DNA of 64,000 nt from Branchiostoma floridae. Lineage: Eukaryota; Chordata; Leptocardii; Amphioxiformes; Branchiostomatidae. The position numbers were made by a program, and so were the translations under genes. Below, piece after piece: positions 1 to 64,000 of the stretch. Under the pieces are notes generated by a model that saw only the letters and a list, made by a program, of their open reading frames with translations, did no database searches and was not told the origin of the DNA. Within the stretch, counting starts at the first letter, position 1. Each line of letters opens with the position of its first letter. The stretch is taken from the NCBI RefSeq assembly GCF_000003815.2, contig NW_023365706.1, positions 103,127 through 167,126 of the forward strand. Reading direction: 5' to 3'.

Positions 1-162
1 ATTGATTGAGGCTGCACATTCATACACACTCAAGCATGTTTATACATACATACATACATACATATATACATAGCGCTCCATACGGACACGCATATGCAAT
101 CACACACACATTTGTAAACATAAATAAACGAACACGTACACATGCATGTATACGTATATATG

Positions 163-196
<34 letters not shown>

Positions 197-815
197 AAGA
201 AGTATATTTGAAACTTTATACATTAACGTATACACGTGTTCGTTTATTTATGTTTACAAATGTGTGTGTGATTGCATATGCGTCACCGTATGGAACGACA
301 TATATAAATATATATATCTATCTAGTATCTAGTCTTTTACGTGGATAATATAACCGTGGCAACACTCGTACTCGTGGTGGTAACGTTTGTTACCGAATTT
401 GGCGAAAGGCATAAACCTCCTCACACAGCCTCCAAGATCAGTGATAGTAGCGACCTGACGTGATCGGGGAGAGGGACTGGGTAGCTGGTTTCATCTGCCG
501 AACAATCATTTTGGGATCTGAATTGTTTCCTGTTTGGCTACCATTTGAATTCTTCGTATCTTCTCAGGCGACAGCCATTTTTTTTGGGGGGGGGGGGTGA
601 AATCCCAAAGCCATGAACAAATATGAATGTTGTGGTGCATCTTTGTAAAACATTACAGGGGTTGTGGAAAAAAAGGACCAGTCATGCTGTCTATGATTTG
701 CTCAATATCAAGTCGTAAAGTCAGGTGACAGCATTTTCGACAATTTTTTACTCACCTGAACGTTTTTCTTTACTCACATGAAGGTGTTTTACTTACGTGA
801 AGGTGTTTTACTCAC
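1..815. repeat. Intron of gene A: CA/TA microsatellite and unexplained sequence
   Basis: Bases 1-200 are CA/TA-rich (acacatac, tatatg, tgtgtg runs). The opening 'attgattgaggctgcac' matches sequence about 110 bases beyond the last FReD exon of genes B and E on the side of its intron, which places the missing last exon of gene A just left of the window. Bases 310-740 hold no gene I can see, with a T/G homopolymer run at about 579-597. Bases 740-815 are degenerate copies of the splice-donor minisatellite. Confidence 0.6.
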
Positions 816-2169
816 CTGAAGGTACTGTATTCTGCCCACCGTGACTCCCCTTGCCAGTCCAAAAGGTCAATTCGTAGGCGATAGTTCTTCTGATTGGTCA
901 GGAAGTGGATGTTATCGTTCCCCAGCCAGTACTCCCCGTTCTTGTTCCCAAATCCCAGTTTGTACTCCTCCCAGTTCCGGTTGAAGGGAACCCAACCGTC
1001 CTGCCGCCGCTGGATCACGGTCCACCCGCCTCCTGTGGGGAGAAAGTAAGGTTAACAGATAGGACAGGAATGTAAGCAATTTGTTACTGAAAGGGAAACA
1101 TACACGCACAAACATGCATACAAACAAACATAAATACACCAGCATATATGCATACAACAATTCAAACACACATACGCCCGTACATGCACACGCACACACT
1201 AAACATACACACTAATACAAATACAAATACAAACACACACACAGACACAGAGAGACGCACACGCACACACATGTAGAATAAAAGGTAAAGGCATAACTGA
1301 ATGCAATCGTTCGCATAGTTCGCCTCTACTGAAGTTAAGCGTACCTTATTCAATGCGTATTGTTCTTCTATGTACTGTGCCCAGCTGTGGACACATCATA
1401 CTCTGGGTACTCTTCGCAAGCTACGAACGGCTTACAATAACGCCTTCAGAATTTTGTTTTCTTATATGGAAGATACGAAACTGCCAGCCTAATGTTTGTG
1501 TCAATGGAAGTAGACACCCGTTTGATGCCCGTAGAAGGAAGCTGACTCACTCTTTTGTCACTCGCCTCTTCAACTCAAACAATAGTATCATTAAGCTTGC
1601 AATCCATTCCGACATGTTCTCTCTCTATGTTGATCTGGTCTACAAGCGCTAGTGCTTTCATTTTGTACATAGCTTTAACACCATCCGGTCGTACCCATTC
1701 TGTCTCCCAGTTTTTAATTGAATGTATTGTTATGGGCCTGTAGTGCCTGATATAAAGAATAATAAAAAATAACTTGCCATGTTTAGCAAAAACCCCTACC
1801 TGCGGTATCCATGTCACAGAACGCCTCCACATCAGCGGGGAGGAGGCCGATTCTGTAGACTCCACTTGTTGTCACTCCTGATGATTGGTACTCGGCACAG
1901 TCTTCCTCTAGAAAACGATGAAAAAAGAAAATCAAAGTAAATATTTGTTTTGAATTCCAATATCAAGAACACTGTCCTCACAGACAGACCTTATTGGCCC
2001 GTAGCGTTTCCAACCACAACCGGCCTTCAAGTGGATCGAGTTTTGCTAGCCAAATTTGAGTACCTCCAACTCCTTGAACGACACCAATGTATCAGGCCTC
2101 TTGATATATCTGACCACTTTCCTATCTTTTATATGACAAAAAACACTTGTAAGAGTACAAATGAAAACC

Positions 2170-2246
<77 letters not shown>

Positions 2247-5200
2247 GGGGGGTTATTGGGTGGGCTTGGTATCCAGGGGCTGAATTGCGAGGGGCTGACA
2301 ATAGGCGGGGCTAAATCGCAAGGGTCTGGAGCGAGCTGCCATTCGGCGCCACTCAGGTGACCTCAATACGACAGTAATTGCCCCAGGTGAGGCCAAGGGA
2401 CTGTAGGTTTTGAACCACTCACACCGCACCATCGCACGTGTGGCGGGTTCTTTAACGTGCTCGAGGTGTGGCTCTCCCCAAACACGGGACCTCCATTTAA
2501 CGTCCTATCCGATGGACTGCCCAAGCCGAAGCTAAGTACTCATTTTCACCTGAGTAAAGCGAGAAAGCTGTGTAAAGTGCCTTTCCCAAGGGCACAAGAT
2601 CGGTGACACGCAGCCGGATTCGAACTCGCGACCTCTCGGCCCCGAGGCAAACACGCTGCTGCAGCGCCACGCGATCTCACTAAAGTCAGTAGTAATCGTG
2701 CAATTAACAGCGTTAACAGAAATAAATTTAAAGCACTCTTAACCCTCATCCGACCGTTACATTTTTACGACGAATCTGACCGTATGGGGTCATTTTTGAC
2801 CCCATTTTGTTTTGCTCATAGACATATTTCTGCTGGCTTATTTTGTCATTTCTATGTATTTACTGTTTCACCAATCTATGAAAAATATTTTGACAAGTTT
2901 TGGTGTCAGTAGTTATTACTCATTATCATAATTTATGCAGAAAATGAGGAGAAACCACATTTGCTCTGAAAATCTACCATACTTAACCTACTTAAACAAT
3001 GTTTTGTCTTATCAATTTCTAAACAAAGGTTTTGATTCTGCAATAATACTTATAGCATAATAATGCTATTTAACAAGAAAAAATACAATATTTGTGAAAA
3101 GTAACGAATTTATTACATAATTATGCACCATATTCCGCCATCGAAACACACACATACAATAACTCTTGTCTATTTCCCCGCAGAGATCTTTCTTGTAGGT
3201 TCCTTCTGCACTTTCTGTTCATATATTGTTTCTTGATTAATTAGACCTTAATTTTCATTAGCAAAGGTAATTAGTGCGTATTATCATAATTTATGCAGAA
3301 TGTCGAAAAACTGTGTTTTACACTAAAATACTAAATTTCTTTCAAAAGCTTCGGTGTTTAATCATCTCAGCAACTAAAACTTATTACTGTAATAGCAATG
3401 ATGAGGAATGCCTGTTATTTCATTGAAATGTCTTGATATTTATGTATTTAATGATTCATAATTGGCTGGGGTCATTTTTGACCCCACCGAACCAGACACA
3501 AACTTTCAAGTATAGCTTATACAATAATGAACAAAACTCGGTGACAAATTGGTAGATGTTGTAAGACATGTATACAAACAAATTCATGGAAGGAAATTTT
3601 TCTCCGATGAAAAATGTTGCTATGACAGATAAAAATATACGCCTGGGGTCAAAAATGACCCCATACGGTCGGATGAGGGTTAAACGATGAAACTTGGGAC
3701 GGCATATAACAGAGTACCAATGCTAATACTGCTTCCAGGTATTTCAGTAAAATCTTTTACTCCCACTTTACGAAATGGGGAAACTCTAACATCATGTAAA
3801 CCAACGCGCAATTTATTTGAAAATAAGCCATAATTTACGACTGACCTGCTGAAATAGTCAATTAAGACAAACAAATTGTATATAAAGGCGTACATAAAAA
3901 GCCCGACTCCAACATCCTTAGCTAATTACAAAACCTATCGGAACAAGTATAACTCGCTTATTTGTTTTTCTTAAAGGAATTAGTACGACAAAAAGTTTAA
4001 AGCCACATGCTCTATCCTCTGATATATCGAAAACCTGGAAAACAATCAATGAACTTCTTAATAGAAAAAGGGCAAGTAATATCATTCCAAACACATTTTG
4101 TGACCAAGTGACCTCTATAAATGATCCTCATAGTTGATAGATTCAACGATTTCCTTTACTTATATTGGACCATGTCTTGCAAATAAAATTGACAAGATCG
4201 ACTGTTCCCCCATGGAATATTTTGACCACTCCTACCAAAAATCTGAATACCTTAGTAACTGTTATGAATGATGAACTAGACAAAGAAAGCAAGTGGGTCA
4301 AAACAAATAAACTGTCATTGAATGTTAAGAAATCAAATTTAATAACTTTTGCATAATCAATAATATAAGGGTTCGAAGTATTTTGCATAATTATGCATAC
4401 GTTCCCAATGGTGATGCATAATTATGCATAAGCATCCAGTGGTTATGCATAACTATGCATAATACTGGGAACCCTTACGCTTAACCCTTTGAACAAGCAT
4501 AGTTATGCATAACACATGGAACTTCATTCATAGTTTTGCATAAGTATTGGAAACTTATGCATAGTTATACATAATATCTGAGAACTTATGCATAATTATA
4601 CATAGAAATTGGAAACTTATGCATGATTATGTGCAGTTTTGCGAATTTAAATTAATCCCCAGGTAATCATTTTTGAGTGCTACATCATTTTTACTGGGCT
4701 TACGTTATCAGCCCATCTGGGTGTACGGTTGCTGAGATCCGGGAGGTCACTCCCAAAAAAAAATGGAATTCCCAAATTAAACCGGATGGTGTTAAAATGT
4801 TCTTGCCTTTCTGAAATTTACTATGATACCTTTAAATCAAATTAAGATATCCACAGCCATCACACAAGAAATAGCAACTATTCAAGGTCTATTAATGCAA
4901 AAACTAACAAATGGTAATACTCCTTTATGTTCAGAGCCCGCATGTTTGAAACAACTTGAATAGCACGTTAATAACAAACACCTGTTTGGACCCCAGGCGT
5001 AAATTTTGTAGTGCCATTTGAATATTTTTAATCTGAAGAAAAATTCCTTCCGTGACTTTGTCAGTCAATACCTGCTATACCTTCTCCTAAGTTTTGACGA
5101 AGGTTGGTACAATACTGTGGAAGCTATAAAGGGAAGTCTGTGTTCAGTCCGTCTGGGGTCCAAACGAACTCCAGGCAAAATATGCAGTTTTTAAAACAAA

Positions 5201-8200
5201 CTTTTGAGACGAACTCCTTAAATACTTATCGTATAACCAAAAAACTTTCAGAGATTAATAAACATGTTAAACTAAATTCTCACAAAAACTTTGTGTAATT
5301 ATGACGACATTATGACGTAATTTAGCTAACAAGGGCGACCATCTTGGATTTTGACCAATAACGTCATGAAACGTTTTCACACTTCCTTGTTTACTACTGG
5401 TAATCTTTCAATTTATAACTCAATGTTACCTAAGTTATGGTTAATTATTTTTTGCAATGTGCTTTCCTTCCACCGGCTACGTTATTTATCATCCATACTT
5501 ATTTCTTTTGTTTGATTTACATAAATTGTAATACGTTAGTAAAGAGAGGCCTTCCCATAAGCAGAATCTTTCGGCCTTCCTTGCACTGTTTATGTTTTAA
5601 AATTCATTGTGATGTATTTTTTTATAGTGTGAAACAAATTAATAAACAAGTAAACAAACACCAAAAAAGTAGTTACTCAAGTAACGGTCAGACGTTTCAA
5701 CTGCGATCTAGCAGTATCTGTCAGTGACAGTAAAGAGATCTAGTTGGAGAGGGTTTATATATCTTAGCTGTGAATTAAAATGTAAAAGAGATCTAGTTGA
5801 AGAACAGGTTTATCCAATTGCTCGAGTAACTACTTTTTGGCGCATCTTATTACCTGGATGTATAACCTACATCCACGTAAGTAAACAAACAAATATTGGT
5901 GATATTAAAAATGTTCCAGAATTGCATCACTGGCCGGGAAGTCATTACATTTACTGCATCAGAAGGCCATATCTCCCATTGGTTTTATTCATGATCAATA
6001 CCAGCATTATAAAAAAATGGCATGAGTTAGTGAACAACTAAGTAAAACATAACAGGCATACATGCACATGTCCATGTAAGTACATTATTGATGATGTAAA
6101 TAAGATGATACTGAATACCACACGTGTACGTGCTCCATTCATGCTAGAAATCATGCAGGTATGGGAATTATTAATAAGGTAAATGGTACTTTAATGAAGT
6201 AATGATAGTGACACCCTACCTACCTGGTGACGTATCGTTGAGACGCTGCTCCAAGGCGGCGATCCGGTTTCGCTCCTTGTGCAGTTCGAGTTTCAAGGCA
6301 TCAACAAAGGCTGACATGTTGTCTAGGTCGCGCTTCAAGGCGTCAACAGTGGCGGACATGTTGTCTTGTTTGCGCTTCAAGGCTTCATCAGTGGCAGACA
6401 TGTTGTCTTGGTTGCGCTTCAAGGCGTCATCAGTGGCGGACATGTTGTCTTGGTTGCGCTTCAAGGCGTCAACAGTGATGGTCAGTTCAGATATCCCCTA
6501 CGAACGTATAGACGTATATATGTACGTTAGACCGAACGTTATGAAAAAGCAGAAAGATATGTCATGATGGACTAAATAAACAGAACAGAAGCAGTGTTGA
6601 AAAACTGCTTTACAAAAGGCCTTTATGATACGAGCGTGTTTGTTTACCCCATTGTTGATGAACGCCAGGAGGGCAAATACCATAGCAACCAGGCTAAGCA
6701 GCACGGCAATACCCGCGGCCATGTATATAAGCTGGGAGCGGATGGAGCTACAGAGAGCACAGCGGCCGCTTACTCCACCCGGATACGTGCGGTCTGTTAG
6801 AAAACAAAAGGATATAAAACAAGGAATTTTTTTCAAAACTTTGAACTTCAATTTCCAACACGAAAATTTAAAACGAGAGTTCAGACTGTCCAACTCCAGT
6901 CTTTGTCAAAGACATACAAAGACTAAGAAAGAATGGATATGGACAGTCGAAAATTTGAGTAAGTCCAGCTTACAGCTTAACTTTCATGCAAAATAAAATC
7001 GAAAATAACACACAGTACAATAAATTACATTATCATATAGCCAGGCGCCGCGGACCAATCAGAAGGCCCCGTTCCATGTTGGTTATGACGCCGTAACACA
7101 TAATTTCCAGCCAGCCCGGTGTGTATCGCTCCTTCTGATTGGTCAGAATGTATTTACATCGACACTGATTGATGTGCATCGACACTGGTTGATGTCGATT
7201 CATTCTGACCAAACAGAAGGAGCGATATCGATACGTAGGCATTGGCCAATCAAAAGGAGCTAAACATATGCCAGAGCAGAGGGAATAAGTACAGACTGCA
7301 AGGGGGGGTGGGGTGGATAGCTCCTTCTTTTAACATTGATAGTGAGTTTTGTTGTTCTAAAAAGCGAAAGACTACAATGTTTCGAATATTTTCTTTAGAA
7401 ATTTTGGTTTCAAAATGCAATCTGTAATCTCCTTACAAATGTATGTAAAAAAGAACAAATTTTCAGAAATTCAACGTATAGTATCAAGGGATCTATGCGT
7501 CATACAGGAGTTTGCACATTTGGGTAGGCCATATGATAATAACGTTAATTACTCGCCTGCTACTCGGTGTATATGGTGTCATAACGCCTGGGCCTTTGCG
7601 TAATCATCTTGTTATCGTACGGCAATCGTACGACGAATCTGACAAAGGATTATAAAGTCTTACCTACTCCGGAGGCGTACAATAGGTTGGGTATATTCGC
7701 AGCGGCGTCGGCACGTGCCTGCCAATCAGTCTGCTGCATGGGTGTGGTGTCTGGAGGAAAATTACAAAATTAAACTGCCGTCGATAAACTTACTTCCCGG
7801 AAGTGTTTCCCAGACTCCCCTTGAAATTGAAGTACAAGTACGTTAATGTAGACATATCATCTTACCGCCAGCTGCTTCCCGAGGACCGTGGGGAACACCC
7901 TGTGCGTGCCTGGGTTTGCGAGTGCCGCGCTTGTTCCTGTCATTCCTTCGTGGGACTGAAGTGCGAGCATCATTCCCGGAAGTGCCAGCATCATTCCCGG
8001 AAGTTCCAGCATCATTCTCGTAGGTGCCAGCATCATTCCCGGAAGTGCCAGCATCATTCCCAGATATGCCAGCATCATTCCCGGAAGTGCCAGCATCATT
8101 CCCAGAAGTACAAGCAGCTCCTCTTTCTTGTGACATGCTAAAGTCATCAGCAGCATCTTTGTCCTGATATGCAACAGCATATGGCTCCATGCTAGCTGGT

Positions 8201-8622
8201 TGATGGTCAATATCATCATCAGCATCATCTTCCTGATATCTGACGGCATCTGGCTCGATGCTAGCCGGTCGCAAGTTGGTATCAGGATCCGTGCCCTTCA
8301 GGTCATGTCCGTACACCGGGTTGGAGGCGCCCAGGTCAGGCCCGTACACCGGGTTGGAGGCGCCCAGGTCAGGCCCGTACACGGCATATGGTTGCATGCT
8401 AGCTGGTCGAGGGTATCTATCATCAGCAGAATCTTCCTCCTGATATCTGACGACATAATTCTCCGCTAGATGATAATGCATAATGCTAGCTGGTTGATGG
8501 TCTTCATCATCATCAGCATCTTTCTCCTGATTTCTGACGGCATATGGCTCCATACTGTCTGGTCGATGGTCTTTATCATCATCAGCATCTTCCTCCTGAT
8601 ATTTAACGGCATATGGCTCCAT
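816..8622 (-). CDS. Gene A: type II membrane FReD protein, 3' end off the window
   Basis: Exons in transcription order: 8622(or 8724)-7866, 7750-7664, 6793-6648, 6497-6224, 1907-1800, 1032-816. The last FReD exon must lie left of base 1. The first exon is acidic and repetitive, with NPVY motifs, MEPYAV modules and seven 7-residue TSGNDAG repeats. Next come a short exon (residues IPNLLY where gene B has IPNPMY), a membrane helix exon (core LLSLVAMVFALLAF), a heptad-rich stalk (NMSATVDALKR type repeats), then FReD with [25 protein letters not shown] and EYWLGN. Splice sites are GT-AG and phases match gene B exon by exon. The first exon is open up to 8724, but the ATG used by gene B is absent, so the first in-frame ATG is at 8622; a non-ATG or upstream-exon start is possible. 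Probable role, inferred from the family: cell-surface lectin-like receptor whose NPxY motifs could bind PTB-domain or endocytic adaptors. Confidence 0.72.
2172..2243. repeat. (AT)n microsatellite
   Basis: About 70 bases of uninterrupted alternating A and T inside the 4.3-kb intron between the stalk and FReD exons of gene A. The same intron in gene B lacks it. Confidence 0.95.
2415..2690 (-). mobile_element. tRNA-derived SINE, minus orientation
   Basis: Read on the minus strand, a tRNA-like head with a B-box 'gagttcgaatcc' is followed by 'gtgcccttgggaaaggcact' and a tail with 'ggacgttaaatggaggtccc'. The head and tail blocks recur in the SINE at 24260-24712. It lies in the intron of gene A and contributes to its greater length relative to gene B. 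Confidence 0.75.
2739..3683. mobile_element. Non-autonomous piggyBac-type element with TTAA target sites
   Basis: TTAA at 2739-2742 and 3680-3683 flank a 937-base element whose ends are inverted repeats starting CCCTCATCCGACCG and continuing to TATGGGGTCATTTTTGACCC. The left end has an extra 26 bases between these two blocks. The TTAA duplication and CCC ends are typical of piggyBac. No transposase frame is visible; the interior is AT-rich. Confidence 0.88.
3895..4357 (+). mobile_element. Decayed non-LTR retrotransposon (LINE) fragment
   Basis: Three short plus-strand stretches resemble LINE reverse-transcriptase sequence: ANYKTYRNKYNSL near 3925, SKTWKTINELLNRKR near 4030, and VMNDELDKESKWVKTNKLSL then NVKKSNLITF at 4258-4353. 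They are interrupted and missing the catalytic block, so this is an inactive, internally deleted relic in the intron of gene A. Confidence 0.65.
4380..4635. repeat. Tandem repeat of 'ttatgcataattatgcat' type
   Basis: Imperfect units of roughly 30 bases built from 'ttatgcatagttatacataa' plus a 'tggaaac' spacer. The same repeat occupies 17430-17640 in the homologous intron of gene B, so it predates the A/B duplication. Confidence 0.75.
4640..6223. other. Intron of gene A, no gene seen
   Basis: AT-rich sequence with no convincing coding frame. 5680-5870 contains a dispersed repeat ('gagtaactactttttggcgc', 'cttattacctggatg') related to segments near 9150 and 51230. 5880-6220 matches the intron of gene B at about 17690-18010. 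Confidence 0.5.
7125..7226. repeat. Foldback (inverted repeat) element
   Basis: 'cgctccttctgattggtcag' near 7129 pairs with 'ctgaccaaacagaaggagcg' near 7204, around an AT-balanced centre containing 'tgatgtgcatcgacac'. It is in the intron between the membrane exon and the NPxY exon of gene A. A MITE is likely. Confidence 0.65.
7968..8112 (-). repeat. Coding 21-base minisatellite, seven units (gene A)
   Basis: The 21-base unit (plus strand 'gtgccagcatcattcccgga' plus one base) encodes TSGNDAG on the minus strand. Seven units are present, against fifteen in gene B. The unit is open in other frames as well, which creates spurious plus-strand frames. Confidence 0.88.
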
Positions 8623-8724
8623 GCTATCTGGTCGCAAGTCAGTACCAGGAAACGTTCCCTTTAAGTTATGTCCGTACACCGGGTTGGAGGCCAGTATTTT
8701 CCCTTCCTCAGTTACAAATGTCAC

Positions 8725-11700
8725 GTGTTGTAATATTCCTATAATGGACGAAAGCGGGTTTAGACGATTTCCAAATTAATTATGCAAATTTTGCGTGGCA
8801 GGCTCGACAGGTAGTTGGCAAATATAGACAGATAACATGCCGAACAAGTCTGATCGCAACTCATATTCCTCGGCCAGCTAACTTGTTTGGCACATGATCT
8901 GTCTATATTTGTCCAAGTCAAGCTGAAGACAATTTTCAAACGTTTAACTCCTGTAACTTAAACAGGAGCTAATTGTCTCATTTGCATTGACTGTGTCTTA
9001 CCTTTGTTTTCCATTGAAATCCAACATTGTCTTCAGCTTGACTTTGTCTTACAGTGTCTCATATTGGACATGTAAAATTGTCTTCAGTAATAGTTAGGGT
9101 ATAAAAGACCAGTTTCTGCCAGGTCACTTCAGTGTCACTGACGAAGGATATTGGATACTATCTGAAACGTCTGACCGTTTCCAAAATCATATCCAGCTGC
9201 TTGAGTAACTGTTTTTGGATATCTTATTAAAACCCGTAGCACTTGTAAGGGTCAGTGAGACGTCAGGTTGCGCTCGCAGGAGCTGTACTGCTGTAAGGCC
9301 CACTAGCTCATCAACTCAGCTACAAGATCTTGCAGTTCAGACACTGTTCAGCGCTGGGGGTAAATCATACTGGACTCCCGTCTTATATATCATACCGTAA
9401 ATACTTATCCAATAGGGTAATGCCACATCATCGGTATTGTATGAAACAATACACATGCATAGTTATACCCAGTTGACCAAGACGAAGCCATACTTAATCC
9501 CATACATTTTTAATGAATAGTTAATCCTTTATTTAGTGCCAATCCAATTTGCCGTCAATCCCACGGTAAGCCTATAAGTAGCTACTTATGTCAACACTCC
9601 CCTGGTGCAGTGACTCCTAGCGGCGGAGTCAGAACTGCCGTGGTCCATACCCTCCCTTTCTCTACTGACCTGAAAAGTCAGCAAAATTGGCAGGGATGAG
9701 ATATGGGATGATGTGTTTTGACATGGATTATATATTAGCAGGGAAATGATGATCCACCGTTCTTCATGTACTGGGTGTGGTCTGGTTTTGATTAGTCTGA
9801 CGAAGTAAGGCCACGTTTACTTATTCTGGAGGCATGACGTGGCATCATGTGGTGCGAATGAAATTTTGTTTTTCTGCAAATGACAGACTAATTTTCTGGG
9901 AAAAGGAGTTCATCTGGAGTGGGAGGGAGAAACATCAGAAGGTTGGTACGTGAGAACTCTTAATGTATAGTCATTGAATCTCTGTGTTTTTCTGGAGACG
10001 TCGCGGACTTACTTAGACTTAGACTTAGGGGCTCCCGTGTCGTCCGACACATGAGGCAGTCAGGTTGGCACAGCAGCAGGTTCTGTCGCAGACCCTTCCT
10101 GCTATTTCGGGTAAAATACATAAAATGTACCCTGGCATGGCCCATGTCTTCCGTGCGGGTTTGGCGAAAGAAGTCTTTGGAACCAAGCTTTGAAATTAAC
10201 GGTGTCCCGATGGCCCAGGCCACCAAGAATTTAGGCTAATGCCACTAGAACATCACTTTGACACATTTGTTGGGACCGTAGAAACCCACCATACGTTTTT
10301 CAGGCGCGGGTCCCAGCTTTCGACTCCCGAATTTGATCTGTGACAGCACACGTGGGAATCGAACACGCCACGCGCTGATTCGTGACTCCGCCCATCGCCT
10401 TTGATCTGTATTTTGATAGCTATTTCCACTTTCCCACCAGATCGCCGACATTTTATCCATGTTAACAACATTCAATCAATCACAGGTAAAATACAAAGAA
10501 ATCTGTTTTGTGGAGTATTCGACTCCCATTGTCGTTTTATATTCCTACAAGGCTAACTGCCTCTGTACGATTGACGTTAAAACTTGGTAGAAATGACTAT
10601 TAACTGTACTTTGCTTCGCCCTTGTTATTTTCTTCAACCAGAAATTATACGGTCCACCGATTTTTTTCAGGTCCGTTTTTTCCAGACCGGTCCAATGAGA
10701 AAAACTGGTCTTGTACCGTTACACCGCATCAGTACCCAGCCCTAATCATTACAATTAACCAATCGCACCAGCTTACGCGTCCCTCTCATGCGCATATGCA
10801 ATCGTCAAGGCAACCGACTAATAATAACTGCATGATTTAGTCAAATTAAGAGAAGCCATAGCACATCATGTGAAACATGCATACTTTATCCCTTATGCCC
10901 TCCCGATCTGTCGGCATAAAACTTTACCGTATAAAATCCTGGCCCCAATATCTTGAAAATAGCAAATCAGCGCCTCCCCAAAAAATAAGCGCCAACGCCC
11001 GTGGAAGGCTGTGAAGGAGGCTGGGAGCAGCAGACAATTCCAATCAACACGGAGCTTAGAAGTCCGTACCTACTGTATTAGCTGGGCTTGTTGCTGACGT
11101 GTACTTTTCAGACATGCTTGTTCCTGAGATGTTTTTCATGAGATATTGTACTTTTCTAGAGTTTGGGATTCACCCATCTTTCTGTGTAAAATGTCATGAG
11201 GGACAATAAACTCAGATAACAAGTATTAATGTAATCCAAGTAAATACATACCAAGAAGCAGTTTCTCTGGTTTGAAACTGTTGTGGAAATGCCACGCCCA
11301 AACCATTTTGTTAATGAAAAAAGCTACTTCAGAATTAGACGTGCAAGGTAAAATGTAGGAAAAACAATAAAATGAAGTAGATTTCAGATATCCCTACTCA
11401 CGCGCGATCTATACAGCGGTTCCAACCGACCTGCTAGGACAAGACGTTACCGCTTCCTGAAGATGCGACTCAAGACGTTACTGGTTCCTAAAGAGGTATC
11501 TCGATTTGTAGGTAGCGACAGCTTTCTGGGTGTGTTTACCGTGACTGCGATCTGATCGCTTATCATCAGGCAAAATGCAGTGTGTATATATATTCATGTA
11601 TAACATAATACATATGTGATATCATACATGTAGGTTAAACATGCTGACTGTACGTCATTATGCTAATGATGAGATGTGATTGGTCAATTTAGTTGGCACG

Positions 11701-13105
11701 AACTATTCCTTCAGGGGGGGGGGGGGCAGACACAGAATTTTACTTACTAGGATGAGTCTGAAACAGAATAATATTTGACAGAGTTAAAATTTGCCAAAAA
11801 ACTACAAACACATGTCCTCTTGAGATTGAAGTTTTTAAAAATTTAGGCTTTATTATTTTATGAGCAACTGAGATGATTTCAAGATGACACCTTTTGAAGT
11901 TTGTCAGACACTCAGCTGCTCTGAATCTGACCCACTGAATATTACTGTAGGAGGTTGAAACTACACATATATGATAACAATTGTATCTATAGATTGCATG
12001 CCAATTTTCATTTCTAAACTCTCAATGGTTCCTTAATCACAGCTGCTAGGATGGAGTAAGCTGAGATAGAGCCAGTTGGATTTATGCACGAATCCATGAG
12101 TTGTTGGTTTGATAGATTACTTTTCCATTAAGCAAAAGAAACGAAGCTGTACATGGTTATTAACTGTTTGATTAAAATTTTAAGATATCATTCTCGATCC
12201 CTGTTTGCTTGAACTCGTTATTTGTCTTCATATAGAAAGCCAAGAAATGTCCCTTGGGATCCCGTGGACTTTTCGCGTTTTCTTTCGCAACAACAGAAAT
12301 ATGTCAACTTTAGTCACCTAGTTGGTATCATTAACGAATTGACAATTTGATGATTTTGTCAAACGTTGAACCTCCTGACATCATATTTGGTTTCTCAATA
12401 AATCTCTACAACATACAAACACAAGATCGAGATGTTTGGATTTATCAGTACAATTTCACACTTAACGTACATTTGTATCGCAGGTTAGTTTTACTGAGGA
12501 TTGCCGGAGAGCCGCTGTACACTGGTGGCGAGAGTTCCGCCTGTCACCTATGGACGACCAGAAAAGTGAGCAAAATTGGCAGGGACGAGATATGGGATGA
12601 TGTGTTTTGACATGGTGTATGACTGGGTTTTAGTCTGGTTTTAATTGGTCTGACGACGTTAGGCCATGTTTGCCCTTTCTTGAGGGATGACGTGGCATCA
12701 GGTGATGCGAATGGCATTTTGTTTTTCTGTAAGTGACAGACTAATTTTCTTTGAAAAGGAGTTAATCTGGGCTGGGAGGAAGAAACATGAAAAAAGTTCG
12801 TACGTGAGAACTCTTAATGTAGTCATTATATCTACATGCTACAGTTTGGGGATACATGTTGACATAATCAGCTTTTCCATAACAGGTTAGGCCTTTTTCT
12901 AATTTGTCCATTCATTAATTCAATAACAGACCACACCGATATATACCTGACTACGTAGACTGGTTTGATAAAGGCATAAGCTGTGTTGTTTTTAACTTCA
13001 TTTTTACTCCAACCAAATGTTGTAACATAAGTAAACAACCATTAGATGTACGGTCAGTCAACCCTCTAAATATATACAGTATGTCAACAGTAAACATACC
13101 ATAAG
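8725..13105. other. Intergenic region upstream of gene A
   Basis: No gene recognised. 8725-8860 matches 20775-20910 (shared 5' flank of A and B). 10735-11735 matches 21440-22390. A dispersed unit containing 'tggcatcatgtggtgcgaat' occurs at about 9690-10000, 12590-12860 and 22440-22760. 9100-9240 contains the dispersed 'ctgaaacgtctgaccgtttc' repeat. Collinearity of these blocks shows that the duplicated unit includes several kilobases of flank. Confidence 0.6.
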
Positions 13106-13109
13106 TTTT

Positions 13110-14015
13110 CTTACAGCTTTTGTACAACCTTTTCTTGCAGCCTTTCTTAAAACATTTCATACGTTTTCTTACATCTTTCTTACAGCCTTTTCACAGCTTT
13201 CTTACACCCTTTCTTACAGCCTTCTTGCAGTCTTTCATAAAGCTTTCTTGTAGCCTTTCTTACATCATTTCTTACATTTATTCCTTACAGTCTTTCTTAG
13301 AACTTTTTACCAAGAACCAATATTCAACAAGACGCTCAAAACGAACAAAATATAGTTACTTCAATCAAATGTTGTAACATAAGTTAACAACCATTAGGGT
13401 CAGTTAACCCTCTAAATATATATGTCAACATTACACATTACTATAGGTTTTTTTACAGCTTTCTTACAACCTTTTCTTGCAGCTTTTCTTACAACATTCT
13501 ATAATTTTTCTTACATCTTTCTTAAAGACTTTTTACAGCTTACTTACACCCTTTCTTACCGCCTTCTTGCAGGCTTTCTTAAAGCTTTCTTGTAGCCTTT
13601 CTTACATCTTGTCTTACATCTTTCTTACAGCCTTTTTACAACTTACTTACAAACTTTCTTACAGCTTTCTTACACACTTTCTTACAGCCTTCTTTCCGTC
13701 TTTCTGAAAGCTTTCTTGTAGCCTTTCATATATCCTTTCTTACATCTTTCTTACAGCTTACTTACACCCTTTCTTACAGCCTTCTTGCAGTCTTTCTTAA
13801 AGCTTTCTTGTAGCCTTTCTTATATCCTTTCTTACATCTTTCTTGCAGCCTTTTTACAGCTTACTTACAACTTCTTACAGCTTTCTTACAACCTTTCTTA
13901 CAGCCTTCTTGCAGGCTTTCTTAAAGCTTTCTTACAACCTTTCTTATATCCTTTCTTACATTCCTTCCTTACAGTATTTTTTAGAACTTTTTACCCCCTT
14001 TTCCTACAGCCTTTC
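13110..14015. repeat. Pyrimidine-rich satellite, 'tttcttacag' based
   Basis: About 900 bases of imperfect repeats of ctttcttacagcc and variants on the plus strand, lying downstream of the last exon of gene B. Short relics of the same repeat lie at 33055-33095 and 41225-41335, downstream of D and E, so it belongs to the ancestral 3' flank. Confidence 0.85.
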
Positions 14016-14788
14016 TATGTACCATGTTAAAATTTTCACCAAGCTTTTCCATATTGATCAGCACATTATAGAAAAACTGCAGTACAACATCTTGCACACG
14101 TCAAAAGGTGCTTCGGTGGTGCTTACAATAAAAAAGACACATCATATATAATCACGATTATTAATATATAGAGTTGTAATTTAACCCTTGGTAAAAGAAA
14201 AACTCCATGTATGTTATTTGCTCTTGTACAATGCGTCTTGTTTACTTCACGTTCCAATATATTTACATTGTTCTTACACCATGTACAAAGGTCCTTACAA
14301 GTTATCAAACACACCAGTTCTTGATGTACAGTCTTAAGTTTTTCACTCAGCCTGTCTCGGCCAACCTTCCAGTCTTATTCTCCAGACGTAACTTAATATC
14401 TTGTTTTTTTCGCTTCTTTCTAACCCCTTGGACCCTACCATGCCTACAAGGGGGGTATCTAAACCACATAACACTCTATGGTTAATCTGTTTATCTGATT
14501 AGTGAAATAAGGGAAAAAAGGTATTTTTAAAATATTCCTTTGTTGTCACTTCTTCTCTGTCTATGATGTATCGTGTACGCATTAACAACCAAAACACTAA
14601 AAAGAATGAAATCCAAAGTGCGACAAACAATTTCCGATCACGTGCAACGTTCATTCAAGATTGAAGGGTTCTTATGTATCATTTCATGTGGTCAAGAACT
14701 CATGGTGAATTTTGATAAATTGACCATGTCATTAAGATAATTGTTGTTTAGATTGATAGATCCAGAACGGCGACAGAAAGTATGTTGT

Positions 14789-17700
14789 TTATGGCCTGAT
14801 TTTTATGGACACAGATTTCAGGGAGTAATCCACGCCTCTCCAGCCGTCCCACACCACACCTTGGAACCGCCCACAGGAGGTCCCACAGTTGCCCAGGTAG
14901 CGGCCGTTGAGGTAGGTGTTCCCGCAGCTCCCAAACCACCAGCCGCCCTGTCCGTACAGCTGAGAACAATGGTAGCTGCTGTAGTCATCATTGTCCCTGT
15001 CCACCGTGGAGAACCTCCGCCCGTTGTGGTAAACCATGGAGTCTCCCGCGGTGCCGGAATACCCGGAAATGTGCAGCCGGTACCCGTCCGACTCACCGGA
15101 TACACTAGGTGGAAATATTAATTAAACCAGCGATATTAATGGAACGATAAAGATTGTCATCATAAATTCATGTAATAAGCTACTACATAATAATTTGATT
15201 CAACGTATAGTAAGCACACTGTTATTGGTTTAGGCTGCACCTTCATGTACACACACACACACACACACACATACATATATTTATATGGCTATGTGTATGT
15301 CGCCGCCTCTACACATAGCCATAGTATTGTTAGTTTGTCTTGAAATGTTGTACATATTCTTTGTTTTTCATGTTTGTCCCTCTGTCATATGGGCCAGTGA
15401 GAGCCTGAAATAAAGAAATGATAATTTATATGTTTTTATATATATGAATACAAACGCATTGAACTGCAGAAATGAGAGCACAGACATTAACGAGTCGATC
15501 GGGCACTAAAATAGTATAACAACACACGTTTATACTCATAACTACATGCGCATATATGCATATAAACACACGTTTGCCATCACATAACCACACACACGCG
15601 CACACATGCATATAAACACACTTTAACACTCACATAACCACACACACACGCACACATGCATATAAACACACTTATACACTCACATAACCACACACACACG
15701 CACACATGCATATAAACACACTTATACACTCACATAACCACACACACACGCACACATGCATATAGGCACATGTATACGTGTCTAAAGGTGCTTTACTCAT
15801 CTTAACACTTTTAACAGTTTTTTTCTCATCTAATGCTTTACTTACCTGAATTTGTTCTATTCACCTGGAGCTCGAGGCGTTTCACTCACACGATGCTGTT
15901 TTACCCACCCATTAGTATTTAAATCACCTGAACGTGTTTTACTCACTTGATGGTGTTTGACTCACCTGAAGGTTTTTTCACTCACGTGATGGTGTTTTAT
16001 TCACTTAAAGGTGTTTTGCTCACCTGAAGGTGTTTTACTCAATTTAAGGTATTTTACTCACCTGGAGGTGTTTCACTCACCTGAAAGTGTTTCGATCACC
16101 TAAAGGTGTTTTACTTACGTGAAGGTGGTTTACTCACCTGGAGGTGCTTTACTCACCTGGAGGTGTTTTACTCAATTTAAGGTATTTTACTCACCTGAAG
16201 GTGTTTCACTCACCTGAAAGTGTTTTAATCACCTAAAAGTGTGCTACTCACCTGAAGGTGTTTTACTCACCTTAAGATGTTTTACTCACCTGAAGGTGCT
16301 GTACTCTGCCCACCGTGACTCCCCTTGCCAGTCCAAAAGTTCAATCCTCAGGCGATAGTTCTTCTGATTGGTCAGGAGGTGGATGTTCTCGTTCCCCAGC
16401 CAGTACTCCCCATTCTTGTTCCCAAAGTCCAGTTTGTACTCCTCCCAGTTCCGGTTGAAGGGAACCGACCCGTCCTGCCGCCGCTGGATCACGGTCCAAC
16501 CGCCTCCTGTGGGGAGAAAGTAAGGTTAGCAAATAGGACAGAAATGTAAGCACTCACGCACACATGTAGAATAAAAGGTTAGGAAATAGGAAAAAATGTA
16601 AGCAATTTGTTTGTGAAAGGGAAAACAGACATGCACACACATACATACAAACACATACACACACGCGCACAAATATGCATACAATAATCCATACACACAT
16701 ACGCCCGTACATGCACACGCACACACTAACATACACACAAATACAAACACACACACACACACAGGCACAGACAGACACACACACACACAGAGACGCACAC
16801 GCACACACATGTAGAATAAAAGGTAAAGGCATAACTTGCCATGTTTAGCAAAAAAAACCCTACCCGCGGTATCCATGTCACAGTACGCCTCCACATAAGT
16901 AGGGAGAATGCCGATTCTGTAGACTCCACTTGTTGTCCATCCTGATGAATGGTACTCGGCACAGTCTTCCTCTAGAAAATGATTAAAAAAAAGAAAATCA
17001 AAGTGAACATTTGTTTTGAATTCCAAGAACCCTGTGCTAACAGACAGACCTCACTGCCCGTAGCGTTTCCAACCACCACCGGCCTTCAAGTGGATCGAGT
17101 TTTGCCAGTCAACTTTGAGTACCTCCAACTCCTTGAACGACACTTATGTATCAGGCCTCTTAGTGACTGATACATCTGACCACTTTCCTATTTTCTTTAT
17201 AAAAACACTTGTAAGAGTAAAAATAAAAAGCCATAAATGTAGTCATGGGGGGGGGGGTATTGGGTGGGCCTGGCATCCAGGGGCTGAATTGCGAGGAGCT
17301 TACAATAAGCGGGGCTAAATCGCAAGGGTCTGGAGCAAGCTGCCATTCAGCGCCACTCAGGTGATGTCAATACGACTGTCGCAAGTGTCTGGAGCCAGCT
17401 GCCATTCAGCGCCACTCAGGTGACCTCAATACATAGTTATGCATAACCATTGGAAACTTATGCATAGTTATACATAACACATGGGAACTTATGTATAATC
17501 ATGCATAACCATTGAAAACTTATGTATAATTATGCATAACCATTGAAAACTTATGTATAATTATGCATAACCATTGAAAACTTATGCATAATTATACATA
17601 AAAATTGGAAACTTAGGCATAATTATGTGCAGTTTTAACATTGATTGTCATGTTTTTATTTTATGACAATTATGACAAGTGCGAAACAAATTAATGAACA

Positions 17701-20700
17701 AGTAAACAGATATTTGTGATACTAAAAATGTTCCAGAATCGCATCACTGACAAACCATTACATTTACTGCATCAGAAGGCCATATCTCCCATTAGTTTTA
17801 TTCAATACCAGCATAATAAGTAAATGGTATTAGTGAACAACTACGTAAAACATAACAGGCATATATGCACATGTACATGTAAGGACATTATTGATGAAGT
17901 AAATAAGATGATACTGAATACCACACATGTGTGCGTGCTTCATTTATGATAAAAATCATGTAGGTATGGGAATTGTTGATAAGGTAAATATAGCATTAAT
18001 GAAGTAATGATAGTGACAGACTTTCCTGCTGTTATACTACTGACGCTGCCATTATAAATCATACATTTGACAGCAAAAAACCTACCTGGCAACGTGTAAA
18101 GACGCTGCTCCAAGGCGGCGGTTCGGTTTCGTTCCTTGTCCAGGTCGAGTTTCAAGGCATCAACAAAGGCAGACATATTGTCCTGGTCGCGCTTCATGGC
18201 GTCAACAGTAAATGACAGTTGGCGCAAGGCGTCAACAGCGGTGGACATGTTGTATTGGTTGCGCTTCAAGGCGTCAACAGCGGTGGACATGTTGACTTGG
18301 TTGCGCTTCAAGGCGTCAACAGTAGTGGACAGTTGGCGCATGTCGTCTTGGTCACATTTCAAGGCGTCAACAGCAGTGGACGTGTTGTCTTGGTTGCTCT
18401 TCAAGGTGTCAACAGTGGTGGATAGTTCAGATATCCCCTACAAACGTATAGACGTATAAATGTACGTCAGACCAAACGTTAAAAAACAATATGAAAAAAC
18501 AGAAAGATATCGCTTGATGGACTCAATAGACAGAACAGAAGTTGTGTCAGAAAAATTGCTTTACAACAGGCCTTTATGATACGAGAGTGTTTGTTTACCC
18601 CATTGTTGATGAACGCCAGGAGGGCAAATACCATAGCAACCAGGCTAAGCAGCACAGCAATACCCACGGCCATGTATATAAGCTGGGAGCGGATGGAGCT
18701 ACAGAGAGCACAGCGGCCGCTTGCTCCACCCGGATACGTGCGGTCTGTTAGAAAACAAGAGAATTAAAACAACGAAAACTTTGAACTTTAATTTCCAACA
18801 CGAAAATCAAACACGAGGGTTCAGATTGTCCAACTTCAGTCTTTGTCAAAGGCATACAAAGACTGAGAAAGACAGTCGCAAATTTGGGTTAGTCCAATTT
18901 TCCTGCTGGAAATTACGTATACAGCTTAGTTTTCATGCAAAATAGGCAAATCAAAAATACCACAGTACAAAAAAGTACATTACAACCGTCTGCCTAAAGA
19001 AAAAAGTTTGATTATTGTATGATGTGCTCTTTGAACTTTTTGGATCGTTTGTTGTTGTCTGATAATTAAGATGACGTCGATAGTTTGCTTAAGAAATCAG
19101 ATTTGTCTGTATTGCAGTCGCAGTCGAGTTGGTGTCATTTCGTAACAAGACAGCTAAAGCTTGTACAGCACCTTCGCGACTCAGGAACGTAATCAGCTTG
19201 TTATCGTACGGCAATCGTACGACGAATCTGACAAAGGATTATAAAGTCTTGCCTGCTCCGGGGGCGTACATAGGGTTGGGTATACTCGCAGCGGCGTCGG
19301 CACGTGTCTTCCAATCAGTCTGCTGCATGGGTGTGGTGCCTGGAGGAAAATTAGAAAATTAAAATGGCGTCGATAAACTTACTTGACTCCCCTTGAAATT
19401 GAAGTACAAGTATGTTAATGTAGACATATCATCTTACCACCTGCTGCTTCCCGAGAACGGTTTCGGTCACCCTGTACGTGCCTGGGTTTACAAGTGCCGC
19501 GTCTGCTCCTGTCATTACTTCGTGGGACTGAAGTGCCAGCATCATTCCCGGAAGTGCCAGCATCATTCCCGGAAGTGCCAGTATCATTCCCGGAAGTGCC
19601 AGTATCATTCCCGGATATGCCAGCATCATTCGCGGAAGTGCCAGCATCATTCCCGGAAGTGCCAGCATCATTCCCGGAAGTGCCAGCATCATTCCCGGAA
19701 GTGCCAGCATCATTCCCGGAAGTGTCAGCATCATTCCCGGAAGTGCCAGTATCATTCCCGGAAGTGCCAGTATCATTCCCGGATATGCCAGCATCATTCC
19801 CGGAAGTGCCAGCATCATTCCCGGATGTGCCAGCATTATTCCCGGAAGTGCAAGCAGCTCCTCTTTCATGTGACAGGCTAAAGTCATCATCAGCATCTTT
19901 GTCCTGATATGCAACAGCATATGGCTCCATGCTAGCTGGTTGATGGTCACTATCATCATCAGCATCTTTGTCCTGATATGCAACGGCATATGGCTCCATC
20001 ATAGCTGGTTGATGGTCAATATTATCATCAGCATCCTCCTCCTGATTTCTGACTGCATCTGGCTCCATGCTAGCCGGTCTCAAGTCAGTATCAGGATCCG
20101 TGCCCTTCAGGTCATGTCCGTACACCGGGTTGGAGGCGTATTGTGCACGCATGGGGTCAGAGGGCCACGGTTTGTACATGTGCTCGTACGTGAGGTTAGG
20201 TTGGGGGTTTATGGGCACGGAGGCTTCGTTTGGAGGATGTGGAGACTCGTGCATGGTACCGCCGCCCCCGGAAAGGGCTGGAGCATCAGCACTGTTCTCG
20301 GCTCTATCACGTCCTGCTAAGTGAACTGGCAAATCTTCTTTGCTGGTTGAAGCCACTATTTGTTTCTGAATGGGCGCCTTGGTCTTGGTATCTTTCGAAC
20401 GTGTCTTCATCGCAAGGGCATGGCACATGTATGTATCGCTGTTTGGTTGAATAGTCTGCTTTCCCTGTCTGCTCTGGGTTGCAGCTTTACCTTTATAAGG
20501 CATGGTCATGGAAGTGGCAGCATCATTCCCGGAAATGCCAGCAGCTCCTCTTTCTTGTGACAGGCTAAAGTCATCATCAGCATCTTTGTCCTGATATGCA
20601 ACAGCATATGGCTCCATCATAGCTGGTTGATGGTCAATATCGTCATCAGCATCCTCCTCCTGATTTCTGATGGCAGCTGGCTCCATGCTAGCCGGTCGCA

Positions 20701-20767
20701 AGTCAGTATCAGGATCCGTCCCCTTCAGGTCATACCCGTACACCGGGTTGGAGGCCGGCAGTTCCAT
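14789..20767 (-). CDS. Gene B: type II membrane FReD receptor, complete
   Basis: Seven exons: 20767-19438, 19339-19253, 18744-18599, 18437-18086, 16971-16864, 16506-16290, 15104-14789; together 2556 nt, 851 codons plus stop, all phases consistent. Residues 1-443 are a cytoplasmic-type acidic region with two NPVY modules (MELPASNPVY at the start), MEPYAVAYQDKDADDD repeats, a Tyr-containing linker (NLTYEHMY) and fifteen TSGNDAG-type heptapeptides. The second exon carries another NPxY (IPNPMY). A single membrane helix lies near residues 492-518 with no signal peptide, so type II topology is expected. The stalk is about 117 residues of DALKRNQxNMSTAV heptads. Residues 639-851 are the FReD, including DRDND (calcium-site region), GGWWF and the paired cysteines. 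The stop is TAA at 14791-14789. The intron after exon 2 starts with GC instead of GT. Upstream in-frame TGA just before the ATG supports this start. Confidence 0.82.
15105..16289. repeat. Last FReD intron of gene B: microsatellite, ~48-base repeat and donor minisatellite
   Basis: 15250-15300 is CA/TA-rich. About 15540-15770 holds four imperfect copies of a ~48-base unit with 'cacacatgcatataaacaca'. From about 15780 to 16289 the intron is filled with the 19-base unit TTTTACTCACCTGAAGGTG, which on the gene strand is the exon end plus splice donor, CACCTTCAG^GTGAGTAAAA. Confidence 0.85.
17270..18085. other. Intron of gene B between FReD and stalk exons
   Basis: 17270-17430 matches about 2275-2380 of gene A. 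17430-17640 holds the 'ttatgcataattatgcat' tandem repeat. 17690-18010 matches 5880-6220. Gene B lacks the SINE, piggyBac and LINE insertions that lengthen the gene A intron. Confidence 0.6.
19540..19852 (-). repeat. Coding 21-base minisatellite, fifteen units (gene B)
   Basis: The unit is the same as in gene A and encodes (T/I)SGND(A/T)G. The block ISGNDTG-TSGNDTG occurs twice, suggesting a multi-unit duplication inside the array. It lies at the membrane-proximal end of the cytoplasmic exon. Confidence 0.92.
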
Positions 20768-23700
20768 TTCTCAGTTACCAATGTCACGTGTTGCAGTATT
20801 CCTATAATGGACCAAAGTGGGTTTAGACGATTTCCAAATCAATTATGCAAATTTTGCGTGGCAGGCTCGACAGGTAGTTGGCAAATATAGACAGATAACA
20901 TGCCGAACAAGTTGTCTGATTGCAACTCATATTCGATCAATGAACTCACATCTACCAATGATGATAGCGATTGTCTACGGTACCTGCATGCCGAATATCA
21001 TTTTACTCCTCTGAAAAGGGCTAGGGGCGGGAGCCCAAGCCTTTTCCCTTACATTAAAAGCTATGTGCCTCTCAAAAATCAGGAGCACAGCATATCCGAG
21101 GCAAAAGATACAAAATTCGGTGATGCTGCAGTACTAAGGTCAACCACCATGAGGCCCAATATCGACCTTGAACGCTGCGTCAAAACACCTACCCACATAC
21201 TAAATATCATCACAATGCATCCTGATGTTCTTAGTACAATCCGTTCTTGCTCAGGGTGCACGCACACACACAGATACACGGAGCCAAAACTTTACCTCCA
21301 TTTTGCATGTAGGTATTAAATGATTATCAAACACGTAAAGAAAACGTTCAGCATTACATAGAGCCGTCGAAACACAGAAAAAGCCTGAAAGTACCATTGA
21401 AATATTCATATAACCCCTGGCCGATTCTCCTGCCTTGATATTACATCATTACAATTAACCAATCGCACCAGCTTACCCGTTCCTCTTATGTGCAAATCAA
21501 ATCGTCAAGGCAACCGACTAATAAGAACTGCATGATTTAGTCAAATTGAGAGAAGCCACAGCACGTCATGTGAAACATGAGGCGCACCGCATACTTTATC
21601 CCTTATTCCCTCCCGATCTGTCGGCATAAAATCTTATCGGTATAAAAACCTGGCCCAAATATTTTAAAAATAGCAAATCAGCGCCTCCCAAAAAATAAGC
21701 GCCAACGCCCGTGGAAGGCTGTGAAGGAGGCTGGGAGCAGCAGACAAATCCAATCAACACGGAGCTTTGAAGTCCCTACCTACCATATTAGCTGGGCTTG
21801 TTGTTGACGTGTACTTTTCAGACATGCTTGTTCTTGAAATGTTTTTCCTGAGATAGTGTACTTTTCTAGAGTCTGGTATTCACATCTTTCTGTGTAAAAT
21901 GTCATGACGGACAATAAACAACTACAAGTATTAAAATGTAATCCACGTACATACATACCATGGAGCTTCTATCTGGTTTGAAACTGTTGTTGTGGAAAGG
22001 ACACGCCCAATCCATTTTGGTAATGAATAAAGCTACTTCAGAATTAGACGTGCAAGGTAATATGTAGGAAAAACGATAAAATGAAGTAGATTTCAGATAT
22101 CCCTACTCACGCGAGATCGATACAGCGGTTGCAACCGACCTGCTAGGACAAGACGTTACCGCTTCCTGAAGACGTGTCTTGAGTTCTAGGTAGGGACAGC
22201 TTTCTGGGTGTGTTTGCCGTAACTGCGATCTGATGCAGTGTGTATATATATTTATGTATAACATAATACATATGTGATATCATAGGTTTAACATGCTGAC
22301 TGTACGTCATTATGCTAATGTTGAGATGTGATTGGTCGATTTAGATTTGTGAGATGGCACGAACTATTCCTTCGGGGGGGGCGGCGGCATACACAGACTT
22401 ATACTTACGAGGGTGAGTCAAAAATAATGCAAGTGGTTTCACAACAGTTTTGACAGGGATTATATATAAGTAGGGAAATGTTTATCCACCATTCTTTATG
22501 TACTGGGTTTTAGTCTGGTTTTGATTAGTCTGACGAAGTAAGGCCACTTTTACTTATTTTGGAGGCATGACGTGGCATCATGTGGTGCGAATGGCATTTT
22601 GTTTTTCCGTAAATGGCAGACTACTTTTCTTGGAAAAGGAGTTAATCATGGCTGGGAGGGAGAAATATCAGAAGGTTGGTACGTGAGAACTCTTAATGTA
22701 GTCATTGAATCCCCGTGTTTTTCTGGAGACGTCGCAGACCCTTCCTGCTTTTTCGGGTAAAATACATGTATATAAAATGTACCATGGCATAGCGCCGTAA
22801 ACTATAACATTACATTTCAGTCAAGTGGTCATGTTCTTTAAAAAAAACTGTGATTGACAGGTGTCATGAACGTCAAGCGCAGCGCAGTAATACAAGTATA
22901 CGGTTCGTCCTTCGAATATAGTAGTAGTAGGCATCCTTCCATCTTTGCAGAATATAAGAATGTCTAAAACCACACACACACATACGTGAATCTGCACACA
23001 CAATGTCACAGTCGTGTGGGAAGTTACGGTCGTGCTTTTACTCAAGATAATCGTGATATCATATAATACATCATTAAACAAAGAACTAAGTAAACAGTTG
23101 ATAATGATTATGTCCACGCGTACACAAAATAAGTACACATGTATACAATGAAATGTAAAGATATTTTGTTGTGAGTTGTGATTTAAGATAATAGTTGGTA
23201 TATCTTCTTTGCGTCACTTCATTTCTTTACACTTGAGACCTAGCGCATCCCCGTCTTGTAATTAGACAGCATTATAACCACGTCGACTCATGATGATGAT
23301 GATGACACTTGAGGAGTTAATACTGTCCTCCGATCGCGAATGGTGCAGTTAAAACAAGAATTTTCATGTTTTGATCACTTTTATCTAAGTTTCATTTAAT
23401 TTTTACTATACCATGCAAGACATTTTGCAAGCAGTAATAACCCGAATACAACAACATGTGGATGAAATTGAATGCAAAATACAAAATGTAGAAATCTGAC
23501 GAAACACTTGGAATAATTATTGGTGCATTTATGCAAAATTGAGTAGCAGAGAAGAAACAAGTCTTATATAAACTTAAGGTGATTGTTATTCTGCAGGACG
23601 GCAGATATAATCACACAGAGTTCACTTCATTATTTTGCTGATTAATAAATTCAGTAAAACAATATCAGAGTCCACACAGGGAGTGCAGAAGGCATGTTGT
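20768..23700. other. Intergenic region between genes B and C
   Basis: No gene recognised. 20775-20910, 21440-22390 and 22440-22760 are copies of segments upstream of gene A. The remainder (about 22770-23700) is the 3' flank of gene C. The promoter of gene B should lie within the first shared block, but no TATA or initiator could be fixed by eye. Confidence 0.55.
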
Positions 23701-26700
23701 TTATGGCCTGATCTTCATAGTCACAGACTTCAGGGAGTAACGATAGCCTCTCCAGTGGCGCCACACCACACCTTGCAAGGATGAACAGGAGTTCTCGCAG
23801 TTGCCCAGGTAGCGGCCGTTGAGGAGGGAGTTGCTGCAGCTCCTAAACCACCAGCCGCCCTGTCCGTTGTACTGGGAACAACTGGTGCCGCTCCAGACAT
23901 CATTGTCCCTGTCCACAGTGGAGAACCTCCGCCCGTTGTTGTGAGCCATGGAGTCTCTCGCGGTGCCTGAATACCCGGAAATGTGCAGCCGGTACCCGTC
24001 CGACTCACCGGACACCCTGGATTGGTACATTAAACAAAGAACTAAGTAAACAGTTGATACTGATTATGTCCACGCGTACACAAAATAAGTACACATGTAT
24101 ACACACACGGACACTCTCACGCACACACAGACATACACACAAACACACATTAGTGTGCACATACATAACTTGTACACACACTGAGACGCGCATACATGCA
24201 CGCATTCATACTCACACACACACACACAATACAGACGGATGCACACACGCACATTAAGTGGGACCGTGTAGCACAGTGGCAGCGTGTTTGCTTTGTGACC
24301 TAGAGGTCGCGGGTTCGAATCTGGCTGCCGTGTTACCGATCTTTTGCCCTTGGGAAAGGCACTTTTCACGACCACTTCACTTTACTCAGGTGAAAAATGA
24401 GTACCTAGCTTCGGCTAGGGCAGTCCTTAGGATAGGACGTTAAATGGAGGTCCCGTGTTTGGGAAGAGCACGTTAAAGAACCCGCCACATATGCGACCAT
24501 GCGCGGATCAAACCATTCCGGCCAAAATGGGGTAGGGAATCTCCCGAGCAGCCATCGTAACCCCTGCTTCGCCTATTGGGTCAGTTAGTCCAGTGAGCAA
24601 CTGGGCTGGTCTCAATCATGATGTTTCTGACCTAGGGCGAAGAGATGCTGTTACACTTACAATCTTGTAACCCGTAACCTTGAGTGGCATTCAGGTCTTG
24701 TTACGTGGTGACCATTAAGTAAAAGAAAACACAAATTACTGCACAAAGTTACATAATCATTTGCTGCTGAAGTTCGTGTCACACATCCTTAGCATGCCTA
24801 AGAATGAATCTGCATGCTCTTTACGTCTCATGGCAGACATAGACGAAGGTGACAATCGACTACTTATCTACATCCAACAGCTCCTGGGAGACGATCAACG
24901 GCCAATCACCCCAAAAATATCAGCCAAATTGCTACCGACAATTGGGTGATGTTTGCTCACCTGAAGATGCTTACTCACCCAAAGGTGTTTTACTCACCTT
25001 TAGTTGTTTAACTTTCCTGAAGGTTTTTAACTTACCTGAAGGTGTTTACCCACCTTTAATTGTTTTACTCAACTGAAGGTGTTTCACTTCCCGGTTTTTA
25101 ACTCACCTAAAGGTTTTTAACTCACCTGAAGGTGTTTTACTCACCTGAAGGTGTTTTACTCACCTGAAGGTGTTTTACTCTATGGAATGTATTTTGCTCA
25201 CCAGGTGTTTTGCTCACTTGAAGTTGTTTCAATCCTCACCTGAAGGTGCTGTACTCTGCGTAGGCTGATTCATTTTTCCAGTCCACGAGGTCAATCCTCA
25301 GGCGATAGTTCTTCTGATTGGTCAGGAGGTGGATGTTCTCGTTCCCCAGCCAGTACTCCCCGTTCTTGTCCCCAAAGCCCAGTTTGTACTCCTCCCAGGA
25401 CCGGTTGAAGGGAACCGACCCGTCCTGCCGCCGCTGGATCACAGTCCACCCGCCTCCTGTGGGAGAATAAAGTAAGTTTTAAAAATAGTGATGTTTAAGC
25501 TCTAAATTCTATTTTCGACTTGAACATTCATATTCAACAAAAACATTTATAATATAGCCGAGACAACGTCAAGGGCATTTGTGATCAATTGAATTTAAGG
25601 AATTTATTTCAGGAAAGGCAGACTTTTAAGGCATTTTAAGGCATTTTGTTCATTTTGCTTTTTACACATGATTACATACGCATGAAATAATAACCGTAGA
25701 AGTACGACATTATCAACTAGCACTATACACGACAGACCACCATGCTTGACACCATTTGTACCTGCGGTATCCATGTCACAGTACGCCTCCACATCAGCGG
25801 GGAGGAGGCCGATTCTGTAGACTCCACTTGTTGTCACTCCTGTTGAATGGTACTCGGCACAGTCTTCCCCTAGAGAACGGTTAATAAGACCATGTTGATT
25901 TGATTATATGGATGACATTCTCTGGGTCACCAAAACTGATGGGAGTATCCAAATAAAATAAAAGTTTGACCAACTATGAAACCTCTGTGGTCAAGTAGGA
26001 TGAAAATATGACTAAACATACAGAGTATGGTATAACAAAAATAGATTTTCCATTTTTTGTTCTTTTGTATCTACTTATTGAACTTTAACTTTAACTTACT
26101 TACTGGCATTCTATGACATTATTATCTCTTTTTTCCCGATATTTATGTGCTCATTTTACAGCTGTTTTGTACGATTTACAGTATGGTCGAAAACCCTTTT
26201 TTTATTTGGAAACGTATGGAATTATGCGTCCATCCATAAGATCAAATCAACATTGCTTGAGTAAAAATTTTTTTTTTTAATGTCGACAATATGAAATATG
26301 TTTTGATTTCATGTACGTTAGGAACCACAGATGTACATCGATGGTTTATACCTGCTTCACAGACGACTCCTGCGTCTTCCTTGTGGGTACAGTCGTGGTC
26401 TCCCCACCTGTTGATCTCACAGTCCGCTACAGAAGACTCGTTCCCCGCGCAGCTGAGATTGTCCAGCCAGATGTTTCCTGTCCCTTCAGGAAAAACTCCT
26501 CCCACCCTCGCAACTCCTGTAGGATACCCGAGCTGTCTACAAACCACCTGGGCGTCCCTGTCGTCAAACCCGTCATCACAGACCGTTCCCCAGTCACCAT
26601 TTCCGGGCCGGACCTCCACTCGGCCTTCTAATGAACTTTGCCCTCCGGTAAGCCGGACAGACACGACACCTAAACATTATACGAGGACATTTGATTGATG

Positions 26701-29700
26701 AATATTTGTCGTTCAATTTAAGTCGTTTCGGTTAAAAACCTCTCTAAAATTGATGGCTCTTTTAAACCATTTTGCTTCCGTCATCATACTGTTTCTGAAG
26801 AATTTATAAAAGATATCCGCTAAACGACAGCTATTTTGCTTGTCATTTTCTTCTGCTTTTAAAAACTTATATATTCCATGAAGCTACCAAAGGTAAGCGT
26901 AGATTAAGTCTAATCGTGGTTGCTGTTTATGGTAAAGATGTCAAAAAAGGCAATACCGCTCTGCATGTAAAAATTACGACCTTCCATAACAGATGCACAT
27001 GTAAACTCCGTACCTGTGCAGACGACTCCTGCGTCCTGGCTGTGGCTGCAGTCTTCATTGCCCCAACTCTGAATCTGACAGTCACCCACAGAAGATTCTC
27101 CCCCGATGCAGCCGACATTCTGTAACCAGATGTTTCCCGTCCCTTCTCCGAAGTCTCCTCCTGCCGTGGCGACTCCATCCCGATACCCGAGCTGTCTACA
27201 GACCACCTGGGCGTCCCTGTCGTCAAATCCGTCATCACAGACCGTTCCCCAGTCGCCATGGCGAGTCCGAACCTCCACTCGGCCTTGTAACGGGCTCTGG
27301 CTGCCGGTAAGGCGGACGGACACGTCACCTGTACATGTGCCATTATTATAACTATGTTAAAGTTCCCTTTACTATGTGAAAAACATATTGATACTGAATT
27401 TTCTATTCACCTGCTCGACATTACGTATACTTAATGATTTCTAGCCTTATTACCTCCATGACATGTCGTGGAGGTTATATTTTACCCAGCGTTTTTGTGT
27501 CTGTGAACAAGATAACTCAAGAACGGTTGGGTGGATTAGTTTCATACTTGGTGTGTTGGTGGGGTGTGATGAAAGCTGGAAGTGATTAGATTTTGGGCCC
27601 CCCAAGCGGCTTCCCTTGGTACTGCAGCGCAACTTCCGGTTTTGCTATCTCGTGTTCTGAACAAGCTATGGTCATGAATTCAAATGTTAGATAGCTCTTG
27701 TGCTCAGGAAGAAGTGACATAAGTTTGGGCCCCATAGCGGCCAGTTTTGGGGGTAGCAGGGGCATTTTTGTCAAAAACTTCTGAAGAGGATAACCCAAGA
27801 AGAGAACAACTGATTTTCATGATTTTTGGTATGAAGGTACCTAAGCTAATGTTGTACAAAATGAAATGCTAATTATGCAAAATAGGAGTACATTTGCATA
27901 ATTAATAACAATATTCTGTCATAGCAGTTTTTTCGATGTATCTCTTGTCCCGGACATGATATGGTCTTGACATTTTGGTGGTGGATAGCTTTCAGTGTCC
28001 TGACAAAGCGGCGCAAGTTTTAGCCCCCTAACATTTAATTTGGGAACTGCAGGGGCGTTTTTGTCAAGACATTCCAATGAGAATAACTGCAGAAAGGATT
28101 GACGGATTGGCATCATATTAGGCATGCGGGTACCTTAGGCAAAGATGTTCATAATGATATACAGGTTATGCAAATGAGGACTTAATTTGCACAATTAATG
28201 AGGAAATTGTATAATTCCATTGTTTTCAATAACTGGACTTCAATCAATGTAACACATATTAATTATGATAGGTAGAATATAATCAGATACCAAATATGGT
28301 AATGAGGAACTTATTTGCATAGTTTATGTAAAAATTGAAAAACCGCTTTATGAGCAATAATGGGAATTTTATAATTGTGACATATGTACGTTAGTCAATG
28401 ATGAACAACACCATGCATAAATTATGTTAATGTGTTTGTCAATTGCATGAAATTTACGAAAGCTCTAAAATTTCATGGAGGTATGAGGTCGCCGAACTCT
28501 AGTTTTCTTGATCATACATATGGCCAACCTAAATATAATGACGTGAACTAATGGAAGAGTCCCTAACCTGTACAGATGACGTGTACATCCTGGCTATGAT
28601 GACAGTCAGAAGGTTCCCAGCTGAAGCCACAGGACAGGATGTTGGTCTCGTCTCCGCTGCAGGTGACGTCACTCAGCCAGATGTTCTCCGACCCTTCTCC
28701 GATGTCTGCCTGCCCAGATGACGTCATCCCGCCTGTATAACCCATCTGTCTGCACACGAACCCGGCCTCAGCCTCGGTCCAGCCGGTGTTGCACACGGCA
28801 CCCCACTCTAACGCTGCCCACGGCCGGATTTGCAGCCGTCCTTTCCAGGGAGCCAGACCGCCAACCAACCGAAGAGCTGCGTCTCCTTTGGACACATCAA
28901 ACATGTTTTTATTTCCGATTTGGGCAATGTGTATTGCTTTTGTTACAGAAAAAGTCCTTAACTTGAGAAAAAGGTGTCACCCAAGAATTCCCATAATGTT
29001 TTCTATATCTTAGCCACCCGTACCTGCACAGACGACTCCTGCGTCCTCCTTGTGTGAACAGTCACTCCGTCCCCAGGAGTCAGCAGGACAGTCTCCAAGG
29101 TCCGTCTCGTTGCCACTGCAGGCCACCTCGTCCAGCCAGACGTTCCCCGAACCTTCCCCAAAATGACCCGCCAGTTTCACATCCAGGGCCGCCCCGAAGC
29201 CGAGCTGTCTGCAGACAACATGAGCGTCCTGTAAGTCCCACCGATCGTCACAGACGGAGCCCCATTCGCCGGTACCGTTTCGGACCTCTACTCGGCCTTC
29301 GAGTGGGGTAGACCCGCCAAGAAGACGGACTTTATGTTGCAATCCTGAAAATGACACTTCAAAATTATCATCGAGAGAGAGATAGACAGAGAGAAAGAGA
29401 GATGGAGAGGAAGAGAGAGAGAGAGAGAGAAGAAGAGAGAGAAGGAGACAGACAGAGAGAAGATGGACAGATAGATATGTGTCTGACGGGTGGACAGATA
29501 GCTACACGGTCGTTACAAGAGATGTATTTCATTTCAATTCCCAAACATTGAGCAATTAAAAGATTTATACTAAATGTCACACAAAGGAAAGCCAAACAAC
29601 ACCTGTCGCCAGATGTGCTAGACTTTATAGACTCCATATTCCTCACCAATTACTGAACCCGTGGGCTCTGTAGCAGGGCGGACGATGCCGGGTGGGGTTG

Positions 29701-32266
29701 TTATCGTCATCTCAGCTGCTCTACTTTCGGCGCCTCCAGCGGAAGGCTGTATCTCTATAGGTGACGCCATCCTGGTTATTGGGGCGTTAGCCACTGCGTC
29801 ACTGGGCAGCGTGGAGATGACGTCATCCAGTACCGGCTTCTCACAAGTACATGGAAAGTGGGAAACATGACGTCATTACTCCGGGAAGGAGGGTCACCTC
29901 CTGGCGGAATACTATAGTTTGACTTGTCGATAGCCTAGATTTTTCATGAAATTTGACGTTAATATAACGATGATGATAACGAAACATGACGTCATCAATT
30001 TGACTGTATTGGTTGTGAGGGTGAAAAAGTATTAATACTAGAAAAGATCAAGGTGTGCTACAAAAATGTAAACAGCAAGTTCAGATAAGAGAATGACAAT
30101 GTGTTGCCAATTACAGCATCAATGACGTCAAATGACATCAATGACGTCAAATTATCACATCAATGACGTCAAATTATCACAAAAGACAATGGAAATAGAA
30201 TAAAAACGTTCATTAAAACATTTATCAATGAAAAAAACACAGGTCTGTTCAAATTCTAAGGGATAAAAAGGTAGTTATTCTTGATATTATCATATGGTCC
30301 GCCATCTTGGATTTTGACCGATGTCGCCACAATCAGCAATTCTTTCATATTTAATATGCGATTTTGTGTAAGAAAATAGGAAATAAACGCGAAAAATACA
30401 TTGTTAGAACAGAAATTAGGGATATTCGTTAAAAATACCTGTCAACAAATTGTTACAAACTAAACTTTAGGAAAACTCAACAAACTTGGTTGCAAGTTAA
30501 AAGTCAAAACTCAAAAGACCCCCCCCCCGTCTGAATACGATACGATACGATGCGATGGTTTATTGCACAACAATTTCATCAGTAACAATGTATGGCAATA
30601 TATATACAACAAACGGTATGGTCTAAAACTACACATATATCGTATATTGCAACAACTTCAGCTAATACAATAATAGAGGAATCTACGCGGTAGGTATTAA
30701 AGGAGACTATAGCATACATCAGGTTGAATAGGGTCCATGGGCACAGAAGCAGTTGTCTGTCAGATAAGACACCTTGCCAAGCAGACGTTGGGCTCCGGCT
30801 TTCTATGCTGTACTGGTTAATTCATAATTCATAATGTTATAATTATGATGTTTTAAGACAGGTGTACATGACCTGTTCCCATTGTCCTGTGGGCGCTCGA
30901 GTAGACCTAAAAACAAGCCTCCCCCCCCCCCCCAAAAAAAAATCACAACACTGAGTCAAAATGAGCCCAGGCGTACTCAAAATATCCCGAAAGTCGCAAG
31001 GTGTCCGGCGGGGCCACGTAGGAGTGACGCCCGAGAGTGCCAAACAGCCCGTGAACTGTCCGACTGGGTGCCTTTTCCAAACAATTACCAAGCCTCAATG
31101 GTTCAGGACAACCTAAAGCTCATAAACAATTCTGTTTTTGACCGCGAGTAACCAGCAGTGGGCGGAGTTTAATCTGCCTCCCCCCCCCCCTTATGAACTT
31201 GAACCACACGGAAAGCACTCGAGAGAATGTGTACAGGGCTGTTGTCATAAGAACAGAACCTTTACGCATGCTTTAAACCGTGCTTAAAGATTTACTTTTG
31301 TGCAGTGTGAATATATATAGTTAAAATTTAGTCCCTTACCTGTAGTCGTTGTTTGATGGTCACGTCGTACGGGGTTGTAGTCAGATCCTGTACCTGGGTT
31401 TGTTCTTGCTCTTGTACCTCTTTTGTCAGGTTCCGTTCCAGCTGTGCACTCCTGATTCTTTCTTCTGATAGTTGGTTGGACAGCTTCTGCACCTGGGTTT
31501 GGAGACGGTTTTCTTGTTCTTGTAGCTCCTGCGTCAGGCTCTGTACCCGGGTTTGGAGACGGGTTTCTTGTTCTTGTAGCTCCCGTGTCAGATTCTGTTC
31601 CAGCTGTGCGCCCCTGGTTCTTTCTTCTGATAGTTGGTTGGACAGATTCTGCACCTGGGTTTGGAGACGGGTTTCTTGTTCTTGTAGCTTCTGCGTCAGG
31701 CTCTGTACCCGGGTTTGGAGACGGGTTTCTTGTTCTTGTACCTCCCGTGTCAGATTCTCTTCCAGCTGTGCACCCCTGGTTCTTTCTTCTGACAGTTGGT
31801 CGGACAGATTCTGTACCTGGGTTTGGAGACGAGTTTCTTGCTCTTGTAGCTCTTGGGCACTCCTGACTTTTTCTTCTGACAGTTGGTCGGACAGATCCTG
31901 TATCTTGGTTAGCTGATTTGTGTCTTGCACTTTTAGCTCCTGTGTCAGATTCTGCTCCACCTCTAACTGATCAGACAAACTGTCCACCCTGGACGTGAGA
32001 TCGGACTGTTGACCCAGTAAGGTTTCCACCATCGACGTCAGGAGGTCCACTTGATTTTTCAGGCGGGCCGTTTCCTCCTTGGTCTCGGCGAGCTGTTCCT
32101 CTAGACGCGGCGGAGAAAAGCTCCCAGTACGGGACCCAGGCGGAACCACATAGGTGTAGGTACAGTAGCCCTTGTCTACATACTCCTGGTGGGGTCTAAC
32201 ATCCTGGGCTCGGGCAGGGAAACTAACGCACAGGACCAACACAGCGAGCAGTGCGACACTCGCCAT
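23701..32266 (-). CDS. Gene C: secreted coiled-coil / 4x SRCR / FReD protein
   Basis: Nine exons: 32266-31340 (signal peptide and coiled coil), 29836-29647 (Thr/Pro-rich linker), 29344-29024, 28885-28568, 27328-27014, 26669-26352 (one SRCR each), 25869-25762, 25456-25240, 24016-23701 (FReD). Sum 3030 nt, 1009 aa. The start [13 protein letters not shown] gives a good signal peptide ending near PARA-QDV; the same start exists in D and E, so the in-frame extension upstream to 32368 is not used. The coiled coil repeats [13 protein letters not shown] units. Each SRCR has six cysteines (VCDD, VVCRQLG, a C before SG/GN, GDC, DC(S/T)H, VVC). FReD shows DRDND and GGWWFRSC. All linker and SRCR introns are phase 1. 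The acceptor of the linker exon is uncertain. Likely role: secreted multimeric pattern-recognition or adhesion protein (inferred from SRCR and FReD families). Confidence 0.82.
24252..24720 (+). mobile_element. Full-length tRNA-derived SINE with target-site duplication
   Basis: The 8-base direct repeat CATTAAGT at 24252-24259 and 24713-24720 flanks a 453-base element. Its head is tRNA-like ('gtgtagcacagtggcagcgt' as A-box region, 'gggttcgaatc' as B-box), followed by 'gcccttgggaaaggcact' and a unique body. It inserted in the last FReD intron of gene C, in the opposite orientation to the gene. Confidence 0.85.
24955..25239. repeat. Splice-donor minisatellite in gene C
   Basis: About 15 degenerate copies of TTTTACTCACCTGAAGGTG abut the true donor of the second FReD exon (donor GT at 25238-25239 on the minus strand). 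The unit is the exon 3' end plus donor. Confidence 0.82.
27451..28503. mobile_element. About 1.05-kb insertion in gene C, absent from gene E
   Basis: Gene E reads 'ttctagccttattttctaga' where gene C has the same flanks split by this segment. Its ends are loosely inverted ('acctccatgaca' against 'tttcatggaggt'). It includes 'aagataactcaagaacg' and repeated 'tttgggcccc' motifs. No coding frame of note. Probably a non-autonomous transposon of unknown family. Confidence 0.65.
29360..29470. repeat. GA-rich simple repeat (gene C intron)
   Basis: Purine-rich 'gagagagatagacagagaga' tract beside the acceptor of the first SRCR exon. An almost identical tract is at 46857-46960 in gene E, supporting recent C/E duplication. 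Confidence 0.88.
29837..31339. other. Intron between linker and coiled-coil exons of gene C
   Basis: Non-coding. 30865-31335 is nearly identical to 48285-48755 in gene E, including 'aaaatgagcccaggcgtact'. Poly-C runs occur at 30522, 30921 and 31181. The element 'atgacgtcaaattatcac' repeats near 30160. Confidence 0.65.
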
Positions 32267-32500
32267 CTTGGAGGTAATAAATTTAAACACCTGGAGGAAG
32301 TAAACTAAAACATCTGGAGGAAATAAACTAAAACACCTGGAGGAAATAAACTTAAACACCTGCGTCACACCTGATTGTTACCTGGCGGTGGTGACTCTTG
32401 AATGGCTTATTTTGCTTGTATCCTTATACTATTATGGTCTTATAATGGAACAATAGTATTAGGTTACAACCAAAAACAAACACAACTGTTTACTCAGCAA
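32267..32500 (-). promoter_or_regulatory. Conserved 5' flank of gene C
   Basis: Just upstream of the ATG lie about four tandem copies of a ~24-base unit containing 'cacctggaggaaataaac' (plus strand), then 'tgcgtcacacctg' and a stretch conserved upstream of D (39594-39780) and E (49754-49960). Conservation across three copies suggests 5' UTR and core promoter, but no start site can be fixed. Confidence 0.45.
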
Positions 32501-33956
32501 CGCAGACGTGCCTTTGAACCGCGTGGCACCTGATCCTGAACGACCTTGGCTGACCTCCAACAGAGGTTTTATATACAGTATATTTCGGCTTCTAATAGAT
32601 ACTGTTTACTGTCTCTTTTTATCATTAGGTACATTGGGCTATTTTTGTATGCTGTGTGGGAAGCAAGCAGCATATGTGAGTTATCCCCTGTATTATAACA
32701 ACCCAATCTATTTTGTAACGGAGAAACATAATAACGAAATTAAGACGCCCAGACATTTAGAAAACATGACAAGCTCCCTGGCATCTACTTGAAGACATTC
32801 TTTTTTTTAACTTTAACCTTTTACGTAATGTTAACTTTTCCCCCATGTACTTGTGCAACAAACTTCATGAAAATATAGCAAACACGGCCATACCTACGTG
32901 CTACAGATTAGTCATGTTAATAGACATAATCAGCTCTTCCTTGTCAGATTTGGCATTCTGCTTGGCTTTTAACTTCAATCGAATGCTGTAGCATAATTTT
33001 AAGTAAAGAAAGGGCAACAGCACACAATATTCTTGTTCACATTACAGATTTTATTAAAGCCTTTCTCACAGCTTTTCTCACAGTCTTTCTTACCATGATG
33101 TAGTCGGGTTTTTCACCTAGATATTATTTACTGATCAGCACGTAATAAAAACAGCTTTAAAGGATCCAAACTTCTGTAATCACACCAAGGAGCTTAGGTT
33201 GTGTTTGCAATCAAAGACACACATCATAGAAAATGTTATGAACCATACATGTAGTTGTAAGTTAACTAAAAAAACTGTATGTACGTTATTTGCTCTCACA
33301 GAAAAACATCTTGTTCACTTCACGTTCCAGTATATTTACAAATGTAAATTACCAGTGATAAATGTTGTCATCCAATTTGACATCATTTGTGAAGTAAGGA
33401 TATCTGTATATCTATGTAATCTACATTTGGCATTCAGAAACAACTCCAAGCATATAACGCTAGTTCACCTTTATCCGCAGGGTAACCTTTATTCGTTGTG
33501 TTTACCCACATGGTATCAATGGATATCAAGTCGACAGACGGTGGTTTCAAGTTGTAAAATTTTCTAACTATCATAGTTTGAAACTGTACTCCGTCGACTT
33601 GATACCCTTAAATACCCATTTTTAAAAGCAACGGATATAGGTTAGCCTACAGATAAAGGTGAACTAGCGTTACATAATGAAATAGAAAATGCAGATGTTT
33701 CAATGATCATATGCCTGATGTACTCAGTGGTTTGATTCTATGTGCTAAAGAAACTCATGGTGGTGTTAAAAAGATAAATCATATCACCTCACTCTCATCT
33801 CACTTCACCTGTCCCAAAGCCTCGCCGGTCGTAGGGACAGCAATTATATAATCAAGTCTGAAACTTGAATACCACGAAATACCACTGGATCTGAATTATT
33901 TCCTAGTTTTAGTGTCTATACATTCCTTTGCGCGGATTGTGCCGAAGGTGTGATTT
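32500..33956. other. Intergenic region between C and D
   Basis: No gene recognised. 32510-32570 resembles 39955-40015 and 50150-50210, the upstream flanks of D and E. 33055-33095 is a relic of the 'tttcttacag' satellite. It contains the foldback element at 33455-33672. Confidence 0.5.
33455..33672. mobile_element. Foldback MITE with about 20-base near-perfect ends
   Basis: TAACGCTAGTTCACCTTTAT at the left pairs with its reverse complement at the right end. Similarity continues inward through 'gatatcaagtcgac', leaving almost the whole 218 bases as an imperfect hairpin. No coding capacity. Confidence 0.8.
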
Positions 33957-34651
33957 TTACGGCCTGATCTTCATGGACACAGACTTCAGGGAGTAACTCC
34001 CGCCTCTCCAGTTGTGCCACACCACACCTTGCCAGGCTGGACAGGAGCTTCCACAGTTGCCCAGGTAGCGGCCGTTGAGGGCGGAGCTGCCGCAGGCACC
34101 AAACCACCAGCCGCCCTGTCCGTACCCCTGGGAACAATGGCGGCTGCTGCTGCCATCATTGTCCCTGTCCACAGTGGAGAACCTGTACCCGTTGAGAGCC
34201 ATGGAGTTTCCCGCGGTGCCCGAATACCCGGAAATGCGCAGCCGGTACCCGTCAGACTCGCCGGATACCCTGGGTGGGGACAGTAAACCAGCGGGATTCT
34301 ATGAACAATAAAGACCTTCATCATGAATTTATGTTATTTACAATGAAAAAAATTATTCGTAAGTAATCATGCTGTTATCATACAAATGTTTGCATTGTTT
34401 GCATACAACTGCATAAAGAAAATGCAGAATATATATATATATATATTTTCTGTATTTTTTATGCATGTATGTGTATGTGTTCGTTTATATATGTTTACAA
34501 ATGTGTGTACGATTGCATATATGTGTCTGTATGTAACGTTATGTATGTACTGGTACTACTACATGCAAACATTTGTATGATTACTGCATGATTACTAAAC
34601 GTCGAAGAATTTTTTTATTGTAAATAACATAAATTCATCATGAAGGTATTT

Positions 34652-34709
<58 letters not shown>

Positions 34710-37700
34710 CATAAACATTTGTCTCTGAGTGTGTATGTATGTGTGTCTTATTCTCCTAAAGGTGTGTTACTCACCTAAAAGTGTGCTACTCACCTAAAGA
34801 TGTTTTACTCACCTGAAGGTGCTGTACTCTGCGTAGCGTGACTCCCCTTGCCAGTCCAAAAGTTCAATCCTCAGGCGATAGTTCTTCTGATTGGTCAGGA
34901 GGTGGATGTTCTCGTTCCCCAGCCAGTACTCCCCGTTCTTGTTCCCAAAGCCCAGTTTGTACTCCTCCCAGGTCCGGTTGAAGGGAACCGACCCGTCCTG
35001 CCGCCGCTGGATCACGGTCCACCCGCCTCCGGTGGGTAGAATAAAGTAAGTTAAAAATAACTGTTGATGTTTATACTCTAAAAATTTATTTTCAACTTGA
35101 ACATTCAACAAGATCAGCTATAATTTCGCCACGCCGCACCAAATTTAAGGAATCTTGTTCAGAAAAAGGGAGAAAAATAATTTCAGAATTTTTAAACTTG
35201 ACATGCAGAAAAAGATATAGCAATACGATACTGTCGACAAATGAATTAATGACAAACACAACAGATCACCATGTTTAGCAAAAACCAATACCTGCCGTGT
35301 CCATGTCACAGTACGCCTCCACATCATCGGGGAGGAGGCCTATTGGATAGACTCCACTTGTTGTCACTCCTGATGAATGGTACTCGGCACAGTCTTCTTC
35401 CTCTGGGAAACGATAATAGAAAAAAATAAAAATTCCAAAACTACCAGTACATGTACATCCCATAATGTGTGTATGCCAAAGTTTAGGAACGACAGATATA
35501 CCATCATACCTGCTTCACAGACGACACCTGCGTCCTCCTTGTGGGTACAGTCATGGTCTCCCCACCTGTTGATCTCACAGCCCGCTACAGAGGACTCGTT
35601 CCCCGCGCAGTTGAGATTGTCCAGCCAGATGTTTCCTGTCCCTTCAGGAAAAAGTCCTCCTACCCTGGCGGACCCTGTGTAGTACCCGAGCTGTCTACAG
35701 ACCACCTGGGCGTCCCTGTCGTCAAACCCGTCATCACAGACCGTTCCCCAGTCACCATTTCCGGGATGGATCTCAACTCGACCTTCTGACGGATTCTGGC
35801 TGCCGGCGAGTCGGACTGAGACTCTGCCTGGAGAAGTGCACAGTATTCTAACACTGAAGATGAAGTGGGACATACAGAGCGCAAACAGTACTCTATAGAT
35901 GATAAAGAGATCTCACAATTAGATCTCCAGCGAGGAACTAACAGAACAATTGTCAACTTAACAAATAGACTAGTCAAGTTTATTGCAAATTCTTGCCCGT
36001 TGGCTAATCGCAGGTAACATAAAAGATTCAAACAGTGTAAAAACAATATCAAAAGTGTCTACTCTAGTCTAAAACTAGTAAAAGCTAACTCTAGATCCGG
36101 GGTTATTCGGTTCGACTCCTTTTTCGAAGAAGCTGCTTGTTGACAAATAAGCTACTTGTTAAGTTTGGGGCCATCATTTGTTATGCTGTATGTAGTCACG
36201 ACGAAAATAAAGACTACAATGAAACGACGGCATGACTACCTGTACAGATGACGTGTACATCCTGCCTATGATCACAGTCAGAAGGTTCCCAGCTGAATCC
36301 ACAGGACAGGATGTTGGTCTCGTCTCCACTGCAGGTGACGTCACCCAGCCAGATGTTCTCCGGCCCTTCTCCGATGTCTGCCTGCCCAGATGACGTCACC
36401 CCGCCGGTATAACCCATCTGTCTGCACACGAACCCGGCCTCAGCCTCGGTCCAGCTGGTGTTGCACACGGCACCCCACTCTAACGCTCCCCACGGCCGGA
36501 TTTGCAGCCGTCCTTTCCAGGGAGCCCGACCGCCAACCAGCCGGAGAGCTGCGTCTCCTGTGGGCACATCAAAACATGTTCTAGGATCCGTTTTGGGCGT
36601 ATTACTTCTGCTAAAATTATGTCGATGAAGATTATACATCTAGGTTCTAAGATACGCTAAATAGCAATTACTCAAACTACTTGATTTATCTTTATTTGGA
36701 AATGGTCAGTCGTTTAAGACAGCATCTACACCCTTTCGTCAGATACTGATAAGACTTTGTTGGAGAGCAGGTTTTATAATCTTAACTGTAGATGAAGATG
36801 GGACAAATTTTAGATAACCCAATGGGAAATAAAACTAATACAAAATCAAGATAAGGTTGATGTAAATATTAAAATTAGCTCCTGTTGTTTGAATACAGGT
36901 TCCCTTCTGCTTTAGAGCTATGTGAATTGCTTCTGTTATAACCTTACAATGGTCTATAATTTGGCAAAAATGCTGCACAGATATAACACAAGATTTCCCA
37001 GAATGTCATAGACACTCGTACCTGCACAGATGACTCCTACATCCTCCTTGTGTGAACAGTCACTCCGTCCCCAGGAGTCAGCAGGACAGTCTCCAAGGTC
37101 CGTCTCGATGCCCCTGCAGGCAACCTCGTCCAGCCAGACGTTCCCCGAACCTTCCCCAAAATGACCCGCCAGTTTCACCTCCAGGGCCGCCCCGAAATCG
37201 AGCTGTCTGCAGACAACATGAGCGTCCTGCAGGTCAAAGTTGTCATCACAGACGGAGCCCCATTGGCCGGTACCGTTTCGGACCTCCACTCGGCCTTCAA
37301 GTTGGGTAGAGCCAGCGGCAAGACGGATTTGAATCCCTGAAAACGAAAAGAAAATTTTAAGCACTTTCAGCAAATTCAGGCCGGGGACGGGGACTCTTGA
37401 GGCCTACGCCAAATTCCATGTCGCATAACGACAGAACGGCTTCCGCTAAAGAAATCAAAGTTGGTGACTTTTTTTTCCATTTTTTTGGCAACAGTTTCAG
37501 AGTATCAATTAGTATAATTTTCCTATCGTTTTGTGTTGCCATGGCAACCGGTAGCTGACAGGCATTTTTAAAACGAAAATTGGTAGATTTGGTTGTAGCA
37601 ATGTACTTTCCATTTTTTTCTTGTTGAATTCAGGCTACTTAAATAAATCAAATCTAATGTAATTTAGTGTATCATGCCTTGTAACATCTGCATAAATTAT

Positions 37701-39593
37701 GCTAATATTGACGTCATTGGCTAAAATTCTAAGATGGCGGACTAAACCATTTGATGAGGGATAACCAGCTTATTATGTTTTATAAAGTTCTCACTACCTG
37801 ATAATTTATTCTACCCAAACATTCAAATGTACGTGTATCTTAATTCTCTTCTGGGGTTATTTGATGAAAAAAATTATTTTTGAAAATTCTTTTTTTGGGG
37901 CATATAATTTTATTGTTTGATAGCCTGGTATACAGCGGTATTTCAGCTCTCTTCTGTCCTCCCCGCACATACGCCTGTTCAATCCAATTACTTCAAACTG
38001 ACGAAAACTTTATTTTGATTACTTTATATTAATTTTATTTGTACATTGTTCACAGAAAATGTGGTAGTTATATATAGTTATATAGTTAGGTATAACAGGA
38101 GTTACAACTGCCTCAACCATTATAAATATATAAATATATAAATATATAAATATAGAAATATAGAAATATAGAAATATAGAAATATAGAAATATAGAAATA
38201 TAGAAATATAGAAATATAGAAATATAGAAATATAGAAATATAGAAATATAGAAATATAGAAATATAGAAATATAATGTAGATTCGGCCTCGCCTGTTACA
38301 GGGCCCGTGAGCTCTGCGGCAGGAGGGGAGATACCGGGTTGGGTTGTTGTCGTCATCTTAGCTGCGGGACTTTCGGTGGGAGTGTCGGTCTTCGGCTCCG
38401 TAGGTGACGTCACCTTAGTTACCGGGGCGACAGTGGTGAACACTGGCTCACTGGGCAGCGTGGCTGTGATTGTAGAGATGACGTCATCTGGCACCAGTCG
38501 CTCACAGGAACACTGACATGTGAAGTAGAGACACACAGACATCAATTTTTATAGTCTGATGAACAATTGTGTGATAAAACCAGGCCAAATGCTTACCGCC
38601 GATGTTAACACCAGGATTTGGTGGAAAGCGAGCATCGGCCGACTCCTACAAATAGCCGACGATCCCTAAAAATCGCGCGCTGATCTAGCCATTGGGCGTA
38701 TTACTTCCGAAAATGTTAGAGTTCACAGACTCGTCGTCCGTTTTATTTTCGCATAATGTGACGGTGATATTAGAAAGGCGATGTAGCTAGTAAATGCCAT
38801 CGACAGTTACACTTGTTTCCTCTAGGCTGGTCCGAGCAAGTCTTTGTCCTGGTCTATACAACACGTCTTCGATCCGTCAGTTGTTTTATCAGGTACTTCA
38901 CGGAAAAGCAAGCTTAAGCATACTGCGACTTCTCTAGAAGTATTTCAAGATGACAAGTCGGTAATACTACAGCGTCGGATCATTTTTCATCAAGTCGAAG
39001 GTAAATATCATTGTTTCAGTTGTCAATATGAACAAGGGAATTTATGAATATAAATAATACTAAAGGTCTTCAACACGCTCCAGGAGCTGGGGGTCCCCAG
39101 AACCGACTGGACTGTCCACGAACAACGTGGCGAGAACTGTCTGTAGCCGCCACGCATCAACATATGATGCATGCGAACGATTGAAAGGTTTGTCACTTAC
39201 CTGCAGCCGTTGTTTGATGTTAATGTCATGCTCGTACAAGGTTGTAGTCAGATTCTGTACCCTGCTTTCCAGCTTTGCACTCCTGACTCTCTCTTCTGAC
39301 AGTTGGTTGGTCAGACTGTCCATCAGGCCTTGCTGACTTGTTTTCTGCTGCTCTAAGCTGTTCACCCTGGACGTGAGGTCGGACTGTTGGATCATCAAGG
39401 TTTGAACCAGCGACAGGAGATCGACTTGGTTTTTCATGCGGTCCGTTTCTTCCTTCATGTCGGCGAGCTGCTTCTCGAAGCCCGGTGGTGAGAAGCTTCC
39501 GCAGCCAGCTACATACTGCCTTCGAACATCCTGGGCGCGGGCAGGGAAACTGACGCACAGGGCCAACACACCGAGCAGTACGGCACTCGCCAT
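33957..39593 (-). CDS. Gene D: secreted coiled-coil / 3x SRCR / FReD protein
   Basis: Eight exons: 39593-39201 (signal peptide [13 protein letters not shown], short coiled coil, 131 codons), 38512-38293 (Thr/Pro linker beginning [10 protein letters not shown]), 37336-37022, 36557-36240, 35827-35510 (SRCR), 35402-35292, 35029-34813 or slightly shorter, 34269-33957 (FReD). Length about 733-734 aa. Compared with C and E it lacks the third SRCR exon and most of the coiled-coil repeats, and its first SRCR has CRQLDF where the others have CRQLGF. The linker exon appears to end at a GC donor. The acceptor of the second FReD exon is altered (see findings); use of an AG three bases further in keeps the frame. 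The FReD retains DRDND and GGWWFGAC. A secreted oligomeric recognition protein is inferred. Confidence 0.78.
34650..34812. repeat. (AT)n and short donor minisatellite in gene D
   Basis: About 34655-34706 is uninterrupted AT. 34750-34812 has only three or four units of the donor-derived repeat (ACTCACCTAAAGGTG type), the shortest array besides gene A. Confidence 0.8.
38120..38275. repeat. (GAAATATA)n minisatellite next to the linker exon of gene D
   Basis: An 8-base unit repeated about 15-18 times directly after the linker exon donor. It happens to stay open in the gene frame (YISIFLYF repeats), but homology with C and E shows that the exon ends at 38293, so it is intronic. Confidence 0.88.
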
Positions 39594-41908
39594 CTTGGAG
39601 GAAATAAACTAAAACACCTGGAGGAAATAGACTAAAACACCTGCGTCACACCTGGTTGTTTGTTACCTGGCGGTTGTGACACTTGGGTGGCCTATTTGTC
39701 TTGTAGCCTGATACTATTGTACTCTTTTGAGGAAGAACAGGATAAGGCTACAAACAAAATACACTACTCACAAAGATGATATTATGGTAGAACATAGGAT
39801 GTTTGAGCTTTGAAGTAGCACTCAGAACCTATAAAGAAAATGTCTGATAGGCATCAAAACGTCAGCAGGGGAAATACATCACTGGTTGTGTAAAAGAAAG
39901 CTCCAATATCAAAATACACCACTGTTCACTCAGTCACAGAGGTATACCTTTGACTCGCGTCACATCTGATCCTGAACGACCTGCCGGACGTTTGGCTGAT
40001 CTCCAGCACAGGTCATGACCCTGACATTAATAGCCTACCTGAGTGTGAAGATCCGCACAACTCCGGAAAACGGGCAGGGGGTGCCGATTTGGGGCTATCA
40101 AAGGGGACTCAAGGTTCCACAGTTGGGTGCAAGTTAGATATGTGGAAATGATTGACAGCTGTTAGTTGGCATTGTTCGCAATTGAGAAAAAATCACTTCT
40201 GGTTGTTGCTTTGATGTTTTTTTTTAAGGAAAATGACATATTCTAAGACATTAAGTGATGAATTGTAAGCAAACTGCGATTCTCAAGCCTGAAAGACTAG
40301 TGTATACCATTCAAATATTTATGTTCATGAAATCTTGAAAGAAGCCGAGTTAGGGAACTGAGTTATACCTGTTTATGAACGACCTTTGGACGTTTGGCTC
40401 ACATCCAGCACTTTAAGAAATTTGATATTTTCGAGGAAGTTGAGTTGAGGAGCCTGCGTCACACCTGCTTCTGAACGACCTGACGGACGTTTGGCACACC
40501 CCCAGCACAGGTGTGTCTTAAGCCGGGCTGTGACTGTTAGAGGCAGTCTGAGGCAGGGGTAAATCATTGTTGCTATCAGATGGGGGAGGTGGTCAAGATT
40601 CTACATTTAGCATGTGAGTTAGATATTTGAAAGAAGGTATCACATAGTATTCTCATTGATTTACTTGTTTATCATATGTTGTTTTTACATATAAACATGC
40701 TTATCAATGGCAAAGACACCTTTAGTGTGTGATTTGATCATTTGTACGAAAAGTGAGATGGACATTTTGGATGATGAAAGACAAACAAACACGGTGTTTC
40801 TAATCGTCACACGCTCGTTTTTATTTACCCATCAATGGGAATTGTACATAAACGAGAAGGCTTCTGGGGAGAGTAAACAACAATATAAGGATTTTCTCTT
40901 CTACTCAGATACAAGATTCGTATCACAACAAGAGATTTTCGTGATTACATGTCACAGCTGAATAATAAACAGTTTCCACAGTATGAATCTGACTGGACCA
41001 CATTAAGGTCTACAACTTTCTTTAAGGCACAGTTAATTTGTTGACAGCCTGTTATAATATGGCGCCGTTGTGAACGTTCAAATCATGCAGGTACAATTTT
41101 TTTTCAACCTTTATTTAACCTTGACAATAAGGTATTGATAAAAGAAAACTAGAAATTTATATCTGGTAGTAGAATGTAGAATGTGGAGCAAAGAGAGCGA
41201 TGTACTTTAAACACAAACGCAACTTTTCGTACATCTTTCTTAAATAATTTTAACAGTTTTCCCATGAATTTCCTTACAGCTTTCCAGAGGCCTATACTTT
41301 AACTCTTTTCTCACAGCTTTTCTTATCATTATGTGATATTTTTACTACTGATCAGTAATAGAAATGCAGTATTATGACGTTGCAAAATTCTAAATCACAA
41401 TCAGCTATGTTACAATAAAAAAATATACATCATATGTATTGTCATGCATCTGGAGTGTTGTAATTGACTCTTAAAAAATCTACATGTAAAAATAGACTTT
41501 TTTTCTAAATTCACTTTCCAATCTAATTACTTTTTTCCTACTGTAACCGTAAATCTTTCATCTGATTAGTCAAATATGTACATTTTATTCTGAAATCTGC
41601 GTTTGGCTTTAGTTCTTCCCAATCTCCAAGATATTATGTCAACTGCAACAGAAACCTACAACAAAATGAAATCCAAAATACCTGCAGCAATCATCTGTAG
41701 CATGTCAAGATTGGATGTTCTATGGTTTGGTAAAGAAACTCATGGTGAATGATATTCAGGGTTTATGTAATTACGCATTCTTGATATTTTGATGACAATT
41801 TAACTTAAAGTATGCAATGCTATTTGATTGATGTCTTAGATGAAGTGATTTCTAGATGTATTTACAATGCCAGCACATTTCACACAAACACTGCAGAAAA
41901 CATTTTGC
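39594..41908. other. Intergenic region between D and E
   Basis: 39594-39780 is the conserved 5' flank of gene D. 39950-40015 and 40480-40515 contain repeated 'ctgaacgacctgacggacgt' sequence also seen near the other genes. 41225-41335 is a relic of the 'tttcttacag' satellite. A plus-strand frame at 40707-40961 has no recognisable features. Confidence 0.5.
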
Positions 41909-49753
<7,845 letters not shown>

Positions 49754-51224
49754 CTTAGAGGAAATAAACTAAAACACCTGGACGAAATAAACTACAGCAC
49801 CTGGAGGAAATAAGTTAAAACACCTGCGTCACACCTGGTTGTTTGTTACCCGGTGGTGGCGACTCTTGGGTGGCCTATTTTTGTTGTAGCCTGATACTAT
49901 TGTACTCTTTTGAGGAAGAATAGTATAAGGCTACAAACAAAATGCGCTACTCCCGAAAATTATTTCATCAGATTGATAGAACATAGGATACTAGTATTGA
50001 ACGTTTGAAGTAGCACTCAGAACCTGTAAAGAAAATGTCTGATAGGAGTCGAAAGGTAAGCAGGTGAAGTACATTACTACTTGTTGTGTAAAAGAAAACA
50101 CCAATATCAAAATACACTACTGTTCACCCAGCCACACAGGTGTGCTTTTGAACTACACCTGATCCTGAACGACCTGCCGGACGTTTGGCTGACCTCCAGC
50201 AGAGGTCATGACCCTGACCTCCATAGCCTGGCTGTGGAAATCAGAGCCGTGCTCTCCAAGCAGAGGTTCAGCTTCGACTGTTTTTCACATGTTTTAGGCG
50301 TTTGTGTAGGGCTTTCTATTTCGTATTTTCTTTTAAGACCTTAAAAATTTCTAAAGAAACGTTAAAAACAGCCAAGGCCGAACGTCTGCTCATGAAGGGG
50401 GGGGGGGGTCATTGGGAGCCAAGTTTCCACAGTTAGGATGTAGGTTAGATACCTGGATAAAATTGGCAATACAGTTATTTGACACTGTTCAGCATTGAGA
50501 AAGAATCACTTCCAATCTCTGCTTTGATGATTTTTTGGGGGAAAATGGTGAAAATGATGAAAACTACAATTCTTAACCTGAGCAATATCATTTATATATT
50601 TATGTAAAAGCTGTTTGAAGTTACAAATTTGTACTGTTAATGCATGTTTCTTATTCAACTAAGAACTTTAATTTTTCAACAATGTATAAATCTGTACAGT
50701 AATCTGCAAGAGACCATGATATATTAAATGGAGGACTCTGGATAACAAAGTTCTTTGTATACACAACAGCAACACCTAGCCCTAGTGCGCAATACACCCT
50801 TTCACAACTACCTCGGGGAAGGTGACAGTCACTGAAACACTAGTATTTGGTTGTCTACAAAGAACTTTGTACATGTACTTGTCCTTCAGTACCAAGGACA
50901 GCAAGGGTGATTTACATGTAGGTCTTTATCATTCAAAGTTCCCAAATCATTCTTACTGCAGTCGTAACATTCATTAACCTGAAGATTAAAAAAATATTTT
51001 AGATTCTATTTCTCAGTCTCTGCATTTATAAAATATCAATAAATATATCATAAAATTTACAGCCTTTCTTCTCAATACTCACATAATTCTGAATTATGTT
51101 GTCAAAATTGTACATCTTGGTTGATGAACTATATATACAGTCAAACAACACTGGAAAAAACAATACTCAATAAAAAATGTAGCATGTCACAAATTATAGC
51201 TATCTATGGTTATGCCAATTAGAA

Positions 51225-51345
51225 GTTACTCAAGCAACTGGATATGATTTTGGAAATGACCAGACTGACGGTGGTGGATGACAATTTCGCCTACACCGAC
51301 TGACCATTTCCAAATTCACATCCAGTTTCTCGAATAACTGCTGTT
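51225..51345. repeat. Foldback element
   Basis: 'gttactcaagcaactggat' near 51227 pairs with 'atccagtttctcgaataac' near 51321, with 'ttggaaatgaccag' and its complement inside. It is related to dispersed copies near 9150 and 5700. Confidence 0.65.
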
Positions 51346-51639
51346 TATTTGGCATATCTTTTTACCTGGATGGCCCTTATCAGCGCAGAACCATGGTTGT
51401 CATTAGACAAATACTTCCAACTTACTGGCATCTTTATAAAAGATTATTTCATCTTCTAATTTCACCTTTTATGCCAGACTGAAGTGACAGAATTAGTCCA
51501 CATCACAAACATCTTTGTCCCTGATTCTTCCAATTGTACATAGCACCGAATCATATGACTTAGGAGATGAGGCAGTATGGAGGTTAAAATTCCATATATA
51601 TATATATATATTTGCATATTCAAGGACCAAAATGCTCCT

Positions 51640-51710
51640 GGTTGACCTTGAGGCAGGCATTTCCTGAGACGCTGTCAATGATGTTCGAGTCAGAAGAATA
51701 CAGCTATTTT
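51640..51710 (-). repeat. Duplicate of the glycosidase 3' coding end
   Basis: The segment 'ttgaccttgaggcaggcatt' through 'gtcagaagaa' repeats the last coding bases at about 51732-51790 ('ttgaccttgagacagatgtt' onward), about 93 bases downstream of the originals. It falls after the stop, in the presumed 3' UTR. Confidence 0.75.
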
Positions 51711-51725
51711 TGTTGAAGGTCATAT

Positions 51726-54700
51726 CTACCAGTTGACCTTGAGACAGATGTTTCCCGAGATGCTGTCAATGACGTTCGCGTCAGAAGAAGGCACGACGGT
51801 AACGGAAGATTCATCTGTCAGGAAAGCTGTCACCTGATTGGTCTGTTTGTGCCTGATGTAGAGGAGGCTGTGGTCCTTCTCATCCACCTCACACTCCAGC
51901 TCCGCGGAGCTCAGCACGGTGTACCCTGCCTCGTAATGCATCCTGGGTACAAAAATCTCAGTGGGGGCCTTGATGGAGGGGTCGGAGGTGAAGGTCAGTT
52001 GGAAACGGCTGGTGTCGATGTCGAAGGTCATCTCCGTGGGAACCCCCGCCACTGCACGTGCGTATGTTCGGGCAAATAGGCTGACACGTTCAGGGATAGC
52101 GCGTCCAGTGGGGTCCCAAAATACCTGAGGGCCGGGGGTAGCGTCCCAGTAGGTCCATGACTGTAAGGAACTGTCCGCTTTCTTTAAGACGAACCCGCAC
52201 TCTATTGTGTCCGGGTAAGTCGGATCGCTCGCGTTTGGCCAGCAAAGTCCAAACTCCGTGAGGAAGGATCCTCCACCGAGAGTCTTCAAGTCCTCCTGTA
52301 CAGCTGAGAACATCTTGGGTCCAAGTATCTCATCACAGAGGACTCTCTTATACTCAGGGTACTGCTGCTGTCCCAACTGGAACACCCAACAGTAGTAGTG
52401 GTAGGACAAGACGCTACGGTTTCTGTATGCCACCCCTCCTGGTACATGCTCGAATCCCGACCCCAGTACGCCATCTTCTGAGAAGATGTAGCCCCATGTG
52501 ACCGGCTCGTAGAAAATCAGCGTTTCGTCGTCCGCCACTCGGACGGCTCGGTTTATACGGTCGTACAGAGGAGCAAGGTTCTTCTTCCCAGCATGCCCCG
52601 GGAGGAACAGTTCCGGGTCCTTCGTCCAATCGCCGACCCAGGGCTCGTTTATCAGCTCGTAACCCATCACTGACGTTTGATTTGAAAACTCGGCCGCTAC
52701 AAATTTCCAGAAGCCCGCCATCTTGTCTGCGGCGCCCTTGTAGTTGTCGTAGAGACACTGGAAGTTGTGACTGCATCTCTGCGTGAAGTAGTTCTGGGAC
52801 CAGGATGTGATGTTCTTCAGCGGCCAGGGGTAGGGGTGGTCCGGCGGCGGGAAGCTCGCGACGAGCCACGGAGGAACGCCGTCGTAAAAAGAGTCCAGCC
52901 CATCCTGATGCATGTCCAGTATGGTGTAGATGCCGCGCCTTCCCAGCTCGGACGTGATGTTCTGAATGACGTTCATGTACGTCTGGTTGTACCTAAATGT
53001 ATGAGAAAAGGGAACGAATAGATAAAGGAATAACTTGAAAGTTCATCTGTGTTGGTAGAAGTCATTCTTGAAATAGTTGAACTGTAATTTCCAACACCAA
53101 AATTGGACTCACCCAAATTTTTGACAGTGGGCGCCATAGACTTCCTGCAACCTACTGTACATGTATAATCCACTGCTTACTGAGTCACGAGTTCTATCTG
53201 CATAACGTGACGTCACGACAGCAGTGGATTGTTCATTCCTTGACAAAGACTAGTGCTGTTCAGTTGAAAATTTGGGTGGGTCCAATTTTGGTGTTGGAAA
53301 TTACAGTTCAACTATTTCAAGATAGATGAAGGAATGTTTGGCTTGAGTTTGAAAGTGCACATGAAATGGTACTAGTAAACTGTTCCTAGTAAGTTCATTA
53401 TCTGGAGCTTGTTTCAAGTTGTAAGATGATAGTAATGTTTGTTGTTGATGCTCATGTAAGTCTGGTTGCATCTAGATGATGAAATGAATGAATGAGAAAA
53501 TGAAAAGATGGATAAACCAATGAACAGTCCCATAGTTAGAACTTAAAGACTAATAAGTTTGAAAGTGTTCATGCAGAAGAAAAATGTTAATACCTCGCAT
53601 GTGGTGTGTGATACTGATCCAAAACAAAATAACAAACATGTTCTGTTCCAGCTCACAACATACCAAAACAAAAGAACAAACAAACAAACATGCCCCACCT
53701 CCCCTCCTGTGGTTCTGCGCTGGCCCATATCATAACAAAACAAACAAACAAACAAACAAACAAACAGTCCCCACCTGCCCTCCTGTGGTTCTGCCCCTGC
53801 CCACATCATAACAAACAAACAAACATGTCCTACCTCCTCTCCTGTGGTTCTGCCCCAGCCCACATCATAACAAACAAACAAACAAACACACAGTCCCCAC
53901 CTCCCCTCCTGTGGTTCTGCCCCAGCCCTCATAACAAAACAAACAAACAAACAAACAAACAAACAGTCCCCACCTCCCCTCCTGTGGTTCTGCTCCTGCT
54001 CACATCATAACAAACAAACAAAAAAACAAACAAACAAACCTGCCCTCATGTGGTTCTGCCCCAGCCCACATCATCCCCAGTCGGAGGGCGTTGAACCCCC
54101 AACTCTGCAGCTCGTCCAGTCGGGACTGGTTCAGCATCTGGGCCGGATACCTGCACAGGTAAAACAGTAAAAAAAGTCGGATATAGGAAAATTCTTGTAC
54201 ACAACCAAAATTAAACTTACGTTTCGGTGGCTACCAGACATCTTCCTCAGAACTTCTGACTGGAGTTCTGCTTCTCGCCACTATATATAGCCGATGTAGG
54301 TGGTGCTGCTTTTGCGCCGCGAACATTATCCCAAACATGTCCAAGCAGAACTCCAGTCAGAAGCTCTGATAGACACCGAAACCTAAGCATTTTGGTTGTG
54401 TACAAGAATTTTCCTATATTCTATATTCTACCAACCTGGGAGTAAAAAAAGGTACCAGGGACCAAATATCCGAATGAAAAGCCCATCTGTGTTGGTAGAA
54501 TCCATAGTTGTAAAAGTTTAAACTTTGTTCCAACACAAAAGAAGAACTCACCATAAATTTTTTGCCAACGTGCTCGACCGAAAATTTATGGTGAGTTCTT
54601 CTTCTTTTGTGTTGAAACAAAGTTTAAACTTTTACATCTACAATTACCCTCGATCTCTTGGTTCTAACCTTATACTCTACCAGTTCTGCCACACTGACCC

Positions 54701-55439
54701 AATACCTGCACAAGGAAGGATAAAAAAAAAACACTGAAATGCCACATAGCAGCCCCTTTTCAAGTACAGAACCAGAGAGTTCTCTGTGATGATATACTTG
54801 GGCCAAAACTGCCTCATGCGTTGCACGATGTGGGAGCTACTAAGTCTAAGTCTAAGTCTAAGTCTAAGTAAGCCCCTGTTTGTATTGCATGTTATGCAGT
54901 TATGGAGCAAATTCAACAGAATAGAAGGAAGAAATGAACAAATGGATTGATGTAAGGAATGAATAAATAAATCCTCATCAACTTTCCATGTAGCACCCCA
55001 AACCTATGTACAATCCATGGAATAGATTATGACAATAGCAATTTCATTTTAAAAAATTGCACACTTTCCGTTCCACTGCAGTACCTACATTGTAGTGAAG
55101 TGGCTAGGAGGCCCCAAAAGCCAATAATGTTAACAAAAATCAATAAAATCTATTTCATGCTGTTTCCAAAGAAATGGACACAGACACAAATTAATTGCGC
55201 TGAAAACATAGCCTCCCCCGAGGCTTACATGTAAGTAAAAAAATCGAAATTCAATGAACTGCTAGTTACCATGGAAACCCTTTCTCGATGGCGTTTATGC
55301 CGTGAAAGATGCGCACGCGGCCGGAGGCGTCCAGGAACCAGTGATTGTCTGGGTGGACGTGGATACGGGACGGCGCGGCGGTACACAGACACGCGGCCAC
55401 GGCACAGCTCAGGGCCAGGAGGAATCCGATTCCAGCCAT
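51726..55439 (-). CDS. Endoglycoceramidase-like GH5 glycosidase, secreted
   Basis: Three coding exons: 55439-55270, 54150-54040, 52992-51726; 1548 nt, 515 aa, phases 2 and 2 joining cleanly (FPW|YPAQML, EPHEGR|YNQTY). Residues 1 to about 21 form a signal peptide (MAGIGFLLALSCAVAACLC). The N-terminal part has NHWFLDASGRVRIFHGIN and a GFNALRLGMMWAGAEP strand. In the large last exon, YTILDMHQD is followed by ELINEPW (predicted acid/base Glu210) and FLTEFG (predicted nucleophile Glu340), the standard GH5 pair; WTYWD follows. The C-terminal about 110 residues suit the beta-sandwich of endoglycoceramidases. Known family role: cleaving the oligosaccharide from ceramide in glycosphingolipids; here probably secreted or lysosomal. 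Several NxS/T sites are present. Other GH5 subfamilies cannot be excluded by eye, but the DMHQD/YNQTY context favours endoglycoceramidase. Confidence 0.87.
53069..53322. mobile_element. Foldback MITE in glycosidase intron 2
   Basis: Arms of about 54 bases: 'ttgaaatagttgaactgtaa' and onward pairs with its complement ending 'ttacagttcaactatttcaa'. They include 'ccaacaccaaaattgg', a motif also seen in degenerate form near 6850 and 18790 in genes A and B. Confidence 0.82.
53685..54037 (-). repeat. Five intronic copies of exon 2 end plus donor (glycosidase)
   Basis: Five units of about 60-75 bases each contain, on the gene strand, 'gggcagaaccacaggagggg' followed by a donor-like AG^GTGGGG, AG^GTAGGA or similar, then (TTTG)n and 'ttatgatgtgggc'. 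They copy the last ~30 coding bases of exon 2 (MMWAGAEPHEGR) and are placed immediately after it. Confidence 0.85.
54181..54421. mobile_element. Foldback MITE in glycosidase intron 1
   Basis: 'ataggaaaattcttgtacac' on the left pairs with 'gtgtacaagaattttcctat' on the right. Arms of about 85-95 bases with mismatches, including 'agaacttctgactggagttc' and its counterpart. Confidence 0.82.
54507..54641. mobile_element. Second foldback MITE in glycosidase intron 1
   Basis: 'gtaaaagtttaaactttgtt' pairs with 'aacaaagtttaaacttttac'. Arms of about 52 bases around a short centre 'tgccaacgtgctcgacc'. It starts close to 'tgtgttggtagaa', a phrase shared with the foldback at 53069-53322. Confidence 0.82.
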
Positions 55440-55452
55440 GTTTCCTCACCTA

Positions 55453-58400
55453 CTGTAGCAACAGAGACAGTCAAGTTTACACAGCAGCTTCTGTATCTGT
55501 ATATACATGTAGCTAGTATTATAAGTTACTATAACTGTAATACTATGATAGCAAGTAAGCAAGAATAACTGCCCATTGGTACAACACATCAGCCTCTATA
55601 TATGTATCTATATAGCCGGTATAACCACCCTACTTTACACACTAAACGACTTCTGTATCTGTACCTGTATAGCCAGTAAAACTGCCCTATGGCGTAACAC
55701 AGCAGCTTCTGTATCTGTATCTATATAGCCGGTATAAGCACCCTTCAGCATAACACACCAGTTTCTTTATCTGTAACCAGGCACCTGCCAAGTAGTATTT
55801 TCTCACACTGAAGTGTAGTATAGCTGTGTCAACCTGTTGTCTATTCAAACTGGTGATATTAGATAACGTTACCATCTAGTTTAAACATGGAAATAGGATA
55901 TTTTTCTCACAATCTTTATCCCACAGACCCTTTCATTTGAATAAAGTTATATGAAGGGTATATGTAAGTCACACATTCATGTAAAATTTGCAAACATAAA
56001 TATTAGGTTACTGACCACTGTTTTCGTAAAATTACATACGTTACTCATACACGGGTACACGGGTGAACTCACTTCTTAGGCCCTGTGAGAATTTGGTCAC
56101 ATATGCATGCCACAGACAGTGCCCCACTGTCAACAGACAGGAACGGACTAGCATGTCCCCACTCTCGGACCTGCCTCAGCTTACCTCTAGTATAAATGGT
56201 ACGCTCGTGCAGTTTTCACCAGTATCTTTATGAGAAATTTACCAACACTTTGACATAAATCCCTACTGCTTACCATTTTGAGAACTAAATCTATGTTGGT
56301 GTAAATTGCATAAGAGAGCAAATTCTAATGGGAGTCTAGCTTCCCGTGTCATATAACTTAAAACACAAACACAACACAATGATTATTAAAAAAAAAAAAA
56401 CACGTTAGAAACATGTCAAAGGAGATTTCGAAACGTGTCAAAGTATTCAAGTAATCATTGAATCGGTAACTTCTTCTTCTGCTTTTTTCGTTTCCTCCAT
56501 GTAAAAGTAAAACAACCACCGGTTCTCGAAAGGGGGAGGGGGGCGCAGACGTCCCCAAACTCGACCTACATTTTGTCCACTTTGGAAGCCAAGGGAACAG
56601 AACTACGCAGGAATTCGACCTCGGAAACTTACCTTTACTTCTTTGGTTGTTTGTCGCCGCTCTAGTCTTGAGAACAAACTTCTCAGTGTCCCACAAAAGG
56701 CGACAAAGTCCCTGTTTACACTGAGACACTGTCATATGATGTTCACATGGTGACCTTTGACATACCTGGACTAGTCCAAACATTAACAGGGAATTTGTTT
56801 ATCAGTGACAAATTCTAGAATCGAAGTAGATGTTTGTGAGTATGTTGGGGCTTCTGTGTGGAAAGAAAGAAGCGACAAGTCTGACATATAAACAAGTTTG
56901 ATGAGCATTTTTAAAAGATTTGCGGCTGCACAAAACGTGACGTCATATTTCCTGTTCGATCGATCCGGGCCGTACCATTTCTGGGAAACAGGTGGGTAAA
57001 AAAGTTCACACAAGGTTGTCAGAACCTTTTTGATCGATTTTGTCACTTCCATATAGCTTTGTAAGCTATTATACTTTCAATAAAAACTGAAAATCAAAAC
57101 TTTATCGTCATACTGAATTCAAAGACACCTGTAACTTGTTGAATTATTCAGAAGTATGCTCTTCGGTCGACTATTAGAGTTGTGATGTTTGTCTCTATTT
57201 CTCAACGTGCGGGCATCTTTTTTGATTTGACAGTTTTGTGTTTTTTTCTGTGTCATCCACATAAACAGGTGTAAAAGAGGAACTGAGACCAGCAGAGTCC
57301 CTTGAGTCACCGTCAGCAGGTGGGCGGGTTTCCGTTCCTCTTTCCTAAGATTTGACAAGTGGGTGAGTTTCCGTTCCTCTTTCTTGATCTACCTTAAGAT
57401 CTGATGCCACATGGCAAGTGAGTGATGTAAGGTCTTACAGGGCCGACTCATTTGAAAAGGCGGTGATACCTGCAGTAGATAAACTGCAATGTGTATATTT
57501 TATGTCTGATTCATCATTTTATTCGTTCAGTTTATACTTGATGAAAACTAAAAGGGCCACAGACATTTAACTTTACATAAACTACCCTCAAGCTGACAAC
57601 TATGTAACGGACAATTACCATTCACTGCATTTGGATACCTTTTACTATACTCTTTTTTTTTCGTCTCTTTTTTTTCAGCGGGGAAAGTGGGCTGGTACGT
57701 TATGAGCCTTGCACTTTTCAAAAATTAGACTAAAAATCTGACAATTTCAATAAAAAGCGGCCATTATAGCTGTACATGAATAGATAATGGTTCAGGTTTT
57801 CATGTTATTTTCTGCTACAAATTACAAAGTCAGAGTTCGAATTCACGAAACAGCACGTACTTAGCCAGCACGAAGCTAGCACCCCCCCCCCTCTGACCCC
57901 CCCGGGTCTACATGGGACAGTCTCAGGGGAATCCCCCTTCCCATGCACCCCCGCGCAGCACGGCAGGTGCGCCACACCTGTACATGTAGACTTTCACTAA
58001 CACACCTGGCGAGGTGGGACCCTTCTTAGGTAAGCAACCAATTATTGCTTCAAGACATAAAACTGCGGACTTTACAGTGACTTCAGATAAATGTAGGTTT
58101 GAAAATGCGAACCAAAATGTTCACCAAACTTTCTTCTTCACTCTTGACCTAGCGTTGTAAAACAAAGCCTTCCAAAGTACATTTGCTACGATGTGGCGAA
58201 GTTGCTCAAAGTTCAGTCCCTATTCTCTAGTGGTAGTATTGCTTAATACTGACTTGGTGTCTGGTGAAAAACCTTCAATCGCTTGTCATTGCTCTTGTAT
58301 GTAAAACTAACCCCCCCCCCCCCCATGTTTTTAAAACTTCTTACGAGCAGTATAACAGTTTGAGAATATTTCATGAATATGTAAAAAATATGCAAAGGTG

Positions 58401-59080
58401 CTCATAAGGCGTGGCTTTTCTTTGTTAGCTAAGATGACTAGAAAGAGGAACCGATTAGAACTGCGTCATAGAGGGGAAGTCCCGTGACCTAAGTCTCAGG
58501 TGTGGGACTTTCCGCAACTTTCTCTGGGTCAACGTCCTTAAGGTCACCTGACAGGTATACCGTGTCACCTTGGTTTGGACTGTCCCATTTCAAAGGTCTT
58601 GGAGGGGGATAGGGCTAGAAACATGTTACCTATAGTTGATATGAATGATAGGATCGTTGTAGCATTATCGTTGCAACCGCGTTTTTAATAAAATTGAAGG
58701 GGTCGCTGACTCAGGCCTGTTACTAACTTAAAAGGTGTTGGAAGTACCAGTCAACAGCACAGGAGCCCTCATTTTGGACATTTTTCGCGTAACATATGTA
58801 CACGTACATGTACACACTTCTCCTTTCTTTGCTAGAAGAGGAAACCAATTATTTTCATGAACTCCTTGTTTCTAATGGTTTCTGTACTGCCTTGGCCTCA
58901 CGAACTAAAATTTGCATTCCAGGTCAAAGGAGACAAGTTAAAATCTAAACCTTGCTGATGTTAAGACAAGTGAAAAGTAGAGGGAAGTCGCCACAGTCGT
59001 CCAACCTGTTCCAGACAACTTGCAGCTCATCAGCCATTGTAGTCATTTGATTAGTAGGATCGTGTGCGAACACCAATGAA
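55453..59080. other. Divergent intergenic region between glycosidase and RHIM gene
   Basis: About 3.6 kb separating two genes transcribed away from each other. No gene seen. On the minus strand 'agaagtaaaggtaagtttcc' at about 56625-56645 is a strong splice donor, and 'gttgctacag' just upstream of the glycosidase ATG (55453) is a good acceptor, so a 5' untranslated exon ending near 56635 is possible. Poly-C runs at 57883 and 58311. A short duplication 'gtttccgttcctctttc' occurs near 57330 and 57368. Confidence 0.45.
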
Positions 59081-60880
59081 ATGGGGTCTCGTCTGGCATT
59101 GCTGGCATACAAGGAAAACAATACCCATGAGAAGGTAAAGGTGCCCGATAACATCGATGCCTGCCGTATTGATACAGACGAAGGGAGAAAAGAGGAAACT
59201 GCTGGCAAAGTCAACAGCGACGAGCCAGAAGAAACGGATCCTCTGGAAATCAACGGTGATGAAGTAAGGGGTGCTGAAAACCCTTCTGATGGGGATGAAA
59301 GTTTGAAGGTTCCAGAAGCAGGTGGAGGTGATGAAGATGGGGATAACAATAATGCAGAGTCTCAACCCTCCAGCCAGACACAGCATCCTCCAGTGGAATT
59401 GAGTGATGCAGAAGAAGAGGAGGAAGGAGGCGAGGAGGAGGAGGAAGACAACAACGATGCTGCTGACAATGATGAACCTGATGCAAAAGAAGAACATGAT
59501 TCCAAAGCAACATCACCTACATGTACTACAAGAACCGCGAATACAGGCCAAAGAGAGCCACAAGTCAACACCGAAAGTCTGACGTCAGACACAGAACCCA
59601 CGTGCCGTCCAGCGGCAGACATGTTGGAGGAAGCTACGCCATTGCCACCAGAAGCTTGTCCGGGAAATGGTCCTACTCCTGTTACAGTCCAGGTGGAGAA
59701 CGCGTTTGCTGTGCAGGTTGGAAACGGCAACGTTTTGATTTCGGCCAAAACAGAGGGAAGCGAAAACGCCACACTTACATCAGGTGCCGATACATGGCAG
59801 TCACACAACGGGGCTGAAATAGTGGTCGTGTACATCAAGAACTGTGACGTCGTGCAAGTTGGAAACCACAACAAAGTGATACCACAGGAAAACGGTTAGC
59901 TCGAATTTACAGTTCTTAAACGCATCAACGCAATAAGGCTTTGCAATGTACTTTTTTAATCATATTTTTAACTTAAAGAAAAGATGCACTAGACCACCAG
60001 TGCGTGTTTTATGGATGGACAAACGTGTGTTTCTTGAATACATCGCAAAAAAGTATCCAATGCAAAATTGACCTGTTCTGGTACTTTTTTTCCAGCCTAT
60101 GTGAAGGTCTGCTGTGAACTTGGCATTGATCCGGAGAGGGCAGACGACATACTTGCGAGGCTACGTCATGACGACGTCAGGCGTCAGTTCGCGAAGAAAA
60201 TGGCGGACAGCTTCAACGTGACGTGTAGGATAAGAGCTGCTACCAGAGGGTGCATCTTGCTGGAGCTGGAGGTCCCTACAGAAGCAGACCGGCTGCAGCT
60301 CCTCCGCATGGCCAGAGACGGGACCTTCCAGCAGGTTCTCCTGGAGACCTTCCTGCCGGAGTTTGCGGCCGAGGGAAGGGCGGTGAACATGAACCTGGCC
60401 ATCGGCGTGAGGAACCCTTCACAGGCTGTGGTGGAGGAACTGCAGGGGGCTACAGCTTCAAGTGGTGAGTGAAATTGGTTCCAGACAATGTTGTTCGACA
60501 TAGATAATAGATAACGTATCTATAAACAACATACATTTGTTCTATGTAGCATTAATCTTTACATAATTACTGTTCTATAATTTCATTTTAGCATGCAGTT
60601 GTTGAATACATTTAAATGGTAAATTTTGTTTCCGCTATTCTCATCGATAAAGACAAAGAGGCTGTAAAAGTGATAGAGATCCCAGACCCCGCACTTACAG
60701 ACGGAAGTTCGACACCAGGACAACCAAAATCTTCCCCGGATCAAACCGAGGGACAAAACCAGGCAGAAAACCACGTGGGAGTACTTGAAGGTCCTCCCGA
60801 CGTTGGTAAGTGTTACGGCTAATTCCATCATTTAGATCTTTTGTTTCAAACAATTTCCAGTTTATAGATGCAATACTACG

Positions 60881-60938
<58 letters not shown>

Positions 60939-63537
60939 AGAGAGATACATATAAATATCCATATACATAAACATATTCACATACATATCACTTTGTACCA
61001 ACCCAGACCAGTGGGGCATTTCGGACGAAGAAAGCCCAAGTGTTGAGAGGAGCACGTCTGCTTCCGAGACAGGCGACATATCTCAGCTGACGTCTCTCCT
61101 GCGACTGTTGTCAGAGCCTGGCGAAGATCAACATGACCAAAACCCAGCGACGGAGGACCAAAGCCCAGCGACAGATGACCAAAGCCCAGCGGCAGATGAC
61201 CAAAGCCCAGCGGCAGATGGACAACGCCCTGCACCAGATGACCAAAGCCTTGATGAAGATGACCTCCTTCCAGTGGACGAACGTCTTGAGACCAACGACC
61301 AACGTATTGAGGTCCTTCACCAGGATGACCCAGACCTGGGAACAGATGACCAAGGCCCCGCGTCAGGTGACCAACACCTTGAGACAGATGACCAATCCTA
61401 CGACCATTCAGTTGAATATGAATCTCTGACACAAGGTATGTCTGCCGAACACTCTGTACTTGGTCTCTTTATGTTCTATTTCCTGTAAATGGGTAAACCA
61501 ATGTCAAAGGCATAGCTAAAAAAGAAATAAATTGAAGCGATGGTTTAATATTAGATACCTTTGGTCTTAGGTTCATAATTCCTTTCGAGATATCTTCTAA
61601 GAGTTTATATTTTTCATACATGAAGAAGAGCCAAACTCTGAGGCATTTAGTTCATCGGCTCATCCTGAAGGAACATCTAGCGTCACAAGTTACCAAGTCT
61701 CGGAGAGAAGTGGAAGTGAGAAGACAGGTGAGTTTCAGTAATGTGCGTTTTCGATATCATTAACACATGACATTTCATGTGTAGAGTTATTGTAATCAGA
61801 AGATGACAGAGTTCTTTATGCACAACAATGTGTTTGTATCCAGCCGACGGGGCTTTTTCCGTCATTTTGGCCCATAAGACACTTTTGCTGGCCATTTCTC
61901 GTCAGTTAAGCGATCCAGTACAAAACGAAATGGCCTGCAAAAGTGTATTATGAGCCAAGAAAAGACGGGGAAAATGCCCCAGAGAACCTGCTATGGAGGG
62001 TACATTTATGATACATTTAGACCTCACGAACAGTCATCGTGACAATAAACATCAACGCAATGTAGACACAAAAAAGAAAACAAAAATTATTAGAAACTGT
62101 CTGGCTGAGAACAGTGACAAGTCACTTTGTTCACCTTTTTCTTATCTTTCGTATAGGCGATGACGAAATGACGAAAGTACTGCGAAGACTGGCTGTCGCT
62201 CTAGACAGGCGTGAGTGGGAACAGGTTTCGCAAGCTCTGCGTGTAAAACAGCCCGATAAAGACCTCTCCGCTGACGACACACACCTGCGGGTGAGGATAC
62301 TCCGGGAGTGGCGGGAAGGCCCGTCCTACCGGGAGCAGTTCCACGGGCTGCTGCTGGCGCTGGAGGCGTGCGGCCGGGATGACTTCGCGGTGGAGCTCCT
62401 ACAATCAGGTAACGCTCACATCATCTCCTAGTCGTCTGGCTCAGTTTTTTTTCTTCTAGTTTGCTTTTGGACAGACGGGGACAATGTGGCACTGCACTCA
62501 AGTTTTTGTAACTTATATGAACAGTGCCACATACACGTTACAGACAGAAGGTAAAGGTAGTCCTTTACCTCCCCGACCGAAGTCAGGTACCCATTTTTAC
62601 ACCTGGGTGAAGAGAGGAAGGTCGTGTCAAGTGCCTTTCCCAAGGGCACAACGTCGGGGCGGGGCACGGTGGGGATCGAACTCAGAACCTCTAGGCTCCG
62701 AGCCGAACGCTCTACCAGTTACGCCACGACCGACGCCGAAGCGTGTTGTTTGTCTAGTTATGAAGTGCTTATAACCTACTGTAGTATAACAATAGTGAAC
62801 TCCATTCAACATTGACGAGCTGCTTTATAACGGAATCTTACAGAACATGAATCACAGGTGACAATAATCCGTTGAAGCAAGGTGTAAATATAGCAAGGAA
62901 AAAAATACCCGTATATTGCAAGCTCATTTGAATTAGAATTATAACAATTTCTCTCCACAGAACCACACGCCACTCACACAGCCCCATATGTTCCCGCGGC
63001 TAGTTCCTTTGAAGATGATTATTCGGAGGTAAGTTTTACGTCTTTTATGACATGAGGTATCGTACCTTACTAATACAAATGGCCAGCCGAAGCCTTACTA
63101 GAGGCACTGAAGGATGTCTTTACAACCGAGATAGAGAGAGCGTTCTATTTTGGGTCTTTGTGCTCTTTGCCTGTCAGCATGTAGAAGGCATTTCCTGTAC
63201 TGACTCATAAAGTCATTGCATCATTTGTATTAAAGCACTGTCCTTTGAACATCCTGGAGAGAGATGTCTACAGTCGCCAAGTGTCAGCACTTGATGCCGA
63301 CAATTGATTGGTTGATTTACTGATTGATTGACAGATGTCTACCCAGCTGAAGAAGGCCGTCCCGGTGTTTAATCAGCCCAGGAAGCCGAGGAAGCCCCCT
63401 GTGGACCCCCGGACCCCCCTCCGCAGGTTGCCGTTCAGACTGGTGAAGGAGATCGCCATGGAGCTGGACCCGCCCGGACAGCTGGTGAACTGGAAGGACC
63501 TGGCCGCATGTACTAGTTTTAGCATGCAGGAGATAAG
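59081..63537 (+). CDS. RHIM / TRADD-N-like / Death-domain adaptor, 3' end off the window
   Basis: Eight exons: 59081-59894, 60096-60464, 60653-60805, 61007-61435, 61626-61727, 62157-62408, 62961-63028, 63335-63537; 2390 nt so far, 796 codons plus two bases, introns phase 1 until exon 7. Residues 1-200 are acidic and disordered. Two RHIM-like cores follow: AVQVGNGNVLI (VQVG 211-214) and VVQVGNHNKVI (VQVG 258-261). Exon 2 resembles the TRADD N-terminal domain (GCILLELEVPTEADRLQLL, then a FQQVLLETFLPEF helix). Exon 4 carries DDQSPA repeats. Exon 6 looks like a Death domain (LRRLAVALDRREWEQVSQAL, LLLALEACGRDDFAVELL). Exon 8 starts a second one (LPFRLVKEIAMELDPP, NWKDLAACTSFSMQEIR). The start has a good Kozak context. 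The exon 1 donor is weak; reading through gives a 272-aa RHIM-only form. Likely role, inferred: cytosolic adaptor for necroptosis/NF-kB-type signalling through amyloid-like RHIM assembly. Confidence 0.75.
60893..60932. repeat. (GA)n microsatellite
   Basis: About 40 bases of 'gagaga' in the intron between exons 3 and 4 of the RHIM gene. Confidence 0.92.
61849..61985. mobile_element. Foldback MITE in the RHIM gene
   Basis: 'cccataagacacttttgctg' pairs imperfectly with 'cctgcaaaagtgtattatga', with 'ggccatttc' and 'gaaatggcc' in the stem and 'gacggggctttttccgtc' against 'gacggggaaaatgcccc' outside. It lies in the intron before the Death-domain exon 6. Confidence 0.7.
62548..62735 (-). mobile_element. 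tRNA-derived SINE in the RHIM gene
   Basis: On the minus strand the head 'ggcgtaactggtagagcgtt' (A-box) and 'tgagttcgatccccacc' (B-box) are clearly tRNA-like, followed by 'tgcccttgggaaaggcactt' as in the other SINEs. It lies between exons 6 and 7, antisense to the gene. The missing acceptor stem and the SINE tail argue against a functional tRNA. Confidence 0.8.
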
Positions 63538-63609
63538 GTAAGCATGGAGTTACTTCCACATGGTCATGGAGACGTTAACCATGTTTGATTCGGTGTTTGA
63601 AGAGAGCTA

Positions 63610-64000
63610 CGAGGGGCGTGCAATAAGTAATGGTCCTGACCCACTTCCAGTTGTCTGATCTAAATGAAATTTTGTATGTGTAATAATTCATATCTCTATG
63701 GGTTATGTTGCAAAAGACAGCTCTGAACTAATTGTGGTTTCTGATTTACTGGTGTTTGAACTTAGTCAGGTGCGAAATGGACCAGGTGTGAAATGGAACC
63801 AGTTGAGTGTCGCGCAGTGATCCGGTTTTTGTATTTGAAAGGACGCACACCAAAGAAGACTTTTGATGAAATAAATGAAACTTATGGTGATGATGCCCCA
63901 TCATATGACCTTGTAAAACGCTGGCATCCTGAATTCAAACGTGGCTGGAAGTCTGTGGAAACAGCTCCCAGACCTGGTCGTCCCTCTTGTGCCATTGCTG
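63610..64000 (+). mobile_element. Mariner-type DNA transposon, 5' part
   Basis: A terminus 'gaggggcgtgcaataagt' follows a TA dinucleotide at 63608-63609, as expected for mariner ends and target site. An open frame from ATG 63793 to the window edge reads MEPVECRAVIRFLYLKGRT, then KKTFDEINETYGDDAPSY and KRWHPEFKRGW, which matches the helix-turn-helix N-terminus of mariner transposases. It sits in the intron after exon 8 of the RHIM gene, same strand. Whether the transposase is intact cannot be seen because it runs off the window. Confidence 0.8.

What the first reader, a model, noticed from the sequence alone, without database searches (positions are those of the whole stretch)
59081..63537. 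One gene joins RHIM motifs, a TRADD-N-like domain and Death domains
In vertebrates RHIM belongs to RIPK1/RIPK3/ZBP1/TRIF and the TRADD N-terminal domain to TRADD, and signalling needs these proteins to meet through Death domains. Here eight phase-compatible exons would put all of these in one adaptor without a kinase domain. This would be an adaptor able to nucleate RHIM amyloid directly from Death-domain receptors. The domain calls rest on motifs seen by eye; the TRADD-N assignment is the least certain.
Basis: partly seen in the sequence, partly recalled or inferred. Interest (0 to 1): 0.88.

Follow-up and report, generated by a model that had tools for sequence, protein, structure and literature searches.

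The report
Lancelet adaptor with RHIM, Death domains
What appears to be a lancelet gene encodes a predicted kinase-free immune adaptor with two amyloid-forming RHIM motifs, a TRADD-N-like domain and two Death domains, one of them IRAK-like, so it could link Toll-type signalling complexes directly to RHIM amyloid.

Summary
The model carries two RHIM and two Death stretches, both families above Pfam cut-off. The TRADD-N-like call stays below Pfam's cut-off, but the exon outscores 12,000 shuffles with a profile of 40 TRADD-N matches from this genome. Exon 1 belongs with exon 2: a RHIM exon precedes the TRADD-N exon at 8 of 8 loci found.

Three points change the interpretation. Death domain 2 is IRAK4-type, not TNF-receptor-type: top PDB matches are IRAK3/IRAK4, and its nearest relative in the genome sits before IRAK4-like kinase exons. 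The TRADD-N domain is not vertebrate TRADD's. The gene is one of a family whose RHIM-TRADD-N front end meets different C-termini: Death-Death here, RING/B-box/NHL on C135, probably nucleotidyltransferase/TPR on C11.

Best reading: a kinase-less adaptor that turns Myddosome-type Death assemblies into RHIM amyloid. The mechanism is inferred; no transcript, structure or assay was available.

The parts
59081..59894 (+). Exon 1: acidic low-complexity N-terminus followed by two RHIM motifs; ends in phase 1
   Evidence: Model; Pfam RHIM, 2 stretches; paralogous RHIM exons
59711..59731 (+). RHIM-A core VQVGNGN
   Evidence: aligned to relatives
59852..59872 (+). RHIM-B core VQVGNHN (best Pfam RHIM stretch)
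60096..60464 (+). Exon 2: TRADD-N-like domain, a phase 1-1 exon
60653..60805 (+). Exon 3: linker; exons at the same place and phase in the C135 and C11 relatives (similarity of exon 3 judged by eye)
61007..61435 (+). Exon 4: acidic linker with a DDQSPA-like repeat
61626..61727 (+). Exon 5: linker
62157..62408 (+). Exon 6: Death domain 1, a phase 1-1 exon
   Evidence: Pfam Death E 0.0014, below cut-off alone; shuffle control
62961..63028 (+). Exon 7: linker
63335..63537 (+). Exon 8: first half of Death domain 2 (IRAK4-type). The second half is exon 9 at window-equivalent 64643-64791 and the stop is in exon 10 at 65902-65927, both outside the window

Best explanation
The locus is one gene for a kinase-less, cytosolic death-fold/amyloid adaptor. 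Its C-terminal IRAK4-type Death domain would join a MyD88/IRAK-type helical Death assembly (Myddosome). Death domain 1 would extend that assembly or dock a further Death partner. Clustering of several copies would bring the N-terminal RHIM pairs together, nucleate RHIM amyloid and recruit other RHIM proteins, such as the lancelet RIPK1 homologues or relatives in its own family. The TRADD-N-like domain would be a sheet-surface adaptor that picks or holds the partner next to the RHIM pair. Shown here by computation: gene model, domain content, IRAK relationship, family with a shared front end. Inferred: that it is transcribed as one mRNA, that the RHIMs form amyloid, and all partners and outputs.
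For: Ten GT-AG exons, open frame to a stop, first ATG after an in-frame stop. Death and RHIM above cut-off on the model. RHIM exon then TRADD-N exon at 8 of 8 loci; searches with two different family members return the same 8 loci (RHIM exons). Exons 1-2-3 joined at phase 1 in the window gene, C135 and C11 models. Death domain 2: IRAK3 3.7e-7 and IRAK4 4.3e-7 lead the PDB list, with MALT1, p105, p75NTR and MyD88 weaker; nearest genomic relative on C5 at 51% and 53%, 44% identity over 103 aligned positions, same phase-2 intron, itself IRAK4-type (6.5e-15) and followed by kinase exons whose best matches are IRAK4 (2.1e-17). TRADD-N: 4 of 6 family members tested score above all 12,000 shuffles and lead 1,845 real ORFs.
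Against: No transcript data. Exon 1 has a stop just past its donor, so an intronless 272-aa product is possible. Exon 6 holds an ATG and exon 8 begins with one, so the Death half could start separately. Exons 4, 5 and 7 have no known relatives. TRADD-N is under the Pfam cut-off in every member scanned with a listed score, absent at E<=1 in the whole-model scan, finds no TRADD in the PDB, does not match the C17 TRADD-N group, and C19 members score within the shuffle range. Window RHIMs score only 9.2 and 7.7 bits (E 0.1 and 0.31) with a small profile of the relatives' RHIMs. Death domain 1 has no relative elsewhere in this genome nor a Death match in the PDB.
Confidence: 0.6

Rival explanations
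1. Same single gene, but a dampener: without a kinase, the IRAK-type Death domain caps or diverts Myddosomes, and the RHIMs sequester RIPK1-type RHIM proteins, so it inhibits signalling.
For: No kinase exon in the model or among the listed downstream ORFs. The top PDB match of Death domain 2 is IRAK3 (IRAK-M) by a hair over IRAK4 (3.7e-7 vs 4.3e-7); IRAK-M as an inhibitor is recalled knowledge.
Against: Two RHIMs and two Death domains look like nucleators more than caps (inference). Relatives pair the same front end with apparent effector domains.
Confidence: 0.2
2. Two neighbouring genes: a RHIM(-TRADD-N) gene (exons 1-3 or so) and a Death-Death adaptor (exons 6-10).
For: ATG codons in exon 6 and at the start of exon 8; linker exons without known relatives.
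Against: Unbroken run of phase-1 junctions from exon 1 to exon 7, no stop in any exon. In C135 the same front end runs in phase into a RING/B-box/NHL frame with no ATG ahead of the RING, so fusion of this front end to C-terminal domains has a parallel.
Confidence: 0.13
3. The RHIM calls are chance tetrads in a low-complexity exon and the protein is an ordinary Death-domain adaptor.
For: Short motif; each stretch alone is weak (RHIM E 0.0029 for exon 1, below cut-off; small-profile E 0.1 and 0.31).
Against: 0 of 100,000 shuffles have two motifs; whole-model RHIM 22.1 bits, above cut-off; RHIM motifs kept at the same place in relatives whose exon 1 is otherwise diverged, C135 9.7e-6 and C11 3.1e-4, both above cut-off.
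Confidence: 0.05

Closest known systems
TRIF/TICAM1 (vertebrate TLR adaptor with RHIM)
   Same: Kinase-free adaptor that would carry a Toll-pathway signal to RHIM proteins (TRIF's role recalled and in passages of PMC9440496).
   Different: TRIF uses a TIR domain and one RHIM; this model has IRAK-type Death and a second Death domain, TRADD-N-like and two RHIMs, and no TIR in its Pfam scan. TICAM of lancelets is reported to lack the RHIM (PMC9440496 passage).
IRAK4 / IRAK3 Death domain
   Same: Death domain 2 is closest to these by sequence, and shares an intron phase with the lancelet IRAK4-like gene.
   Different: No kinase in the model; the Death domain is C-terminal; RHIM and TRADD-N parts are added.
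RIPK1, including lancelet homologues with RHIM and Death domain
   Same: RHIM and Death in one chain (PMC12119088 passages).
   Different: No kinase; RHIMs are N-terminal and paired; IRAK-type Death domain; TRADD-N-like domain.
TRADD
   Same: TRADD-N-type domain plus C-terminal Death domain, no kinase (TRADD architecture in PMC8195603 section 11).
   Different: Not the vertebrate TRADD_N type; has RHIMs; IRAK-type Death domain.
Lancelet and other invertebrate DED-TRADD-N expansions (Kaur et al. 2021, PMC8195603)
   Same: A constant front region with TRADD-N joined to varied C-terminal domains, including TRIM and TTC28-like TPR (section 11 read).
   Different: Here the part ahead of TRADD-N is a RHIM exon instead of a Death-fold domain; the word RHIM has 0 occurrences in that paper's main text.
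Fungal and bacterial amyloid-motif NLR systems (PP/RHIM-like)
   Same: A short amyloid motif at one end of a modular immune protein (PMC7889193 and PMC12881547, passages).
   Different: Animal Death-fold context, no NLR core found in the window gene.

Membership tests
RHIM proteins | RHIM profile match above curated cut-off | tested here: met
   22.1 bits vs 20 on the 854-aa model, 2 stretches; 20.2 bits in the genome scan. Exon 1 alone scored 17.5, below cut-off.
RHIM proteins | Forms amyloid and binds other RHIMs | not testable with these tools
   Needs bench work.
Death domain superfamily | Pfam Death above cut-off | tested here: met
   Model 3.2e-16, 2 stretches; Death domain 2 alone 1.4e-13. 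Death domain 1 alone 0.0014, below cut-off.
TRADD-like_N (PF20694) | Profile match above curated cut-off 23.7 bits | tested here: not met
   Window 12.7, C135 17.4, C11 18.2, C235 11.8 bits.
TRADD-like_N (PF20694) | Homology to confirmed members by relatives-based profile | tested here: met
   hhalign P 6.6e-5 to six TRADD-like_N matches of this genome; 16.6 bits vs 8.4 for the best of its own 2,000 shuffles; no match to the C17 group.
TRADD-like_N (PF20694) | RRM-like fold | not testable with these tools
Vertebrate TRADD_N (PF09034) | TRADD_N profile match | tested here: not met
   Two matches in the genome at E<=10, none above cut-off, neither at this locus; PF09034 not among Pfam matches of the exon at E<=10.
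IRAK family | IRAK-type Death domain | tested here: met
IRAK family | Ser/Thr kinase domain | tested here: not met
   No kinase in the model scan.
RIPK family | N-terminal kinase domain | tested here: not met
   No kinase in the model scan.
TRIF/TICAM | TIR domain | tested here: not met
   No TIR in the model scan at E<=1.

The most novel reading that the evidence does not exclude
RHIM-RHIM-TRADD-N is the constant region of a new lancelet immune family in which an amyloid motif takes the place of the usual Death-fold domain ahead of TRADD-N, joined by phase-1 exons to interchangeable C-termini. The window member is a Myddosome-to-amyloid converter: a MyD88-branch counterpart of TRIF, in an animal whose TICAM is reported to lack RHIM.
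Probability: 0.35. Interest if true: 0.85.

Novelty: new variant of a known kind. Interest (0 to 1): 0.72.

Why it matters
In vertebrates, Death-domain assembly and RHIM amyloid meet through separate proteins. A single kinase-free chain with an IRAK-type Death domain and paired RHIMs would mean that the helical Myddosome and the RHIM amyloid can be coupled directly, and that Toll-to-RHIM signalling can be built without a TIR-RHIM adaptor. The family (one front end, several C-termini) would also give animals a modular amyloid-signalling system comparable in plan to those of fungi and bacteria, in a species where each step can be tested with short peptides and reporter assays.

Tried and rejected
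Rejected: coupling to TNF-receptor Death domains as the first choice (Death domain 2 is IRAK4-type). Rejected: membership in vertebrate TRADD_N. Rejected: a CABIT-like C-terminus for the C235 relative, a guess by eye in my notes; Pfam gave 0 families.

Led nowhere: PDB search with the RHIM region gave only chance-level polymerase matches, best E 0.29; PDB search with the TRADD-N profile found no TRADD; NCBIfam gave nothing useful for 4 proteins; Death domain 1 found only itself in the genome. Profile comparison with the C17 TRADD-N group failed. The C-terminal domains of the four C19 relatives and of C235 remain unknown. The first Pfam scan of Death domain 2 used a provisional exon 8-9 junction; the corrected junction was used.
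Full report
Setting. The window is part of contig C148 of a 513,431,437-base, 431-contig genome. No name is given; the size and the gene content fit the lancelet Branchiostoma floridae as I recall it, so the species is an inference.

Gene model. I fetched the contig beyond the window and found exon 9 and a short exon 10 with a TGA stop at window-equivalent 65927. All 9 introns are GT-AG; junction phases from exon 1 on are 1,1,1,1,1,1,0,2,1. The first ATG after the upstream in-frame stop is at 59081. The product is 854 aa.

Domains. Pfam on the model: Death 3.2e-16 with 2 stretches, RHIM 1e-4 (22.1 bits, cut-off 20) with 2 stretches, and one irrelevant weak match; no kinase and no TIR at E<=1. 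Piece by piece: RHIM 0.0029 for exon 1, below cut-off; Death 0.0014 for exon 6, below cut-off; TRADD-like_N 0.12 for exon 2, far below cut-off, with three unrelated families at similar E-values. TRADD-like_N is not listed for the whole model.

RHIM control. The pattern [IV]Q[ILV]GxxN occurs twice in the 272-residue exon-1 product; 104 of 100,000 shuffles have at least one, 0 have two. A scan of the genome with Pfam RHIM gave 7 matches at E<=10: 5 lie in three loci of this family and the 2 above cut-off are C135 and the window gene; the other two sit in frames of 41 and 36 aa. That scan missed the C235 and C19 RHIMs and any RIPK1 RHIM, so it is not exhaustive.

Family. A search with exon 2 found 10 places at E<=1: the window, C135 (72%), C11 (52%), C235 (54%), four on C19 (42-45%), and two weak ones, C13 (0.175) and C215 (0.244). 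The weak two overlap places that Pfam TRADD-like_N also finds (1.0e-7 and 0.127). A search from a C19 member returned 12 places: 11 in the same 8 loci and one weak fragment on C19. At 8 of 8 loci a RHIM-like exon precedes the TRADD-N exon on the same strand: pairs in the window, C135, C11 and C235, single in the four C19 copies (alignment of four). C135 and C11 RHIM exons are above the Pfam cut-off (9.7e-6 and 3.1e-4), C235 is not (0.057); the first C235 motif lacks the glutamine. This is the main evidence that exons 1 and 2 belong to one gene.

TRADD-N. Pfam TRADD-like_N matched 4 of 7 family exons at E<=10, best 0.0022; no member reached the cut-off. A profile comparison of four family exons with six TRADD-like_N matches from this genome gave P 6.6e-5, probability 64; with four of the C17 type it found nothing useful. 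A profile of 40 TRADD-like_N matches from this genome scored C11 19.3, C135 17.2, window 16.6, C235 13.1 bits; the best of 12,000 shuffles scored 10.6; two C19 members scored 6.6 and 5.9, within the shuffles. Among 1,845 ORFs from 11 fetched stretches those four exons ranked first, the next ORF at 7.9 bits. Some of the 40 were themselves below the Pfam cut-off. Vertebrate TRADD_N has no match above cut-off in the genome. I conclude a divergent TRADD-N-type domain, probability about 0.85.

Death domain 2. Against PDB sequences it matched IRAK3 3.7e-7 and IRAK4 4.3e-7, then IRAK2, MALT1, p105, p75NTR and MyD88 at 0.0014 to 0.04. In the genome its nearest relative is on C5 (two exons, 51% and 53%). 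That domain is IRAK4-type (6.5e-15) and is followed by kinase exons, one of which matches IRAK4 best, 2.1e-17 against 1.1e-13 for the next kind. The spliced domains are 44% identical over 103 positions, and both are interrupted by a phase-2 intron just before the same FEMEY motif (window; C5 by my choice of donor). So the C-terminal domain looks derived from IRAK. Death domain 1 has no relative in the genome or Death match in the PDB.

Swappable C-termini. The C135 relative runs at phase 1 from RHIM through TRADD-N and two linker exons into an open frame with RING (6.1e-11), B-box (2.7e-6) and NHL (1.7e-29) that has no ATG before the RING: 1,249 aa in the model. The C11 relative was modelled for five exons; further along the same strand a 990-aa frame holds a DUF294 nucleotidyltransferase (0.00018) and TPRs (4.9e-56); the junctions in between were not modelled, so this fusion is probable only. 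C235: no Pfam family. C19: not determined.

Mechanism. I think most likely that clustering through the IRAK-type Death domain in MyD88/IRAK assemblies brings RHIM pairs together and seeds RHIM amyloid, with TRADD-N as a partner-selecting surface. Domain content and kinship are shown by computation; every step of function is inferred. A dampening role is the main rival.

Literature. Seen as passages or sections only: Kaur et al. 2021 PMC8195603, PMC12119088, PMC9573974, PMC9440496, PMC2575513, PMC9444067, PMC7889193, PMC12881547. PMC9573974 states from SMART that RHIM arose in vertebrates; PMC12119088 reports lancelet RIPK1 homologues with RHIM; the window gene is against the former. Listings of eight paper searches showed no title or abstract start describing a RHIM-TRADD-N protein; the library holds open-licence papers only, supplementary files were not read, and two cited lancelet/RHIM papers were not held. 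A predicted RefSeq protein for this gene may exist and was not looked up.

Scores. New variant of a known kind: known domains, an arrangement for which I found no description. Interest 0.72.

Noticed in passing
60096-60464 versus L048 (C135) 7881-8246, minus strand: The last ~170 bases of the TRADD-N exon are 95-100% identical to the C135 relative while the first 160 are about 55-62%; no other blastn match between the two loci at E<=1e-3. Looks like recent gene conversion or exon copying.
   Followed up: partly
about 63615 to window-equivalent 64190 (intron 8): Inverted ends (GGGGCGTGCAATAAGTAATGGTCCTGACCCA and its near complement) enclose a frame that looks like a mariner-type transposase fragment by eye.
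   Followed up: no
L009 7840-8300 (intron 9, outside the window): Tandem array of a ~28-base unit containing GTAGTTCAGTGGTTAGACG, resembling a tRNA B-box-like stretch by eye.
   Followed up: no
52000-55445 minus strand and L010 1722-3068 plus strand: Two glycoside-hydrolase-like genes (family recognised by eye, no search) flank the adaptor gene and look like duplicates of each other.
   Followed up: no
G000 C17:18.30-18.90 Mb and C215:0.48-0.72 Mb: Dense clusters of Pfam TRADD-like_N matches; 96 matches in the genome at E<=1, a lower bound, in line with the lancelet expansions of PMC8195603.
   Followed up: partly
G000 C19, four loci at 0.35, 0.45, 0.51 and 0.79 Mb: Four near-identical single-RHIM/TRADD-N copies; C-terminal domains not determined.
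   Followed up: partly
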